From Rhizobium sullae (GTDB lineage Bacteria > Pseudomonadota > Alphaproteobacteria > Rhizobiales > Rhizobiaceae): 64,000 nucleotides of DNA. Below, piece after piece: positions 1 to 64,000 of the stretch. The stretch lies in the NCBI RefSeq assembly GCF_025200715.1, contig NZ_CP104143.1, positions 2,480,001 through 2,544,000 on the forward strand, given 5' to 3'. A program made the position numbers and the translations under genes. The notes below the pieces were generated by a model. It did no database searches and was not told where the DNA came from. It saw only the letters and a program-made list of their open reading frames with translations. Positions within the stretch are counted from its first letter, which is position 1. Each line of letters starts with the position of its first letter.

Positions 1-123
1 GTACTCGCGCTCGGCATTTTTCACCAGGAGGTCGTAAAGTTCGGGCACAAGGCCGTCACCATTCTGCGCGGCGAGCTTGTGCAGGCCGATCATCATGAAC
101 CCGTCAGGGTGCTGATCTTTCAT
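1..123 (-). CDS. Hypothetical protein, truncated at the window edge
   Basis: An open frame starts with ATG at 123 on the minus strand and continues off the left end of the window, giving about 41 residues (beginning MKDQHPDGFMMIGLHKLA). Its ATG overlaps the TGA stop of the upstream DUF2325 gene (ATGA), so the two are probably translationally coupled in one operon. I do not recognise the family from this fragment, and nothing in it suggests a signal peptide or membrane segment. Confidence 0.6.
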   Translation of the reverse strand, partial: MKDQHPDGFMMIGLHKLAAQNGDGLVPELYDLLVKNAEREY

Positions 124-533
124 CGGGAATTGTCTCGTTCGTTCATGGTCTGCAGCGCACGCTCGAGGCTCGATTTGCTGCCGTTGCGCAGTGGAATGAA
201 GGCCTTGCCGAACTTCTTGCAGCCGGTCTTCACACGCAGGCAGGCATCGTGGCTGATACAGTCGATCGGGCAGAACACGCAGTCGACGGAGGGAAGCACT
301 GTATCGATACGGGAGACCGCCTCGCGCAGACCGCCATCGTGATGGATCAGTTCGGCACCGAAGTTGCTCGCGATCTGGCGAAGATGCGCCACCTGGCAAT
401 CGCGGCCGCCGACATAGAGGAAACTGCGGCCATCCAGTTTGGATCGTCCAGGATCCTGCTGCGTCGCCTGCGCTGCCACATCCGCGCTGACGCGGATTTC
501 CCGGTTTAGTCCCTTCTTCGCCTTCCGAGCCAT
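120..533 (-). CDS. DUF2325 domain-containing protein
   Basis: This 137-residue protein has a basic N-terminus followed by a DUF2325-like domain from about residue 38. Visible landmarks are a YVGGRD start, an H-H-D-G-G segment, and a PIDCISHDAC...K..CK block in the second half. DUF2325 proteins are small and of unknown biochemical role; the Cys/His-rich core could bind metal, which is inference. It lies just downstream of tonB on the same strand, and an IRO-like palindrome (TGA-N9-TCA) at 624-638 sits about 90 bases before its start, suggesting iron control. The start at 533 is the only plausible ATG. It overlaps the next gene by four bases. Confidence 0.75.
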   Translation of the reverse strand: MARKAKKGLNREIRVSADVAAQATQQDPGRSKLDGRSFLYVGGRDCQVAHLRQIASNFGAELIHHDGGLREAVSRIDTVLPSVDCVFCPIDCISHDACLRVKTGCKKFGKAFIPLRNGSKSSLERALQTMNERDNSR

Positions 534-623
534 TTACCACCCGTTCGCTCGTTGATCGTCACACGATTCTAACGTGTGCGAACGGACCTTATTAAACTTG
601 ATTTTTAGAGTAAAGTATAAAGT

Positions 624-638
624 TGACAGTTTTTGTCA
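624..638 (-). promoter_or_regulatory. IRO-like box (putative RirA operator) before the DUF2325 gene
   Basis: The sequence is TGACA-GTTTT-TGTCA, a perfect 5-bp inverted repeat that also fits the TGA-N9-TCA consensus of rhizobial iron-responsive operators. On the minus strand it is followed by TATACT (619-614), a possible -10 element, so bound repressor would cover the -35 region of a promoter facing the DUF2325 gene. It lies directly after the tonB stop codon. Confidence 0.5.
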
Positions 639-640
639 TA

Positions 641-1897
641 TTATCTTTGATTGATAGCAATTGGCACGGACATGAGCATGGTCTGGCCGCCCGGCGGCGG
701 AGTAAATGGCGCGGCACGCCGCACAGCATCAAGGGCAAATTGATCAACCTTAGGATCGCCGGATCCTCTGGACACACGAACGGAGTTTAAGCCGCCGCTA
801 CCGCTCACCGAGAACGTGATTACTACATCTCCCTCGATCCCGCGCGGCGTCCTGATCGCACGTCGAATGCGGCTCCTAACCTTACCGGCATAATTCGCCT
901 TGGCCGCGGTGCCTATGCCACTGTTGTTACTCGCTGCCTGCGAATTGCGATCCGAACTTGCCATCTCGCTTCCGTCGCTGGCCCCTCGCTTGGAATCCTG
1001 CTTGTTCTCGCCTTGCGATCCAGCGACCTTCTTCTCCACCTTCCTCGGCGGCTGCTTCTTTTCCACAGGCTTCTCAACCGGCTGAACCGCCTTCGGCTTC
1101 GGCGTCGGTGCGGGTGCCTCTTCGGGCTTTACCGGCTCCGGTAGCGCTTCGGCGGTCTCCACAGGCTCTACGGGCTTCACCTCCTCTGGCACCTCCGTCG
1201 CCATCGGCTGCACAACCGATGTCTCTGCCGGAACATTCGACGTCAGCACTTCAGGTTCCGCCGCCGTCACCGTCTCGGGGGAGACGCGTGTAACCTCCTG
1301 CACCGGCGGCACGGCCTCCGCCTGGATTGGCTGCACCGTTTCTGGCGGAACCTCCGTCGGCTGTTCCGTAGGCTGCACGATCTGCGGCTGTACCGTCTCG
1401 GCGACGATCTCTTCCGGCTGCGGCTCCACTTGCAGGTCCGGATCGCCGGCAGAGGCCTGGTCGGCTTCTGAATCACCGAGAATGATGACGCTCACGGTCT
1501 CGCCTGCTTCTTCCTCCGGTTCGTGCGGTGTCACGACGAGGCCGACAGCCAGGACGGTGAAGAGAATGGCGTGAAAAGCAAAGGAGGTGAGGCAGGCAAT
1601 GAAGACGCGGCGCTTGCCCGGCTTCGGCTCATTCACTTGCTTTTCAAGGGCGCTTTGGTCCATCGGCGGTGCATCTGCCGCCACTGTCGTTTGTGCCTGC
1701 GGATGTTCCGGAAAAGATTCAATCAGCGAGAGACGCGCATAGTGCACCACGGCTTCTGCGGCGGGCTGGCGCTGCGCATTCCGCAACTCGGGCATTTCAT
1801 GGCCGGGATGGATGCCCGGCGCATTGTCGTTCAGGCCGTCAGCATCCTGCTCCACGATGAAATCGCGTCGCGACCTGGATCTCGCTGAAACTGCCAT
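641..1897 (-). CDS. tonB: Energy transducer TonB
   Basis: TonB couples inner-membrane proton motive force, through ExbBD, to TonB-dependent outer-membrane receptors for heme and siderophores. The 418-residue product has an unusually long cytoplasmic N-terminus of about 95 residues, one membrane segment around residues 98-122, a long Pro/Glu/Val-rich periplasmic spacer (about 130-290), a basic and Ser/Asn-rich stretch, and a C-terminal TonB domain from about residue 330 with an EGDVVITFSVS core and a PFTPPPGG motif. No exbB or exbD is visible here. It follows a small secreted-protein gene and is divergent from hmuPSTUV, the arrangement known in Rhizobium leguminosarum. An upstream palindrome at 2433-2447 suggests iron control. 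Confidence 0.92.
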   Translation of the reverse strand: MAVSARSRSRRDFIVEQDADGLNDNAPGIHPGHEMPELRNAQRQPAAEAVVHYARLSLIESFPEHPQAQTTVAADAPPMDQSALEKQVNEPKPGKRRVFIACLTSFAFHAILFTVLAVGLVVTPHEPEEEAGETVSVIILGDSEADQASAGDPDLQVEPQPEEIVAETVQPQIVQPTEQPTEVPPETVQPIQAEAVPPVQEVTRVSPETVTAAEPEVLTSNVPAETSVVQPMATEVPEEVKPVEPVETAEALPEPVKPEEAPAPTPKPKAVQPVEKPVEKKQPPRKVEKKVAGSQGENKQDSKRGASDGSEMASSDRNSQAASNNSGIGTAAKANYAGKVRSRIRRAIRTPRGIEGDVVITFSVSGSGGLNSVRVSRGSGDPKVDQFALDAVRRAAPFTPPPGGQTMLMSVPIAINQR

Positions 1898-1959
1898 GTG
1901 CCCTGCCCCGGCCGGTTTGAAACTGAAACCCGCCGGAGATCATCCCCGGCATGAACTGC

Positions 1960-2403
1960 TCATCCCTCGAAGGGAACGGAAATCTGCGAACGGGTGACGA
2001 GGCCCTTCATGCATTCGCCGGCGGCCGGGCCATCGCAGACCGGCGTGTCGTTGATGAGGATGCGGGTTACGGCCTCACACTTCACATTCGGCATGTCGAA
2101 CTGCCGCACGCGTTTCTTGCCTTGCGGCAGATCGCGGAAGTCGAGCACGGTGATCTTGTCGACGGCATTCTTGTCGTTGAACAAAGCAAGCTCGAAGGAG
2201 ATCTTGTTGACGGGCGCGGCAAGCTTGTTGAGTGCCACGAAGGTCATCATGCAGCCCTTCTGCGAGGGCGTTAGCGCATTCAATTCGACTTCGAGGACAT
2301 TCGCGGGGGCCGCCGCGGCGGCATTCTGCGCATAAGCGGGGCAAAGAGTTCCGGTCGCCAGCAATCCGCCTGCCACAAATGCCGCAAATCCGCCCGCCGC
2401 CAT
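1960..2403 (-). CDS. Small exported protein upstream of tonB (orf1-like)
   Basis: This 147-residue protein has a hydrophobic signal-like N-terminus (about residues 1-26, ending near PAYAQN) and is probably periplasmic. The mature part has four cysteines, two as KCEAV and PVCDGPAAGEC, suggesting disulfides. I chose ATG at 2403 because GGAGAA lies a proper distance upstream; a GTG one codon earlier is possible. It is the first gene of the unit reading into tonB, so a role connected with TonB-dependent uptake is suggested by context only. No enzymatic motif is visible. Confidence 0.75.
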   Translation of the reverse strand: MAAGGFAAFVAGGLLATGTLCPAYAQNAAAAAPANVLEVELNALTPSQKGCMMTFVALNKLAAPVNKISFELALFNDKNAVDKITVLDFRDLPQGKKRVRQFDMPNVKCEAVTRILINDTPVCDGPAAGECMKGLVTRSQISVPFEG

Positions 2404-2432
2404 CACCGCTTCTCCATGTAATTTCTAAAACT

Positions 2433-2447
2433 TGACTTGAAAAGTCC
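2433..2447. promoter_or_regulatory. IRO-like palindrome in the orf1-tonB / hmuP intergenic region
   Basis: GACTT-GAA-AAGTC (2434-2446) is a perfect 5-bp inverted repeat; read as TGA-N9-TCC it differs by one base from the rhizobial IRO consensus. It is 30 bases before the orf1 start on the minus strand and about 115 before hmuP, so it could serve either promoter. Confidence 0.45.
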
Positions 2448-2470
2448 GCTATTGCGTCTTTAAAAAATGG

Positions 2471-2485
2471 TGACTATGAAAGTCA
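2471..2485 (+). promoter_or_regulatory. IRO box (putative RirA operator) of hmuP
   Basis: TGACT-ATGAA-AGTCA is a perfect 5-bp inverted repeat and an exact TGA-N9-TCA match to the iron-responsive operator described in Rhizobium. It overlaps the likely -35 zone of a promoter whose -10 could be TTGTAT at 2492-2497. Its position argues that hmuP does not begin at the upstream ATG at 2467, which would place the operator inside the coding region. Confidence 0.6.
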
Positions 2486-2500
2486 AGTTAATTGTATCAA

Positions 2501-2525
2501 CGCCGGAGGAAAACAAGCTCCGGCG
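2501..2525 (+). promoter_or_regulatory. Stem-loop in the hmuP leader
   Basis: CGCCGGAG (2501-2508) pairs perfectly with CTCCGGCG (2518-2525) around a 9-base A-rich loop. If transcription starts just after the TTGTAT element, this hairpin forms at the very 5' end of the hmuP mRNA and could stabilise it or affect translation. There is no U-run after it, so it is not a terminator. Confidence 0.4.
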
Positions 2526-2547
2526 CCAGCGGAAATTGCCAACCAAA

Positions 2548-2727
2548 ATGATGGTTGAGAAGCCAGACACTTTTATGCATGCGCCTCTCCCGCGGGAGGG
2601 AGCCGAAATCCGCACCATCGAAAGCGCGGACATTTTCCGCGGTGCGAACGAGATCATGATCCGGCATGACGGCGTGGTCTACCGCATGAAAATTACCCGG
2701 CAGGGCAAACTCATTCTTAATAAGTGA
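2548..2727 (+). CDS. hmuP: Hemin uptake protein HemP/HmuP
   Basis: This 59-residue protein matches the HemP/HmuP family in size and sequence, with a conserved C-terminal half (SADIFRGANEIMIRHDG, then YRMKITRQGKLILNK). In Bradyrhizobium, HmuP is a co-activator that works with Irr on heme-uptake promoters; here that role is inferred by homology. I start it at ATG 2548 (2551 is equally possible) because family members begin just before the E-K-P-D-T segment, and because the IRO box and the leader hairpin lie between this start and the upstream in-frame ATG at 2467. It is the first gene of the hmuPSTUV operon and ends 9 bases before hmuS. Confidence 0.88.
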   Translation: MMVEKPDTFMHAPLPREGAEIRTIESADIFRGANEIMIRHDGVVYRMKITRQGKLILNK

Positions 2728-2736
2728 GGGTAGCAG

Positions 2737-3789
2737 ATGACTGACAAGACCAGACCGGCACCGGCCGAAATTCGCGCGTTCCGCGCCGAAAATCCGCAGA
2801 TGCGCGAGCGCGATATCGCGGCGCGGCTGAACGTTTCCGAAGCGGCCCTGGTCGCCGCCGAAGTCGGCATTTCCGCGACGCGCATTGACGCCAGTGCGCT
2901 GAAGCTTCTGGAACGCGTGGCCGAACTCGGTGAAGTCCTTGCGCTCTCGCGCAATGAAAGCGCCGTCCACGAAAAAATCGGTGTCTTCGAAAACATCAAG
3001 ATGGGCACACAGAGCGCAATCGTGCTCGGCGAAAACATCGACCTTCGCATCTTCCCGAGCCGCTGGGTCCATGGCTTTGCCGTCACGAAGAAGAACGGCG
3101 ACGAGGAGCGCCTCAGCCTGCAGTATTTCGACAAGACGGGCAACGCGGTCCACAAAGTGCATCTGCGCCCGAATTCGAACGTCGAGGCCTACCGCTCGAT
3201 CGTCGCCGATCTGAAGCTCGACGATCAGTCGCAGGAACTCATCGAGGCCGAAATCTCCGCTTCCGAGGATGAGAGCGGCAACGTCGGTCGTGACGAGCTG
3301 CGCCACAACTGGAGCAAGCTCACGGACACGCATGAATTCTTCGGCATGCTGAAGCGCCTCAAGATCGGCCGTCAGGCTGCGCTGCACACGGTCGGCGACG
3401 ATTACGCCTGGAAGCTCGACAACACCGCGACGGCCGATATGATGCATGCCTCCGTCAAGGCCGGTCTGCCGATCATGTGCTTTGTCGCGAACAACGGCAT
3501 CGTGCAGATCCATTCCGGGCCGATCTTCAACGTTCAGGCGATGGGACCGTGGATCAACATCATGGATCCAACCTTCCACCTGCATCTGCGCCAGGACCAT
3601 ATCGCCGAGACCTGGGCCGTGAGAAAGCCCACCAAGGACGGCCACGTTACCTCGCTGGAAGCCTATGACGCCAAGGGCGAGATGATCATCCAGTTCTTCG
3701 GCAAGCGGAAGGAGGGTTTCGACGAGCGCACCGATTGGCGCGAGATCATCGAAAGCCTGTCGAAGGCCGAAGCGAGCGTCGCAGCGTAA
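2737..3789 (+). CDS. hmuS: Heme-degrading/heme-trafficking protein HmuS
   Basis: This 350-residue cytoplasmic protein belongs to the HemS/ChuS family, built of two similar HemS domains (roughly residues 10-170 and 190-345), and has the usual family length. Conserved segments include MGTQSAIVLGENIDLRIFPS in the first half and GPWINIMDPTFHLHLR in the second. Members bind imported heme and degrade it or hand it on, releasing iron. It follows hmuP by 9 bases with a GAGGG ribosome site and precedes hmuT by 11 bases, so the genes form one operon. Confidence 0.93.
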   Translation: MTDKTRPAPAEIRAFRAENPQMRERDIAARLNVSEAALVAAEVGISATRIDASALKLLERVAELGEVLALSRNESAVHEKIGVFENIKMGTQSAIVLGENIDLRIFPSRWVHGFAVTKKNGDEERLSLQYFDKTGNAVHKVHLRPNSNVEAYRSIVADLKLDDQSQELIEAEISASEDESGNVGRDELRHNWSKLTDTHEFFGMLKRLKIGRQAALHTVGDDYAWKLDNTATADMMHASVKAGLPIMCFVANNGIVQIHSGPIFNVQAMGPWINIMDPTFHLHLRQDHIAETWAVRKPTKDGHVTSLEAYDAKGEMIIQFFGKRKEGFDERTDWREIIESLSKAEASVAA

Positions 3790-3800
3790 GGAACGGAACG

Positions 3801-4727
3801 ATGAAAATACCTTCGAACCTGCGCAGCTTCCGGCTTTGGAAACTGGCGCTGACGGCGGCCGTTATGGTGCTGCCTTTGCTGCCCGCCGCGACGGCGGACA
3901 ATAGCTTCATCCGGGCCGCGCATGCCGAGGAACCGAAAAAGATCGACACTTCGCGTCTCGTCGCCATCGGTGGAGACGTGACGGAGATCGTCTACGCGCT
4001 CGGCGAAGAAAGCCGCCTCATCGCTCGCGATTCCACCAGCATCTACCCCATTGCGGCCATGAAGCTGCCGGATGTGGGCTATATGCGGGCTCTCTCGCCG
4101 GAAGGCATCCTCGCCGTCAACCCGACCGCAATCATCGCCGTCGAAGGCTCCGGCCCGCCGGAAGCGCTGACCGTCCTGAAGAACGCCAGCGTGCCGTTTG
4201 AGACCATTCCGAGTACCTATGATCGCCCAGGCATCCTGACGAAGATCAACAGGATCGGCACATTGCTCGCCGTACCGGACAAGGCCAAGGCACTGGAGGC
4301 CAAGGTCGGTGCCGATCTGGATGCCGCGGTCGCCGATGCAGGCAAGCGGCCGGAAGCAGAGCGCAAGCGCGTGCTTTTCATCCTCAGCACGCAGGGCGGC
4401 AAGATCATGGCCTCCGGCACGGACACGGCAGCCGATGGCATCGTCAAGCTCGCAGGCGCCATCAATGCCGTCGGCAGCTTCTCCGGCTACAAGCCGGTGA
4501 CCGATGAGGCAATCATCGAGGCAAAGCCCGATGTGATCCTGATGATGAACCGTCAGGGCAGCCACGCGGCCGCCAACGACGACCTCTTCAAGCAACCTGC
4601 GCTCGCGTTGACCCCCGCGGCTCAAAAGAAGGCCGTCATCCGCATGGACGGGCTGCACCTGCTCGGCTTCGGCCCGCGCACTGCAGGCGCCGTCCGCGAA
4701 TTGAACGCAGCCATCTACGGGGGCTGA
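3801..4727 (+). CDS. hmuT: Heme ABC transporter periplasmic binding protein HmuT
   Basis: The 308-residue product is a class III (TroA/FecB-like) binding protein that carries heme from the outer-membrane receptor to the HmuUV permease. A long signal peptide is present (hydrophobic LALTAAVMVLPLLPAA, cleavage likely after AHA near residue 43). The binding-protein fold starts with RLVAIGGDVTEIVYALG and contains YMRALSPEGILAVNPTAIIA. I use ATG 3801, preceded by GGAACGG, rather than the in-frame ATG 3735 inside hmuS. hmuU begins one base after its stop. Confidence 0.92.
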   Translation: MKIPSNLRSFRLWKLALTAAVMVLPLLPAATADNSFIRAAHAEEPKKIDTSRLVAIGGDVTEIVYALGEESRLIARDSTSIYPIAAMKLPDVGYMRALSPEGILAVNPTAIIAVEGSGPPEALTVLKNASVPFETIPSTYDRPGILTKINRIGTLLAVPDKAKALEAKVGADLDAAVADAGKRPEAERKRVLFILSTQGGKIMASGTDTAADGIVKLAGAINAVGSFSGYKPVTDEAIIEAKPDVILMMNRQGSHAAANDDLFKQPALALTPAAQKKAVIRMDGLHLLGFGPRTAGAVRELNAAIYGG

Positions 4728-4728
4728 G

Positions 4729-5844
4729 ATGGCTCTGCTGGACGCCATGACGGGACAGAAACGATCAATTTTCTCGATAACCGCGTTTCGTGAACGCCAC
4801 GAAACGGGCGATCGGGCGCGGCTGGCGCTTCTTGTGACCGGCCTGCTCGTCGTTGGTTCGTTCTTCTCGCTGCTGTTTTCCGTGACGACCGGCGCTTCGG
4901 ATGCCTCGATTGTCGATGTGATCGCAAAGATCTTGGGTTCGGAAGCGGCGCTCAACATGCGCGATCGGATCATCATCTTCGATATCCGCATGCCGCGGGC
5001 GATCCTCGGTTTTCTCGTCGGCGGTTCGCTCGCCGTCTCGGGCGCTGTGATGCAGGGTCTGTTCCGCAATCCGCTTGCCGATCCCGGCCTCGTCGGCGTG
5101 TCGTCCGGAGCGAGCTTTGGCGCCGTCGTGATGATCGTGCTCGGCGGAACGATCGCCATGCCGTTCCTTGCGCTGCTCGGCATCTATGCTCTACCGATTG
5201 CAGCTTTCGGCGGCGGCCTTATTACAACGGTGCTGCTTTACCGAATCGCAACGAGCAACGGCCAGACCTCGGTCGCCACAATGCTGCTTGCAGGCATCGC
5301 GCTCGCAGCCTTGACCGGCGCGATGACGGGCCTGCTGACTTACGTCGCTAACGATCAACAACTGCGCGATCTCACCTTCTGGTCCATGGGGTCGCTTGCA
5401 GGCGCAACCTGGATGAAGATCGCCGCAGCCGCGCCGATCATTCTGGTATCTTTTGCCGTCCTGCCCTTCTTGGCGCGCGGGCTGAATGCCATAACCCTCG
5501 GCGAGGCCGCCGCGTTTCATATGGGCGTCCCGGTTCAGCGGCTGAAGAATATTGCGGTCGTAGCCGTAGCTGCCGCGACCGGCGCTTCGGTCGCGGTCAG
5601 CGGCGGTATCGGCTTCGTCGGCATTGTCGTGCCGCATCTCCTGCGCATGATCATCGGCCCCGACCACCGCTACCTGCTGCCCGCCTCCGCCCTCCTCGGC
5701 GGCTCTCTCTTGATCTTCGCCGACGTTCTGGCGCGCACCATCGTCGCGCCCGCCGAATTGCCGATCGGAATCATCACCGCGGCCGTCGGCGGGCCGTTCT
5801 TCCTCTGGATATTGTTGCGGCAGCGCTCACGGCTGGCACTTTAA
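4729..5844 (+). CDS. hmuU: Heme ABC transporter permease HmuU
   Basis: This 371-residue integral membrane protein of the FecCD family forms the heme channel with HmuV. After a cytoplasmic lead of about 30 residues there are roughly nine to ten hydrophobic helices. Family landmarks are RMPRAILGFLVGGSLAVSGA followed by MQGLFRNPLADPGLVGVSSG, and GFVGIVVPHLLRM in the C-terminal half. The start overlaps the end of hmuT almost exactly, implying tight translational linkage. Length and topology are normal for the family. Confidence 0.93.
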   Translation: MALLDAMTGQKRSIFSITAFRERHETGDRARLALLVTGLLVVGSFFSLLFSVTTGASDASIVDVIAKILGSEAALNMRDRIIIFDIRMPRAILGFLVGGSLAVSGAVMQGLFRNPLADPGLVGVSSGASFGAVVMIVLGGTIAMPFLALLGIYALPIAAFGGGLITTVLLYRIATSNGQTSVATMLLAGIALAALTGAMTGLLTYVANDQQLRDLTFWSMGSLAGATWMKIAAAAPIILVSFAVLPFLARGLNAITLGEAAAFHMGVPVQRLKNIAVVAVAAATGASVAVSGGIGFVGIVVPHLLRMIIGPDHRYLLPASALLGGSLLIFADVLARTIVAPAELPIGIITAAVGGPFFLWILLRQRSRLAL

Positions 5845-5856
5845 AAGCGAATTTCG

Positions 5857-6651
5857 ATGATCGAACTCTCCGGCATCTCGGTCCGCCTGTCAGGCAAGAC
5901 AATCGTCCACGACGTCAGCTTTACGGCGAAGGCCGGCCAGCTGACCGCGATCGCCGGACCGAACGGCTCCGGCAAGACGACGACGATGAAGGCGGCCTCC
6001 GGCGAGCTTTCCTTTGACGGCTCCGTGCGCATCAACGGCGAAGAGGTCAAGACAATGCAGCCCTGGCAGCTGGCCGCCGTTCGCGGCGTGCTGCCACAGG
6101 CGAGCGCCATCTCCTTTCCCTTCACCGTGCGCGAGATCGTGCGCATGGGACTGACGACAGGGCTGAACCTGCACCCCGAGGAGGCGGAACAGATCGCGGC
6201 ACGCGCGCTCGCCGCCGTAGACCTCGGCGGCTTCGAAGGCCGTTTCTACCAGGAGCTTTCCGGCGGCGAGCAGCAGCGCGTCCAGCTCGCCCGCGTGCTG
6301 TGCCAAATCTCCGAGCCAGTCGTGGATGGGAAGCCCTGCTGGTTGCTGCTCGACGAGCCTGTTTCCAGCCTCGATATCAGCCATCAGCTGACGATCATGA
6401 GCCTTGCGCGGAAATTTTGCGACGCGGGCGGCGGCGTGATCGCGGTGATGCACGACCTCAACCTGACCGCCCTCTTCGCGGACCAGATCGTGCTGATGGA
6501 AGGCGGACGCCTTGCCGCGGCCGGCAGCGTTCGCGAAGTACTCACAGACGAGCGCATGCAATCGGTTTTCGGATGCCAGCTGCGCATCAATCAGATCCCG
6601 GCGGACGGAACGCCCTTTGTCCTGGCTCACAGTGCGCTTGCCGGCCGCTGA
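5857..6651 (+). CDS. hmuV: Heme ABC transporter ATP-binding protein HmuV
   Basis: This 264-residue ABC ATPase powers HmuTUV heme import. It has a Walker A GPNGSGKT (residues 34-41), the ABC signature LSGGEQQR, Walker B LLLDEP and the H-loop VMHDLN. It is the last gene of the operon, 12 bases after hmuU. An EcfG-type promoter (6659-6683) for the next genes begins only 8 bases after its stop, so the operon boundary is sharp; no strong terminator is evident between them. Confidence 0.94.
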   Translation: MIELSGISVRLSGKTIVHDVSFTAKAGQLTAIAGPNGSGKTTTMKAASGELSFDGSVRINGEEVKTMQPWQLAAVRGVLPQASAISFPFTVREIVRMGLTTGLNLHPEEAEQIAARALAAVDLGGFEGRFYQELSGGEQQRVQLARVLCQISEPVVDGKPCWLLLDEPVSSLDISHQLTIMSLARKFCDAGGGVIAVMHDLNLTALFADQIVLMEGGRLAAAGSVREVLTDERMQSVFGCQLRINQIPADGTPFVLAHSALAGR

Positions 6652-6658
6652 ACCGACC

Positions 6659-6683
6659 GGAACTTTTGATTGGGCAACGCGTT
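6659..6683 (+). promoter_or_regulatory. EcfG-dependent promoter before the DUF883 operon
   Basis: GGAAC (6659-6663), 16 bases, then CGTT (6680-6683) exactly fits the alphaproteobacterial EcfG (RpoE2) consensus GGAAC-N16/17-CGTT. The predicted transcript would start near 6690 and has a leader of about 110 bases before the DUF883 gene. The cognate sigma factor is encoded about 1 kb away. Confidence 0.75.
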
Positions 6684-6798
6684 GTCGTGTCGATGATTTG
6701 GATCAATGCCGGGCGATACTGTTTATTGCAATGATCGGTGCTGACCTCGTTTGAAACCGGCCCGCGGCTTTGCGCGCGCCCATGCCAAGGAGAGCATC

Positions 6799-7146
6799 AT
6801 GGCTTCTATACTCCCGTCCATTCGCGGCCGGCGCCATGGCAACGGTACGCTTCACGACATCGAATCCACGATTGAGGATCAGATCGAAAGCTTGCGCGAC
6901 GAAATCGCGACTCTGACGAAGCTGGTTGCGAAGAATTCGCGGCGACGCGGCGAAAAGCTCCGTTATCAGGCGGCCGCCGGCTATGACGAACTCCTAGGCC
7001 GCAGCGAGGACCTGCTGCACGACCTGCAAGAGAGTTATCTGCGCGGCGCAAGTGAAGTTCGCCATACCGTGCGCAGGCATCCGATCGCAACGATTGGTGC
7101 TGCTGCCGCCTTCGGCCTCGTGCTCGCACTCCTCGCACGCCGCTGA
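6799..7146 (+). CDS. DUF883 (YqjD/ElaB-like) membrane-anchored protein
   Basis: This 115-residue protein has an N-terminal basic segment, a predicted coiled-coil region (about residues 18-85, rich in Glu/Leu/Lys), an Arg-rich connector, and one C-terminal membrane anchor (about 97-113) ending in RR. This is the DUF883 layout of E. coli YqjD/ElaB, stress-induced proteins that tether ribosomes to the inner membrane; that function is only inferred here. I use ATG 6799, preceded by AAGGAGAG, instead of 6751. An exact EcfG promoter lies upstream, placing it in the general stress regulon. The next gene starts 9 bases downstream. Confidence 0.82.
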   Translation: MASILPSIRGRRHGNGTLHDIESTIEDQIESLRDEIATLTKLVAKNSRRRGEKLRYQAAAGYDELLGRSEDLLHDLQESYLRGASEVRHTVRRHPIATIGAAAAFGLVLALLARR

Positions 7147-7155
7147 GGAGGCTCG

Positions 7156-7560
7156 ATGCTCTTCCCGATCCTTAGCCTGCTGATAGGAAACAGCGTTCAC
7201 AGGACCGTTGCACGAACCAAGCGCAACGGCATATTCATAGTGCTCGCGGCGGTCTTCCTGCTGACGGCCTATGTGCTTGCCGTGACGGCCGGAGCAATCT
7301 GGCTCGCAGGCGTCTACGGTCCCGTGGGTGCAGCCCTCTTTCTCGCGGCTTGCGCCCTGCTCATCGGCATCGTCGTTCTGATCGTCATGATGCTCATGAA
7401 TGTGCAGGACGCCCGCCGCGCGCAGGAGCGTCGTCTGGCGATCGAGTCGCTGGCGGCAGCCAGCATAAGCCTTGTCCGTTCGCAACCGCTCCTGACCGCC
7501 GGGGTGCTTGCCGCCCTCGTCGCAACGAACCTGATGCGCTCCAAACACGGCGACGACTAA
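7156..7560 (+). CDS. Small membrane protein, YqjE/holin-X-like, stress operon
   Basis: The 134-residue product has two strongly hydrophobic helices (about residues 24-52 and 56-81), then a basic amphipathic stretch (VQDARRAQERR) and a third weakly hydrophobic segment. This resembles the YqjE / phage holin superfamily III proteins that commonly follow DUF883 genes, though the sequence alone does not prove the family. It sits 9 bases after the DUF883 gene with a GAGGAGG ribosome site and would share its EcfG promoter. It ends before a bidirectional terminator facing ecfG. Confidence 0.75.
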   Translation: MLFPILSLLIGNSVHRTVARTKRNGIFIVLAAVFLLTAYVLAVTAGAIWLAGVYGPVGAALFLAACALLIGIVVLIVMMLMNVQDARRAQERRLAIESLAAASISLVRSQPLLTAGVLAALVATNLMRSKHGDD

Positions 7561-7578
7561 CCCCTTCCCACCGCACAA

Positions 7579-7606
7579 AAAACCGGCGCCTGAGCCCGCC
7601 GGTTTT
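7579..7606. terminator. Bidirectional terminator between the stress operon and ecfG
   Basis: A perfect 10-bp stem, AAAACCGGCG / CGCCGGTTTT with an 8-base loop, lies between two convergent genes. The A-run and T-run at the stem ends make it usable in both directions. Confidence 0.85.
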
Positions 7607-7627
7607 CCTTACCATGCACGTCAAGGA

Positions 7628-8182
7628 TCAGAAGGCAAAAGCCTTCGATGTCAGCGGCGCGGACGTCGCGTCCGGACCGAAATCCGCTTCGCCGGAAATC
7701 TGCAGCAGTTCCTGCAGCCGCTGGCGTGCGCGGTTGACGCGGCTCTTGATGGTGCCAACGGCGCATCCGCAAATCTCCGCGGCCTCTTCATAGGAGAAGC
7801 CCGAGGCACCGACGAGAATGATCGCCTCGCGCTGATCCGGTGGTAGCTGATCGAGCGCCTTCTTGAAATCCTGCAGGTCGAGCGCGCCGTATTGCGCAGG
7901 ATGCATCGCCATGGATTCGGTGAACAGCCCGTCGCTGTCCTGGATCTCGCGGCCGCTCTTGCGCATCTGGCTATAGAGTTCGTTGCGCAGGATCGTGAAG
8001 AGCCAGGCCTTCATGTTGGTGCCCATCTCGAAGTGGTCTTGCTTTGCCCAGGCCTTCATGATGGTGTCCTGCACCAAGTCGTCGGCGCGATCGTGCCGAC
8101 CGATCAACGAGATCGCGAACGCACGCAGGCTCGGTAATGCCGCCAGCAGTTCGCGTTTGAAGCTTGGTTGAGCCTTATCCAT
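7628..8182 (-). CDS. ecfG: General stress ECF sigma factor EcfG (RpoE2-like)
   Basis: This 184-residue ECF sigma factor directs RNA polymerase to GGAAC-N16-CGTT promoters during the general stress response. Region 2 is seen in DDLVQDTIMKAWAK and MKAWLFTILRNELYS; region 4 in LPPDQREAIILVGASGFSYE followed by an HTH with GTIKSRVNRAR. The C-terminal tail after residue 165 is short, as expected. NepR holds it inactive until phosphorylated PhyR captures NepR. I take ATG 8182, with AAGGGCGAG upstream; TTG 8185 is an alternative. It follows nepR by about 10 bases in one operon. Confidence 0.93.
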   Translation of the reverse strand: MDKAQPSFKRELLAALPSLRAFAISLIGRHDRADDLVQDTIMKAWAKQDHFEMGTNMKAWLFTILRNELYSQMRKSGREIQDSDGLFTESMAMHPAQYGALDLQDFKKALDQLPPDQREAIILVGASGFSYEEAAEICGCAVGTIKSRVNRARQRLQELLQISGEADFGPDATSAPLTSKAFAF

Positions 8183-8192
8183 CAACTCGCCC

Positions 8193-8399
8193 TTACTTGG
8201 CCATTTTGGCCGAAGCCATCATCTCGGCCTGGTCCAGCTTCTCGAGCAGATCGAGAAAACGATCGGGGATCGCCTCATCCTGTGCCGCCGCATAGAGCGA
8301 CCGTAGCTTGACGCCGATCTGGTTGTTTGGATCGAGGATATCGCTTGCGCGCATCTCCAGCCGCTGCTGATCCTGTTCTTCTTTTTGCTGCTTTGTCAT
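8193..8399 (-). CDS. nepR: Anti-sigma factor NepR
   Basis: This 68-residue protein has the NepR core (IGVKLRSLYAAAQDEAIPDR, then FLDLLEKLDQAE), which forms the two helices that clamp the EcfG sigma factor. The charged N-terminal tail is typical of the family. In partner switching, phosphorylated PhyR binds NepR and frees EcfG. It is the first gene of a nepR-ecfG operon divergent from phyR. I use ATG 8399; a TTG one codon upstream is possible. Confidence 0.92.
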   Translation of the reverse strand: MTKQQKEEQDQQRLEMRASDILDPNNQIGVKLRSLYAAAQDEAIPDRFLDLLEKLDQAEMMASAKMAK

Positions 8400-8564
8400 C
8401 AATTCGTCACTTCTTGTCGGTTGTCTCTATGTTGGTGGGGGCGATATCTATGCTGCGGCTTGGAACGCCAACGGCACCGCCCGCCGCTCGGGGCGGTTGG
8501 TGCTGAAATACTTACCGGTATCGTGGCTCAAAATTGCGGTACGCCCTTCATTCGTCGCCAGCAT

Positions 8565-8589
8565 AATGCAAGGCTGTGAAAAAAGTTCC
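8565..8589 (-). promoter_or_regulatory. Possible EcfG-type promoter for nepR-ecfG
   Basis: On the minus strand GGAAC (8589-8585), 16 bases, then CATT (8568-8565) differs from the EcfG consensus by one base in the -10 element. It is back to back with the phyR promoter, the usual autoregulatory layout in this locus, and would give a leader of about 160 bases. Confidence 0.4.
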
Positions 8590-8598
8590 GCATATACT

Positions 8599-8623
8599 GG
8601 AACTTTTTTAATGGCGCGACGTT
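8599..8623 (+). promoter_or_regulatory. EcfG-dependent promoter of phyR
   Basis: GGAAC (8599-8603), 16 bases, then CGTT (8620-8623) exactly matches the EcfG consensus. The phyR start codon is 46 bases downstream, so this would give positive feedback of the stress response. Confidence 0.75.
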
Positions 8624-8668
8624 TCCACTGCATTAAAGGCAGTTACGGCCTACAGACGGGAGTTTTTA

Positions 8669-9463
8669 ATGACACTTTCTACTCGAATTGCGCCGCATCT
8701 TCCTTATTTGCGTCGTTATTCCCGTGCGCTTACAGGCACGCAGACTTCAGGTGATGCTTATGTTGCCGCAGTTCTGGAGGCCATTATCGCCGACATATCC
8801 ATTTTCCCGGATACCGCGAATGACCGTGTCGCACTCTACAAACTGTTCACTAAGCTGTTTGGTTCCACCGCCGTCCAGATTCCGGAGCCAGCATCGCCCT
8901 ATGCGTGGGAGCAGCGGGCGACCGTAAACCTTGCCAAGGTGTCCCCGCTAGCGCGCCAGGCCTTCATCCTCGCTTCGGTCGAGAATTTCCGCGTCGGCGA
9001 GATCGCCGATATTCTCGACACCGAAGACCAGGAAGTAATGAGCCTGCTCGACAAGGCCTCGCAGGAGATTTCGCGCCAGGTCGCCACCGATATCATGATC
9101 ATCGAAGACGAGCCCCTGATCGCGATGGATATAGAGCAGATGGTCGAAAGCCTCGGCCACAGGGTCACCGGCATCGCCCGCACCCATTCTGAAGCCATAG
9201 CGCTTTACAACAAGACCAAGCCGCGCATGGTTCTTGCGGATATCCAGCTTGCCGACGGCAGCTCGGGCATCGACGCCGTGAACGACATTCTAAAGACATC
9301 GAACGTGCCCGTGATTTTCATCACGGCTTTTCCAGAGCGCCTTTTGACAGGCGAGCGGCCGGAGCCGACTTTCCTGGTCACCAAGCCCTTCAATCCCGAT
9401 ATGGTCAAGGCTTTGATCAGCCAGGCGCTATTCTTCAATGAATCCACCAAGGTTGCAGCATGA
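8669..9463 (+). CDS. phyR: Anti-anti-sigma response regulator PhyR
   Basis: PhyR is a 264-residue response regulator with an inverted layout: a sigma-factor-like domain (about residues 1-125) that mimics EcfG and binds NepR, then a receiver domain (about 140-260). The receiver has an acidic pair in MIIEDEP, the phosphoacceptor Asp191 in VLADIQLADG, and the conserved Lys in LVTKPF. Phosphorylation opens the protein so that it sequesters NepR. It is divergent from nepR-ecfG and followed by a kinase gene that could phosphorylate it. An exact EcfG promoter precedes it. Confidence 0.94.
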   Translation: MTLSTRIAPHLPYLRRYSRALTGTQTSGDAYVAAVLEAIIADISIFPDTANDRVALYKLFTKLFGSTAVQIPEPASPYAWEQRATVNLAKVSPLARQAFILASVENFRVGEIADILDTEDQEVMSLLDKASQEISRQVATDIMIIEDEPLIAMDIEQMVESLGHRVTGIARTHSEAIALYNKTKPRMVLADIQLADGSSGIDAVNDILKTSNVPVIFITAFPERLLTGERPEPTFLVTKPFNPDMVKALISQALFFNESTKVAA

Positions 9464-9483
9464 AGCTGAACCGTCGCAGCGAC

Positions 9484-9508
9484 GGAACAAAGCCAATAAC
9501 GAAGCGTT
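9484..9508 (+). promoter_or_regulatory. EcfG-dependent promoter of the stress sensor kinase
   Basis: GGAAC (9484-9488), 16 bases, then CGTT (9505-9508) exactly fits the EcfG consensus and begins 21 bases after the phyR stop codon. A transcript would begin around 9515, which rules out kinase start codons inside the phyR end. Confidence 0.7.
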
Positions 9509-9641
9509 CCCAGCTAGCTGGGGCGCTCCGGCAGCAGCTTTAACGGTTTCTGCAACGCTTGGTCATAGTATGACCGGCGGGGTTCCCGAGGTGGCAACCC
9601 CTTTCCAGCTGCACAAGAAGGATCGAAGGAAAGGCGGCCTG

Positions 9642-10655
9642 GTGAATACGACAGAACCATTAACCGGCAGGCCTTTCGCGCTAGAAGGCAAGTCCGCGAT
9701 GATGGAGCGGGCGCTGAACAGCGCCGGAATTTCGATTCTCTTTCAGGATTCAAAGCTGGCATTCTCCTTTGCCGAAAATCTTCCGCGCCACTTCGCCGAA
9801 CGGTTTTTCGTCGGCGGCAGCGACAGTGATCTCTTCGGCAAGGCGCATGGCGACTACCTGAGGGCCCTGAAGCTCAAGGTGCTGGAAACCGGAACAGCAA
9901 CCAACGCCGAGATCGATATGGACGTCGATGGTGAGGCCCGGACCTACGAGCTCAAGGTCCAGCGCGTCAGCAATGGCAGCTCCCTCGGCATTCTTTCGGT
10001 CATCTCCGAAGTCACCGAAACGCGGCACCGCGAAAAAGTTCTGAAATCGCTGCTGCGCGAACTTTCTCACCGTTCAAAGAACCTGCTCGCGATCATTCAG
10101 GGCATCGCGACGCAAACGGCCCGCAATACGCTGTCGCTCGACAGCTTCCTCGCGAAGTTCCGTGGCCGTCTTCAGTCGCTTTCGAACTCGCAGGACCTGA
10201 TTACGGATTCGAGCTGGCGGGGCGCCTATCTCTTCGATCTCGCGGAAAAGCAGTTCGCCCCCTATTGGCCGGAAACGGCAGGCTCCATGCCGATCTTCGG
10301 CATCAATGCCCATATGACGCCGAATGCCGCCGTACATCTCGGATTGGCGCTTCATGAACTTATCGTCAATTCGGCCTCCTATGGCGCAATCGCCGGCGGC
10401 GCGTCATCGATCACCCTGAACTGCAAGGAAGCTAAGCTGAACGGCAAGAAGGCGATCGAGATCGCCTGGATGGAGATCCTCCCGAATCGGACAGAGATTC
10501 ACGAGTTTAGCGAAAACAGCTTCGGCAAGACCGTGCTGGAGCGCGTCGTTCCGTCCTCGATGAACGGCAAGGCGGAACTCAGGCTCGTCCCCGGCCGCAT
10601 CGAATATTATCTGCAGATCCCCGAGACGGAATTCGAGATTCTCAAACGCTCGTAA
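9642..10655 (+). CDS. HWE/HisKA_2-type sensor histidine kinase of the PhyR pathway
   Basis: With a GTG start at 9642 the product is 337 residues: a divergent PAS-like N-terminal domain (about 20-125), a dimerisation/phosphoacceptor region with His143 in ELSHRSKNLLAIIQGIA, typical of HisKA_2/HWE kinases, and an ATPase domain with an N-box-like HELIVNSASYGA. No membrane segment is visible, so it is cytoplasmic. Its position after phyR suggests it controls PhyR phosphorylation, like PhyK/LovK/RsiC-type kinases. I chose GTG 9642 because GGAAAGG precedes it and an EcfG promoter at 9484-9508 excludes earlier starts; ATG 9570 (361 residues) is the alternative, but its extra segment looks non-coding. 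Confidence 0.8.
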   Translation: MNTTEPLTGRPFALEGKSAMMERALNSAGISILFQDSKLAFSFAENLPRHFAERFFVGGSDSDLFGKAHGDYLRALKLKVLETGTATNAEIDMDVDGEARTYELKVQRVSNGSSLGILSVISEVTETRHREKVLKSLLRELSHRSKNLLAIIQGIATQTARNTLSLDSFLAKFRGRLQSLSNSQDLITDSSWRGAYLFDLAEKQFAPYWPETAGSMPIFGINAHMTPNAAVHLGLALHELIVNSASYGAIAGGASSITLNCKEAKLNGKKAIEIAWMEILPNRTEIHEFSENSFGKTVLERVVPSSMNGKAELRLVPGRIEYYLQIPETEFEILKRS

Positions 10656-10675
10656 GCAGCGCTCTGCTGGCCGCA

Positions 10676-10801
10676 ACGAAAAACAGCCAGTGCGAGGGCG
10701 GCGCACTGGCTGTTTTCACTCATCGGGAGGGGACCGTGAGTAATCCGGATGATGGGTTGGGGGCGCGCATGTTGGGTCGATGCGATCATCATCCAGATGC
10801 C
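10676..10801 (-). ncRNA. Putative EcfG-dependent C-rich sRNA, GsrN-like
   Basis: On the minus strand an exact EcfG promoter (10831-10807) is followed by about 125 bases ending in a strong intrinsic terminator with a T-run. The predicted RNA has an outer 8-bp stem (positions 10794-10787 with 10754-10747) enclosing an inner 5-bp stem and an exposed CGCCCCCAACCC segment, a second 5-bp hairpin (10741-10737 with 10722-10718) whose loop contains CCCCTCCC, and the terminator hairpin. This matches the plan of Caulobacter GsrN, a sigma-T-dependent sRNA with C-rich target-binding loops, homologs of which occur near core stress genes. The length, promoter and loops are seen; identity with GsrN is inferred. 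Confidence 0.65.
10680..10716. terminator. Strong intrinsic terminator (kinase gene and sRNA)
   Basis: A perfect 15-bp stem (10680-10694 with 10702-10716) around a 7-base loop begins with an A-run and ends with a T-run, so it can stop transcription of the kinase gene from the left and of the sRNA from the right. Confidence 0.9.
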
Positions 10802-10806
10802 CCAAT

Positions 10807-10831
10807 AACGACCGCGTTAACCTTTGGTTCC
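10807..10831 (-). promoter_or_regulatory. EcfG-dependent promoter of the putative sRNA
   Basis: On the minus strand GGAAC (10831-10827), 16 bases, then CGTT (10810-10807) exactly fits the EcfG consensus. No credible protein gene lies downstream before the terminator at 10716-10680. Confidence 0.72.
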
Positions 10832-11050
10832 GCCGGTTCCGAAAAAAATTGGATTTTTTGAATCTTTTTTACGAGCTGGGAAGCGCTTGTCCTCATGCAT
10901 GGCGTCTGCTGGGTTCTCCACGTTGCTGCATTAATAACGAAAACAGATACTTATATGACTTTACGTTTCAAAATTTTACCGTTTGATAAAATTTTTATCC
11001 TGAGTTACGCTTTTCCTCACTAGCCGTTTACCAATAATGAGGGAACTTCA
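10832..11050. other. AT-rich region upstream of preTA with an inverted repeat
   Basis: This gene-free stretch is markedly AT-rich. It contains a perfect 9-bp inverted repeat, AAAATTTTA (10970-10978) and TAAAATTTT (10987-10995), with an 8-base spacer. It also has GTTTACCAAT (11026-11035), a 10-base match to the left half of the RutR-like operator at 21075-21090, located 15 bases before the preT start. Either could be an operator for the preTA promoter. I see no gene here. Confidence 0.4.
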
Positions 11051-12412
11051 ATGGAACGACTGGAAACTGGGATTCATGCCGGCCGGCTCTCATCCGCCGA
11101 GTATGAAGCTAATTTTTCCGATCTGCATCCGCGCCTCGACAAGCATGAGGCGCTGGTCGCCGCCGACCGCTGTTACTTCTGCTACGACGCGCCGTGCATG
11201 ACGGCCTGTCCCACCTCCATCGACATTCCGCTCTTCATCCGTCAGATCGCGACCGGCAACCCGATCGGTTCGGCGAAGACGATCTTCGACCAGAACATCC
11301 TGGGCGGCATGTGCGCCCGCGTCTGTCCCACCGAAGATCTCTGCGAGCAGGCATGCGTGCGCAACACGGCAGAGGAAAAACCCGTTGAGATCGGCCGCCT
11401 GCAGCGCTATGCGACGGATACGGCCATGCAGGCAGGCAGGCAGTTCTACACGCGCGCCTCCTCCACCGGAAAGAAGATCGCCGTTGTCGGGGCCGGCCCG
11501 GCCGGCCTTGCCGCCGCTCACCGCCTTGCGGTGAAAGGCCACGAAACCGTCATCTATGACAGCAAGCCGAAATCCGGCGGCCTCAACGAATACGGTATAG
11601 CCACCTACAAGGCAGTTGACGACTTCGCGCAGAAAGAGGTCGATTATGTCCTGTCGATCGGCGGCATCGAAGTCCGCCACGATCAGCAACTTGGCCGCGA
11701 TTTCTCGCTGGCTGATCTTCAATCGCAATATGACGCCGTCTTCCTCGGCATCGGCCTTGCCGGCGTCAATGCGCTGCGCGTCGAGGGCGAGAATTTGCCC
11801 GGAGTGGACGACGCCGTCGATTTCATTGCCTCGCTTCGGCAGGCCATGAACAAGGCGGACGTTCCGGTCGGCCGCCGCGTCGTCGTTCTCGGCGGCGGCA
11901 TGACCGCCATCGATGCGGCCGTACAGGCAAAACTGCTTGGCGCCGAAGAAGTGACGATCTGCTACCGCCGTGGCAAGGAGCACATGAACGCCTCGGAGTT
12001 CGAGCAGGACCTCGCCACCTCCAAAGGCGTCATCATCCGCCACTGGCTGGCGCCGAAGTCCATCCTGTCGAAGGACGGCAAGGTTGCCGCGATCGAGGTG
12101 GAATATACTAAGCTCGCCGACGGCCGTCTCGTCACGACCGGAGAAACCGGTGCCATCGCCGCCGATCAGATTTTCAAGGCGATCGGCCAGACCTTCGAAG
12201 CGTCCGGTCTCGGCTCGCTGCGCATGGAATCCGGCCGCATCGCCATCGACAGCGAAGGCCGCACGTCGCTCGACGGCGTCTGGGCCGGTGGCGACTGCGT
12301 TTTCGGTGGTGATGACCTCACCGTCTCGGCTGTCGCGCAGGGCCGCGATGCCGCCGAATCCATCAACCGTACGCTCGCTGCCGGTGCGCAGCCAACCGTC
12401 GCCGTCGCGTGA
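11051..12412 (+). CDS. preT: NAD-dependent dihydropyrimidine dehydrogenase subunit PreT
   Basis: PreT takes electrons from NAD(P)H through FAD and iron-sulfur clusters to PreA, which reduces uracil and thymine. The 453-residue protein has an N-terminal cluster domain with Cys at 41, 44, 49, 53 and 88, 92, 98, 102, then an FAD-binding motif GAGPAGLAAAHRL, an NAD-binding VVLGGGMTAIDAA, and a C-terminal FAD segment GVWAGGDCVFGGDD. The architecture matches the small subunit of glutamate synthase-like oxidoreductases. GAGGGAAC precedes the ATG. preA follows 12 bases downstream. Confidence 0.92.
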   Translation: MERLETGIHAGRLSSAEYEANFSDLHPRLDKHEALVAADRCYFCYDAPCMTACPTSIDIPLFIRQIATGNPIGSAKTIFDQNILGGMCARVCPTEDLCEQACVRNTAEEKPVEIGRLQRYATDTAMQAGRQFYTRASSTGKKIAVVGAGPAGLAAAHRLAVKGHETVIYDSKPKSGGLNEYGIATYKAVDDFAQKEVDYVLSIGGIEVRHDQQLGRDFSLADLQSQYDAVFLGIGLAGVNALRVEGENLPGVDDAVDFIASLRQAMNKADVPVGRRVVVLGGGMTAIDAAVQAKLLGAEEVTICYRRGKEHMNASEFEQDLATSKGVIIRHWLAPKSILSKDGKVAAIEVEYTKLADGRLVTTGETGAIAADQIFKAIGQTFEASGLGSLRMESGRIAIDSEGRTSLDGVWAGGDCVFGGDDLTVSAVAQGRDAAESINRTLAAGAQPTVAVA

Positions 12413-12424
12413 GGAGAATAAATA

Positions 12425-13738
12425 ATGGCTGATCTCCGCAACAATTTCGTCGGCATCAAGTCGCCCAACCCGTTCTGGCTTGCCTCCGCGCCGCCCACCG
12501 ACAAGGCCTATAATGTCGAGCGTGCCTTCAAGGCGGGCTGGGGCGGCGCCGTCTGGAAGACGCTGGGCGAGGAAGGCCCGCCCGTCGTCAACGTCAACGG
12601 CCCGCGCTACGGCGCGATCTGGGGTGCTGACCGCCGTTTGCTGGGTCTCAACAATATCGAGCTCATCACCGACCGCGACCTCTACACCAACCTGCGCGAA
12701 ATGAAGCAGGTGAAGATGAACTGGCCGGACCGGGCGCTCATCGCCTCGATCATGGTCCCCTGCGAGGAAAATGCCTGGAAGGCGATCCTGCCGCTGGTCG
12801 AGGAAACCGGCGCCGACGGCATCGAACTCAACTTCGGCTGTCCCCACGGCATGTCCGAGCGCGGCATGGGTTCTGCGGTTGGACAAGTACCGGAGTACAT
12901 CGAAATGGTCGTGCGCTGGTGCAAGCAGTACACGCGCATGCCGGTCATCACCAAGCTGACGCCGAACATCACAGACATCCGCAAGCCGGCGCGCGCGGCC
13001 AAGGCCGGCGGCACGGACGCCGTCTCGCTGATCAATACGATCAACTCGATCACCGCGGTCAACCTCGACACCTTCTCTCCTGAACCCTCGATCGACGGCC
13101 GCGGCAGCCATGGCGGCTATTGCGGCCCGGCGGTCAAGCCGATCGCGCTCAACATGGTGGCCGAAATCGCCCGCGATCCAGAAACCTATGGTCTGCCGAT
13201 CTCCGGCATCGGCGGCGTGACCACCTGGCGCGATGCCGCCGAGTTCCTGGCGCTTGGCGCCGGCAACGTTCAGGTCTGCACGGCGGCCATGACCTACGGC
13301 TTCAAGATCGTGCAGGAGATGATCAGCGGGCTCTCCGACTGGATGGACGCAAAGGGCCACGGGAACCTCGACGACATCACCGGCCGCGCCGTTCCGAACG
13401 TCTCCGACTGGCAGTATCTGAACCTCAACTACATCGCCAAGGCGAAGATCGACCAAGACGCCTGCATCAAATGCGGCCGCTGTCACATCGCCTGCGAGGA
13501 CACTTCGCACCAGGCGATCACCCAGTTCGTCAACGGCGTGCGCCATTTCGAGGTGATGGAAGACGAGTGCGTCGGCTGCAATCTCTGCGTCAACGTCTGT
13601 CCGGTCGAGGACTGCATCACCATGGAGCCGCTCCCCGCCGGCGCGCTTGACAAGCGCACGGGGCGCCCCGTCGATCCGAACTACGCCAACTGGACGACCC
13701 ACCCGAACAACCCGATGGCGAGGCAGGCGGCGGAGTAG
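12425..13738 (+). CDS. preA: NAD-dependent dihydropyrimidine dehydrogenase subunit PreA
   Basis: PreA carries the active site for reducing uracil/thymine to the 5,6-dihydro form, the first step of reductive pyrimidine breakdown. Its 437 residues comprise an FMN-binding TIM barrel like class 1 dihydroorotate dehydrogenase (about 1-320; NFGCPHGMSERGMGSAVGQ, SGIGGVTTWRDAAEFLALGA) and a C-terminal ferredoxin domain with two 4Fe-4S motifs, CIKCGRCHIAC and CVGCNLCVNVCPVEDC. The position of the mammalian catalytic Cys appears to be Val here (SAVGQ). It forms an operon with preT; the downstream catabolic enzymes lie 7.5 kb away. Confidence 0.93.
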   Translation: MADLRNNFVGIKSPNPFWLASAPPTDKAYNVERAFKAGWGGAVWKTLGEEGPPVVNVNGPRYGAIWGADRRLLGLNNIELITDRDLYTNLREMKQVKMNWPDRALIASIMVPCEENAWKAILPLVEETGADGIELNFGCPHGMSERGMGSAVGQVPEYIEMVVRWCKQYTRMPVITKLTPNITDIRKPARAAKAGGTDAVSLINTINSITAVNLDTFSPEPSIDGRGSHGGYCGPAVKPIALNMVAEIARDPETYGLPISGIGGVTTWRDAAEFLALGAGNVQVCTAAMTYGFKIVQEMISGLSDWMDAKGHGNLDDITGRAVPNVSDWQYLNLNYIAKAKIDQDACIKCGRCHIACEDTSHQAITQFVNGVRHFEVMEDECVGCNLCVNVCPVEDCITMEPLPAGALDKRTGRPVDPNYANWTTHPNNPMARQAAE

Positions 13739-13759
13739 CGAGCGTTATTAAGGCTGCGC

Positions 13760-13910
13760 ATGCCCTCGTCCGCCTGCCGCCACCTTCTCCCCGCCAGCGG
13801 GGAGAAGGGCATATGCCGCATCGCCTTCGTCCCTCTCGACAGCGCGCAGGGGCACGTCCCCCGCTCCCCGTCAGAACGGGGTGAGGGGCGGGGGTGAGGG
13901 GTGATCCCAC
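13760..13910. repeat. RIME-like palindromic intergenic repeat
   Basis: Two GC-rich hairpins lie in the gap after preA: CTTCTCCCCG/CGGGGAGAAG (13784-13793 with 13798-13807) and CCCCGT/ACGGGG (13866-13871 with 13876-13881), followed by a G-rich tail. Sequence style and intergenic position match rhizobial intergenic mosaic elements. It may also act as a terminator between convergent genes. Confidence 0.6.
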
Positions 13911-13937
13911 ACCGCAAACGCTCGCCATTAAACTGCC

Positions 13938-14906
13938 TCAAGCGCCGAACGACCGTCTATAGGCACTCGGGCTCGTTCCGAGCCGCTTGCGGAAATGGTG
14001 CCGCATCGTCGCCAGTGTGCCGAAGCCACTGGCGGTGGCGATGTCGTCAAGCGACGCGGCGAGTTCCTTTTCCAGGAGGTCGCGGGCGTGGCGAAGCCGC
14101 TCCTTGAGCAGCCATTCGCCGACGCTCAAGCCCGTCGTCTTTTCGAAGCGGCGCTGGAAGGTCCGCAGGCTCATGCCCGCCTTCTGCGCCAGCAGGCTGA
14201 TCGGCTGTTCCACGTCCAGTTGTTCCCGCATCCATTCGAGCAATGGCCCGAGCCGTATGCCTTCCCGCTCTTCGAGTACGGGAGTGCTGATGAACTGCGC
14301 CTGCCCGCCCTCGCGATGCGGCGGAAGTACCAGACGGCGGGCAACGCTGTTTGACGCCTCCGCGCCGAAATCGCCGCGCACGACGTGCAGGCAGAGATCG
14401 ATACCGGCGGCACTGCCCGCGGCGGTCAGAATGCTGCCCTCATCTATGTAGAGAACGCTTGCATCGAAAGTGACCTCCGGATAACGCGCCGCAAGCGAGG
14501 CGACATAGCGCCAATGCGTCGTCACACGCCGGCCGGTCAGCAGACCGGCCGCGGCGAGCACCGCCACGCCGGAGCAGAGCGACATAACCCGTGCACCCCG
14601 CCGATGCGCAGTCCGCAATGCAAGAATCAACGGGTCGGGCACCGACGCATCGATCGCCCGCCAGCCCGGCACGACGATGAGATCGGCTTCCGCCAGAACC
14701 TCCAGGCCGCGATCAACCGAAACGCTCAATCCGCCTGCCGCGCGGAGCGGCCCCGGTTCGATGCCGCAGACCGAATAGCGATACCAGCCCTCGCCCATCT
14801 CTGGACGCGGAAGCCCGAAGACTTCAAAAGCGATGCCGAATTCGAAGGTGCAGAGCCCGTCATAGGCGAGAACGACAACATGCGGGCCTTTGAGAAAATT
14901 TGGCAT
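13938..14906 (-). CDS. GlxA/FtrA-type AraC family transcriptional regulator
   Basis: This regulator of about 322 residues has an N-terminal DJ-1/PfpI-like class I amidotransferase fold (VVVLAYDGLCTFEFGIAFEV; SLCSGVAVLAAAGLLTGRR with the nucleophile-elbow Cys) and a C-terminal AraC HTH pair (LLAQKAGMSLRTFQRRFEK; ATASGFGTLATMRHHFRKRL). Such GlxA/FtrA proteins are DNA-binding regulators rather than peptidases. It is divergent from a rhodanese gene with about 90 bases between them, a pairing typical of FtrA, so it probably controls that gene. The start is uncertain: ATG 14906 or ATG 14927. Confidence 0.85.
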   Translation of the reverse strand: MPNFLKGPHVVVLAYDGLCTFEFGIAFEVFGLPRPEMGEGWYRYSVCGIEPGPLRAAGGLSVSVDRGLEVLAEADLIVVPGWRAIDASVPDPLILALRTAHRRGARVMSLCSGVAVLAAAGLLTGRRVTTHWRYVASLAARYPEVTFDASVLYIDEGSILTAAGSAAGIDLCLHVVRGDFGAEASNSVARRLVLPPHREGGQAQFISTPVLEEREGIRLGPLLEWMREQLDVEQPISLLAQKAGMSLRTFQRRFEKTTGLSVGEWLLKERLRHARDLLEKELAASLDDIATASGFGTLATMRHHFRKRLGTSPSAYRRSFGA

Positions 14907-14997
14907 GATCTTTACGCTAACCGTCATTAAGGCCAATTTCGCCCAGCCATAACATCCGCCATCCTCAACGGCAACTCGAACCGCGAAAGGAAAGCCG

Positions 14998-15414
14998 ATG
15001 CCGAGCCCCGTCAGTGAAACGCCTGCCGCCTCACGGGAAGCAACCGCCGCTTATTACGCCCGCAAGCTGGCCTTCGAGACGGACTGCTGGGATGTTCACG
15101 CCTCCATTTCCTCCGGCAAGGCCGATTTCGTCCTCCTCGACGTCCGCTCGCCGTCGCTCTTTTCTCGCTCGCATGTTCCGGGCGCGATCAACCTGCCGCA
15201 TGGCAAGATGACTGCGCACCGCATGTCGGAATGGCCGGCCGGCACGCTCTTCGTCGTCTATTGCGCCGGCCCGCATTGCAACGGCACCGACAAGGCGGCG
15301 CTGCGCCTAGCGCGGCTCGGCCTTTCCGTCAAGGTGATGGTCGGCGGCATGACCGGCTGGGCTGATGAGGGCTTTACCTTTGCGGAAGGTGACGCCACGA
15401 TCACTGCGGAATGA
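14998..15414 (+). CDS. Rhodanese-like sulfurtransferase
   Basis: This 138-residue single-domain rhodanese has the family start segment FVLLDVRSPSLFSRSHVPGA and a catalytic loop with Cys in VYCAGPHCNGTDKAALRLA, then VMVGGMTGWADEG near the end. It probably transfers sulfane sulfur to a thiophilic acceptor in the cytoplasm; the acceptor is unknown. A ribosome site AAGGAAAG precedes the ATG. It is divergent from an FtrA/GlxA-type regulator, which likely controls it. Confidence 0.88.
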   Translation: MPSPVSETPAASREATAAYYARKLAFETDCWDVHASISSGKADFVLLDVRSPSLFSRSHVPGAINLPHGKMTAHRMSEWPAGTLFVVYCAGPHCNGTDKAALRLARLGLSVKVMVGGMTGWADEGFTFAEGDATITAE

Positions 15415-15497
15415 CGGACCTCCTTTAACGCTGATCCCGGATGCGTGTTTCGCAAAATGGGACTATGGTTCTCTGCGTTGGGACCTAACCGGCCGGG

Positions 15498-16577
15498 ATG
15501 CCGCAGCGGGAGGAACAGGCGGTTTTGGAACGGACCAAGAATCTGAAGAGTGCCGCCGCTCGCGGGAAAACTGGCGCGGCGGCTCCAGCATCGTCGTCCT
15601 CTGTTCGTCCGGGGGTCGTGGCAGCTGCCGTTTACCAGCAGGGGCAGCGCATCCGCGATATCCGGATAGAAGAGGCAGGCGAATGGCGGACGCACGAGAA
15701 TGCGGTCGTCTGGATCGGCTTGCACGAGCCGGACGAGATGCTGCTGCACCAGGTGCAGGCAGAATTCAATCTTCACCCGCTGGCGATCGAGGATGCCGCC
15801 CAGCCGCATCAGCGCCCGAAGCTTGAGATTTATGGCGACGCCATGTTCATCGTTGCCCGTACCGCCCACATGAAAGACGGCGAAATCGTCTTCGGCGAAA
15901 CCCACCTTTTCGTCGGCAGAGGTTATGTCGTTTCCGTTCGCCATGGCGCATCATCCTCTTACCTGGCGGTGCGGCAGCGCTGCGAGGCGACGCCGGCGGC
16001 ATTGGCGCATGGCGAGAACTACATTCTCTATTCCATCCTCGATTTCATTGTCGACAACTACATGCCGGTGATCGAGGTCGTGCAGGAAGAAGTCGAGACG
16101 CTTGAAGATTTGATGCTGCGCGAACAGCTTTCAAAGGCCGACATCGAGCGCCTTTACCTGCTGCGGCGCAAGCTGCTGCGGCTGCGCAACGCCGTGGTGC
16201 CGCTCGTGGACGTCTGCCGCCGCTATGAGCATATCGATCTTCCCGGCATGGACTCGACGCTTCAGTCGCTGTTCCGCGACGTCACGGACCACGTGCGCCG
16301 GGTCCAGGAAGATATCGATGCACTGCGCGAGGTCCTCGCCTTCGCCTTCGAAGCCAGCGTGATGATTGGTCAGACCGAACAGACGGCGATCGCCCGCAAG
16401 CTCGCCTCCTGGGCGGCGATCCTTGCTGTTCCGACGGCGATCGCCGGTATCTACGGGATGAATTTCAACGATATGCCGGAGCTGAGTTTTCAGTATGGCT
16501 ATTTCGTGGTGCTGGGCGTGATCGCAACCCTGTGCGTCACACTTTTCGTCTTCTTCCGCCGGGCAAAGTGGCTGTAG
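15498..16577 (+). CDS. CorA-family divalent cation transporter
   Basis: This 359-residue protein is a CorA family Mg2+/Co2+ (or Zn2+) channel. It has a long cytoplasmic N-terminal domain with HPLAIEDAAQPHQRPKLEIY, a long helix region, and two C-terminal membrane segments with the hallmark YGMNF between them, followed by a short basic tail (RRAKWL). The first 40 residues are Ala/Ser/Lys-rich and poorly conserved, and no good ribosome site precedes ATG 15498, so the true start may be further in. A hairpin follows the stop codon. No regulatory element such as an Mg sensor is evident upstream. Confidence 0.88.
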   Translation: MPQREEQAVLERTKNLKSAAARGKTGAAAPASSSSVRPGVVAAAVYQQGQRIRDIRIEEAGEWRTHENAVVWIGLHEPDEMLLHQVQAEFNLHPLAIEDAAQPHQRPKLEIYGDAMFIVARTAHMKDGEIVFGETHLFVGRGYVVSVRHGASSSYLAVRQRCEATPAALAHGENYILYSILDFIVDNYMPVIEVVQEEVETLEDLMLREQLSKADIERLYLLRRKLLRLRNAVVPLVDVCRRYEHIDLPGMDSTLQSLFRDVTDHVRRVQEDIDALREVLAFAFEASVMIGQTEQTAIARKLASWAAILAVPTAIAGIYGMNFNDMPELSFQYGYFVVLGVIATLCVTLFVFFRRAKWL

Positions 16578-16581
16578 CCGG

Positions 16582-16609
16582 GCTCCCGCCAGAATGCTCT
16601 GACGGGAGC
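16582..16609. terminator. Hairpin between convergent corA-like and oxidoreductase genes
   Basis: GCTCCCG pairs with CGGGAGC (16582-16588 with 16603-16609), with a further inner CAGA/TCTG pairing after one mismatch. There is no T-run on either side, so it may be a weak or Rho-assisted terminator. Confidence 0.45.
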
Positions 16610-16623
16610 AGAGATCACCTAGC

Positions 16624-17637
16624 TCAGAACTCGATCACAATCTTTCCGAAGGGGCCGCGATCGAGGTGATGAAGCGCCTGCGGCAGTTCGCCGAAGGTGT
16701 AGCGCCTGTCGATCACCGGCTTCAGGCCAGTGCGATCGACGGCGCGGACCAGATCCTCCAGCGCGCGGCGGTGTCCGACGCTAATACCTTGCACCGTCGG
16801 TGACTTCAGCAGAAGTGATTGCACCGGGGCCGAGAGATCGAAGCCGTCCATGACGCCGATCACCGAAATACGTCCGCTGACTGCGACAGCCTTCAGGGAT
16901 TCGCCGAAATTGGCGCCTGCGGCCATTTCGAAGATGTGGTCAGCACCGTAATCTTCCGTCAGTTGGAGAACGCGTTCGGCCCAATTCGCGCGGCCGATCC
17001 CGTGATCGGCGCCTAGTTCCCGCACGCGGGCAAGCTTCTCTGGATTTGCCGAGGTGATGATGACTTCGGCGCCGTGCATCTTGGCGATCTGGAGACCGAA
17101 AAGCGCCACACCGCCCGTTCCCTGGATGACCACCTTGTCGCCGGCCTTCAGCTTGCCGAGTTCGATGAGCGCGAACCATGCCGTAAGGCCCGCGCATGGG
17201 AGCGTGCTCGCCTCTCCGGCATCGAGTGTCTCGGGTGCATGGACAAACCAGTCCTCCGAGAAGGTTACATAGTCAGAAAGCACGCCCGGATAATATCCGC
17301 CGAGCGTCTTATGGGGCGGGTGGCGCGCATCGCCGAGGCCCGGCCCGTTGATGCGCCCGGGAAGGAAGGTCGTGATGACCCGATCGCCCGGCCTGAAGCG
17401 CGTCACGTCGGGGCCGACGGCTTCGACGACGCCGGCAAGGTCCGACGCCGGGACGAAGGGAAACTGCAGCGGCAGACCCATGCCGGTTTCCATCACCAGT
17501 TTGTCGCGATAGTTCAGCGACACTGCCTGCGTTCGGACCAGCACATTGTCGCCGGTGGGCTCTACGATCGCCGCTTCGCGTACCATCAGTTTCGTGGGAC
17601 CGATATTGTCGACGGACCATTGCTTTGCTTTCAACAT
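16624..17637 (-). CDS. NAD(P)-dependent MDR-family oxidoreductase
   Basis: This 337-residue medium-chain dehydrogenase/reductase has a catalytic GroES-like half (VRTQAVSLNYRDKLV; FVPASDLAGVVEAVG) and a Rossmann half with VVIQGTGGVALFGLQIAK. The usual catalytic zinc Cys is replaced by Tyr in the NYRD segment, so it is probably of the zinc-independent quinone-reductase-like type. Substrate unknown. I start at ATG 17637, preceded by GGAGCAAGAGGA, instead of the upstream ATG 17760, which would overlap the divergent LysR gene. That regulator, 103 bases away, probably controls it. Confidence 0.88.
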   Translation of the reverse strand: MLKAKQWSVDNIGPTKLMVREAAIVEPTGDNVLVRTQAVSLNYRDKLVMETGMGLPLQFPFVPASDLAGVVEAVGPDVTRFRPGDRVITTFLPGRINGPGLGDARHPPHKTLGGYYPGVLSDYVTFSEDWFVHAPETLDAGEASTLPCAGLTAWFALIELGKLKAGDKVVIQGTGGVALFGLQIAKMHGAEVIITSANPEKLARVRELGADHGIGRANWAERVLQLTEDYGADHIFEMAAGANFGESLKAVAVSGRISVIGVMDGFDLSAPVQSLLLKSPTVQGISVGHRRALEDLVRAVDRTGLKPVIDRRYTFGELPQALHHLDRGPFGKIVIEF

Positions 17638-17740
17638 TCCTCTTGCTCCGTTTGATTGAAGGGAGTCGAAGCATATCGTTGAAATTTGGTCGTCAGTTGC
17701 GGTATTAATTCCACAAAATGTTTCCATAAAGGATACAATC

Positions 17741-18640
17741 ATGGAGCAGCTCAAAGGCATATCGGTATTCGTCGAAGTCGCGGAGGCCGGCGGCTTCTCC
17801 GTTGCAGCTGAGCGCCTTCACCTGACGCGATCCGCCGTCGGAAAGACGATCGCGCGGCTGGAACAAAGACTGGGCGTCCGCCTGTTTCACCGGACGACGA
17901 GGGCGCAAAGCCTCACGGAGGAGGGCCAGTTCTTCTACGAGCATTGCCTGCGCGCGATCGAGGAGATCGCGCATGGCGAGGCGGTTCTCGAAAGCGGGAA
18001 GCGGGAAGTGCGCGGGCGGTTGCGCGTGACGATGCCGGTTCTTTTCGGCCGTCAATGCGTGGCCCCGATACTCATCAGGCTCCTTGACGAGCATCCGCAT
18101 CTCGAACTTGATCTTTCGTTCAACGATCGGATTATCGATCTCGTCGAAGATGGCTTCGATCTTGCCGTGCGCAACGGCCCGCTTGGGGACTATCCGGGCC
18201 TGATGGTGCGCGTCATCGCCCAGCAGCGCATGACGGTTTGCGCCTCTCCCCGCTACCTCGAACGGCGCGGCGTTCCAGCCAAGCTCGAAGACCTCGAAAA
18301 GCATGACGGCATCGTCTACGGCAGGCAGGATCGAAACCGCACCTGGATCTTCCCGACGAAAGCCGAACCCTTCCGGCAGGTTCTGCCGCGATCGCGGCTG
18401 CGGCTTGATGATCTCGCCACCATAGCGGACGCGGCGGCAGAGGGCGTCGGCCTTGCCTGGCTGCCGTGTTGGCTCGTGCGGGACCGCGTTGCGTCCGGCG
18501 AGCTTTGCCGGGTCTTGACGGATGTTCCGGCTGTCGCCTTCGATGCCAATGTCGTTTGGGTAAAGTCGCCTGCAATGCAGCCGAAGGTGCGCCTGGCGAT
18601 CGACACCTTGGCCGCGAGGCTCCCGGCTCTCATGAGTTAG
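17741..18640 (+). CDS. LysR family transcriptional regulator
   Basis: This 299-residue LysR-type regulator has an N-terminal winged HTH (LKGISVFVEVAEAGGFSVAA; RLHLTRSAVGKTIARLEQRL) and a C-terminal effector-binding domain. It is divergent from the MDR oxidoreductase gene, the classic arrangement in which a LysR protein controls the neighbouring gene and itself from the shared region. The effector is unknown. Length is normal for the family. Confidence 0.92.
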   Translation: MEQLKGISVFVEVAEAGGFSVAAERLHLTRSAVGKTIARLEQRLGVRLFHRTTRAQSLTEEGQFFYEHCLRAIEEIAHGEAVLESGKREVRGRLRVTMPVLFGRQCVAPILIRLLDEHPHLELDLSFNDRIIDLVEDGFDLAVRNGPLGDYPGLMVRVIAQQRMTVCASPRYLERRGVPAKLEDLEKHDGIVYGRQDRNRTWIFPTKAEPFRQVLPRSRLRLDDLATIADAAAEGVGLAWLPCWLVRDRVASGELCRVLTDVPAVAFDANVVWVKSPAMQPKVRLAIDTLAARLPALMS

Positions 18641-18731
18641 CGAAGAAAGTCTCGGAACCCTCTGAATTTTTTGGTGTATTCACTGGAAATGGCGTGTTTC
18701 CGCCGTATATCGCTTACTTTGTTACGCCGGA

Positions 18732-20279
18732 ATGGCCCAACTGAAACGGAACCGGAGTTCCTGTCTCGTGAGCGAACCCTGCAATCGTGCGGACCTGACG
18801 AATTGCGACCGGGATGCCATCCTTCAGCGCGCCGCTATCCAGCCCTTCGGCTTCCTGCTTGCGGCCTCCCCCGACTGGAGGATCGTACGGGCGTCGGCTA
18901 ACCTCGGAGAATTTCTGGGTGTCGATTGCGAGGACATACTGGGGCAGCCGCTGTCCGGCATCATCATGTCCAAGACGCTGCACACGATCCGCAATCGGCT
19001 GACCGTTCTACGCGGTGCAGATATGGTCGAGCGGCTGTCCGGCATCGCCTTTGCGGAGGGTGGTCCAATCTTCGACGTCGCTCTGCATTTCAGCGGCGAC
19101 CATGTCGTTATCGAGGCCGAAGCGTCACAGGCCGGCAGCCAGGGCGGTTCGACGATATCGCTCCGCGCCATGATGGTGCGCCTCGACCAAGCGCAGACGC
19201 TGGAAGCCTTTTTCCGCGAAGGTGCCCGCCTGGCGCGCGGCATCACCGGCTTCGACCGCGTGCTGGTTCATCGTTTCGATGAAGGAGGTGCCGGCGAGGT
19301 TGTGGCGGAAGCCACAAGACCCGCCATCGGCTCCTTTCTTGGCTTCCGCTACCCGGCCCCGGACATTCCTGTCCTGGCGCGCACGCTCCATCTCCGCAAC
19401 CCTTACCGAATCATCGCCGACGTCGAAGCTGCACCGGTTCCGATCCTGCCGGAACGCGATGAGCACGGCAGCGCGATCGATCTGTCCCTGTCGATTCTGC
19501 GCTCCGTCTCACCGAGCCAGATCGAATATCTGAAGAACATGGGCGTCGCCGCCTCGCTTTCGATTCCGATCGTCACGGACGGCATGCTTTGGGGCCTCTT
19601 TACCTGCCATCATTATTCTGCCCGGCTGCCCTCTTTCGAGCGGCGCTCGACGGTGGAGATCTTCGCCCAGATGTTCGCCTCGCGGCTTCAAACCCGGGAA
19701 TGCCGCCTGGCTCTGAAATTCGAGACCAAGGCGCGGCAGATCGTCGAGCGGCTGTTCACCGACGTTGCGGGCAATGCCGGCCTGCTTGATGATCCGGCCT
19801 GGCTGGCCGAAGCGCTCGCCGGCGCTGTTCCCGCCGATGGCATCGGCGTCTCGATCAACGGCCGCACGGCACTGACCGGTCTGGCACCCTCGCAGGAGCA
19901 GTTCTCTACGCTGATCGACGTGCTGGACAGAAATGCACCCGGCCATGTCTTCACGACCGATCATATCGCGGAATTCTCGCCAGGAGCGGAAACGAATGGC
20001 GACGTCGCCGGGCTTCTGGTCATTCCCATCTCTCGGCTGCCTCGCGACTATGTTGTGTTCTTCCGCCAGGAAATCCTGCGCACGGCGCACTGGGCCGGCG
20101 ATCCACACAGGCCGGGGGAATACGGTCCAAACGCCGAAAGCCTTACACCTCGCGGAAGCTTCAACACCTGGTTGGAACTGGCGCGCGGACGCGCGCGTCC
20201 GTTTTCAAAGGCGGAATGCAACATCGCGGAAACGATCCGCGTGGCGCTTGAGGCCTTTGCTGCACGGCAGGGCCGTTGA
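18732..20279 (+). CDS. Bacteriophytochrome photosensory module without output domain
   Basis: The 515-residue protein has the PAS-GAF-PHY core of a bacteriophytochrome. Cys25 in LTNCDRDAI is at the biliverdin-attachment position; the GAF domain has PAPDIP (Asp211) and CHH (292-294); the PHY tongue motif PRGSF is at about 473-477. The protein stops right after the PHY domain (residue 515), where a normal phytochrome continues into a histidine kinase; there is no kinase remnant before the convergent rutR gene. It may signal to a separate partner, or be a light sensor whose output has been lost. No heme oxygenase gene is in the window. Confidence 0.85.
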   Translation: MAQLKRNRSSCLVSEPCNRADLTNCDRDAILQRAAIQPFGFLLAASPDWRIVRASANLGEFLGVDCEDILGQPLSGIIMSKTLHTIRNRLTVLRGADMVERLSGIAFAEGGPIFDVALHFSGDHVVIEAEASQAGSQGGSTISLRAMMVRLDQAQTLEAFFREGARLARGITGFDRVLVHRFDEGGAGEVVAEATRPAIGSFLGFRYPAPDIPVLARTLHLRNPYRIIADVEAAPVPILPERDEHGSAIDLSLSILRSVSPSQIEYLKNMGVAASLSIPIVTDGMLWGLFTCHHYSARLPSFERRSTVEIFAQMFASRLQTRECRLALKFETKARQIVERLFTDVAGNAGLLDDPAWLAEALAGAVPADGIGVSINGRTALTGLAPSQEQFSTLIDVLDRNAPGHVFTTDHIAEFSPGAETNGDVAGLLVIPISRLPRDYVVFFRQEILRTAHWAGDPHRPGEYGPNAESLTPRGSFNTWLELARGRARPFSKAECNIAETIRVALEAFAARQGR

Positions 20280-20293
20280 GGCAAGGCTTAGGT

Positions 20294-20938
20294 TCAGGTC
20301 GGACGAACCATCAGCCCGCCGATGAAGAGCTGTTCGAGGAAGCGCGCCGCGTCCTCGAAGCGCCCCGCCCCGGCGTGCTCCTGTCCGAGCACGGCGCGCA
20401 CCTGGACGTCGAAGTCGGCATAATGCTGTGTCGTCGACCAGATCGAAAAGATCAGATGGTAGGGATCGCATTTGGCGATCTTGCCGGCCTTGGCCCAGGC
20501 GCGGATCACCTCGGCCTTCTCGTCGACGAGCTGCTTCAGCGGCCCCTTCAACTCGTCTTCGATATGCGGCGCGCCCTGCAGCACCTCGTTTGCAAACAGC
20601 CGGCTTTCGCGGGGGAAGTCGCGCGCCAATTCCAGCTTCCTGCGGATATAGTTGCGGATTTCGGTTTCCGGATTGCCTTCGGCATCGAAGGCGCGAAGCG
20701 GCTCGAGCCAGGTATAAAGCACGCGATCGATCAGCGCCCGGTGCATCGCCTCCTTGGTGCGGAAATAATAAAGCAGATTGGGCTTCGACATGCCGGCCAC
20801 TTCGGCGATCTGGTCGATGGTAGAGCCGCGGAAACCCCTGGCGGAAAACACATCGAGCGCCGCTTCCAGAATCTGCTCTTCCTTCTCCTCCTGGATCCGT
20901 GTGCGCCGCTGGGTCTTCGCTGCTCTCGGAATTGCCAT
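20294..20938 (-). CDS. rutR: TetR family pyrimidine regulator RutR
   Basis: This 214-residue TetR-type repressor has an N-terminal HTH (TIDQIAEVAGMSKPNLLYYF) and a C-terminal ligand domain of the RutR (YcdC) type, including FANEVLQGAPHIEDELKGPL and SIWSTTQHYADF. E. coli RutR binds uracil or thymine, which releases it from TTGACCA-NN-TGGTCAA sites. Here it is divergent from beta-ureidopropionase and hydantoinase genes, with a close operator match at 21075-21090, so it very probably represses the catabolic operon. The ATG at 20938 has GAGAG upstream. Confidence 0.88.
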   Translation of the reverse strand: MAIPRAAKTQRRTRIQEEKEEQILEAALDVFSARGFRGSTIDQIAEVAGMSKPNLLYYFRTKEAMHRALIDRVLYTWLEPLRAFDAEGNPETEIRNYIRRKLELARDFPRESRLFANEVLQGAPHIEDELKGPLKQLVDEKAEVIRAWAKAGKIAKCDPYHLIFSIWSTTQHYADFDVQVRAVLGQEHAGAGRFEDAARFLEQLFIGGLMVRPT

Positions 20939-21074
20939 CTGGCTCTCGTTTCCCCTTGAAATTCAATTGCTTTACTCAAGCAGCTCTCCCTGCCATCCTT
21001 TTGAGCAACTGCCCGCAATTTTGTCTGTATTTTTCCTGATTTTCGTCTTGAGCCCGGCGCCGGAAGCTGTAATG

Positions 21075-21090
21075 TTTACCAATCGGTCAA
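21075..21090. promoter_or_regulatory. RutR-like operator
   Basis: TTTACCA-AT-CGGTCAA matches 12 of 14 defined positions of the E. coli RutR consensus TTGACCA-NN-TGGTCAA. It lies between divergent rutR and the pyrimidine operon, about 140 bases from each start codon. Confidence 0.6.
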
Positions 21091-21230
21091 ATTATCTGTC
21101 AGATGCAAAACAAAGGCAACTGGCGATTTTCCGGCGTAACAAAACAAACAAACGCAACGGGAATTGACGATGGGAACAGACGGCGCATGTTCTTTGCATG
21201 ACCGTGAAAAACAGGTGAGGATTTTCAGAC

Positions 21231-22484
21231 ATGGTGGCAGCACCAGGCGAGAACATGCGCGTCAACGGGGACCGACTTTGGGACAGTCTCATGGACATGG
21301 CGAAGATCGGCCCCGGAATTGCCGGCGGCAACAATCGCCAGACGCTGACGGATGCCGACGCCGAGGGCCGCAGGCTCTTTCGCACATGGTGCGAGGCCGC
21401 AGGCCTGACCGTAGGCGTCGACAAGATGGGCACGATGTTCGCAATCCGTCCCGGCACCGATCCCGATGCGCTCCCCGTTTATGTCGGCTCGCATCTCGAC
21501 ACCCAGCCGACCGGCGGCAAATATGATGGCGTACTCGGCGTGCTTGGCGCGCTCGAAGTCGTCCGCACGATGAACGACCTCGGCATCAGGACGAAACACC
21601 CGATCGTCGTCACCAACTGGACCAATGAGGAAGGCGCCCGTTTTGCCCCGGCGATGCTTGCCTCCGGCGTCTTCGCCGGCGTCCATTCGCTGGACTTTGC
21701 CTATGGTCGCAAGGATCCCGAGGGCAAGACGTTCGGCGACGAACTGAAGCGTATCGGCTGGCTCGGAGACGAAGAGGTCGGCGCCCGCAAGATGCGCGCC
21801 TACTTCGAATATCACATCGAGCAGGGGCCGATCCTCGAAGCCGAGGAGAAGCAGATCGGCGTCGTCACGCACTGTCAGGGCCTCTGGTGGCTCGAACTCA
21901 CGTTGACCGGCAGGGAAGCCCATACCGGCTCAACACCAATGAACATGCGCGTCAATGCCGGCCTGGCTATGGCGCGCATCTTCGAGATGGTCCAGGAGGT
22001 CGCCATGAGCGAGCAGCCGGGTGCCGTCGGCGGCGTCGGCCAGGTTTTCTTCTCGCCGAATTCCCGCAACGTGCTGCCGGGCAAGGTCGTCTTTACCGTC
22101 GACATCCGCTCGCCGGACAAGGAAAAACTCGACCGCATGCGGGCGAAAATCGAAGCCGAGGCGCCGAAGATTACCGATGCGCTGGGCGTCGGCTGTTCGA
22201 TCGAGGCGATCGGCCATTTCGAACCGGTGACCTTCGATCCGAAGCTTGTTACCGCCGTGCGCAACGCCGCCGAAAGGCTCGGCTATAGCCACATGAACCT
22301 CATCTCCGGCGCCGGCCACGACGCCTGCTGGGCCGCGAAGGTCGCGCCAACGACGATGATCATGTGCCCCTGCGTCGGCGGCCTGTCGCACAACGAGGCG
22401 GAGGAGATTTCCAAGGAATGGGCGACCGCCGGTGCGGACGTGCTGTTTCATGCCGTAGTCGAGACGGCGGAGATTGTGGTTTGA
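21231..22484 (+). CDS. Beta-ureidopropionase / N-carbamoyl amino acid amidohydrolase
   Basis: This 417-residue M20-family metalloenzyme hydrolyses N-carbamoyl-beta-alanine to beta-alanine, CO2 and ammonia, the last step of reductive pyrimidine degradation. Metal-site motifs are VGSHLDTQPTGGKYDGVLGV and TNWTNEEGARF, with REAHTGSTPM in the dimer domain and SGAGHDA near the end. Its length matches the HyuC/PydC group. It starts the operon behind the RutR-like site, and its stop overlaps the start of a 92-residue gene (ATGA). Confidence 0.9.
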   Translation: MVAAPGENMRVNGDRLWDSLMDMAKIGPGIAGGNNRQTLTDADAEGRRLFRTWCEAAGLTVGVDKMGTMFAIRPGTDPDALPVYVGSHLDTQPTGGKYDGVLGVLGALEVVRTMNDLGIRTKHPIVVTNWTNEEGARFAPAMLASGVFAGVHSLDFAYGRKDPEGKTFGDELKRIGWLGDEEVGARKMRAYFEYHIEQGPILEAEEKQIGVVTHCQGLWWLELTLTGREAHTGSTPMNMRVNAGLAMARIFEMVQEVAMSEQPGAVGGVGQVFFSPNSRNVLPGKVVFTVDIRSPDKEKLDRMRAKIEAEAPKITDALGVGCSIEAIGHFEPVTFDPKLVTAVRNAAERLGYSHMNLISGAGHDACWAAKVAPTTMIMCPCVGGLSHNEAEEISKEWATAGADVLFHAVVETAEIVV

Positions 22485-22762
22485 TGGCGAATTTGGATGC
22501 AGATCTGAACGCAATGACGCATGCCGAATTGCTCTCGGCAGCCCGCGCCATGCGCCATGCGATCCGCACCCACCGGGATACGTCCACGCACGAGCTCTGT
22601 TGGCATCACCCCGACATGTGGGCGCTTCTGCCGGACACACCGCCCGGCGGCCAGATCGTGCCGGATTGGCCCCAGTTCATGCGCGGCTGCATTCGCTACC
22701 GCCAGTCGTTGGATAAACAGCTTGCGCAGGCACCGCGCAGCGGCAGGGAGTTCGGAGAATGA
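22484..22762 (+). CDS. Conserved-looking small protein in the pyrimidine operon
   Basis: This 92-residue protein overlaps both neighbours by ATGA junctions (22484 and 22759), so it is translated in step with the hydrolase and the hydantoinase. It is His/Trp-rich (CWHHPDMWALLPD, PDWPQFMRGCIRYR) with no signal peptide or membrane segment. I do not recognise a named family. The tight embedding points to a role with these enzymes, perhaps as a subunit or chaperone, which is inference. Confidence 0.8.
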   Translation: MANLDADLNAMTHAELLSAARAMRHAIRTHRDTSTHELCWHHPDMWALLPDTPPGGQIVPDWPQFMRGCIRYRQSLDKQLAQAPRSGREFGE

Positions 22763-24213
22763 CCACAGTCATCAAGGGCGGCACCATTATTACCGCGGAC
22801 CTCACCTACAAAGCCGACATCGAAATCGGAGGCGGCAAGATCGTCGAGATCGGGCCGAACCTTTCCGGCGGCGAGGTGCTGGACGCCTCCGGCTGTTTCA
22901 TCATGCCGGGCGGTATCGACCCGCATACGCATCTCGAAATGCCGTTCATGGGCACCTACTCTTCAGACGATTTCGAGAGCGGTACACGCGCCGCCCTTTC
23001 CGGCGGTACGACCATGGTGGTCGATTTTGCTCTTCCCTCGCCCGGCCAGTCCCTGCTCGAAGCGTTGACCATGTGGGACAACAAGTCGACGCGCGCCAAT
23101 TGCGATTATTCCTTCCACATGGCGATCACCTGGTGGAGCGAGCAGGTCTTCAACGAGATGAAGACCGTCGTCGAGGACAAGGGCATCAACACCTTCAAGC
23201 ATTTCATGGCCTACAAAGGCGCGCTGATGGTGGACGACGACGAGATGTATTCCTCCTTCCGCCGCTGTGCCGAACTCGGAGCGCTGCCGCTGGTCCACGC
23301 CGAAAACGGCGACGTCGTTGCGCAATTGCAGGCAAAGCTGATCGCCGAGGGCAATAACGGCCCGGAAGCGCATGCCTATTCCCGGCCGCCGGAAGTCGAA
23401 GGCGAGGCAACCAACCGCGCAATCATGATCGCCGACATGGCCGGCTGCCCGGTCTATATCGTCCACACCTCCTGCGAACAGGCGCACGAAGCGATCCGCC
23501 GTGCCCGCCAAAAAGGTATCCGCGCCTACGGCGAGCCGCTGATCCAGCACCTGACGCTCGATGAGAGCGAATATTTCAACAAGGATTGGGATCATGCCGC
23601 CCGCCGCGTCATGTCGCCGCCCTTCCGCAACAAGCAGCATCAGGACAGCCTCTGGGCGGGCCTTGCTTCCGGTTCGCTGCAGGTGGTGGCGACCGACCAT
23701 TGCGCTTTCACCACCGACCAGAAGCGTTTCGGCGTCGGCGATTTCACCAAGATCCCGAATGGCACCGGCGGCCTGGAAGACCGCATGCCGATGCTCTGGA
23801 CCTACGGCGTCAATACCGGCCGCCTGACGATGAACGAGTTCGTCGCCGTCACCTCCACGAACATCGCCAAGATCCTCAATATCTACCCAAAGAAAGGCGC
23901 GATCCTTGTAGGTGCCGACGCGGACCTCGTCGTCTGGGACCCGAAGCGCGCAAAGACCATCACCTCGAAAAACCAGCAGTCGGCCATCGACTACAACGTC
24001 TTTGAGGGCAAGCAGGTCACCGGCCTGCCGCGCTACACGCTGACGCGAGGCGTGGTCGCCATTGAAGAGGACATAATCAAGACGCAAGAGGGCCACGGCG
24101 AATTCGTCAAGCGCGAACCGGTCACAGCCGTCAGCAAGGCGCTATCGACCTGGAAGGAAGTCACCGCCCCGCGCAAGGTCGAACGCACCGGCATTCCGGC
24201 AAGCGGGGTCTGA
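22759..24213 (+). CDS. Dihydropyrimidinase / D-hydantoinase
   Basis: This 484-residue cyclic amidohydrolase opens dihydrouracil to N-carbamoyl-beta-alanine. Metal ligands are visible as PHTHLEMPF (metal-binding HxH), the carbamylated Lys region TFKHFMAYKGAL, and VHAENGD; ATDHCAFTTDQKRFG carries the catalytic Asp region. It sits between the ureidopropionase/small gene and a small exported protein, and with PreTA completes the three-step pathway. Length is typical for the family. Confidence 0.93.
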   Translation: MTTVIKGGTIITADLTYKADIEIGGGKIVEIGPNLSGGEVLDASGCFIMPGGIDPHTHLEMPFMGTYSSDDFESGTRAALSGGTTMVVDFALPSPGQSLLEALTMWDNKSTRANCDYSFHMAITWWSEQVFNEMKTVVEDKGINTFKHFMAYKGALMVDDDEMYSSFRRCAELGALPLVHAENGDVVAQLQAKLIAEGNNGPEAHAYSRPPEVEGEATNRAIMIADMAGCPVYIVHTSCEQAHEAIRRARQKGIRAYGEPLIQHLTLDESEYFNKDWDHAARRVMSPPFRNKQHQDSLWAGLASGSLQVVATDHCAFTTDQKRFGVGDFTKIPNGTGGLEDRMPMLWTYGVNTGRLTMNEFVAVTSTNIAKILNIYPKKGAILVGADADLVVWDPKRAKTITSKNQQSAIDYNVFEGKQVTGLPRYTLTRGVVAIEEDIIKTQEGHGEFVKREPVTAVSKALSTWKEVTAPRKVERTGIPASGV

Positions 24214-24214
24214 C

Positions 24215-24610
24215 ATGGCACGCGGCTGGCCGGTTCTGACACTCGTTTCGCTGGCCGCGCTTTCCACCGCGGCTCAAGCCGAAACGCTACCGATCAAGGG
24301 CAGTTACGGCAACAAGGACGGCTGCGCCTATGCCAAGAGCGGCGAGAGCACCGGCTCCGACGACTTCTTTCTGCTGACTTTGGAGGCGATCACCACAGCT
24401 GCCTCCTATTGCGAGATCAAGAAGGTCCTGACCACCGAAGGCAAGAACTTCACCGCAACCGTTTCCTGCCAGGCCGAGGGAGAACAGGCCGATGGAGAAG
24501 AAGGCGAAGGCGACGATACCGCCAAGATCACTTCCGGGCTAAAGGGTTACACGATCGGCTTCACCTCAGACGACACGATCAAGTGGGGGCCTCTGCCGCT
24601 ATGCAAATAG
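24215..24610 (+). CDS. Small exported protein of unknown function
   Basis: This 131-residue protein has a clear signal peptide (PVLTLVSLAALSTAAQA, cleavage near residue 22) and a mature part with four Cys that could form two disulfides, plus an acidic Glu/Gly/Asp loop around residue 90. It starts one base after the hydantoinase stop, so it belongs to the operon, and it ends tail to tail with the cupin gene 2 bases away. No named family is recognised; a periplasmic location is likely. Confidence 0.7.
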   Translation: MARGWPVLTLVSLAALSTAAQAETLPIKGSYGNKDGCAYAKSGESTGSDDFFLLTLEAITTAASYCEIKKVLTTEGKNFTATVSCQAEGEQADGEEGEGDDTAKITSGLKGYTIGFTSDDTIKWGPLPLCK

Positions 24611-24612
24611 CC

Positions 24613-25026
24613 TCACGCCGGCACGATCTTGTCGAGTTCGGGCAGCAGGACGACGCTCTCCTGCTCATTGGGATCGGTGCGCGCGATGATCGCCGTGCAA
24701 GGCGTGCTGCTGAGATTGGCGGGCAGGTGCGGGACGCCCGCCGGAATGTAGAACAGCTCGCCGGCATGGACAACGACATGATGCTCCAGCTCTTCGCCAT
24801 ACCAGGTATGCGCTTCGCCGGAGAGCATGTAGATCGCCGTTTCATGCGCCTCGTGCAGATGCGCCTTGGCGCGAACGCCCGGCGGGATTGTCAAAAGATG
24901 CATGCAGATGCCCTTCGCGCCGACCGTCTCGGCGGCGATGCCTTCGAAGTAGCTCAACCCCTGCTTGCCGCTATAGGCGTGGCTGGGGCGAATGATGTGG
25001 CAGGTGGGCTTTGACTTCGCGTCCAT
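24613..25026 (-). CDS. Cupin domain protein
   Basis: This 137-residue single cupin has the two family motifs: AKAHLHEAHETAIYMLSGE (motif 1, His and Glu ligands) and IPAGVPHLPANLS (motif 2). It may bind a metal and act on a small molecule, but the substrate is not evident. I start at ATG 25026, preceded by GGAG at a correct distance; ATG 25032 would be too close to it. It is opposite in direction to the flanking operon genes, so it is regulated separately. A much longer frame runs through the same positions but is the complement of the ATPase gene. Confidence 0.82.
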   Translation of the reverse strand: MDAKSKPTCHIIRPSHAYSGKQGLSYFEGIAAETVGAKGICMHLLTIPPGVRAKAHLHEAHETAIYMLSGEAHTWYGEELEHHVVVHAGELFYIPAGVPHLPANLSSTPCTAIIARTDPNEQESVVLLPELDKIVPA

Positions 25027-25125
25027 CGTCATTCTCCATGAATTTTGCCGCGGCAAAGAAAACCGGCGACCATCATAGCACGCAAACCGCGGCGACGCGG
25101 GGAAAACAGGACTGGTAAAGCATCG

Positions 25126-25908
<783 letters not shown>

Positions 25909-25929
25909 GGATTTGCGTTCCTTCGCCAC

Positions 25930-26099
25930 CCCCCTCTGCCGTGCCGGGCATCTCCCCAACAAGGGGGGAGATCACTGTGCCGTTCTGGTCTCGCCAAACG
26001 ACATAGGTTCGTCCTTGCGCGACGCAAATGAGGAGCAAGGAGCCGGCGCCGACCCAATCTCCACCCTTGTTGGGGAGATGTCCGGCAGGACAGAGGGGG
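25930..26099. repeat. RIME-like element with 43-bp inverted arms inside an ABC operon
   Basis: The segments 25930-25972 and 26057-26099 are inverted copies of each other, about 39 of 43 bases identical (both contain ATCTCCCCAACAAGG), separated by 84 bases. It is inserted between the ATPase and permease genes of one transporter. In RNA it would form a very large hairpin that could reduce or stabilise downstream expression. Confidence 0.75.
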
Positions 26100-26133
26100 C
26101 TGCCGGCATACTCGGCACCGGGAGGGCATGCCC

Positions 26134-27018
26134 ATGACCCCCGACACCCTCAAGGACAAAGTCATCCCCGTCCTGACGATCCTGCTGGCGCTCGTCGTCT
26201 TCTGGTATGTCGCAGCGGTCTTGATGAACGCGCCCTTCCAGCGCGACATGGACCAGCGCGGCAACGTCGCCCCCGCCACGATGGAATTCATCGGCAAGAC
26301 GCTCTCGCAGCCGAAGCCGATCCTGCCGGCGCCGCATCAGGTGGCGAACAGCGTCTTCAAGAACACCTTCCTGCGAAAACTCTCCAGCAATCGCAGTCTA
26401 ATCTATCATGCCGGCGTAACGCTGTCCTCCACCGTCGTCGGCTTTGCGCTCGGAACCCTGCTCGGCATCGCAATCGCCGTCGGCATCGTGCACATCAAGA
26501 CGCTCGACCGCAGCCTGATGCCGTGGATCATCGCATCGCAGACGGTGCCGATCCTGGCGATCGCGCCGATGGTCATCGTGGTGCTCGGCGCAATCAACAT
26601 CACCGGCCTGATTCCGAAGGCGCTGATCTCGACTTATCTCTCCTTCTTCCCCGTCGCCGTTGGCATGGTCAAGGGCCTGCGCTCGCCGGAGATCATGCAT
26701 CTCGACCTGATGCGCACCTATAATGCGACCGCATTGCAGACCTTCTGGAAGCTGCGTGTCCCGGCCTCGATCCCGTTCCTCTTTACATCGATGAAGGTGG
26801 CGATCGCCGCAAGTCTCGTCGGCGCAATCGTCGGCGAACTTCCGACCGGGGCCGTCGCCGGCATCGGTTCGAAGCTTCTCGCCGGTTCCTACTACAGCCA
26901 GACGATCGATATCTGGGCGGCACTCGTGGCGGGCTCGGTGCTGGCGGCCACGCTTGTCGCGATCGTCGGCCTCGTGGCAAAGATCGTTGATCGCGCCATG
27001 GGCGGGAGACCGGCATGA
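26134..27018 (+). CDS. ABC transporter permease, first subunit
   Basis: This protein of about 294 residues is a binding-protein-dependent transport permease (SsuC/TauC-like), with a membrane segment near residues 9-30, a hydrophilic loop, and five further helices. The EAA-type loop is visible around HLDLMRTYNATALQTFWKLR. I prefer ATG 26134, with GGGAGGG seven bases upstream; ATG 26128 is also possible. Its stop overlaps the ATG of the second permease. Confidence 0.88.
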   Translation: MTPDTLKDKVIPVLTILLALVVFWYVAAVLMNAPFQRDMDQRGNVAPATMEFIGKTLSQPKPILPAPHQVANSVFKNTFLRKLSSNRSLIYHAGVTLSSTVVGFALGTLLGIAIAVGIVHIKTLDRSLMPWIIASQTVPILAIAPMVIVVLGAINITGLIPKALISTYLSFFPVAVGMVKGLRSPEIMHLDLMRTYNATALQTFWKLRVPASIPFLFTSMKVAIAASLVGAIVGELPTGAVAGIGSKLLAGSYYSQTIDIWAALVAGSVLAATLVAIVGLVAKIVDRAMGGRPA

Positions 27019-28142
27019 AGAACCTGGGTGTCTCCTGGCAGGCGGTGATCGCGCTTTTTCTCTGCGCAGTGGCGCTGCTCTCGCTACCGCTCCTCAGCAA
27101 AGGCGCGCCCCACCCCTTCAGCGATGAAAGGGTGATGCTTGTCATGGTTATCGTCGCGGCATCCGCCCTCATTTCCATGGCACCCCTGCCGGGGCTCTAT
27201 TCCGCGACCGTTCTGCTGATCGGCACCCATGAAGCCGCCTGGATGCTGCTCTCCGGCATAGCCGGCAACGAGGGCATGGCGGCGAAGTCCTTCTTCCTTC
27301 TGATCGCCGCCTGCTGGCTGCTCGCCTGGCGCTGCGTCACCGTGCTTTCCAAGCTCAACCCTGCCTCGAATTTCGCAAGCTCGTTCCTGCGCCTGCTGAT
27401 CCCAGCGATCTTCGGCGCCTGGATCCTCATCCTCTGGGAAACGGCGACCCGCGGTGCGGGCATTCCTTTCGTCCTCCTGCCGCCGCCAAGCGCCATCGGC
27501 GCCCGCATCGCGGGATCGCTGACGATCCTCGGCGACGACGTGCGCCAGACGATCTTCAAGGCCGTGCTGATTGGCTACTCCGTCGGCTGCGCCAGTGGCT
27601 TCATCGTCGCGATCCTGGCCGATCGCGTGGCGTTCCTGCGCCGTGGCCTGCTGCCAATCGGCAATATGGTCTCGGCACTGCCAATCATCGGCGTGGCGCC
27701 GATCATGGTCATGTGGTTCGGCTTCGACTGGCCGTCGAAGGCTGCCGTCGTCATCATCATGACCTTCTTCCCGATGCTGGTGAATACCGTCGCGGGACTG
27801 GCCGCCTCGGGCAACATGGAGCGCGACCTGATGCGCACCTATGCCTCCAACTACTGGCAGACGCTGCTGAAGCTTCGGCTTCCCGCCGCCATGCCTTTCG
27901 TTTTCAACGCACTGAAGATCAACTCGACGCTGGCGCTGATTGGTGCCATCGTTGCGGAATTCTTCGGAACGCCGATCGTCGGCATGGGCTTCCGCATCTC
28001 CACCGAGATCGGCCGCATGAATGTCGACATGGTCTGGGCTGAAATCGCCGTTGCGGCGCTGGCGGGCTCGATCTTCTATGGGGCCGTCGCCCTCGCCGAA
28101 AGGGCGGTGACTTTCTGGCATCCGTCTATCCGTGGTGGCTAG
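27015..28142 (+). CDS. ABC transporter permease, second subunit with N-terminal extension
   Basis: This 375-residue permease carries the same inner-membrane transport domain in its C-terminal two-thirds (EAA loop RDLMRTYASNYWQTLLKLRL) preceded by an extra region of about 110 residues with three to four membrane segments. It overlaps the first permease by four bases (ATGA), and the two probably form a heterodimer with the ATPase. The substrate is likely a pyrimidine or breakdown intermediate, from context. Confidence 0.88.
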   Translation: MKNLGVSWQAVIALFLCAVALLSLPLLSKGAPHPFSDERVMLVMVIVAASALISMAPLPGLYSATVLLIGTHEAAWMLLSGIAGNEGMAAKSFFLLIAACWLLAWRCVTVLSKLNPASNFASSFLRLLIPAIFGAWILILWETATRGAGIPFVLLPPPSAIGARIAGSLTILGDDVRQTIFKAVLIGYSVGCASGFIVAILADRVAFLRRGLLPIGNMVSALPIIGVAPIMVMWFGFDWPSKAAVVIIMTFFPMLVNTVAGLAASGNMERDLMRTYASNYWQTLLKLRLPAAMPFVFNALKINSTLALIGAIVAEFFGTPIVGMGFRISTEIGRMNVDMVWAEIAVAALAGSIFYGAVALAERAVTFWHPSIRGG

Positions 28143-28197
28143 ACGTCGCTTTATTCCCGCAAATGGGATTGGGGCATAACTTCAGAGGGAAAAGAAA

Positions 28198-29169
28198 ATG
28201 AAAAAACTGATGGTTGCAATGATGGCAAGCGCAATGTCGCTCGCCGCAGCCCATGCAATGGCTGCCGACAAGGTGACCCTGCAGCTGAAATGGGTTACCC
28301 AGAGTCAGTTCGCCGGCTATTACGTCGCCAAGGAGAAGGGCTATTACGAGGAAGAGGGCCTCGACGTTGATATCAAGCCGGGCGGCCCGGATATCGCGCC
28401 CGAACAGGTCATCGCCGGCGGCGGCGCCGATGTGATCGTCGACTGGATGGGCGGCGCGCTGGTTGCCCGCGAAAAGGGCGTGCCGCTCGTCAACATCGCC
28501 CAGCCCTTCCAGAAGTCGGGCATGGAAATGATCTGCCGCAAGGACGGCCCGGTGAAAACCGAAGCCGACTTCAAGGGCCGCACCCTCGGTGTCTGGTTCT
28601 TTGGCAACGAGTATCCGTTCTTCGCCTGGATGAACAAGATCGGCCTGAAGACCGACGGCGGCCCTGATGGCGTGACCGTCCTGAAGCAGAGCTTCGACGT
28701 GCAGCCGCTGCTCCAGAAGCAGGCAGACTGCATCTCCGTCATGACCTACAATGAATACTGGCAGGCGATCGATGCGGGCTTCAAGCCGGAAGAGCTGATC
28801 GTCTTCAACTACACGGAAATGGGCAACGATCTTCTCGAAGACGGCCTCTATGCGATGGAAGACAAGCTCAAGGACCCGGCTTTCAAGGAAAAGATGGTCA
28901 AGTTCGTCAAGGCGTCGATGAAGGGCTGGAAATACTCAACAGAAAATCCGGATGAAGCAGCCGAAATCGTCGTCGATGCCGGCGGCCAGGACGAGAACCA
29001 CCAGAAGCGCATGATGGGCGAAGTCGCCAAGCTGATCGGCAACGGCACCGGCAAGCTCGACACGGCGCTCTACGATCGCACGGCCAAGGCTCTTCTCGAC
29101 CAGAAGATCATCAACAAGGAGCCTACCGGCGCCTGGACGCACGACATCACGGACGCGGCTGCGAAGTAA
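28198..29169 (+). CDS. NMT1/ThiY-like periplasmic substrate-binding protein
   Basis: This 323-residue binding protein has a signal peptide (residues 1-22, ending AMAADK) and an NMT1/THI5-like fold starting KVTLQLKWVTQSQFAGYYVA. The family binds pyrimidine or aromatic heterocycles such as thiamine-precursor pyrimidines, supporting a role in importing pyrimidines or hydantoins for this operon. It is the last gene of the transporter unit and is followed by a strong terminator. Confidence 0.88.
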   Translation: MKKLMVAMMASAMSLAAAHAMAADKVTLQLKWVTQSQFAGYYVAKEKGYYEEEGLDVDIKPGGPDIAPEQVIAGGGADVIVDWMGGALVAREKGVPLVNIAQPFQKSGMEMICRKDGPVKTEADFKGRTLGVWFFGNEYPFFAWMNKIGLKTDGGPDGVTVLKQSFDVQPLLQKQADCISVMTYNEYWQAIDAGFKPEELIVFNYTEMGNDLLEDGLYAMEDKLKDPAFKEKMVKFVKASMKGWKYSTENPDEAAEIVVDAGGQDENHQKRMMGEVAKLIGNGTGKLDTALYDRTAKALLDQKIINKEPTGAWTHDITDAAAK

Positions 29170-29191
29170 TTCCACCCAATTCCGAAAACGG

Positions 29192-29217
29192 AAACGCGCG
29201 GCGAAATCCGCGCGTTT
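29192..29217 (+). terminator. Intrinsic terminator of the pyrimidine transporter operon
   Basis: A perfect 10-bp stem, AAACGCGCGG / CCGCGCGTTT, closes a 6-base loop and ends in a T-run, 22 bases after the binding-protein stop codon. Confidence 0.88.
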
Positions 29218-29592
29218 TCTATTCCTTAAAACCACCGCAAAAAACTTGCAGGGGAATGTCGCATCGGCGGAAGCTCGCACGTCATTGTAATGTACCGGCA
29301 ATACACGGCTGCGATCAATGATCGGAATGCGCCCATAACCATACGGTGATTGATCTAGCCATAAACGGTAATTAACATGTCGGATAGGGGAATTATATTC
29401 TGCCGGTCTTGCATATTGAGCAAATCGCTACCATTTACAGGCCGGATTTGCCGGAGGAGACACTTCTCTGTAATAGAGACGGCGAATAATGCGGGAATAC
29501 CTCTGAGAACACAGAGACGAAATGGCCTCTTCGCGAGCTGAGGGACAACGCGCGATTTTGGCTTATTATGTCAAATATTTGGATGACGACCC
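29218..29592. other. Gene-free promoter region upstream of the RND genes
   Basis: This AT-richer stretch of about 375 bases holds no credible gene. Two similar segments, ACCATACGGTGATT and GCCATAAACGGTAATT (around 29338-29374), form an imperfect direct repeat that could be a regulator site. A short hairpin (CTCTG...CAGAG, near 29500) is also present. No regulator gene for the efflux pump is adjacent. Confidence 0.4.
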
Positions 29593-30780
29593 ATGGCACG
29601 CACGCTCACAATACTACGCGCCTCCACCCTTCTGATCGCCGCGCTCGCGATATCTCCCGCCTTCGCGCAGGAAACTGCAACCACGACGCCACAGCAGAAC
29701 CTGCCGGCAATCGTCGTGACCACCGCCAAGACGCGCGCGCTCGTTGACCGCGTGGTGGCGACCGGCACAGTGAAGCCGGTCGAGGAAGTCTATATCCAAC
29801 CGCAGGTTGAGGGCCTTTCGATCCGCGCGTTGAATGCCGATGTCGGCGACAAGGTTGCGGCAGACAGCACGCTTGCGACGCTGAATGACGACGCGCTGCT
29901 CCTGCAGAAGAGCCAGATGGAGGCAACGAAAGCAAAGGGCGAGGCGACGCTCGCGCAGTTGCGGGCACAATTGGTCGAAGCAGAGGCGAATGCCGAGCAG
30001 GCCCGCCAGCAACAGGCCCGCGCGCGGGAAATGGTGAAGAAGGGCACGGTGTCCACTGCGACTGTGGAACAGGCGGACGCCACCGCCGCTTCGGCCAATG
30101 CCCGCGTGAAATCTGCCGAACAGGCTATCATGGTTGCCCAGGCGGATCTCAAGGTTGTCGACAGCCAGATCGCCGACACGGACTTGAGGCTTGCCCGCAC
30201 CGATGTGAGGACGCCGGTTGCAGGTACGGTTTCGGCGAAGAACGCCAAGGTCGGCGCGATCGCCCTTGGCTCGGGCGATCCGCTCTTCACCGTCATCCGC
30301 GACAACGACATCGAACTGGTCGCCGAGGTCGGCGAGAGCGATATCATCAAAATCGAACCGGGCCAGAAGGCGACGATCTCGCTTGCCGGCAGCCGCGACA
30401 AGCTTTCTGGTTCCGTACGTCTCGTTTCGCCGACCGTCGATCCGACGACGCGCCTTGGCCTCGTCCATATTCTGATCGATGATGACAGGAAGGCGCGCTC
30501 CGGCATGTACGGCAGCGCCGAAATTATCATGAGAACGGCCGAGAACGTGGCTTTGCCGCTTTCGGCGGTCCTGACGAGCAGCGAAGGCTCGTCCGCCCGC
30601 AGGGTCGAAGACGGAGTTGTGAGATTCGCCAAAGTAGAGACCGGCATCCAGGACGGCGCCTATATTGAGATCGTGAAGGGCCTGAAGGACGGCGACGAAG
30701 TCGTCGCCAAGGCCGGCGCCTATGTGCGCGACGGCGACCGCATTACGCCGGTTCGCGAACAGCCCGCTGCTTCCAACTGA
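29593..30780 (+). CDS. RND efflux periplasmic adaptor (membrane fusion protein)
   Basis: This 395-residue HlyD-type adaptor bridges the RND pump and an outer-membrane channel. It has a signal peptide (LLIAALAISPAFAQ), a lipoyl-like segment (VEEVYIQPQVEGLSIRAL), a Gln/Ala-rich coiled-coil hairpin (about residues 100-185) and a beta-barrel part (RTDVRTPVAGTVSAKNAKVG). It is 11 bases ahead of the pump gene. No outer-membrane factor gene is present, so one encoded elsewhere must serve. Confidence 0.92.
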   Translation: MARTLTILRASTLLIAALAISPAFAQETATTTPQQNLPAIVVTTAKTRALVDRVVATGTVKPVEEVYIQPQVEGLSIRALNADVGDKVAADSTLATLNDDALLLQKSQMEATKAKGEATLAQLRAQLVEAEANAEQARQQQARAREMVKKGTVSTATVEQADATAASANARVKSAEQAIMVAQADLKVVDSQIADTDLRLARTDVRTPVAGTVSAKNAKVGAIALGSGDPLFTVIRDNDIELVAEVGESDIIKIEPGQKATISLAGSRDKLSGSVRLVSPTVDPTTRLGLVHILIDDDRKARSGMYGSAEIIMRTAENVALPLSAVLTSSEGSSARRVEDGVVRFAKVETGIQDGAYIEIVKGLKDGDEVVAKAGAYVRDGDRITPVREQPAASN

Positions 30781-30791
30781 GAGACGGCCCG

Positions 30792-33700
30792 ATGAACTTT
30801 TCAGCCTGGTCCATCCGAAATCCCGTAGCGCCGCTGCTGCTTTTCGCTCTGCTGCTTTTTGTCGGCATTCAGTCCTTCTATAAGCTGCCGATCACGCGCT
30901 TCCCGAACATTGACGTGCCGCTCGTCTCGATCACCGTGACGCAGAGCGGCGCTTCGCCTGCCGAACTCGAAATGCAGGTGACAAAGGAAATCGAAGACGC
31001 CGTCGCCTCGATCAACGGCATCGACGAAATCCAGTCTACGGTCACCGACGGCCAGTCACAAACCAACGTGATGTTCCGCATGGAAGTGCCGACGGAGCAG
31101 GCAGTCCAGGACACCAAGGACGCGATCGACCGCATCCGCAGCGATCTTCCGGCCAATGTCGAGGAACCGATCGTCGCCAAGGTCGACGTCGAAGGCCAGG
31201 CAATCCAGACCTTCGCAGTCTCCTCGCCGGACATGACGCTCGAGGAACTCTCCTGGTTCGTCGATGACACGATCAAGCGCGCCCTGCAGGGTCAGGCCGG
31301 CATCGGCCGTGTGGATCGCTACGGCGGCGCCGACCGCGAAGTGCGCATCGAGCTCAACCCCGACAAGCTGAACGCCTACGGCATCACCGCCGCCAGCGTG
31401 AACCAGCAGCTGCACGGCACCAACGTCGACCTCGGTTCCGGGCGCGGTCAGGTGGCCGGCAGCGAGCAGGCGATCCGCGTTCTCGGCGATGCCCGCAATG
31501 TCGCGGAACTCGCCAATACGACGATCGCGCTGCCGAACGGCCGCTTCGTCAAGCTCGCCGAGCTCGGCGCCATCAAGGACACCTATCAGGAGCCGAAGTC
31601 CTTCTCGCGCTTCGACGATACGCCCGTCGTTACCTTCGGCGTCTTCCGTGCTAAGGGCGCCAGCGAAGTCAGTGTCGCCGAAACGGTGGCGCAAAGCCTC
31701 GACAAGGTGCGCGCGGAAAACCCGAATGTCGGCATCGAACTGATCAATGATTCCGTCTATTTTACCTACGGCAACTATGAAGCGGCCCTCCACACTTTGA
31801 TGGAAGGTGCGCTGCTGGCGGTTGTCGTCGTGTTCCTGTTCCTGAAGAACTGGCGCGCGACGCTGATTTCGGCGATCGCTCTCCCCCTGTCGGCGATCCC
31901 AACCTTCTGGATCATGGACCTGATGGGCTTCTCGCTGAACCTCGTCAGCTTCCTCGCCCTCACGCTCGCGACGGGTATTCTCGTCGACGATGCGATCGTG
32001 GAAATCGAGAACATCGCCCGGCACATCAAGATGGGCAAGACACCTTATCGGGCTGCGATCGAAGCGGCGGACGAAATCGGCCTCGCCGTTATCGCCACGA
32101 CGTTCACGATCATCGCCGTCTTCGTGCCGGTGTCGTTCATGCCGGGCATTCCCGGCCAGTACTTCATCCAGTTCGGCCTGACGGTCGCCTTCTCGGTGTT
32201 CTTCTCGCTCGTCGTGGCACGCCTCATCACGCCGATGATGGCGGCTTACTTGATGCGCGCCCAGGACGCCCAGGACGACCATCACGACAATGACGGCCTC
32301 TTCTTCCGCGGCTATACGCGTCTCGTGCGTGCCACGACCGGCCACTGGTGGTCGCGCTATGCGACGCTGTTTGCGGCGATCGGCTTCCTGGTCGGCTCGG
32401 TCGCGCTGCTTGCCCAGGTTCCCGGCAGCTTCCTGCCGCCGGAAGACGCCTCGCGTATCGTGCTCTCCGTCGAGTTGCCGCCGAATGCGAAGCTCGAAGA
32501 CACCGAACAGACGTCCAACGCGATCTATAACAGGGTCAAGGACATCAACGGGGTCGAAAGCGTCTTCGTTCTCGGCGGCGCCTCGCCCAAAGGCGATCTC
32601 GAACTGCGCCGCGCAACGATCACACTCACGCTCTTCAAGCTGGACCACTCGCTGGTGAAGAGGGTTGTCAACGATGTCTTCGGCTCCTTCCCGGTCATCG
32701 GCCCCTACCTGCCAAAGGTCGAAGTTCATGGCCGCGAGCGTCCACAATGGGATATCGAAAAGGAAGTCTTCGCCAAGGTGAAGGATATTCCGGACGTTCG
32801 AATCCTGAAGCTCAACGACCGCGGCGAGCGCGACCTGTCGTTCAACTTCCTCTCCAAGAACGAGAAGGACCTGAACGAAGCAGTCGGCCTTCTGGAATCG
32901 AAGCTGCGTGCCGATCCGCTGCTGGCAAACGTCAGCGCCGAAGGCGCCCTGCCACGTCCGGAACTGCAGGTTCGTCCGCGCAAGGACCAGGCTGCCCGCC
33001 TCGGCATCACGCCGGAGCAGATCTCCGATACGATCCGCGTCGCCACGATCGGCGACATTGATGCGGCGCTCGCCAAGATCAATCTCGACGACCGCCAGAT
33101 CCCGATCCGGGTTCAGACCGCGCTCGATATGCGGCGCGATCTTGCCGCCATCCGCGCGCTGAAGATCCAGACGGCGAGCGGCGCGATCGTTCCGCTCTCG
33201 ACCGTGGCTGACATCGACTATTCGGAAGGTGCGAGCTCCGTCAAGCGCAACAACCGCAATCGCGTCGTCGCCATCGGCTCCGACCTGCCGCAAGGCGTGG
33301 CTCTCGACACGGCATCGGCGCGCTTCCTGCAGATCGTCAAGGACACCGCTATCCCGTCGACCGTGCAGCTTGCTGAAAGCGGCGACACAAAGGTCCAGAA
33401 GGAAATGCAGCAGAGCTTCGTCAACGCGATGCTGATGGGGCTGATGATGGTTCTGGCCGTCCTGATCCTGCTCTTCAAGGATGTGATCCAGCCGTTCACC
33501 ATCCTGTTCTCGCTGCCGCTGGCTATCGGCGGCGTGGCGGTTGCTCTGATCATCACCAACAATCCGCTCTCGATGCCGGTTCTGATCGGCAACCTGATGC
33601 TGATGGGCATCGTGACGAAGAACGCCATCCTGCTCGTCGACTTCGCCATCGAGATGCGCCGCCGGGGCATGGAGCGCGTCGAAGCCATGGTGGAGGCCGG

Positions 33701-34097
33701 CCGCAAGCGCGCCCAGCCAATCATCATGACCTCGATCGCCATGTCGGCCGGCATGCTGCCCTCGGCACTCGGCGTCGGCGAAGGCGGCTCGTTCCGCGCG
33801 CCGATGGCGATCGCCGTGATCGGCGGCATCATCGTCTCGACAGTGCTGTCGCTGGTCGTCGTGCCGTCCTTCTTCCTGATCATGGACGATCTCTCGCTCC
33901 TGCTCCGCTGGCTCTTCGGCCGCCTCGTGGGCAAGAAGGATCAGGAAGAGCTGGCAATGTCCCGCGAGGAACTGACGGAAGCCATCGGCTCTCTCTCGGA
34001 ACGGGTGGAAGCGATCGAGAATCCGGAAGGCAAGCGCAAGAGCGCCAATGCCAACGACAAGAACGTGGTCCGCCTGCCGCCCTTTGCGGCGGAGTGA
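30792..34097 (+). CDS. RND efflux pump inner-membrane transporter (AcrB/MdtC-like)
   Basis: This 1101-residue proton-driven exporter has the twelve-helix, two-porter-domain RND architecture, starting with NFSAWSIRNPVAPLLLFALL. TM4 contains LALTLATGILVDDAIVEIEN with the paired Asp residues for proton relay, and the second half has MGIVTKNAILLVDFAIEMRR. A charged tail of about 70 residues follows the last helix. Substrates are probably drugs or hydrophobic compounds, as for the HAE-1 group; the sequence does not show which. Confidence 0.93.
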   Translation: MNFSAWSIRNPVAPLLLFALLLFVGIQSFYKLPITRFPNIDVPLVSITVTQSGASPAELEMQVTKEIEDAVASINGIDEIQSTVTDGQSQTNVMFRMEVPTEQAVQDTKDAIDRIRSDLPANVEEPIVAKVDVEGQAIQTFAVSSPDMTLEELSWFVDDTIKRALQGQAGIGRVDRYGGADREVRIELNPDKLNAYGITAASVNQQLHGTNVDLGSGRGQVAGSEQAIRVLGDARNVAELANTTIALPNGRFVKLAELGAIKDTYQEPKSFSRFDDTPVVTFGVFRAKGASEVSVAETVAQSLDKVRAENPNVGIELINDSVYFTYGNYEAALHTLMEGALLAVVVVFLFLKNWRATLISAIALPLSAIPTFWIMDLMGFSLNLVSFLALTLATGILVDDAIVEIENIARHIKMGKTPYRAAIEAADEIGLAVIATTFTIIAVFVPVSFMPGIPGQYFIQFGLTVAFSVFFSLVVARLITPMMAAYLMRAQDAQDDHHDNDGLFFRGYTRLVRATTGHWWSRYATLFAAIGFLVGSVALLAQVPGSFLPPEDASRIVLSVELPPNAKLEDTEQTSNAIYNRVKDINGVESVFVLGGASPKGDLELRRATITLTLFKLDHSLVKRVVNDVFGSFPVIGPYLPKVEVHGRERPQWDIEKEVFAKVKDIPDVRILKLNDRGERDLSFNFLSKNEKDLNEAVGLLESKLRADPLLANVSAEGALPRPELQVRPRKDQAARLGITPEQISDTIRVATIGDIDAALAKINLDDRQIPIRVQTALDMRRDLAAIRALKIQTASGAIVPLSTVADIDYSEGASSVKRNNRNRVVAIGSDLPQGVALDTASARFLQIVKDTAIPSTVQLAESGDTKVQKEMQQSFVNAMLMGLMMVLAVLILLFKDVIQPFTILFSLPLAIGGVAVALIITNNPLSMPVLIGNLMLMGIVTKNAILLVDFAIEMRRRGMERVEAMVEAGRKRAQPIIMTSIAMSAGMLPSALGVGEGGSFRAPMAIAVIGGIIVSTVLSLVVVPSFFLIMDDLSLLLRWLFGRLVGKKDQEELAMSREELTEAIGSLSERVEAIENPEGKRKSANANDKNVVRLPPFAAE

Positions 34098-34113
34098 GGT
34101 TACGCGAGTGTTT

Positions 34114-34138
34114 AGAGGCCGGGGCGAACCCGGCCTCT
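34114..34138 (+). terminator. Hairpin terminator after the RND operon
   Basis: AGAGGCCGGG pairs with CCCGGCCTCT around a 5-base loop, 17 bases after the pump stop codon. The following tail (CATTTAT) is only moderately T-rich. Confidence 0.7.
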
Positions 34139-34229
34139 CATTTATGTGGAATTGGAATTGAAAGCTGCGCGCAACGGCCGTTGTGAACGGGTTTCCTTTT
34201 CGAAGATATTTTTAGCAGCGGGTCTTCCA

Positions 34230-34937
34230 GATTTCGATTGTCGCAGAGAACCTGGGGACTTTTCGGAAGGACGACAAAACGGCCTGGCGAAGCACTGCGG
34301 TTGCGCTCGCATTCCATATCGCCGCCGTCATCGGGCTTGCCTTCGTTCCAGCCGGGCGCCAGCAGCTTTCGCCGTTGGAAGAAAGCATAACCGTCGAGCT
34401 TCTGACGTCTCCATCGATCGATGGGGAAACGAAGCCGCCTGCTATCGAAGCGCGCAGGACGGCGCCCAACCCGAGCAGCCGGCAAAGGAGGCGACCCTGC
34501 TGCCCCCGGCGCTTCCGGATTCAACACCGGATTCAAGGACCATGGTTCGGCCAACACAGCTCTTTTCCGCAGCGATCTTGGCCGATCCGCGAAGCAAGCG
34601 GGCACGTGAGGGCATGCGGCAGCTGGCAACCGGCGAACGCATTGTTCAACTCTGCAATATCGAAGCGATGGAGCAGGTCCATAGATGGAAGGCCGAATTC
34701 AAGCCGGATTTCCTGGTCGCTTACGCTATGGCGGATACGAAGCTCTCCGGCCTGACTCTTCAAGCCGAAGGCGGCGCGTTTCGAAGCAACCGCCATTGGT
34801 ACAACATCAAATTCAAATGCGAGGCCTCTCCGGATATCGAGAAGATCGTCGCATTCGAGTTTTCAGTTGGTGAAGAAATTCCGGAAAGCGAGTGGGAGAC
34901 GCGTTTCCTGCCCGCGGATGACGGCCAGGCCGACTAA
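34230..34937 (+). pseudogene. Frameshifted DUF930 gene with TonB-like N-terminus
   Basis: Two frames together encode what looks like one protein. The first (about 34236-34470) has a TonB-like membrane anchor (RSTAVALAFHIAAVIGLAFV) and ESITVELLTSPSIDGE; the second, one base shifted (about 34450 to the stop at 34937), carries a DUF930 domain (ERIVQLCNIEAMEQVHRWK, FLVAYAMADTKLSGL, NRHWYNIKFKCEAS). A frameshift falls near 34440-34490, and no ATG or GTG opens the first frame after its TAG. The gene is therefore either broken or carries sequencing errors. Confidence 0.6.
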
Positions 34938-34978
34938 CCCTCGCGCCCCCCGGGCCTTTCTGAGTGACGAATCTACCG

Positions 34979-35590
34979 TCAGAGCCCGCCCTGCTCCTTC
35001 AAGAAGCTGACGATTGGGCCGATGCCGTCGCCGCGCTTCATGTCGGAGAAGACGAACGGGCGCCTGTCGCGCATGCGCGCCGCGTCGCGGTCCATGACCT
35101 CAAGATCGGCGCCGACATAGGGTGCGAGGTCCTTCTTGTTGATCACCAGCAGGTCCGATTTTGTGATGCCCGGCCCGCCCTTGCGAGGGATTTCTTCGCC
35201 TTGGCAAACGGAGATCACATAGATGGTGATATCGGCCAGATCGGGCGAAAACGTCGCTGCCAGATTGTCGCCGCCGGACTCGATGAAAACGACATCGAGA
35301 TCCGGAATACGCTCATTGAGACCGGCGATCGCCTGCAGATTGATTGTCGCGTCCTCGCGGATTGCCGTATGCGGGCAACCGCCGGTTTCCACGCCAACGA
35401 TACGGTCCGACGGCAGCGCCTGCATGCGCATCAGCGCTTCGGCATCCTCGATCGTGTAGATGTCGTTGGTGACGACGGCGACGGAATAATCGTCGCGCAA
35501 CGCCTTGCAGAGCTTCTCCGTCAGCGCCGTCTTTCCGGAGCCGACAGGTCCGCCGATGCCCACGCGAAGAGGTCCGTTTCTCGATTTCAT
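34979..35590 (-). CDS. ureG: Urease accessory GTPase UreG
   Basis: UreG hydrolyses GTP while nickel is delivered into the urease active site. The 203-residue protein has a P-loop [16 protein letters not shown], the CPH motif in [30 protein letters not shown] and the guanine-specificity segment [14 protein letters not shown]. It is the last gene of the urease operon, 74 bases after ureF. Length is standard. Confidence 0.95.
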
Positions 35591-35664
35591 ATGTCACACT
35601 CCATTTCGGCAGATGATACCGCCCAGAGAGCGGCGCTGCCACCGGCAAATAGCGCAGACTCCCG

Positions 35665-36336
35665 TCAGGAGCGGAAGAGCCTCGTCGTCTGCGTCTCGTG
35701 CCGCAGCGAGGCGATATCCGCCTGAACCGCCGCCGAACCCAGATCGTCGAGCGTCGAACAGGAGGCCCTATGCGCAGTTGCGGCGATCGCCTCTTCCAAC
35801 CGCGCCAGGATGGCGACGCCGTCCTTTTGTCCGGCGACGCCGAGCCGGATGCCGGCCGAGACTGACTGCGAGACATAAGCATGCAGGAAGGCCGCGAGTG
35901 CCTTTTGCAGCGCTATGCCATGAGCGCTGGCGGCTGCGCCGACGGCAACGGGATAGGCAGCGGCCCGCGGCAGCCGATCGAAGACGGTATCGGGCCAGGC
36001 GCGTGCCGCCGCCAGAAAGGCGTCGCCGAGCAGCATAGTCTCCTGATGGCGCTCCCGCGACCCAGCAAAGGCCTCCGCCAAGGCGGCAAGGTTCGCAAGC
36101 TCCGCTGCATCCGATTGCATCCGCCAGCTCGCTGCAAAGAGCACGGCATCGTTCCAGATGCTCCCGTGGGAAACCAGTGTTTCGATCCATCCGTCCAGCG
36201 AGGCCGCATCGGTGACGAGCCTGTCATGGACGGCGCGCTCGAGGCCGCCGGAATAGGCGAACGAGCCGACCGGAAAGGCCGGCGAGAGCCATGCCATGAG
36301 ACGCAGCAAGCCCTGTAGGTCGCCGCTCCGGCTCAT
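35665..36336 (-). CDS. ureF: Urease accessory protein UreF
   Basis: This 223-residue protein acts with UreD and UreG in nickel insertion, probably gating the UreG GTPase. It has the family opening [20 protein letters not shown], then [12 protein letters not shown], and a mostly helical Ala-rich body. It begins 6 bases after the ureE stop, indicating tight coupling. Confidence 0.92.
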
Positions 36337-36342
36337 TGCGGT

Positions 36343-36822
36343 TTAGTCATGCGCGTGGTGGCCATGATCGTGCCCATGTGAGTGACTGCCATGGGAATGG
36401 TAGGCGCCGCGGGCAGGCTGGAATGGCTCGGTGACTTCGCTGACAGTCGCGCCGAGCCCTTCGAGCATCGACCGGATCACATGGTCGCGAAGGATCAGGA
36501 TGCGTTCCTCTTCGATCTGCGCACCGAGATGGCGGTTACCGAGATGCCAGGCAAGCTCGATGAGATGCAGCCGGTCCCGGCCCTTGATCTCGAAAAGCTT
36601 TTCGTCCGCGGCCTGAATTTCGATGAGTTCGCCGTCCTCGAGGACCAGCATGTCGCCGCTTGAAAACAGCACCGGTTCCTTCAGGTCGAGCATGACCATG
36701 TCGCCGTTTTCGAGATGCAAAAGTTTACGGCGCAGATGCCTCAGATCATGTGGCAGGACGACCTTGCCAATGGGATTGGAAGACGGGGTTCCGGCCGGAA
36801 GGTAGGAGGTAACGCGCTGCAT
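36343..36822 (-). CDS. ureE: Urease accessory nickel chaperone UreE
   Basis: UreE is a 159-residue metallochaperone that brings Ni2+ to the urease apoprotein. The C-terminus is His-rich ([17 protein letters not shown]), a nickel-binding tail, and the core contains [20 protein letters not shown]. It lies between the GGDEF gene and ureF. No NikR or other metal-responsive operator is evident upstream. Confidence 0.94.
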
Positions 36823-36901
36823 GTGATGTCCGTTTCTGTGAGATCACGACCATGCAAAATAGCGCTTGGCGGCGCAAGCACCAATGCGCTTTGCGAAACA
36901 G

Positions 36902-37768
36902 TTATATGCCGTAGGCACGCTGCGTGTCATCGTAGTCTGGCACCGCGCCCTGGACCCCGAGACCGCCCTCGACCAGATGATGATGCCATGCGTGGTTCAG
37001 GGCGTTCCTCTCGTGAACGACGCGGTTGCGACCGAGCGCCTTTGCCAGATAAAGCGCCTTGTCGGCGGACGCATAAACGGCCTCCTTGCTGCGCCCGGGC
37101 AGAAGATCGGCAATGCCGGCCGAAATAGTGATCGATATGTCGCAGCCGTCGGCAGCGATCGGCCGTCGGGCAATCTGCGCCTTCACGGCTTCGATCTTCT
37201 GCAGCCGCTCTTCAACGTCACCGCCTGAAACGATGACGCCGAACTCCTCGCCGCCGAGACGCGCAACGACCGAAGAACCGTCGAATGCCGAGGCGAGAAT
37301 TGCGGAAACCGCGATGATGACGGCGTCGCCGCAGGCATGGCCGAAACGGTCGTTGATCGCCTTGAAGCGGTCGACATCGAAGATCGCCAGCGAGGCGCGG
37401 TCATCGATATTGTCGAGCGCCTCCGTAAACGCACGGCGGTTCAACAGCCCGGACAGCGTATCGGTGCGGCTGAGCTTTTCGAACGCCGCACGCGATACCG
37501 TCAGTTGATGCATGGCATGACCGACAATCAGCGAAAGGATACCGCAGACAATGCCACTGAGGAGCCAGGACAGCGCGATGCTGTAACTGATGGAGAGAGC
37601 GAGCGTGAACGGCAGCACACCAAGGAAGGCAAGCGGCGGCATCACCACGAGGATCAACAGGATCGACAGGATAACGGCGGCAAAGCTCATCTTCAGCGCG
37701 AAACTGAAGATCGTGCCGCGATGGTGAAAATTGCCAAGTTCAGCCTGGAGAAAAATCCAGCTCCTCAT
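36902..37768 (-). CDS. Membrane-bound GGDEF diguanylate cyclase inside the urease cluster
   Basis: This 288-residue protein has two to three membrane segments near the N-terminus (about residues 27-83) and a C-terminal GGDEF domain with the catalytic motif LGGEEFG at about 171-177, so it probably makes c-di-GMP from GTP. The product-inhibition RxxD site is not seen in the usual place before GGEEF. I start at ATG 37768 because GGAGG precedes it at a good distance; the frame opens further up with a TTG at 37819. It sits between a urease-region hypothetical gene and ureE, an unusual location, with 352 bases of gene-free DNA before it. Confidence 0.85.
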   Translation of the reverse strand: MRSWIFLQAELGNFHHRGTIFSFALKMSFAAVILSILLILVVMPPLAFLGVLPFTLALSISYSIALSWLLSGIVCGILSLIVGHAMHQLTVSRAAFEKLSRTDTLSGLLNRRAFTEALDNIDDRASLAIFDVDRFKAINDRFGHACGDAVIIAVSAILASAFDGSSVVARLGGEEFGVIVSGGDVEERLQKIEAVKAQIARRPIAADGCDISITISAGIADLLPGRSKEAVYASADKALYLAKALGRNRVVHERNALNHAWHHHLVEGGLGVQGAVPDYDDTQRAYGI

Positions 37769-38120
37769 GAGAATCGACCTCCAGCTCGGCGTCGCATGAA
37801 ATACCTGATTAGTGCTCAACTCCTGCCGGGGTCTTAAGCAGATCGTTAAAATTGAAACGGGTTTATGCTATTTAATGTTGTGATGTTTTCGCGCGCTCGA
37901 GGCAGGCCGCTTGGAGAGGAATCAATAATCACAAAAACGAGGTCAAAAGGCTGAAAAGAAAAGATCATTAGGACTTTAAAACGTTCCAGGCACTTGGGTT
38001 GCAGCAATCTTCCTCTTCAGAATATTTTGCCGTTTTTCACAACCGATAGAAGAGCGAGGTTGATAGCTCACTTTAAGAGTAGCAAGCTGCGACGGTACCA
38101 TTGGCAACACGGCTGGTAGT
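37769..38120. other. Gene-free stretch upstream of the GGDEF gene
   Basis: About 350 bases of AT-richer sequence separate the TIGR02117-type gene from the GGDEF gene within the urease region. I see no gene, strong hairpin or recognisable promoter motif; it probably holds a promoter for the GGDEF gene and ureEFG. Confidence 0.4.
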
Positions 38121-38795
38121 TCAATTGTGGAGACCAAGAGATAAGTTCAATGTCTGCGGGACAGGATTCCACCTGCCCGTCCGCAGCTCCACGGAACGCA
38201 GAGCGGCAGCAGTCCAGGTGTTGCAACCCAGCAAGGCGTTGAAATAGCCTTTCGCCTCGAAGAAACGGTCGAACATTCCGTAAGCTGCACCCGGAATCGG
38301 CACGGCCTCGCCCACCTGACCTGCAAAGCTGTTCGAAATGAAATCGAGCAACCGCTCGAACTGATTGCCGCTGAGATCGAATGCTGAAACGGATGGATGC
38401 GTTTCGGAAATATACCCCGCGACATCTACGTGCAGGACGGAACTGTCGATCGTTAGCGCCCGCAGTACCGGCAACGGCTTAAGGTCTCCCCAGGTCGGAG
38501 TTTCAAGATAGAAGGCGCGGCCGCCCCAGCCGAAAATCAGCCATTGTGCCGCCGGATCCATGACCGGAATGCCCGCGCTTTCAAGGAAAGGGAACGCCTT
38601 CCTTGCCCTGTCATCGAGTGGAATGGCAATGTCTGTGTGAATGGGGCCTGACAGCATGAGGAGCCGCAGCGATGCATTCCCATCGGAAGACGCCTGGACA
38701 GGATGGACCAGCGGTCGGGGGATGACGGTCCCGCTCGCCACCGACAGGATCAGCGGGGCCACAGCACGCAACAGCCAGCGGACGCCCCCTTTCAT
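38121..38795 (-). CDS. TIGR02117/DUF2459 urease-region protein
   Basis: This 224-residue protein starts with a hydrophobic, probably signal or anchor segment (residues 6-25) and carries DUF2459 features: SGPIHTDIAIPLDD, WLIFGWGGRAFYLETPTWGD and LLGCNTWTAAALRS near the C-terminus. The TIGR02117 group is known from urease gene regions and has no assigned biochemical role; the His/Cys pattern resembles a papain-like hydrolase fold, which is speculative. It is 29 bases downstream of ureC. Confidence 0.8.
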   Translation of the reverse strand: MKGGVRWLLRAVAPLILSVASGTVIPRPLVHPVQASSDGNASLRLLMLSGPIHTDIAIPLDDRARKAFPFLESAGIPVMDPAAQWLIFGWGGRAFYLETPTWGDLKPLPVLRALTIDSSVLHVDVAGYISETHPSVSAFDLSGNQFERLLDFISNSFAGQVGEAVPIPGAAYGMFDRFFEAKGYFNALLGCNTWTAAALRSVELRTGRWNPVPQTLNLSLGLHN

Positions 38796-38824
38796 CAGAA
38801 TTCTCCGTGCACCTGGGCGATTTC

Positions 38825-40537
38825 TCAGAACAGGAAATAACGCTGCGCCATCGGCAGCACGGTTGCCGGTTCGCAGGTAAGCAGTTCGCCGTCGGCGCGC
38901 ACCTCGTAGGTCTCCGGATCGACCTCGATATGCGGCGTGAGGCTGTTGTGGATCATCGACGCCTTGGAGATGCCGCCGCGGGTATTCTTGACCGCGACGA
39001 GCTTCTTGGCGACGCCGAGCTTGGCCTTCAGCCCAGCGTCGAGCGACGCCTGCGAAACGAAAGTGACGGATGAGTTGGTCAAGCTCTTGCCGTATGAGGC
39101 AAACATCGGTCGGTAATGCACCGGCTGCGGTGTCGGGATTGAGGCATTCGGATCGCCCATAGGTGCTGCGGCGATCGAACCGCCGAGCAGCACCATGTCC
39201 GGCTTCACGCCGAAGAAGGCCGGATTCCAGATGACGAGGTCCGCGCGCTTGCCGACTTCGACGGAGCCGATCTCATGAGAAAGGCCGTGCGCAATCGCCG
39301 GGTTGATCGTGTATTTGGCGATGTAACGGCGGACGCGGAAATTGTCATTGTCGCCCTTCTCTTCCTTCAAGCGTCCGCGCTGGCGCTTCATCTTGTCGGC
39401 CGTCTGCCAGGTGCGGATCGCCACCTCGCCGACACGGCCCATGGCCTGGCTGTCCGACGAGATGATCGAGAAGGCGCCGATATCGTGGAGAATGTCTTCC
39501 GCCGCGATCGTCTCTTTGCGGATGCGGCTCTCGGCAAAAGCGATGTCTTCCGGGATCGACGGCGAAAGATGATGGCAGACCATCAGCATGTCGAGGTGCT
39601 CGGCGATCGTGTTGACCGTGTAGGGCCGTGTCGGGTTCGTCGACGACGGAATGACGTTCGCCTGACCGCAGATCTTGATGATGTCCGGCGCGTGGCCGCC
39701 GCCTGCGCCTTCCGTGTGGAAGGCATGGATCGTGCGGCCCCTGATGGCGCCGATCGTATCCTCGACGAAGCCGCTCTCGTTCAACGTGTCGGTGTGGATC
39801 ATCACCTGCACGTCGTACTGATCGGCAACCGTCAGGCAGCAGTCGATCGCGCCCGGCGTCGTGCCCCAGTCCTCGTGCAGCTTCAGCGAGGTGGCGCCGG
39901 CGAGCACCATTTCCTCAAGCGCGCCGGGCAGCGAGGCATTGCCCTTGCCGGCGAAGGCGAGGTTCATCGGAAACGCGTCGGCCGCCTCGATCATCCGGGC
40001 GAGGTGCCACGGGCCTGGCGTGCAGGTCGTCGCCAGCGTACCATGAGCGGGGCCGGTGCCGCCGCCGAGCATGCAAGTAAGCCCGCTCATCAGCGCTTCC
40101 TCGATCTGCTGCGGGCAGATGAAATGGATGTGGCAGTCCATCCCGCCGGCTGTCACGATCTTGCCCTCGCCCGCGATCGCTTCGGTGCCCGGACCGACGA
40201 TGATGTTGACGCCCGGCTGGGTGTCCGGATTGCCGGCCTTGCCGATCGCGACGATCCGTCCGTCCTTGAGGCCGATATCGGCCTTCACGATGCCGGTATG
40301 ATCGACGATCACCGCATTGGTGATGACGGTATCGACCGCCCCGTTGGCGCGCGTCACCTGGCTCTGCCCCATGCCGTCGCGGATTACCTTGCCGCCGCCG
40401 AACTTCACCTCTTCACCGTAGGTGGTGAAATCCTTTTCGACCTCGATGAAAAGCTCGGTATCGGCAAGCCGGACCTTGTCGCCGATGGTCGGACCAAACA
40501 TGCTGGCATAGGCAGCGCGGGAAATCTTGTGGGGCAT
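38825..40537 (-). CDS. ureC: Urease alpha subunit UreC
   Basis: UreC is the catalytic subunit that hydrolyses urea to ammonia and carbamate at a dinickel site. In the 570-residue protein, His136 and His138 (DCHIHF) and the carbamylated Lys219 (SLKLHEDWG) are metal ligands, with further His in [15 protein letters not shown] and [16 protein letters not shown] covering the mobile flap. All standard active-site segments are intact and the length is normal. It lies after a sugar-transferase-like urease-operon gene, 3 bases downstream. Confidence 0.96.
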
Positions 40538-40540
40538 ATG

Positions 40541-41179
40541 TCAGGCTCCTTGGGAGGAAGAAAGAGACGGTTCGGCTGCATAGCGTGTCAGCCGGCCATC
40601 TGCGATATAGCTGTCGACGAGCTGGCTTTCGGCAGCGAAGGGGTGCCACTCCCAGCCGGTATGACTGAAGCCGGCAAGGCCGATCTCGGATTTCGGAAAC
40701 CTGCTGAAGGTCTCGGCAATCGCGATCATGCCGCTGCTCGGAACGACGTAGGGTGCGGGATCAAAGGTCGCCAGGGCCTTATCGACCGCTTCATGAATCA
40801 CTTTCTCAACAACTACATGCTGCTTGCCAGCTTCCGCGCAGAAGGCGTTGAACTGACTCGTATAATCGTCGCAGAAGTCGCCGAGTTCAGGATGCGAAAC
40901 GGCAAGCGGCACACGCAGCGCAGCAAATTTTTCGGGATCGCGGACGCTCCAGATTTCCGAAGCTTCCGTGACGGCCGGGTGGCTCCGCCACGCGTCCGAA
41001 CCCAGCATCGCCTTGGCCGGGCGCCCGGTGTTGCAGACGGCCACGACGTCGGTGCGGCCGGGACTTACGACAAAGGAGCGGCATTCGTTGAAACGGATGA
41101 CGAAGTCCGCGGCTGCGATTGCCGCCGCACCTGTCTCACCGATTTCCCCATTGCCGATGATCATGATCTTGCGGCTCAC
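40541..41179 (-). CDS. Urease-operon accessory protein, GT29-like fold
   Basis: This 212-residue protein, known in rhizobia only as a urease operon accessory protein, has a nucleotide-binding-like start (IMIIGNGEIGETGAAAIAAA) followed by DFVIRFNECRSF, a combination resembling glycosyltransferase family 29-type enzymes. No signal peptide or membrane segment. It overlaps the DUF1311 gene end by four bases and is followed immediately by ureC. A glycosyltransferase role is inference from motif style; no substrate is evident. Confidence 0.72.
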   Translation of the reverse strand: MSRKIMIIGNGEIGETGAAAIAAADFVIRFNECRSFVVSPGRTDVVAVCNTGRPAKAMLGSDAWRSHPAVTEASEIWSVRDPEKFAALRVPLAVSHPELGDFCDDYTSQFNAFCAEAGKQHVVVEKVIHEAVDKALATFDPAPYVVPSSGMIAIAETFSRFPKSEIGLAGFSHTGWEWHPFAAESQLVDSYIADGRLTRYAAEPSLSSSQGA

Positions 41180-41589
41180 CTTAGCCCCATCGCGTCGGAA
41201 AGCTCTTTGAGCTGCTTGGTGCGTTCATCGGTCAGGTTGGCAAGGCAACCCGCGACCAGCATAGGCTCCATCGTGCCGCCGCGCGCCTGGAAGCCGAAAG
41301 CCTCGCACTGGGCATCGCGATAGGAAATCCAGGCGCGTTGCGCAGTTAGCAGCGCTTTCTCGGCTCCGCGATCCTTCTCGTCCAGATCCTTGTCGGTCGC
41401 CGCGACCGCCGCACGCGCCTTCTTCCACTGCTCGTTCAGCGCTGCATCAGCCGTCTCGTATCGCGACTGCTCGCAGAAAGTCATGTCGAACTGGGTCTTC
41501 GGGGTCTTGCAATCCGGCTCCTGGGCCTGCGTTATGCCTGCCATCATCAAGCATGCCGCGGCGCCGGCGAGATACATGGTCAACCGCAT
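41176..41589 (-). CDS. DUF1311 (LprI-like) exported protein
   Basis: This 137-residue secreted protein has a signal peptide (residues 1-22, ending in GITQAQ) and a DUF1311/LprI domain with the Cys-pattern DCKTPKTQFDMTFCEQ, then AQRAWISYRDAQCEAFG and a fourth Cys. LprI-type proteins include lysozyme inhibitors, but the role here is unknown. It lies between ureB (22 bases) and the accessory gene. Confidence 0.82.
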   Translation of the reverse strand: MRLTMYLAGAAACLMMAGITQAQEPDCKTPKTQFDMTFCEQSRYETADAALNEQWKKARAAVAATDKDLDEKDRGAEKALLTAQRAWISYRDAQCEAFGFQARGGTMEPMLVAGCLANLTDERTKQLKELSDAMGLR

Positions 41590-41611
41590 CGATTCCTCCC
41601 GTTTTTTCTTC

Positions 41612-41917
41612 TCAGAGCTTACCCATCACGAGCTGGCGGAAGCCGTAAACTTCGCGCTTGCCGGAAAGCGGGATCAGCGTCACGGAACGTGTCTGGCCAG
41701 GCTCGAAACGCACGGCCGTGCCCGCCGGGATGTCGAGCCGCATGCCCTGCACCTTGTCGCGATCGAAGGAGAGGCCGGCATTCGTTTCGGCAAAATGGTA
41801 GTGGCTGCCGACCTGCACGGGGCGGTCGCCGGTGTTCGATACTTCAATGGTGACGGTCGGCGCGCCGGCGTTCAGTTCGATCTCGCCGCTTGCGGCAATG
41901 ATTTCGCCTGGGATCAT
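41612..41917 (-). CDS. ureB: Urease beta subunit UreB
   Basis: UreB is the 101-residue beta subunit that packs around the UreC active site. It begins [18 protein letters not shown] and contains [13 protein letters not shown], the standard signature. The ATG at 41917 has AGGAGAGA upstream; a longer frame upstream is not coding. It follows a DUF1272 gene by 11 bases. Confidence 0.95.
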
Positions 41918-41928
41918 CTTATCTCTCC

Positions 41929-42183
41929 TCACGCCGCCTTCACGGGCGCGCAGCCCTCGGCTTTCACGACACGTTTCGTCGATGCCGGATATTTGCCAAG
42001 CATGGCTGCTGGACGCACCGGGCGGCGGGTGAACTCGCCGCCGCAATTCGGGCATTGGCCCTGCAACACATCGCTCGCACAATCGGCACAGAAGGTGCAC
42101 TCGAAGGTGCAGATCATTGCCTCCCGGCTTTCCGGCGGCAGGTCCTTGTCACAGCATTCGCAGTTCGGTCGAAGTTCGAGCAT
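41929..42183 (-). CDS. DUF1272 zinc-ribbon-like protein
   Basis: This 84-residue protein is rich in paired cysteines ([37 protein letters not shown]), consistent with zinc binding and matching DUF1272. I start at ATG 42183, preceded by GAGG. It sits between ureA and ureB, a common position for it in rhizobial urease clusters, but its job there is unknown. Confidence 0.8.
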
Positions 42184-42193
42184 CAGAGCCTCC

Positions 42194-42496
42194 TCAGCGA
42201 ATCGGTTCGTGGACGGTGACGAGCTTGGTGCCGTCCGGGAAAGTCGCCTCCACCTGCACGTCATGGATCATCTCGGCGACGCCCTCCATCACCTGATGCC
42301 GGCCGATGACATGCGCCCCCGCTTCCATCAACTCGGCCACCGGCCGGCCGTCACGCGCGCCTTCCACGACGAAATCGGTGATCAGCGCAATCGCCTCAGG
42401 ATGATTGAGCTTCACGCCGCGTTCCAGCCGGCGCCGCGCCACCATCGCCGCCATCGAGATGAGCAGCTTGTCTTTTTCTCTCGGAGTGAGGTTCAT
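42194..42496 (-). CDS. ureA: Urease gamma subunit UreA
   Basis: UreA is the 100-residue gamma subunit of urease, beginning [20 protein letters not shown] and containing [20 protein letters not shown] and [20 protein letters not shown], all standard. It follows ureD by 21 bases and precedes the DUF1272 gene by 10. Confidence 0.96.
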
Positions 42497-42517
42497 CGTC
42501 CATCCACTTGCTTGAAA

Positions 42518-43339
42518 CTAGAGATTCCAGACTTTCGGCACAGGCGCTCCGTTGCGCAAGGCGGAAATGACCGGGATCAGGACTTTTCTGAGGGCAAATC
42601 CGTCAGCGGCTGCAGCGCGCACGACGAGCTTGCCGTTCCAGGCGCTGGCGCCCGCCATGTGGTCGTCGAGCAAGGGGCGCACCTTCGCGAGATAGCTATC
42701 GGCGAGGGGACCAGTATAAAGCAACGTAGCAAAAGCCACCTGCCCGCCGAGGATGGGTTGGCGCGCAGTCAGCGCGCTTACGGCACCGTCAAGCCGCAAC
42801 TCCTCGGCATGGATCAGCCTGCCAGCCCGGCGGATGCGCCAGCGATCGCGGAAGAGCCCGGTCTCCATCGCCTCGCCCATCGCCTTGCGGCCGAGCAGGA
42901 TCGCCTCGACAGCCAGGAATTCCGCCGTCTCGTCGAGATCGACGTCGAGGCGGCGGAATAGCGAGGCGCGATCGAACAGGATGGTCTCCTGCGGCAGCCA
43001 GTCGACACGAGATCCAGCGCCTGCCTCAATCGTCGTCGTGACTTCAGCCGTTCCAGCGGATGCCTTGTAGATCTTCTCGCAGGCCTGCGTCGTCACATCG
43101 ATGCGTGTTCCGGGTCCTGCGACAACGCTCCAGTTCATCCGGTCGCCGCCGGTCAGCCCGCCGGCGGTGTTGATGATGACGGCTTCCAAGGAGTCATCGA
43201 AGGTCTCCGGCAGGCGGATTTTGGCGGCACCCTCCTGATAAAGTTCGCGGATACGCGCCCGCCCGTCCAGCAGCTTTGCCGCCAGATGCCCCCGCCCCTC
43301 GGCCCTTTGCGGTCTGATGATTGCGGCCACGATCGTCAT
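42518..43339 (-). CDS. ureD: Urease accessory protein UreD
   Basis: UreD is a 273-residue scaffold that binds apo-urease and helps UreF/UreG insert nickel. Landmarks are [34 protein letters not shown] and [20 protein letters not shown]. It is the first structural/accessory urease gene, about 160 bases after urtE on the same strand, so the urea importer and the enzyme may be transcribed together. Confidence 0.94.
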
Positions 43340-43501
43340 TCCATTCCCTTGGCACCTTCGCCGCTTGCCCGGCTGTTCTCATTCAATCCGGCAAATAGTT
43401 GAAAGCAAGCAATTTTTATGCCGCCTGCCGATCTTAGAGGAGCGATGGCGGGCATGCTTGGTCAGAACATGGAAGCTGCCTTGGAATGCGGCATATGCCG
43501 C

Positions 43502-44197
43502 TCAAACGGTCAGGTGGCGGCGCGCCTCGGCCGTATCCAGTGTCTCCGCCGACCCCTCCTGGACGATCTCGCCGCGGTCCATGATGTAGACGTAGTCGGC
43601 AAGCTCGCGGCAGAAATCGAGATACTGTTCGACGAGCAGGATTGCCATACCGGTCGAGTCGCGCAGATAGCGGATGGCCCGGCCGATATCTTTGATAATC
43701 GACGGCTGAATGCCCTCGGTCGGCTCGTCCAGCACAAGGATCTTAGGCCGCGTCACCATGGCCCGCCCGATCGCCAGTTGCTGCTGCTGACCGCCAGAAA
43801 GATCGCCGCCGCGACGGGACAACATCGACTTCAGCACCGGGAAGAGACTGAAGATGTCGTCGGGGATGTTGCGGTCGCGGCGGCCAAGCGGAGCAAAGCC
43901 GGTTTCGAGGTTTTCCTTGACGGTTAGCAGCGGGAAGATTTCACGGCCCTGCGGCACGTAGCCGATGCCCTGCTTGGCACGCGCGTAAGGCGGCAGGCCG
44001 TTGAGCGCCACATCGTTGAAGCTGACTGTTCCGGCGGACAGCGGATGCTGGCCGGTGACGGCGCGGAGAAGAGAGCTCTTCCCCACGCCGTTCCGCCCCA
44101 GCACGCAAGTGATCTTGCCCATGTCCGCCTTGATGGAGATGCCGCGCAGCGCCTGAGCGGCGCCATAGTAAAGATTTGCGTTTTCGACTGTCAGCAT
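43502..44197 (-). CDS. urtE: Urea ABC transporter ATPase UrtE
   Basis: UrtE is one of two ATPases of the high-affinity urea importer. The 231-residue protein has Walker A LGRNGVGKSS, the signature LSGGQQQQLAIGRA, Walker B ILVLDEPTEGIQPS and an H-loop-position Gln in LLVEQYLD, as in LivF-like ATPases. I use ATG 44197, giving the family length, instead of the longer frame to 44593. A short RIME-like GC-rich stretch separates it from urtD. Confidence 0.93.
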   Translation of the reverse strand: MLTVENANLYYGAAQALRGISIKADMGKITCVLGRNGVGKSSLLRAVTGQHPLSAGTVSFNDVALNGLPPYARAKQGIGYVPQGREIFPLLTVKENLETGFAPLGRRDRNIPDDIFSLFPVLKSMLSRRGGDLSGGQQQQLAIGRAMVTRPKILVLDEPTEGIQPSIIKDIGRAIRYLRDSTGMAILLVEQYLDFCRELADYVYIMDRGEIVQEGSAETLDTAEARRHLTV

Positions 44198-44219
44198 GAT
44201 GCCATCTCCTGGCGTTTTT

Positions 44220-44290
44220 CGGATACAAGATCCCCTCTCCAGCCCCTCCCCCTTGTGGGGATGGCTTGGGGAGTGGTCAGAGTCCCACGA
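44220..44290. repeat. Degenerate RIME-like sequence between urtD and urtE
   Basis: This short stretch contains C-rich and G-rich runs (CCCCTCCCCC, TTGTGGGGATGG, TTGGGGAGTGG) like the other intergenic elements of the window, but without a clean long stem. The call rests on composition and position only. Confidence 0.35.
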
Positions 44291-44313
44291 ACGACAAACA
44301 GATCGATCATCCC

Positions 44314-45069
44314 TCACCGCCCCAAATAATTTTCGATCACCTTCGGATCGGAACTCACGAAATCGATTGACCCTTCCGCGAGCACCGAGCCTTCCGCCAG
44401 GCAGGTCACCTTGACGCCGAGATCGCGGATGAAGCCCATATCGTGTTCGACGACGACGACGGAGCGGGTCTTGGCAATTTCCCGGAGCAGTATCGCAGTC
44501 TCGGCTGTTTCGGCATCCGTCATGCCGGCAACCGGCTCGTCGACGAGCAGCAGCTTCGGCTCCTGCGCCAGCAGCATGCCGATCTCCAGCCACTGCTTCT
44601 GGCCATGCGAGAGGTTCGCCGCGAGTTCGTCGCGACGATGCGTCAATCGCACGGTTTCCAGGATTTCCTCGATGCGCACCTTGTCGTCGGAAGACAGGCG
44701 GTAGAAGAGCGTCGGAAAGACGCCGTGCTTACGGTTCAGCGCCAGTTCCAGATTGTCCCAGACCGTGTGGCTTTCGAACACCGTCGGCTTCTGGAATTTC
44801 CGGCCGATGCCGAGCTGGGCGATGTCCGCTTCATCCTTTTTGGTGAGATCGATCTCGCCGTTGAAATAGACCTCGCCCTCGTCAGGCCGCGTCTTGCCGG
44901 TGATGATGTCCATCATCGTCGTTTTGCCGGCGCCGTTCGGGCCGATGATGGCGCGAAGCTCACCGGGCTCGATCACAATCGAAAGCGAGTTCAGCGCTTT
45001 GAAGCCATCGAAGGAAACCGAGACATTGTTGAGGTAGAGCACGCTGTTGGGTTTGATATCCGGGATCAT
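44314..45069 (-). CDS. urtD: Urea ABC transporter ATPase UrtD
   Basis: UrtD, 251 residues, is the LivG-like ATPase of the urea importer. It has Walker A GPNGAGKTTMMDIITG, the signature LSHGQKQWLEIGM, Walker B LLLVDEPVAGMTD and the H-loop VVEHDMGFI. It starts 6 bases after urtC. The signature is LSHGQ rather than LSGGQ, which is usual for UrtD. Confidence 0.93.
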   Translation of the reverse strand: MIPDIKPNSVLYLNNVSVSFDGFKALNSLSIVIEPGELRAIIGPNGAGKTTMMDIITGKTRPDEGEVYFNGEIDLTKKDEADIAQLGIGRKFQKPTVFESHTVWDNLELALNRKHGVFPTLFYRLSSDDKVRIEEILETVRLTHRRDELAANLSHGQKQWLEIGMLLAQEPKLLLVDEPVAGMTDAETAETAILLREIAKTRSVVVVEHDMGFIRDLGVKVTCLAEGSVLAEGSIDFVSSDPKVIENYLGR

Positions 45070-45075
45070 AACCGC

Positions 45076-46239
45076 CTACTCCGCTGCCTGGATCTTTGCA
45101 TCGACGCCTTCTTCCTGCAGAGCGGGTGGCACTGCTTCCGTCCTCGGCTTTTTCTTGCCGAGATATTGGGCGATCGTGCCGACGATCCCCTTCGGCAGGA
45201 ACACCGTCACGGCGACGAAGAGACCGCCGAGGGCGAAGAGCCAGAATTCCGGGAAGAGGCCGGTGAAGATGGTCTTGCCGCCGTTGACCAGGATGGCGCC
45301 GATGATCGGCCCGATCAGCGTCGAGCGACCGCCGACCGCCGTCCAGATGACGACCTCGATGGAGTTCGCCGGTGCGAATTCGCCGGGGTTGATGATACCC
45401 ACCTGCGGCACGTAAAGCGCACCCGCAATTCCCGCCATCATGGCCGATACGACGAAGGTGAAAAGCTTGAAGTGCTCGACACGGTAGCCGAGGAAGCGTG
45501 TGCGGCTCTCCGCATCGCGCACGCCGACCAGCACCTTGCCGAATTTTGAGCGCACGATGGCGGAAGCAAGCAGCAGCGAGAGCGCCAGAAAGATCGCCGT
45601 GGCGGCAAAGAGTGTGGCGCGCGTGCCGTCCGCCTGCACGTTGAAGCCGAGGATCTCCTTGAAATCCGTCATGCCGTTGTTGCCACCAAAGCCCATGTCG
45701 TTGCGGAAGAAGGCAAGCAGCAGCGCATAGGTCATTGCCTGCGTGATGATCGAGAGGTAGACGCCATTGACTCTGCTGCGGAATGCGAACCAGCCGAAGA
45801 CGAAGGCAAGTAGGCCAGGCACTAGCAGCACCATCAGCGCCGCAAACCAGAACTGGTCGAAGCCGTACCAGAACCACGGCAGCTCCTGCCAGTTGAGGAA
45901 CACCATGAAGTCCGGCAGGATCGGATTGCCATAGACGCCTCGCGAGCCGATCTGGCGCATCAGGTACATGCCCATCGCATAGCCGCCGAGCGCGAAGAAT
46001 GCACCATGGCCGAGCGAGAGGATGCCGCAGAAGCCCCAGACGAGATCGAGTGCCAGCGCCAGCAACGCATAGGTCAGATACTTACCGAACAGCGCCATGA
46101 TGTAAGTCGGGATATGCAGCGCGTGATCCGGACCGGTCAGCAGATTGAGCACCGGCACCAGCACAGCGACCGCGAGCAGGATGGCGATGGCAATCGAAAT
46201 CTTGCGGTCGAGCGACCGGAGCAGGAAGGCCGCAATCAT
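45076..46239 (-). CDS. urtC: Urea ABC transporter permease UrtC
   Basis: This 387-residue LivM-like permease has about ten membrane segments; landmarks are GHGAFFALGGYAMGMYLMRQ and GRSTLIGPIIGAILVNGGKT. The start ATG 46239 overlaps the urtB stop (ATGA). It forms the urea channel with UrtB. Confidence 0.93.
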   Translation of the reverse strand: MIAAFLLRSLDRKISIAIAILLAVAVLVPVLNLLTGPDHALHIPTYIMALFGKYLTYALLALALDLVWGFCGILSLGHGAFFALGGYAMGMYLMRQIGSRGVYGNPILPDFMVFLNWQELPWFWYGFDQFWFAALMVLLVPGLLAFVFGWFAFRSRVNGVYLSIITQAMTYALLLAFFRNDMGFGGNNGMTDFKEILGFNVQADGTRATLFAATAIFLALSLLLASAIVRSKFGKVLVGVRDAESRTRFLGYRVEHFKLFTFVVSAMMAGIAGALYVPQVGIINPGEFAPANSIEVVIWTAVGGRSTLIGPIIGAILVNGGKTIFTGLFPEFWLFALGGLFVAVTVFLPKGIVGTIAQYLGKKKPRTEAVPPALQEEGVDAKIQAAE

Positions 46240-47855
46240 GCTTCCACCGCCCTTCCTTTGAGTGCGAAGAGCCCGCGCGGACGCTTCTGGATGAAGAGAA
46301 TGATGAGGACAAGCACGAGGATCTTGCCGAGCACAGCGCCGGCGAAGGGCTCGAGGAACTTGTTGACGACGCCGAGCGACAGCGCGCCGACCAGCGTGCC
46401 CCAGAGATTGCCGACGCCTCCGAAGACCACAACCATGAAGCTGTCGATGATGTAGCTCTGGCCGAGGTTCGGCGAGACGTTGTCGATCTGCGAAAGGGCC
46501 ACGCCCGCCATGCCGGCGATACCGGAACCGAGCGCGAAGGTGAAGGCATCGACCCAGCCGGTGCGGATGCCCATCGATGATGCCATGCGGCGGTTCTGCG
46601 TGACCGCGCGCATCTGCAGGCCGAAGGCGGAGCGCTTCAGGAGCAAGAGCAGGGTCACGAAGACGATCATCGAAAAGACGATGATCCACATCCGGTTCCA
46701 GGTGATCGACAGCCCGCCGAGTTCGAAGGCCCCGGACATCCAGCTCGGATTGCGCACTTCGCGGTTGGTCGGGCCGAAGATCGTGCGGACCGCCTGCTGC
46801 AGGATCAACGAAACGCCCCATGTGGCCAGCAGCGTTTCAAGCGGACGGCCGTAGAGATGGCGGATGACCGTGCGTTCTATGACGAGGCCGACGAAGCCTG
46901 TGAACAGGAACGCAGCCGGAATCGCAATCACCAGCGAATAGGTTGCGAGCCCGGGAAAGGTCGATGCAATATATTCCTGCACGACATAGGTCGTGTAGGC
47001 GCCGATCATCACCATTTCGCCATGCGCCATGTTGATGACGCCCATGACGCCGAAGGTAATGGCAAGCCCGATCGCCGCGAGCAGCAGTACCGAGCCGAGC
47101 GACAGGCCGTACCAGATGTTCTGCACGATATCCCAGAGCGCCAGATTGCGCTTGATATTGGCGATATTGGCCTCGATGCCGGCCTTCAAGTCGTCGGGCG
47201 CGGTCTCCATCGCGGTGGTCAGGATGGTGAGCGCGTTGCGGCCGCCGCGCGCCGCGATCGTATCGATCGCCGCCTTCTTCTCGCCGGCGCTGACATCGCT
47301 TTTCAGCATCATCACCGCACGAGCCGCTTCCATCGTGTTCTTGACCTCGGCGTCCTTTTCATCGGCGAGCGCCGAGTCCAGGAGATCGAGATTGGAAGGG
47401 TCGGAATCCTTGAGCAACCCTTGGGCGGCAGCGAGCCGCGCGGTACGGTCCGGGCTCAGCAGCGTCAGCGTGCTCACGGCGCTGGCGATCACGCCGCGCA
47501 GGGAATTGTTGATCTTCACCTTGGACATGTAGTCCGGATCGACATCGGCGGCAGCTTCGCCGGTGATAGGGTCGGAATAGGTCGGCTCGTCATCCGTGCC
47601 GCCCTGCAGGAGAACGGGACCGCCTTCTTCGGAATTCACGTAGAGCTGGCCGTCGCTCAACTGCTGCAGGACTTGGCCGACATGCGGATCCTTGGAAGCG
47701 ACGAGCGCCTTGATGGCCGCCTCGCGGGCATCGAAATCGCCAACACCAAGCGCATCGATGAGAGGGTGAATGTCTTCCTGTGCCTTGAGCGCCGTCGCGA
47801 ATGCCGGCAGGGCGAGGCAAATCGTCAGAAGGAAAATCTTGATGGCGCGAAACAT
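46236..47855 (-). CDS. urtB: Urea ABC transporter permease UrtB
   Basis: UrtB is a 539-residue LivH-like permease. It has a signal-like N-terminus (LLTICLALPAFATALKAQ), an extracytoplasmic segment of roughly 210 residues (about 27-240), and then a transport domain of about eight helices starting LSLGSVLLLAAIGLAITFGV, with GMAGVALSQIDNVSPNLGQ. The long N-terminal part is typical of UrtB. I start at ATG 47855; the frame opens at 47897. Confidence 0.92.
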   Translation of the reverse strand: MFRAIKIFLLTICLALPAFATALKAQEDIHPLIDALGVGDFDAREAAIKALVASKDPHVGQVLQQLSDGQLYVNSEEGGPVLLQGGTDDEPTYSDPITGEAAADVDPDYMSKVKINNSLRGVIASAVSTLTLLSPDRTARLAAAQGLLKDSDPSNLDLLDSALADEKDAEVKNTMEAARAVMMLKSDVSAGEKKAAIDTIAARGGRNALTILTTAMETAPDDLKAGIEANIANIKRNLALWDIVQNIWYGLSLGSVLLLAAIGLAITFGVMGVINMAHGEMVMIGAYTTYVVQEYIASTFPGLATYSLVIAIPAAFLFTGFVGLVIERTVIRHLYGRPLETLLATWGVSLILQQAVRTIFGPTNREVRNPSWMSGAFELGGLSITWNRMWIIVFSMIVFVTLLLLLKRSAFGLQMRAVTQNRRMASSMGIRTGWVDAFTFALGSGIAGMAGVALSQIDNVSPNLGQSYIIDSFMVVVFGGVGNLWGTLVGALSLGVVNKFLEPFAGAVLGKILVLVLIILFIQKRPRGLFALKGRAVEA

Positions 47856-47974
47856 GGGCTCTCTCGCCTGGCTTGTCGTTGGCCTTGTGGGCAGCAATCG
47901 CTCGGGACGGAGCTTCCGCCCGGATAAGGGATCCGGACGGAAGGCTTCAGGCAGTCAACGGATCGGGATCGTAC

Positions 47975-49267
47975 TCAGGAGCCCTTGCCGCCGCACTTGC
48001 CCGTTGCAGCGTTGAAGTTGCCGCAGTTCATGGGCTTGCGCCAATCGGAGATCAGGTCCTTGGAGTCCGGCAGGAAGTCGGACCATTCGTCACCGACGAC
48101 GGCTGACGTTTCCTGGACGATTTCGAACTGACCGTCAGCCTGGATTTCACCGATCAGCACCGGCTTGGTGATGTGGTGGTTCGGCATGACGGTGGCATAG
48201 CCGCCGGAAAGGTTCGGAACCGTGGTGCCGATGATGCTGTCGAGAACCTTGTCCGTATCCGTCGTTCCGGCAGCCTGGACGGCCTTAACCCAGGCATTGA
48301 AGCCGATATAGGCGGCTTCCATCGGGTCGTTGGTCACGCGCTTGTCGTTCTTAGTGAAGGCGTGCCACTCCTTGATGAACTTCTTGTTCGCCGGGCTTTC
48401 GACCGACTCGAAGTAATTCCAGGCAGCGAGATGGCCGACGAGCGGCTTGGTGTCGAGACCGGCAAGTTCTTCTTCGCCGACCGAGAAGGCGACGACCGGG
48501 ATATCGGTTGCCTTGATGCCCTGGTTGCCGAGTTCCTTGTAGAAAGGGACGTTGGCGTCGCCGTTGATGGTGGAGACGACGGCGGTCTTCTTGCCGGACG
48601 AGCCGAATTCCTTGATCTTGGAAACTTCCGTTTGCCAATCGGAGAAGCCGAACGGCGTGTAGTTGACGATGATGTCTTCCTTCGGAATGCCCTTGGAGAC
48701 GAGGTAGGCTTCCAGGATCTTGTTGGTCGTGCGCGGATAGACGTAGTCTGTGCCTTCGAGCACGAAGCGCTTGACGCCTTCCTTTTCCATCAGGTAGTCG
48801 ACGGCCGGAATCGCCTGCTGGTTCGGAGCAGCACCCGTGTAGAAGATGTTGCGCGAAGACTCTTCGCCCTCATACTGAACCGGGTAGAAAAGCAGCGAGT
48901 TCAGCTCTTCGAAAACCGGCAGAACCGACTTGCGCGAAGACGAGGTCCAGCAACCGAAGACGGCCGCAACCTTGTCCTTCTCGATCAGCTCGCGTGCCTT
49001 TTCGGCAAAGAGCGGCCAGTCGGAAGCCGGATCGACGACGACCGCTTCGAGCTTCTTGCCGAGAAGGCCACCCTTCTTGTTCTGCCCGTCGATGAGCATC
49101 AGCATCGCGTCTTTCAGCGTCGTTTCGGAAATCGCCATGGTGCCGGACAGCGAATGCAGCACGCCGACCTTGATCGTGTCGTCGGCGGCAACCGCGCCGT
49201 GGAAGGCGGCTGAGGCCGCCATGACGGCGCCAAGCGCAGCACTCGTTACATAGGACTTGAGATTCAT
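47975..49267 (-). CDS. urtA: Urea ABC transporter substrate-binding protein UrtA
   Basis: UrtA is the 430-residue periplasmic urea-binding protein. It has a signal peptide (residues 1-27, AAFHGAVAADD), a mature start TIKVGVLHSLSGTMAISE, and family segments VFGCWTSSSRKSVLPVFEEL and LLFYPVQYEGEESS. It is the first gene of urtABCDE. About 120 bases separate its stop from the urtB start, a gap often seen after highly expressed binding proteins. Confidence 0.95.
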   Translation of the reverse strand: MNLKSYVTSAALGAVMAASAAFHGAVAADDTIKVGVLHSLSGTMAISETTLKDAMLMLIDGQNKKGGLLGKKLEAVVVDPASDWPLFAEKARELIEKDKVAAVFGCWTSSSRKSVLPVFEELNSLLFYPVQYEGEESSRNIFYTGAAPNQQAIPAVDYLMEKEGVKRFVLEGTDYVYPRTTNKILEAYLVSKGIPKEDIIVNYTPFGFSDWQTEVSKIKEFGSSGKKTAVVSTINGDANVPFYKELGNQGIKATDIPVVAFSVGEEELAGLDTKPLVGHLAAWNYFESVESPANKKFIKEWHAFTKNDKRVTNDPMEAAYIGFNAWVKAVQAAGTTDTDKVLDSIIGTTVPNLSGGYATVMPNHHITKPVLIGEIQADGQFEIVQETSAVVGDEWSDFLPDSKDLISDWRKPMNCGNFNAATGKCGGKGS

Positions 49268-49404
49268 CTGGTTGAACTCCCCTCTTCTTGTTCCGCAACA
49301 GGCCGGAAACTGAAATCAACTGTTGCTTGAGGGACTATCGGGCGCTGCAGCGCAAAACCGTATACGCAATATGACGTAGAGGTGGGGGCGAAATGAGCAG
49401 ATCG

Positions 49405-49550
49405 GGGAGGAACGGCATTCTGCCTCTTCCTCTTCTGCGGGGAGAAGAGGCCCGTCAGGGCAGATGAGGGGGTGGAGCGAAGCAACGTCTTGAGCGACAA
49501 GCGAAAGGCCGAACATACCGCGAAGCCCCTCATCCGGCGCTTCGCGCTTA
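49405..49550. repeat. RIME-like element upstream of urtA
   Basis: CCTCTTCT (49429-49436) pairs with AGAAGAGG (49443-49450) around GCGGGG, with flanking GATGAGGGG and CCCCTCAT-like segments (near 49465 and 49528), the style of rhizobial intergenic palindromes. The rest of 49268-49584 between urtA and the phosphatase gene holds no gene; the urtA promoter must lie near 49280-49400. Confidence 0.5.
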
Positions 49551-49584
49551 AATGCGATGATAGCCCTGCGGATGCCTCTATCTG

Positions 49585-51477
49585 CTATCCGTCGATCGTC
49601 AAGGTAACGGCTGTCGGGCCGTAGGCAACGCTTGCCTTATGGCCCTCGACGCTCACCTTGCCGAAAGTCCCGGTGACAGCATCCGCTTTCAGGAACTCGA
49701 TCTTCGTGCCCGGCGCCGGCGCATAGCCGTCGGCAAGGGTCACGCGAAGTTCGCCGGAAAGTACCGCCTTGCCCTTGACGATGAGGCCGCCCTTGCCGCC
49801 TTCTCCGAGCGTCGGCTTCATCACGGCGCTGGCGCGCTGGCGATAGTCGCCGCCGACGGTCACTGGCTTTTCGGCCACCAGGATGAGCGAACCGCCGTCG
49901 ACCACCAGATCGCCGCTGCCGAAGGCCGCCGGCGACAGGGCCGCCAAAGCACCCTCCTCCAGCACCGTGCCGCCGGTATAGCCGTTGGCGCCGGAAAGCC
50001 CGAGGATGCCACCGCCGCGCTTGACGAGCCGACCCGTGCCTTGAATGTCGTTCCTCCAGGTGTCCAGCTCGTTGAAACCGCCCTTGGCTGCGTCCATCGT
50101 CACCGTCACCTCATCCTCGAACGCGCCGTAGCCGTCCGCGGCGGCGAAGAAGTTGAGGCGGCCGTAACCTTCCGTATCGTCGAGCAGCGGATAGCCCGAA
50201 GCGATTTCGGTGGTTTCCAGCACCGCGCGCCGCTGCTCGGCGTCGAGATAGGGCAGACGCGTTTCGAGGAGCACTTCAGCACCCTTCGGCACGCGCGGCG
50301 GCCGGTCGGTCGCGTCGACCGGCGCGAAACCGTAGGTCAGGCGTTCAAGCACATAGGCGCGGTTCGCGCTGCTGTCTGCGAAGCGGTCGTTGGCAAGCAC
50401 CGCCGCATGCGACAAGGCGTCAAGACCGGCCTCGCCCGTCGCGCCGCTCTTGATGGCGAGCCAGGACTGCGCCTGGCGGTAAGCATCACGCTTCAATGCG
50501 GCGTTCTCCGGCTTATTGAGGTTGTAGACGACCGTCGCGGTGGCGAGAACGCGGCCACCCATGACGTCAAGCGGCGAATGCATACCGGCCAGTATGCGGC
50601 TCTCGCCCATTTCGCTGGCACGCGTCAGCATTTCCTGAAAGCGTTGCGGCACGAGATAGGCCATGGAGAGTGCATCGCGCCAGGCTTCCGCCGCATGCCC
50701 ACTCGGGAAACCGCCGTCTTCGGCCGGCTTGCCGTTCTTGGCTGGCTCAAGCGTCGGGAGGACCACCACATCCTTGCTCCAGCGATAGGGACGCGCATAT
50801 TTGAAATAGCGCTTGGCGGCTTCTGTCGAGCCGTCGCCGCTTGCGGCGTTGATGAGGTCGACCGCAAGGCCCATGTCCGGGTTCGCATCGGTCTTGGTTT
50901 TCTCGTCAGCTTTGCTGCCGAGCCCGCGATTGTTTCCCTTGTCGTCGTACTTCACTGTCGTCGCGTCGGCGGCGACTTCCGTAATCGTCGTCGTCTGCTT
51001 TGACCCGGCCTTCCAGGCATCCGTCAGCGGACCAAGGCCGTCGACAATGCTGGCATTCTTACCTCGCCGGTCGTCGAGATAGGCGACGATGGCCTGCTGC
51101 GCCGTGCGCGCACGGGTCACCTTGATGACATAGGCGATATTCGCGTCGTGAACCGCCTGGTTGACGATATGGCCGTCGGTCGGGCTGAAGGGAATGCCGT
51201 CCCAATCGGTCTTGGCAACGGCCGGGCAATTGTCCTTGGCCGGCGCTTCGACGCCCGCATCGACGAACGGCGTGCGCGGCGTCCAGATATTCAGAAAGCC
51301 TGAGAGAAGACGCACCGCGGCATTGCTGTCTGCGGCCGAAAAGCAGGCATCGCCGCGCTTGTTGGTGACGCCGGCATCGACATAGGCCGGGGCCGACTGG
51401 GCACTTGCAAGCGACGGCACAACGGTCAGGAGAACGAAAAGCGCGGTGGTCAACCGGCAACGGCGCAAGACAGACAT
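49585..51477 (-). CDS. Secreted PAP2-type acid phosphatase with autotransporter-type repeat
   Basis: This 630-residue protein has a signal peptide (LFVLLTVVPSLASAQ), a class A acid phosphatase/PAP2 domain with the catalytic triad of motifs KYARPYRW, GGFPSGHAAEAW and SRILAGMHSPLDVMGG, and a C-terminal beta-rich region with an autotransporter-associated strand repeat (ILGLSGANGYTGGTVLEEGA). No outer-membrane barrel follows, so it is not a complete autotransporter. It probably releases phosphate in the periplasm or outside; substrate unknown. Confidence 0.85.
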   Translation of the reverse strand: MSVLRRCRLTTALFVLLTVVPSLASAQSAPAYVDAGVTNKRGDACFSAADSNAAVRLLSGFLNIWTPRTPFVDAGVEAPAKDNCPAVAKTDWDGIPFSPTDGHIVNQAVHDANIAYVIKVTRARTAQQAIVAYLDDRRGKNASIVDGLGPLTDAWKAGSKQTTTITEVAADATTVKYDDKGNNRGLGSKADEKTKTDANPDMGLAVDLINAASGDGSTEAAKRYFKYARPYRWSKDVVVLPTLEPAKNGKPAEDGGFPSGHAAEAWRDALSMAYLVPQRFQEMLTRASEMGESRILAGMHSPLDVMGGRVLATATVVYNLNKPENAALKRDAYRQAQSWLAIKSGATGEAGLDALSHAAVLANDRFADSSANRAYVLERLTYGFAPVDATDRPPRVPKGAEVLLETRLPYLDAEQRRAVLETTEIASGYPLLDDTEGYGRLNFFAAADGYGAFEDEVTVTMDAAKGGFNELDTWRNDIQGTGRLVKRGGGILGLSGANGYTGGTVLEEGALAALSPAAFGSGDLVVDGGSLILVAEKPVTVGGDYRQRASAVMKPTLGEGGKGGLIVKGKAVLSGELRVTLADGYAPAPGTKIEFLKADAVTGTFGKVSVEGHKASVAYGPTAVTLTIDG

Positions 51478-51657
51478 AATGGATTTTCCGTATTTTTTAG
51501 GAAGGAATTCCGGAGTGGTAGGATTTCGTTGTGACAGAGGCGTTTCAAAAATATGGCTGTTCCATGAACTTGCGCGCCGCGCCTCTTGCGTTTTCCGTCA
51601 TTCCTGCCAAAGCTGCCTATTCAATAATCATTTTATAGAGAGCGCTAGAAAATAGGC

Positions 51658-54600
51658 ATGGCAGCGCGCCAACGCATCATTCCGGTGAGACGCGAATACA
51701 ACCGTTGGGTCGCGAACCAGACGCTGGAAGACTATGCGCTGCGCTTCACCGCCAAGAGTGCCCGGCAATTTTCCTCGCAGCGCATCTCGCAGACGGCGAT
51801 CGGCGCGATCTCCTTTCTCGCGCTCGAAGCGATCGGCGGCGCGATCACCCTCTCCTACGGCACGACCAACGCCTTCTTCGCGATCATCGTCGCCTCGATC
51901 GCCATGCTGGCGATCGGCCTGCCGATCAGCCGCTATGCGATCAGGCACGGCGTCGACATCGATCTTCTGACACGCGGGGCAAGCTTCGGCTATATCGGCT
52001 CGACGATCACCTCGCTGATCTATGCCAGCTTCACCTTCATGCTCTTTGCTATCGAGGCTTCGATCATGTCCGGCGCGCTGGAGCTGACGCTCGGCATCCC
52101 GCTCTGGATCGGCTATATCATCAGCGCCGTCATGGTGATCCCGCTGGTGACCTACGGTGTAAAACTTATCAGTCGCTTCCAGCTCCTGACCCAACCGTTC
52201 TGGATCGTGCTCAACATCCTCCCCTTCCTCTTCATCGCCTTTTCGGACTGGGAGAAGTTCGATCTCTGGCGCGCCTTTGCCGGAATCCGCCACGCATCCG
52301 GCCCGCCTGGCACGATTGCGGACTTTAATCTGATCGAGTTCGGCGCCGCCTCCGCCGTCATCCTGGCGCTCATGTCCCAGATCGGCGAACAGGCCGACTT
52401 CCTGCGCTTCCTGCCGCCGGACGGGCAGCGCAAATGGCGCCATCGGCTTGCCGTATTTCTGGCCGGTCCCGGCTGGGTGATCATCGGCGCACCGAAGCTG
52501 CTCGCCGGCTCCTTCCTTGTCGTGCTGACGTTAAGCGCCGGCGTGCCCGTCGACCGCGCCGCCGATCCGGCGCAGATGTATCTGACCGCTTTCGGCTACA
52601 TGATCCCCTGGCAGGACGGCGCATTGTTGCTGATGGCGGCCTTCGTCGTCGTTTCACAGCTGAAAATCAACGTGATGAACGCCTATGCGGGCTCACTCGC
52701 ATGGTCGAACTTCTTCTCGCGCCTGACCCACAGCCACCCCGGCCGCGTCATCTGGCTGATCTTCAACGTCGCGATCGCCCTGCTTCTCATGGAACTTGGC
52801 ATCTACGGGCTGCTCGAGGAAACGCTGGGCATCTTCTCGATCATCGCCATGGCCTGGCTCTGCACGATCTCGGCCGATCTCTTCATCAACAAGCCGCTTG
52901 GCCTTGCACCGCCCGGCATCGAGTTCAAGCGCGCGCATCTCTACGACATCAACCCCGTCGGCCTCGGCGCCATGGGCCTTTCAGCGACGGTGGCGCTGAT
53001 CGCCCATTTTGGCGCCTTCGGCGTGATCGCCGCTTCGCTCGCACCCTACATCACGCTGGTGATCGCGTTGACGGCTTCGCCGCTGATCGCCTGGGCGACG
53101 AAGGGGAAGTTCTATCTAGCGCGCAAGCCGCGCCACAGCTGGAAAAACCTGACGAACATCACCTGCTCCGTCTGCGAGCACCCGTTCGAGCCGGAGGACA
53201 TGGCCTGGTGCCCCGCCTATGCGGCGCCGATCTGCTCGCTCTGCTGCTCGCTCGACAGCCGCTGCCACGACATGTGCAAGCCGAAGGCGCGATTCAATAC
53301 GCAGGTCGCCACCGTTGCCAAGGTCCTGTTGCCGGAAACGGTGGTCGAGAAGCTGACCACCCGTCTCGGACGTTATGGTATCGCCGTGGTTCTGGCCCTG
53401 ACAGCGGTCGGCGCGATCCTTGCGATGATCGCCCATCAGGTCGCCTCTGCCTCGCCGGAGACGGCGGAGGTCGTCAACGGCACCATCCTGATCGTCTTCT
53501 TCGTCTTTGCCGTCATAGCCGGCGTCGTCTGCTGGTTCTACGTGCTGGCGCATGACAGCCGCGTCGTCGCCGAAGAGGAATCCTCGCGCCAGAATACCCT
53601 GCTGTTGAGGGAAATCGCCGCTCATAAGAAGACTGACGCAGCGCTTCAGAATGCCAAGGAGACGGCAGAGGCCGCGAACCGGGCGAAGAGCCGATATGTC
53701 GTCGGCCTCAGCCACGAACTGCGCACGCCGCTCAACGCCGTTCTCGGCTATGCCCAGATTCTGGAGCGCGACGAGACCATCCCCGCGCCGCGCCAGTCGT
53801 CCATCAAGGTTATCCGCCGCAGCGCCGAGCATCTTTCCGGCCTGATCGACGGTTTGCTCGACATTTCCAAGATCGAGGCGGGCCGCCTGCAGGTCTATTC
53901 GAACGAAATCAACATCCGCGATTTCCTCGACCAGATCGTCGACATGTTCCGCCCGCAGGCGCAGGCGAAGGGCCTTGCTTTCAGCCATGACCGCTCTCCG
54001 TCCCTGCCGCACTTCGTCCGCACCGACGAAAAGCGCTTGCGCCAAATCCTGGTCAATCTGCTGTCGAACGCCATCAAGTTTACCGACGAGGGCCGCGTGA
54101 CCTTCGATGTCGGCTATCGCAGTCAGGTTGCAACCTTCACCATTTCCGACACCGGCCGCGGCATTGCCGAAAAGGATCTAGGCCGCATCTACGAGCCCTT
54201 CCAGCGGGGCGAGGCCGACAATATTCGCCCCATGCCGGGGTTGGGATTGGGTTTGACGATCACGCAGCTCCTCACCAACACGCTCGGTGGCGAAATCTCC
54301 GTGAGCAGCGAGAAGGACAAGGGCTCGACCTTCCGCGTCCGCCTGATGCTGTCGGCCGTGATGCGCGAGATGATCGCTCCGCCGCAGGAAAAGAAGATCG
54401 TCAGCTACGACGGCCCCCGCCGGACGATTGTCGTGGTCGACGACAACGAAGACCATCGCGAGATGATGCGGGAAATCCTGGTGCCGCTCGATTTCGTCGT
54501 GCTGACGGCGGGCAACGGCCCCGATTGCCTCACCCTGATCGAAGGCATCCAGCCGGACCTCTTCCTCGTCGACATCTCGATGCCCGGCATGAACGGCTGG

Positions 54601-55044
54601 CAGCTCGTCTCGCGCCTGCGCGAAACCGGCCAGACCTCCCCGATCGTCATGCTCTCCGCCAATATCGGAGACGCGGCGGCCGCCGCCGGCAGCGACGGCC
54701 GTCATAGCGATGCAATCGGCAAACCGGTCGATATCAGGCAGCTTCGCGACAAGCTGGCACTGCATCTTGGCCTGAAGTGGCTCTATGCCGACGCCGCCCA
54801 AGCGACCTTCCCCGTGGCGCAACCGCCGATGAAGAGTCCCGGTGCAGCCCATATCGAGGAATTGCTCCGCCTCGGCGAGATCGGCTATATTCGCGGCATC
54901 GAAGCAAAGCTGGCAGACCTTGCCAAGGTGGCGGCAAATCAGCCATTTACGGATGAACTCCGCACCTATGTCGCCGCCTTCGACCTTGCCGGCTTCATGA
55001 CCTTCCTGCACGGCTTCGACGAAAAGGTAGACACCATTGGCTGA
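51658..55044 (+). CDS. NCS1 permease-histidine kinase-receiver fusion
   Basis: This 1128-residue protein joins a 10-12-helix NCS1-type nucleobase permease (about residues 20-485) to a Cys-rich segment (eight Cys between 503 and 540, some as CxxC), two further helices (about 575-595 and 608-630), a histidine kinase with His686 in GLSHELRTPLNAVLGY and DTGRGIA in the ATPase, a receiver with Asp972 in LVDISMPG, and a C-terminal tail of about 85 residues that resembles a phosphotransfer region but shows no clear Hpt His. It overlaps a LuxR-type response regulator gene by 8 bases. It may sense a nucleobase or related nitrogen compound via the permease; the urea genes are nearby. Confidence 0.88.
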   Translation: MAARQRIIPVRREYNRWVANQTLEDYALRFTAKSARQFSSQRISQTAIGAISFLALEAIGGAITLSYGTTNAFFAIIVASIAMLAIGLPISRYAIRHGVDIDLLTRGASFGYIGSTITSLIYASFTFMLFAIEASIMSGALELTLGIPLWIGYIISAVMVIPLVTYGVKLISRFQLLTQPFWIVLNILPFLFIAFSDWEKFDLWRAFAGIRHASGPPGTIADFNLIEFGAASAVILALMSQIGEQADFLRFLPPDGQRKWRHRLAVFLAGPGWVIIGAPKLLAGSFLVVLTLSAGVPVDRAADPAQMYLTAFGYMIPWQDGALLLMAAFVVVSQLKINVMNAYAGSLAWSNFFSRLTHSHPGRVIWLIFNVAIALLLMELGIYGLLEETLGIFSIIAMAWLCTISADLFINKPLGLAPPGIEFKRAHLYDINPVGLGAMGLSATVALIAHFGAFGVIAASLAPYITLVIALTASPLIAWATKGKFYLARKPRHSWKNLTNITCSVCEHPFEPEDMAWCPAYAAPICSLCCSLDSRCHDMCKPKARFNTQVATVAKVLLPETVVEKLTTRLGRYGIAVVLALTAVGAILAMIAHQVASASPETAEVVNGTILIVFFVFAVIAGVVCWFYVLAHDSRVVAEEESSRQNTLLLREIAAHKKTDAALQNAKETAEAANRAKSRYVVGLSHELRTPLNAVLGYAQILERDETIPAPRQSSIKVIRRSAEHLSGLIDGLLDISKIEAGRLQVYSNEINIRDFLDQIVDMFRPQAQAKGLAFSHDRSPSLPHFVRTDEKRLRQILVNLLSNAIKFTDEGRVTFDVGYRSQVATFTISDTGRGIAEKDLGRIYEPFQRGEADNIRPMPGLGLGLTITQLLTNTLGGEISVSSEKDKGSTFRVRLMLSAVMREMIAPPQEKKIVSYDGPRRTIVVVDDNEDHREMMREILVPLDFVVLTAGNGPDCLTLIEGIQPDLFLVDISMPGMNGWQLVSRLRETGQTSPIVMLSANIGDAAAAAGSDGRHSDAIGKPVDIRQLRDKLALHLGLKWLYADAAQATFPVAQPPMKSPGAAHIEELLRLGEIGYIRGIEAKLADLAKVAANQPFTDELRTYVAAFDLAGFMTFLHGFDEKVDTIG

Positions 55045-55954
55045 ACCAGCCCTCCCCCGCGATATCGTTCTGCTGGTCGACGACTCACCGGAGGCGCTGG
55101 GCTTTTTGACAGACGCGCTGGAACAGTCAGGTTTTTCCGTGCTGATCGCGACCTCCGGCTCCGCGGCCTTGAACATCGTCGACCGCATCACGCCGGATCT
55201 GATCCTGCTTGATGCGGTCATGCCGGCCATGGACGGCTTCGAGACCTGCCGGCGGCTGAAAGCCAATGCTGCGGTCAGCCAGGTGCCGGTGATCTTCATG
55301 ACCGGCCTCACGGAGACAGAACACGTCGTCCACGCGCTGGAATCCGGCGGCGTCGATTATCTGACCAAGCCGATCAATGTCGATGAGCTTCGCGCCCGCA
55401 TTCGTGTTCACCTTCGCAATGCGCGCTCGGCGCAAAGCGCCCGTGTGGCTCTGGACGCCGCCGGGCGGCATCTGCTTGCGGCCAGGGGCGACGGCACTGT
55501 TCACTGGTCGACGCCGCAGGCAACCCGCCTCGTCAATGCCGCGACAGGCAGCGATGACGGCATGGAGATCGTCACCAGTCATATTGCCGAGTGGATGAAG
55601 GTTCGCGCCGCAGCCGGGCGTGATGCCGTCATCTCGATCGCGCATGCGGGTCAGGCAACGCTCCAGCTTGCCTTCCTCGGAGCCATCGGGCCTGACGAAT
55701 ATCTCTTCCGCCTGACCGCCGCCAATCAACACAGGGACGACGTCGTGCTTCGCCAGCATTTTTCCCTGACCCAGCGTGAATCCGAGGTGCTGCTCTGGAT
55801 CGCCAAGGGCAAAGCGAACCGCGACATCGGCGAGATATTGGGCCTGTCGGCACGCACGGTGAACAAGCACTTGGAGCAGATCTATGTGAAGCTCGGCGTC
55901 GAGAACCGGGCGTCTGCTGCGGTCAAGGCAGCGCATGTGCTGCACGAGATATGA
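55037..55954 (+). CDS. Response regulator, receiver plus LuxR HTH
   Basis: This 305-residue regulator has an N-terminal receiver with Asp59 in LILLDAVMPAMDG and the conserved LTKPIN, a middle region of about 95 residues of unclear type (about 135-230), and a C-terminal LuxR HTH (LTQRESEVLLWIAKGKANRD, then SARTVNKHLEQIYVKLG). It starts with TTG inside the end of the fusion kinase gene (8-base overlap), marking the pair as a dedicated two-component system. Confidence 0.93.
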   Translation: MAEPALPRDIVLLVDDSPEALGFLTDALEQSGFSVLIATSGSAALNIVDRITPDLILLDAVMPAMDGFETCRRLKANAAVSQVPVIFMTGLTETEHVVHALESGGVDYLTKPINVDELRARIRVHLRNARSAQSARVALDAAGRHLLAARGDGTVHWSTPQATRLVNAATGSDDGMEIVTSHIAEWMKVRAAAGRDAVISIAHAGQATLQLAFLGAIGPDEYLFRLTAANQHRDDVVLRQHFSLTQRESEVLLWIAKGKANRDIGEILGLSARTVNKHLEQIYVKLGVENRASAAVKAAHVLHEI

Positions 55955-56005
55955 GCGTCTGTGCAGCTTATCGAGACAGCCGCTGACACGACAAAGGCTG
56001 GAGAT

Positions 56006-56497
56006 ATGATCCGGAAAGCCACAGAACGGGATATCGCCCGCATCGTGGAGATCCGAAACAGCGTTAGTGAAAACCGGCTATCCGATCCCGGCAAGGTTAC
56101 ACTCGACGATCTGCGTTGGTTTATTGCAAACCCGGGAATATTCGTCTGGGAACAGGATGGCGAGGTCCAAGGCTTTTCCGCTGGCGACCCGTGCAACGGA
56201 AACATCTGGGCGCTGTTTGTCGATGATGCTTACGCAAGGCGCGGTATCGGAACGTCCCTTCTTGCCAGCGCCTGCTCGGCCCTGATGGATGCAGGCTATG
56301 ATCGCATCTGGCTGACAACAGACCCCGGAACACGAGCCGAGAAGCTTTATCGCCAAGCCGGCTGGAAAACCCGGCACCGGTGTCTGATCGACACGCATTC
56401 ATCAATGGCGTTCACCCACGTCTTCGGGTTGGAAAGCATTTACCACGCTTGGGCAGTGATCCTTAAATCCTTTGCGCGTATGCAAGAGGAACCATAG
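56006..56497 (+). CDS. GNAT family N-acetyltransferase
   Basis: This 163-residue protein has a GNAT acetyl-CoA fold, with IWALFVDDAYARRGIGTSLL as the acetyl-CoA binding segment. I use ATG 56006 rather than 55961. After GWKTRHR, where many relatives end, about 40 extra residues follow (IDTHSSMAFTHVFG...), which could mean a late frameshift. The acceptor substrate is unknown. It follows the response regulator by about 50 bases. Confidence 0.75.
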   Translation: MIRKATERDIARIVEIRNSVSENRLSDPGKVTLDDLRWFIANPGIFVWEQDGEVQGFSAGDPCNGNIWALFVDDAYARRGIGTSLLASACSALMDAGYDRIWLTTDPGTRAEKLYRQAGWKTRHRCLIDTHSSMAFTHVFGLESIYHAWAVILKSFARMQEEP

Positions 56498-56521
56498 GCC
56501 ATTGCAACGCAGGCGTCGGGC

Positions 56522-57709
56522 ATGAAAAGCAGGCTTTACTATGTGGATCGGCTTAGGATCTTCGCCTTCGCGATCCTGCTCCTCTACCATTCGTCGGCGT
56601 CCTTTCTGCCTGACATGAACTGGCTGATCCACAGCGACAAGACAAGCGCCACGCTTTCGCTGGTCATGGACTTCCCGCGCGCGTGGCGGCTTGCGCTTTT
56701 GTTTTTCGTCTCCGGCATGGGAGCGGCTTTTACCTTCGGCTCGGCAAGCAGCCTTTCGTTTCTGCGCAAGCGCACGATGCGTCTGCTGATACCTCTCCTC
56801 TTTGCCATGGCAGTGATCGTCGTGCCGCAGGTTTGGTACGAGCGCATGTACGAGGACGGCTATCAGGGCTCACTTCTCGAATTCTGGATAACCCGCTACT
56901 TCACCGAAGGCCGTTATCCCAAAGGCAATTTCACATGGGCGCATATGTGGTTCGTCGCCTATCTGCTGGTCATGTCGGTGATCTGCTATCCCATATTCGG
57001 ATATCTGGTACAGCCCGGGAACAAGATTGCAGCTTGGTTCGAACGCACTTCGAAAACCGGCTTCATCTATTTCTTCTTCCTGCTGCCGCTGGCACTCAAC
57101 CTGGCGCTTTCGCCTTTCTTTCCGAAGCAAACAAATGCCCTCTACAATGATGGCGCGTGGTTTGCGGTTTGGGCGAGCTGGTTCGGACTGGGCTTCCTCA
57201 TTGCCCGCCATCACAGCGCATTGATCGAGACGATCATTAGCCGGCGGTTCGTCAGCGCCGCAATCGCGCTGGCGACGACCGTGCTGCTTTATCGCTATGC
57301 CTGGATGGTCCCGGCCGACCAGGCGATCGGGAGCTATGCGCAAAATACGCCGCTGTTCAAGGCAGGGATATTCTTGCTGGCCTGGAGCATGATCCTGACG
57401 CTCGTCGGTTTTGCGGCCCATCATTTCAATCGCGAGAGCGCAAGGCTATCGGGGTTGAACCGTCTGGTGTTCCCGCTCTACATCGTGCATCAAACTGTAA
57501 CGGTAGCCGCGCTCTACTATGTCCTGCCGCTCGACTTGCCCGTCACCGTAAGCTTCTCGATCATCACGGCCGCGACAATCCTGCTTTCGGCTCTGTTTGC
57601 CTTCTGCGTGGACTTCGTGCCCGGCCCGGCACGTATCCTGTTCGGTTTGAGCGGCCGCGACAGCAGGACAGCTGCAGCAGGCGAGCCCGATCGTCAGCTC
57701 TCGCGGTAG
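56522..57709 (+). CDS. Acyltransferase 3 family membrane protein
   Basis: This 395-residue membrane protein begins YYVDRLRIFAFAILLLYHSS, the hallmark of acyltransferase family 3 (catalytic His in the first helix), and has about ten membrane helices. Such proteins move acyl groups onto sugars, glucans or other cell-surface compounds; the acceptor cannot be told here. It starts 24 bases after the GNAT gene. Confidence 0.88.
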   Translation: MKSRLYYVDRLRIFAFAILLLYHSSASFLPDMNWLIHSDKTSATLSLVMDFPRAWRLALLFFVSGMGAAFTFGSASSLSFLRKRTMRLLIPLLFAMAVIVVPQVWYERMYEDGYQGSLLEFWITRYFTEGRYPKGNFTWAHMWFVAYLLVMSVICYPIFGYLVQPGNKIAAWFERTSKTGFIYFFFLLPLALNLALSPFFPKQTNALYNDGAWFAVWASWFGLGFLIARHHSALIETIISRRFVSAAIALATTVLLYRYAWMVPADQAIGSYAQNTPLFKAGIFLLAWSMILTLVGFAAHHFNRESARLSGLNRLVFPLYIVHQTVTVAALYYVLPLDLPVTVSFSIITAATILLSALFAFCVDFVPGPARILFGLSGRDSRTAAAGEPDRQLSR

Positions 57710-57735
57710 GAGAACCTGCGCCGCATGGAGCGAAG

Positions 57736-58704
57736 TCAAACGATGCGATCCGGCGGCTCACGCCCGTCAAAAAAAGCGCTGATGTTCTCCACCACCTTCA
57801 TGCCCATCGCCGTTCGGGTCTCGGCCGTCGCGCTGCCCAGATGCGGCAGCAGGACGACATTCTCCATCGCTTTCAACTTCTCCGGCACCTGCGGCTCGGC
57901 TTCATAGACGTCGAGCCCCGCACCACGGATGGTGCCTGCCTCCAGGGCGCTGATCAGGGCCATCTCATCGACCACGTCGCCGCGCGCCGTATTGATCAGA
58001 AACGCGCCCGGCTTCATCGTCGCAAAGCGCGCTTCATTCATCAGATGTCGATTCTCGGCGCCGCCGGGGCAATGGAGCGAAACGAAATCGGAAGCAGCAA
58101 GCACCTCCTCCATCGTCGCCAGTTGCAGCGCGCCATAGCGTTCGGCCTCATCGTCATTGATCTTGGAACGATTGTAGAAGACCACGTTCATCCCGAAGCC
58201 GGAATGGCAGCGCTGTGCAAAGGCCCTTCCGATGCGGCCGAAGCCGATGATCCCAACCGTCTTGCCGGTCACCTTCGTGCCGATCATATGCGTCGGGCAC
58301 CAGCCTTTCCACGCGTCGGCGCGAACTTCGCGTTCCCCCTCGCCGCCGCGGCGGGCAACGGCCAGCAGGAGCAGCATGGCGATATCCGCCGTGCAGTCGG
58401 TAAGAACACCGGGTGTATTCGTGACCAGGATGCCTTTTGCCTTTGCGGCAGCGATATCGATGTGATTGTAACCAACGCCGAAATTGCCGAGGATCCGCGT
58501 GCGAATGTCACGCTCGAAGACGCTGGCCGGCAGCTTGTCGGAAACGGTGGGCAGGACCGCATCATAATCCGCCAGCGCCTGCCGTATCTGCCCGAGGCCA
58601 AGCGGAACATCTTTCTCGTTGAAGGTCACGTCGAAACGTTCGGCAAGCGCGGCTTCTGCTGCGGCGGGCCAGCGGCGGGTGACGAGAATGCGCGGTCTGG
58701 ACAT
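57736..58704 (-). CDS. D-2-hydroxyacid dehydrogenase (glyoxylate/hydroxypyruvate reductase-like)
   Basis: This 322-residue NAD(P)-dependent dehydrogenase has the NAD motif VGIIGFGRIGRAFAQR, the catalytic Arg in INTARGDVVDE, Glu in GLDVYEAEP and His in LLPHLGSAT. The family reduces glyoxylate or hydroxypyruvate. It is convergent with the acyltransferase gene and is followed upstream by the livK-type terminator. Confidence 0.9.
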   Translation of the reverse strand: MSRPRILVTRRWPAAAEAALAERFDVTFNEKDVPLGLGQIRQALADYDAVLPTVSDKLPASVFERDIRTRILGNFGVGYNHIDIAAAKAKGILVTNTPGVLTDCTADIAMLLLLAVARRGGEGEREVRADAWKGWCPTHMIGTKVTGKTVGIIGFGRIGRAFAQRCHSGFGMNVVFYNRSKINDDEAERYGALQLATMEEVLAASDFVSLHCPGGAENRHLMNEARFATMKPGAFLINTARGDVVDEMALISALEAGTIRGAGLDVYEAEPQVPEKLKAMENVVLLPHLGSATAETRTAMGMKVVENISAFFDGREPPDRIV

Positions 58705-58784
58705 TGGTGCTTCCGTCTCAAAATTCTTCGCCTCAAAGAACTAGAGGATGGCCGCAAGAATTGAAACGCCTGTCCAAAAAGAAA

Positions 58785-58808
58785 GAAGCCCGGTCTCGAC
58801 CGGGCTTC
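58785..58808 (-). terminator. Intrinsic terminator of the liv binding-protein gene
   Basis: GAAGCCCGGT pairs with ACCGGGCTTC around CTCG. On the minus strand it is followed by TTTCTTTTT, so it stops transcription coming from the binding-protein gene. Confidence 0.9.
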
Positions 58809-58839
58809 CGTAAACGGTACTGGACCGTGCAATCGAAGC

Positions 58840-59961
58840 TTACATACCCTGTGGGAAGTAGCTGTACTTGCCGTCCGGACCCTTCTTCCATTCGTACATG
58901 ATGTAGCCCGGGATTTTCGGGTCGCCCTTTTCGTCGAACGAGATGTCGCCGAGAACGGTTGGGAACGGACCCTTTTCCTTCATCGCGGTTGCAACAGCTT
59001 CCGCATCGGTCGAACCGGCCGCCTTGGCAGCACCGGCGATCGCCTGAACAGCAGCGTAGGAGTAGAGCGTGTAAGCTTCCGGGTTGAAGCCGGCAGCCTT
59101 GAACTTCTCAACCAGTTCCTTGTTGGCCGGGTTGAGCGTCGGATCCGGGCCGAAGGTATTCAGCGTACCGGCAACTGCGTCACCAGCGATGGAAGCAAGT
59201 TCGTTCGAGACGATGCCGTCACCGGAAACGAGCGTTGCCTTCAGGCCCTGGTCGGCAGCTTGGCGGATGATGAGACCGGCTTCAGTGTGCAGACCACCCC
59301 AGTAGATGATCGAGACGCCGGCTTCCTTCATCTTTGCGATGAGGGCGGAGAAATCCTTGTCGCCGACATTGATGCCTTCATACATGGCTTCCGTAGCGCC
59401 GGCAGCGTTCAGAGACTTCTTAGTCTCGTCGGCAAGACCCTGACCGTAAGGTGTTTTGTCGTGAACGACAGCGATCTTGGCGTCCTTGAAGTGGTCGGCA
59501 AGATACTTGCCGGCAATCGCGCCCTGCGCGTCGTCACGGCCGCAGGTGCGGAAGGTGTTCCACAGGCCGCGCTCGGTGAACACCGGGTTCGTTGCAGCCG
59601 GGGTGATTTCGAGGATGCCGTTTTCAGCATAGACTTCAGACGCCGGGATCGAAACGCCCGAGTTGAAGTGGCCGACAACGAACTTCACGCCGTCAGCGAC
59701 GAACTTGTTGGCAACCGAAATGCCCTGCTTCGGGTCGGAGACGTCGTCGCCGAGTTCGAGCTTGATCTGCTCGCCGTTGATGCCGCCTGCGGCATTGATA
59801 TCAGCGGCTGCCTGCTCAGCACCCTTCTGAAGCTGAGCGCCGAACGCAGCGTTCGGGCCAGTCAGAGGACCGCCGACGCCAATGAGAACGTCGGCCCAGG
59901 CGTTGCCACTGAAGGCGACCATCGCCGTCAGAGCCACTGCCGACAGAAGAGACTTCTTCAT
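58840..59961 (-). CDS. livK: Branched-chain amino acid ABC transporter binding protein
   Basis: This 373-residue periplasmic protein of the LivK/LivJ (Peripla_BP_6) type has a signal peptide (residues 1-23, SGNAWADV), then [20 protein letters not shown] and [18 protein letters not shown]. It is the last gene of a liv cluster on the minus strand, followed by a strong terminator, and about 120 bases after a small membrane-protein gene, so it may have its own promoter. Confidence 0.93.
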
Positions 59962-60081
59962 ATTTTTACTCCCAATTTTTGGGCGGGTTCGGGTCCAAGA
60001 CCCAGCGCATTACCCACCATTCACTGCGCCAGGAAAGCTGTTCCACTCTGAAGGCAATTCATGCCTAGTTTCAACGGACTG

Positions 60082-60435
60082 TCAATGTTTGTCCTTCCAC
60101 GAGAAGGCAGAAGTTCTTTCGTACAGCCAGTAATAGTTGTTGACCATCTGATTGGTGCGGCGATAGCGGAAACCCGCCGTCGAAAAGACGAGCAGCAGCA
60201 CGAAATCGATGACGTAAAAGAAGACGCTGAGCATCGGCCCGTTGAAGAGCGCGTGATGCAGAAACTGCATCACCCAGGCGAGCAGGAACGTGTAGACGAC
60301 AACCAGCGGATAGTCGCTCCAGCTTTCAGCTGCAGCCTTGCCGGCACGCCACGCCGTCCAGAATCCGATCAGCATGACCAGCCCGCGGATGACCATCCGC
60401 ACGCCCGTATCCGGCTCAAAGAAAAGTCCCTGCAT
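60082..60435 (-). CDS. Small membrane protein in the liv operon (DUF6867-like)
   Basis: This 117-residue protein has three membrane segments (about residues 13-30, 42-63 and 68-85) and a polar C-terminal tail ending YERTSAFSWKDKH. I recognise it as a companion commonly found in rhizobial liv operons, but no function is known. It lies 24 bases after livF and is likely co-transcribed. Confidence 0.75.
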   Translation of the reverse strand: MQGLFFEPDTGVRMVIRGLVMLIGFWTAWRAGKAAAESWSDYPLVVVYTFLLAWVMQFLHHALFNGPMLSVFFYVIDFVLLLVFSTAGFRYRRTNQMVNNYYWLYERTSAFSWKDKH

Positions 60436-60459
60436 ATCAAACTCTCCCTTCTGCCCGGC

Positions 60460-61188
60460 TCAATGTCTTCCGCCTTCGAGATAGGCGGCACGGACTTCCG
60501 GATTGGCGAGCAGCTCCTTGCCGGACCCGCTCATCGTTACCTTGCCGTTCACCATCACGTAAGCGCGGTGCGAAAGCTTCAGGGCAGCAAATGCATTCTG
60601 CTCGACGAGGAAGACGGTGAGGCCTTCCTGCTCGTTGAGCTTCTTGATCGCCTCGAAGATGCCCTTGACGATCAGCGGTGCGAGACCGAGCGAAGGCTCG
60701 TCGAGAAGCAATAGCTTCGGACGGGCCATCAGCGCGCGGCCGATCGACAGCATCTGCTGTTCACCGCCAGAAAGCGTGCCGCCGCGCTGCGCATGGCGTT
60801 CCTTGAGGCGCGGAAACAGCGTGAAGATCTTCTCGGTATCCTCGCTGAAATGTTTGAGGTTATCGAGACCCGCACCCATCTGCAGATTTTCCGTGACGGT
60901 CATGCGCGGGAAGATGCGGCGACCTTCCGGGGACTGCGCAATGCGAAGCCGCGCAATGTCGTGCGTCGGCATGCGGGTGATGTCGCGTCCTTCGAAGATG
61001 ACTGAACCCTTGCGGGCCTGCGGGCTGCCGCAGATCGTCATCATCAGCGTCGACTTGCCGGCGCCGTTTGCGCCGATAAGGCTGACGATCTCGCCTTTGT
61101 TGACGTCGACATCAATACCGGCGAGCGCACGGATGTTGCCGTAATAGGTTTCGACGCCCTGAACCTTGAGAAGCTGTTCGCCGGCCAT
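60460..61188 (-). CDS. livF: Branched-chain amino acid ABC transporter ATPase LivF
   Basis: LivF, 242 residues, is an ATPase of the branched-chain amino acid importer, with Walker A GANGAGKSTLMMTICG, the signature LSGGEQQMLSIGRALM, Walker B LLLDEPSLGLAP and FLVEQNAF. Its ATG overlaps the livG stop by one base. Confidence 0.94.
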   Translation of the reverse strand: MAGEQLLKVQGVETYYGNIRALAGIDVDVNKGEIVSLIGANGAGKSTLMMTICGSPQARKGSVIFEGRDITRMPTHDIARLRIAQSPEGRRIFPRMTVTENLQMGAGLDNLKHFSEDTEKIFTLFPRLKERHAQRGGTLSGGEQQMLSIGRALMARPKLLLLDEPSLGLAPLIVKGIFEAIKKLNEQEGLTVFLVEQNAFAALKLSHRAYVMVNGKVTMSGSGKELLANPEVRAAYLEGGRH

Positions 61189-62066
61189 CAGTTTGCGCCC
61201 CCTTCGAGGCTCACGACGGTTGCGATGACCTCTTCCACTTCCTCGTCCTCAACACCGAGATAGGCCGCGATGACCTTCGGGTCGTTCTTCACATGCTCCG
61301 GCGTGCCGTCGGAAATCTTCTGGCCGTATTCCAGCACGACGACATGGTCGGAGATTTCCATGACCACCGACATATCGTGCTCGATGAGCAGGATCGAGGT
61401 ACCGGTCTCGGCTCGGATTTCCTGCAACAACGCATTGAGGGCCGCCGATTCACGCGGGTTAAGGCCGGCGGCGGGCTCGTCAAGGCAGAGCAGCTCCGGC
61501 TCAGTGCACATGGCGCGGGCGATTTCGAGACGCCGCTGCGCGCCATAGGGCAGATCGCCTGCAGGATCGTCGGCGCGGCTGGTCAGATCGGCCTTTTCCA
61601 GCCAGAAGCGTGCGAGCTCGATGGATGCCGCAGCCTCTTTCTTATACGGACCGATATTGAGAAGGCCAAGGATCGTGTAGCCCGATGCCTTCATCAGCTT
61701 GTTGTGCTGGGCGACGAGCAGGTTCTCCAGAACGGTGAGGCCCGAAAACAGGCGGATGTTCTGGAAGGTGCGGGCGACCCGGGCTTCCTTGGTAATGCGG
61801 AAATCTGGCAGACGCTCGAGCAGGTATTGCTTTCCGCTCCGCTGGTTCAGCGTGACCATCCCCATCGTCGGCCTGTAGAAGCCGGTGATGCAGTTGAAGA
61901 CGGTCGTCTTGCCGGCGCCGTTCGGACCGATCAGCGCGGTGATGTCGCCGCGCTTGGCTTCGAACGACAGATCGTTGATGGCCATGAGGCCACCGAATTT
62001 CATCGACAGATGCTCGACTTTGAGCAGGGTATCGCTGGACATTGTCGTCATTTCTGTGGGGCTCAT
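61188..62066 (-). CDS. livG: Branched-chain amino acid ABC transporter ATPase LivG
   Basis: LivG, 292 residues, is the second ATPase. It has Walker A GPNGAGKTTVFNCITGFY, a LivG-type signature LPYGAQRRLEIARAM, Walker B LLCLDEPAAGLNP, and the H-loop LIEHDMSVV. Its N-terminus (MSPTEMTTMSSD) offers several start Mets. It overlaps livM by one base and livF by one base. Confidence 0.94.
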   Translation of the reverse strand: MSPTEMTTMSSDTLLKVEHLSMKFGGLMAINDLSFEAKRGDITALIGPNGAGKTTVFNCITGFYRPTMGMVTLNQRSGKQYLLERLPDFRITKEARVARTFQNIRLFSGLTVLENLLVAQHNKLMKASGYTILGLLNIGPYKKEAAASIELARFWLEKADLTSRADDPAGDLPYGAQRRLEIARAMCTEPELLCLDEPAAGLNPRESAALNALLQEIRAETGTSILLIEHDMSVVMEISDHVVVLEYGQKISDGTPEHVKNDPKVIAAYLGVEDEEVEEVIATVVSLEGGAN

Positions 62067-63457
62067 CAGCCGTGCCCCTCCTTGATAAAGCTTCCGGAGA
62101 CTGCCCTGCGTTCCTTGAGGAAGGCAGTCGGTTCACGTGAGCCGACGAAGCCGCGCGGCTTGAACAGCATGACGATGACCATGGCGAGGCCGAAGAGAAG
62201 CATGCGGTAGAGTTCCGGCGTGAAATCCGGACCGAAGACAGCTTTCAGGAAGTCCATTTCGCGCAGCAGTTCCGTACCACCGACCATGACGACCGCAGCA
62301 ATCGCAATACCGGTCAGCGATCCCATGCCGCCGAGGACGACGATAGCCAGAATGACGGCTGATTCCAGGAATACGAACGATTCCGGCGAGACGAAGCCCT
62401 GGCGCACTGCAAAGAATGAGCCGGCGACGCCGCCGAACATAGCGCCCGTCGCAAAGGCGGTGAGCTTTGTCGTGACCGTATTGATGCCGAGGGAACGGCA
62501 GGCGATCTCGTCTTCGCGCAGAGCTTCCCAGGCGCGGCCGATCGGCATGCGGCGAAGCCGGATCGTGACATAGGCCGTCAGCATGCAGAGACCCAGGATC
62601 AGATAGAAGAGGAAAATCTTGTAATAGGCCGATGACATCGGAAGGCCCATAAGCTTGGCAAAGCCGCCCGACGTCGCATCGAAAGGAATGCCGAACAGCG
62701 TCGCCTTTGGGATGCCCGAGATGCCGAAGGTGCCCTTGGTTACAGCCGTCCAGTTGATGAGCACGAGACGGATGATTTCACCGAAGGCGAGCGTCACGAT
62801 GGCGAGATAGTCGCCGCGCAACCGCAGGACCGGAAAGCCGAGGATGACGCCCCAGAGTGCCGCCAGAATGCCCGACATGGGCAGCAGAAGCCAGAAGGAC
62901 AGGCCGAAATAGCTGGACAGCAGCGCGTACGAATAGGCCCCAACCGCATAGAAAGCGACGTAACCGAGGTCGAGCAGGCCGGCCAGGCCGACGACGATGT
63001 TAAGACCCCAGGCGAGCATCACATAGATGAGGATCTGAATGCCGAAGTTGTCGACCCATTTCAGCGAGCCCTGCGCGCCGAAAGCCGCATAGATGACCGC
63101 CGGGTAGAGCAGCAGCGCGACCAGCGCGATTTTCAGGAAATGCTGGCGGAGAAAACCCTTCTCAGTCGAGATGTCGAGCTCGCCCTGCTTCGCCTTTGCA
63201 AGCTTGCGCTTGTCGATGTTCGGCTTCACGAAAACGACGATGACGAAGCGGCTGATCGCAGCAATCGCCACAAAGATCGCGAGCAGGCCCCAGCGCTGAA
63301 CGATGATCAGCTCGTTATTGATGTTCTGGTCGGTCTTGAGGCCGACATAGAGAACGAACAGACCGAGAGAAAGGACGGCCGCGAAGAAGGCTTCCGTAAG
63401 GCCCTTCTGGACAAGCCCGGGTGCGGGCTTGCCAGCAGAATTTTCGATGTTTGCCAT
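62066..63457 (-). CDS. livM: Branched-chain amino acid ABC transporter permease LivM
   Basis: LivM, 463 residues, has about ten membrane segments: two in an N-terminal extension typical of LivM (about residues 20-75), then the transport domain with GLLDLGYVAFYAVGAYSYAL and LVLGGMGSLTGIAIAAVVMV-like features. It follows livH by 4 bases and overlaps livG. Confidence 0.93.
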   Translation of the reverse strand: MANIENSAGKPAPGLVQKGLTEAFFAAVLSLGLFVLYVGLKTDQNINNELIIVQRWGLLAIFVAIAAISRFVIVVFVKPNIDKRKLAKAKQGELDISTEKGFLRQHFLKIALVALLLYPAVIYAAFGAQGSLKWVDNFGIQILIYVMLAWGLNIVVGLAGLLDLGYVAFYAVGAYSYALLSSYFGLSFWLLLPMSGILAALWGVILGFPVLRLRGDYLAIVTLAFGEIIRLVLINWTAVTKGTFGISGIPKATLFGIPFDATSGGFAKLMGLPMSSAYYKIFLFYLILGLCMLTAYVTIRLRRMPIGRAWEALREDEIACRSLGINTVTTKLTAFATGAMFGGVAGSFFAVRQGFVSPESFVFLESAVILAIVVLGGMGSLTGIAIAAVVMVGGTELLREMDFLKAVFGPDFTPELYRMLLFGLAMVIVMLFKPRGFVGSREPTAFLKERRAVSGSFIKEGHG

Positions 63458-63461
63458 GATG

Positions 63462-64000
63462 TTATACCTTCTCGACTTCCGGCCGTCCGAGGATGCCGGT
63501 CGGCTTGAAGATCAGGACGAAAGCGAGGATCGCAAAGGTCGCGACATCCTTGTAGGCGATCGTGAAATAGGCGGACCACAGCGACTCGATGAGGCCGATC
63601 ATCAAGCCGCCGAGAACGGCACCTGGCAACGAGCCTATGCCGCCGAGAACGGCTGCGGTGAAAGCCTTGACGCCCGGCGTGAAGCCATCGTTGAACGAGG
63701 CGACACCATAATACATCAGATACATCGTGCCGGCGACGGCGGCGAGCGCCGCACCCATTATGAAGGTGATGGAGATCGTCTGATCGACGTTCACGCCGAG
63801 AAGAGCGGCCATCTTGCGGTCCTGCTCCGTCGCGCGCTGGGCGCGTCCGAGCGCCGTGCGGTTGACGATATACCAGAAAGCGGCCAGCAGCACCACGGTG
63901 ATGACGATGATGATGATCTGCTTCAGCGAAATCGAAATGCCGCCGATGTTGTAGACCGAGCCGACGAGCGGCGGAATCGGCTTGTTGCGTGGGCCCTGCG
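63462..64000 (-). CDS. livH: Branched-chain amino acid ABC transporter permease LivH, truncated by the window end
   Basis: The frame stays open on the minus strand to the end of the window, reading QGPRNKPIPPLVGSVYNIGG... and then a LivH-type transport domain (LGRAQRATEQDRKMAALLGV, TPGVKAFTAAVLGGIGSLPG). About 179 C-terminal residues are visible; the start lies beyond base 64000. Confidence 0.93.
   Translation of the reverse strand, partial: QGPRNKPIPPLVGSVYNIGGISISLKQIIIIVITVVLLAAFWYIVNRTALGRAQRATEQDRKMAALLGVNVDQTISITFIMGAALAAVAGTMYLMYYGVASFNDGFTPGVKAFTAAVLGGIGSLPGAVLGGLMIGLIESLWSAYFTIAYKDVATFAILAFVLIFKPTGILGRPEVEKV

Follow-up and report, generated by a model that had tools for sequence, protein, structure and literature searches.

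A small RNA gene in the general stress locus of Rhizobium sullae

The window analyzed here, a 64,000-nucleotide stretch of Rhizobium sullae DNA, carries genes for the sigma factor EcfG, the anti-sigma factor NepR, the response regulator PhyR and an HWE histidine kinase around a predicted small RNA. To judge from the domains of the encoded proteins, this gene set is the standard general stress locus. The RNA sits between the kinase gene (stop at 10655), which converges on it, and a pydA-type gene (start at 11051). The features of the locus, in window coordinates, are as follows.

7628..8185, minus strand: ecfG, general stress sigma factor (Pfam sigma-70 regions 2 and 4)
8193..8399, minus strand: nepR, anti-sigma factor (Pfam NepR)
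8669..9463, plus strand: phyR, anti-anti-sigma response regulator (Pfam PhyR domains and receiver)
9642..10655, plus strand: HWE histidine kinase in the tcrY position, convergent with the small RNA (Pfam HWE_HK)
10676..10801, minus strand: predicted small RNA of about 125 nt, with the start estimated from the promoter and the end from the terminator (fold and homologs)
10679..10716, minus strand: terminator, a 15-bp stem with loop CCGCCCU, followed by a U-run (fold)
10718..10741, minus strand: hairpin 3, ACUCACGGUCCCCUCCCGRUGAGU, with loop UCCCCUC (conservation in 37 loci and fold)
10743..10798, minus strand: 5′ domain, a 12-bp stem around a small hairpin and the unpaired C-rich CGCCCCCAACC (fold and covariation)
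10807..10831, minus strand: EcfG-type promoter GGAAC-N16-CGTT (motif scan and genus conservation)

The RNA from 10801 to 10676 folds with a predicted energy of -53.0 kcal/mol (z -6.2), and none of 200 shuffled sequences was equally stable. Its 5′ half carries an exposed C-rich loop; in the clade formed by loci L033-L038 this loop is reduced to GCCC. The first-pass annotation of this DNA had described a 15-bp intrinsic terminator with a T-run and two exposed C-rich parts. The terminator is borne out, as its stem and U-run are seen in both the fold and the alignment, although a consensus scan of 10400-11100 reported no terminator. Of the two C-rich parts, CGCCCCCAACC is indeed unpaired in the fold, whereas CCCCUCCC is partly paired, its final Cs being engaged with GG so that the 7-nt loop UCCCCUC remains. 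Read on the plus strand (10678-10716), the terminator can serve the kinase transcript as well, and the models of the RNA match it on both strands.

The promoter and its conservation

An exact GGAAC-N16-CGTT promoter had been claimed on the minus strand at 10831-10807, and it is present there; the consensus scan of 10400-11100 reported no sigma-70 promoter. By itself the motif is weak evidence, because the pattern is found five times in the 64-kb window against 1.64 expected, and three of 100 shuffled sequences also reach five. Unlike the motif count alone, the conservation of the promoter in the genus is strong evidence. In the genus alignment GGAAC is kept in 37 of 37 loci and CGTT in 33, with AGTT in the other four, while none of the 16 mid-spacer columns is invariant across the 37 loci.

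Two further exact EcfG-type promoters lie in the locus, one ahead of phyR (8599-8623, plus strand) and the other between phyR and the kinase gene (9484-9508, plus strand). Nearly every genus locus listed has an EcfG-type promoter at the place matching the latter, and this recurrence suggests a stress promoter dedicated to the kinase.

Conservation and covariation of the RNA

By BLAST, the stretch was found in all 37 genomes of the genus, the present one included, and in none of 24 genomes from other families of the order. Alignment with relatives, to which the first-pass annotation had looked for support, thus shows the RNA kept in every congeneric genome. The emphasis then placed on the 5′ C-rich stretch has to be shifted, since the most conserved element is instead hairpin 3, with 23 of 24 columns invariant and a mean pairwise identity of 97.9% over the 37 genus loci. 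These loci were located for the measurement through a 15-base motif inside hairpin 3, which was found in all 37 BLAST-located loci, none being dropped. For comparison, identity in the flanks was 31% over 150 bases upstream and 52% over 200 bases downstream.

Covariation was assessed in a genus alignment (A1; 37 sequences, 32 distinct) and in a wider alignment (A4; 37 sequences). In A1, 11 of 38 pairs showed a change on both sides, a count reached by none of 500 shuffles; seven of these lay in stem 1, where compensatory changes affect 7 of the 12 pairs. The number of further pair types in A1 was no better than in shuffles (186 of 500). Because hairpin 3 is invariant in the genus, A1 is uninformative for or against its pairing. 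In A4, both sides had changed in 22 of 34 pairs, which again none of 500 shuffles reached; hairpin 2, hairpin 3 and the terminator were paired in about 95% of cells, and stem 1 in only 55%. We take the element to be a real, conserved small RNA, which is expected to be made when the general stress programme switches on.

Distribution across genomes

PhyR similarity yielded 80 named loci, the best 80 of 554 confirmed. Model R1 scored above 70 bits in 75 of these 80, including R. johnstonii 3841 (L052) and R. phaseoli (L072). Three Ensifer/Sinorhizobium loci reached 24-35 bits, directly behind phyR, and R1 had no match in two of the 80 loci, one of which (L112) is cut within the kinase. Weak R1 matches were also seen behind ecfG in some of the named loci. 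In each of the 30 best loci that R1 found in the family (8 from the genus and 22 from outside it), phyR (27 loci) or a phyR-type kinase (3 loci) lay within 1.5 kb. One Rhizobium contig (L116) carries ecfG, nepR and phyR, with no match nearby to the kinase, pydA or the small RNA, and may be either a mixed assembly or an additional stress locus.

The covariance model R2 matched 72 of 388 genomes in the family sample at E≤0.001. Scores of at least 62 bits were obtained in 58 of the 388, representing 14 of 109 genera, and the other matches stayed below 37 bits; the sequences from which R2 was built overlap some of the genomes later matched, so that those matches are partly circular. The order sample (397 genomes) gave seven matches above 60 bits, all within the same family, and the sole matches in the class sample (240 genomes) were the present genome and one at 29.5 bits. 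At 18 weak loci outside the family (L151-L165 and L168-L170), the stress proteins had no tblastn match, and a check for EcfG-type promoters, unreliable for the cut loci L151 and L159, reported none; these loci were dropped as chance matches or terminators. At its thresholds, Rfam returned no family matching the RNA.

Correspondence to ReC64 of Rhizobium etli

An RNA of R. etli CFN42, ReC64, was reported in 2010 from tiling-array and Northern detection (PMC2881028). It lies downstream of the phyR-kinase genes and was reported as conserved in R. leguminosarum 3841 (PMC3892343). According to the same 2013 study, ReC64 is lower in ecfG mutants, its start by 5′ RACE agrees with the EcfG1 promoter, its reporter loses all expression when ecfG1 is missing and keeps 82% of the wild-type level when ecfG2 is, and its promoter is activated in E. 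coli by both sigma factors (PMC3892343). Saline shock has also been reported to raise ReC64, in a study that predicted SigA and RpoH promoters for it (PMC4167512). The present RNA is likewise intergenic, downstream of the phyR and kinase genes, preceded by an EcfG promoter and found in the same genus, and strain 3841 (L052), the reported carrier of ReC64, has the present RNA at 150.7 bits. We infer orthology from position, promoter and carrier species rather than from an alignment with CFN42. The transcript, its start site and its EcfG dependence are published for ReC64 and are predicted for the R. sullae RNA.

The two differ in length: the published ReC64 has 88 nt (PMC3892343), and in R. sullae the stretch between promoter and terminator end measures about 125 nt. 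This difference would be eased if ReC64 is processed, a conjecture suggested by Caulobacter GsrN, which is cleaved to a stable 5′ isoform while Hfq protects the full-length RNA (PMC5869019). The Northern blot of ReC64 showed an additional larger band, left unexplained in the available text (PMC2881028), which by the same conjecture might be the full-length form.

The proposal of an EcfG-driven, C-rich small RNA beside the stress locus is upheld by the conservation described above together with the accessible published work on ReC64. Its description as unannotated may hold for the present sequence, but both the RNA and the GsrN idea were already in print. Since ReC64 is known and kinship with GsrN has already been proposed, the present RNA is a further example of a known RNA.

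Search for targets

Exact complements of the hairpin-3 loop occur at 26 ribosome-binding sites in the present genome, versus 3 for a backward control, and at 121 versus 24 in four relatives. After removal of three overlapping rows, 144 of these loci were read, two of which repeat a site, and frames of at least 60 aa were present at 77. DUF934 and ggt recur among the complementary loci in three of the five genomes. DUF934 was rejected as a target, with a mean z of 0.07 and three of 30 leaders below -1.64 (30 orthologs among the matches listed). For ggt, the leaders of 30 listed orthologs gave a mean z of -1.70 against loop 3, without a matched control motif, and 15 of the 30 fell below -1.64. 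GAGGGG occurs no more than 30 bases before the ggt start in 18 of the 30 orthologs listed, a set in which at least one start (L394) was mis-picked. Because ggt was chosen for its motif without a matched control, and strong Shine-Dalgarno sites score on their own, we treat ggt as a candidate target and a lead only. No target of ReC64 was found in the literature searched, outside which most subscription papers lie.

The leaders of the stress genes themselves gave little in favor of autoregulation. Mean z was -0.50 for nepR, -0.35 for phyR, -0.15 for the kinase and -0.12 for pydA, and 16 of 76, 12 of 80, 3 of 76 and 0 of 75 leaders, respectively, fell below -1.64. Among the examples listed, the low-z cases of nepR and phyR cluster in related species.

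The test of katG covered 30 of 36 genomes with a katG match and revealed no conserved complementary site in the leaders, with p<0.05 in three of 30 for each loop; the loop-1 segment included stem letters, so that half of the test is coarse. The katG leader of the present genome gave p values of 0.19 and 0.67 for the two loops. In about ten related katG leaders, AGGGAGAG-type stretches recur near -70; the loop-3 p values of these leaders are 0.04-0.19, two of them below 0.05. As a conserved target, katG is thus unsupported in these 30 genomes.

Mode of action and alternative explanations

We consider it likely that this RNA is the ReC64 ortholog, a trans-acting RNA of about 125 nt that would be transcribed by EcfG under stress and would pair through its CU-rich loops with G-rich sites in mRNAs. 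Stress would free EcfG from NepR, and EcfG would then transcribe the RNA, whose folded domains would expose CU-rich stretches resembling the anti-Shine-Dalgarno sequence. Through them the RNA could base-pair with certain mRNAs, at a G-rich ribosome-binding site or leader, and the pairing would alter the translation or stability of those targets. Because the C-rich stretches imitate the anti-Shine-Dalgarno sequence, the likeliest action would be pairing at G-rich ribosome-binding sites. Promoter, fold, conservation, covariation and synteny were computed here; base pairing, the choice of targets and the direction of regulation are all inferred.

Within Rhizobium, target recognition probably depends chiefly on hairpin 3, which is nearly invariant. 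More tentatively, we suggest that the Rhizobium stress RNA could be a multi-loop anti-Shine-Dalgarno regulator in which hairpin 3, and not the 5′ loop, is the chief reader, and whose targets would differ from those of GsrN and include, for example, ggt in place of katG. Although the general stress response occurs widely among Alphaproteobacteria, Caulobacter is the one case within the searchable literature in which its RNA layer has been dissected. A covariation-backed family that spans 14 genera and has a single near-invariant loop points to sites for mutation and to target hunting in rhizobia.

A different reading, which we regard as unlikely, is that the RNA is a true GsrN, sharing a common ancestor with the Caulobacter RNA and acting chiefly by activating katG through its 5′ C-rich loop. 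Such kinship has been put forward in print by Tien et al. in 2018, who proposed that rhizobial RNAs bearing a 5′ C-rich loop at the same position are homologues of GsrN, and predicted GsrN-like RNAs in R. etli, S. meliloti, B. abortus and A. radiobacter (PMC5869019). The grounds given in the available text are the same as here, namely promoter, position and a 5′ C-rich loop, and the RNAs are likened to ours by description. GsrN of Caulobacter crescentus is made by an EcfG-type sigma factor, as the conserved promoter predicts for the present RNA, and likewise has a 5′ C-rich stretch and a terminator hairpin, and its homologues usually lie near the stress locus, as does the RNA described here (PMC5869019). 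However, the most conserved part of GsrN in Caulobacteraceae is reported to be the 5′ loop (PMC5869019), in contrast to hairpin 3 here, and the katG site is not conserved, with just three of 30 leaders reaching p<0.05 for either loop. Furthermore, the covariance model found no convincing match beyond the family among the 397 order and 240 class genomes, samples in which the inclusion of Caulobacteraceae is uncertain. The analogy with GsrN drawn in the first-pass annotation is partly supported: position, promoter and C-rich loops fit, with GsrN set beside the RNA by description, but the katG target does not appear to transfer.

It is very unlikely that the transcript is a cis-acting antisense RNA or a convergent terminator that controls the kinase mRNA only. 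The RNA converges with the kinase gene and has a two-way terminator in common with it, yet it stops short of the kinase stop codon, is preceded by a conserved promoter of its own, and is kept where the kinase has no match at its place, as in L117-L119, L131, L134, L147 and L149, in which it comes after phyR. That the RNA encodes a small protein is hardly credible, since the overlapping 61-aa frame (10607-10792), which begins inside the RNA in the window, is not conserved, the position of the ATG, the frame and its length vary over the 37 A4 sequences with many early stops, and the base changes are compensatory for stems, in agreement with the earlier view that no plausible protein lies in the RNA.

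Elsewhere in the window, the Rfam family RF02514 (5_ureB_sRNA) matches 40096-40384 on the plus strand at 102 bits; this family may simply track the ureB gene.
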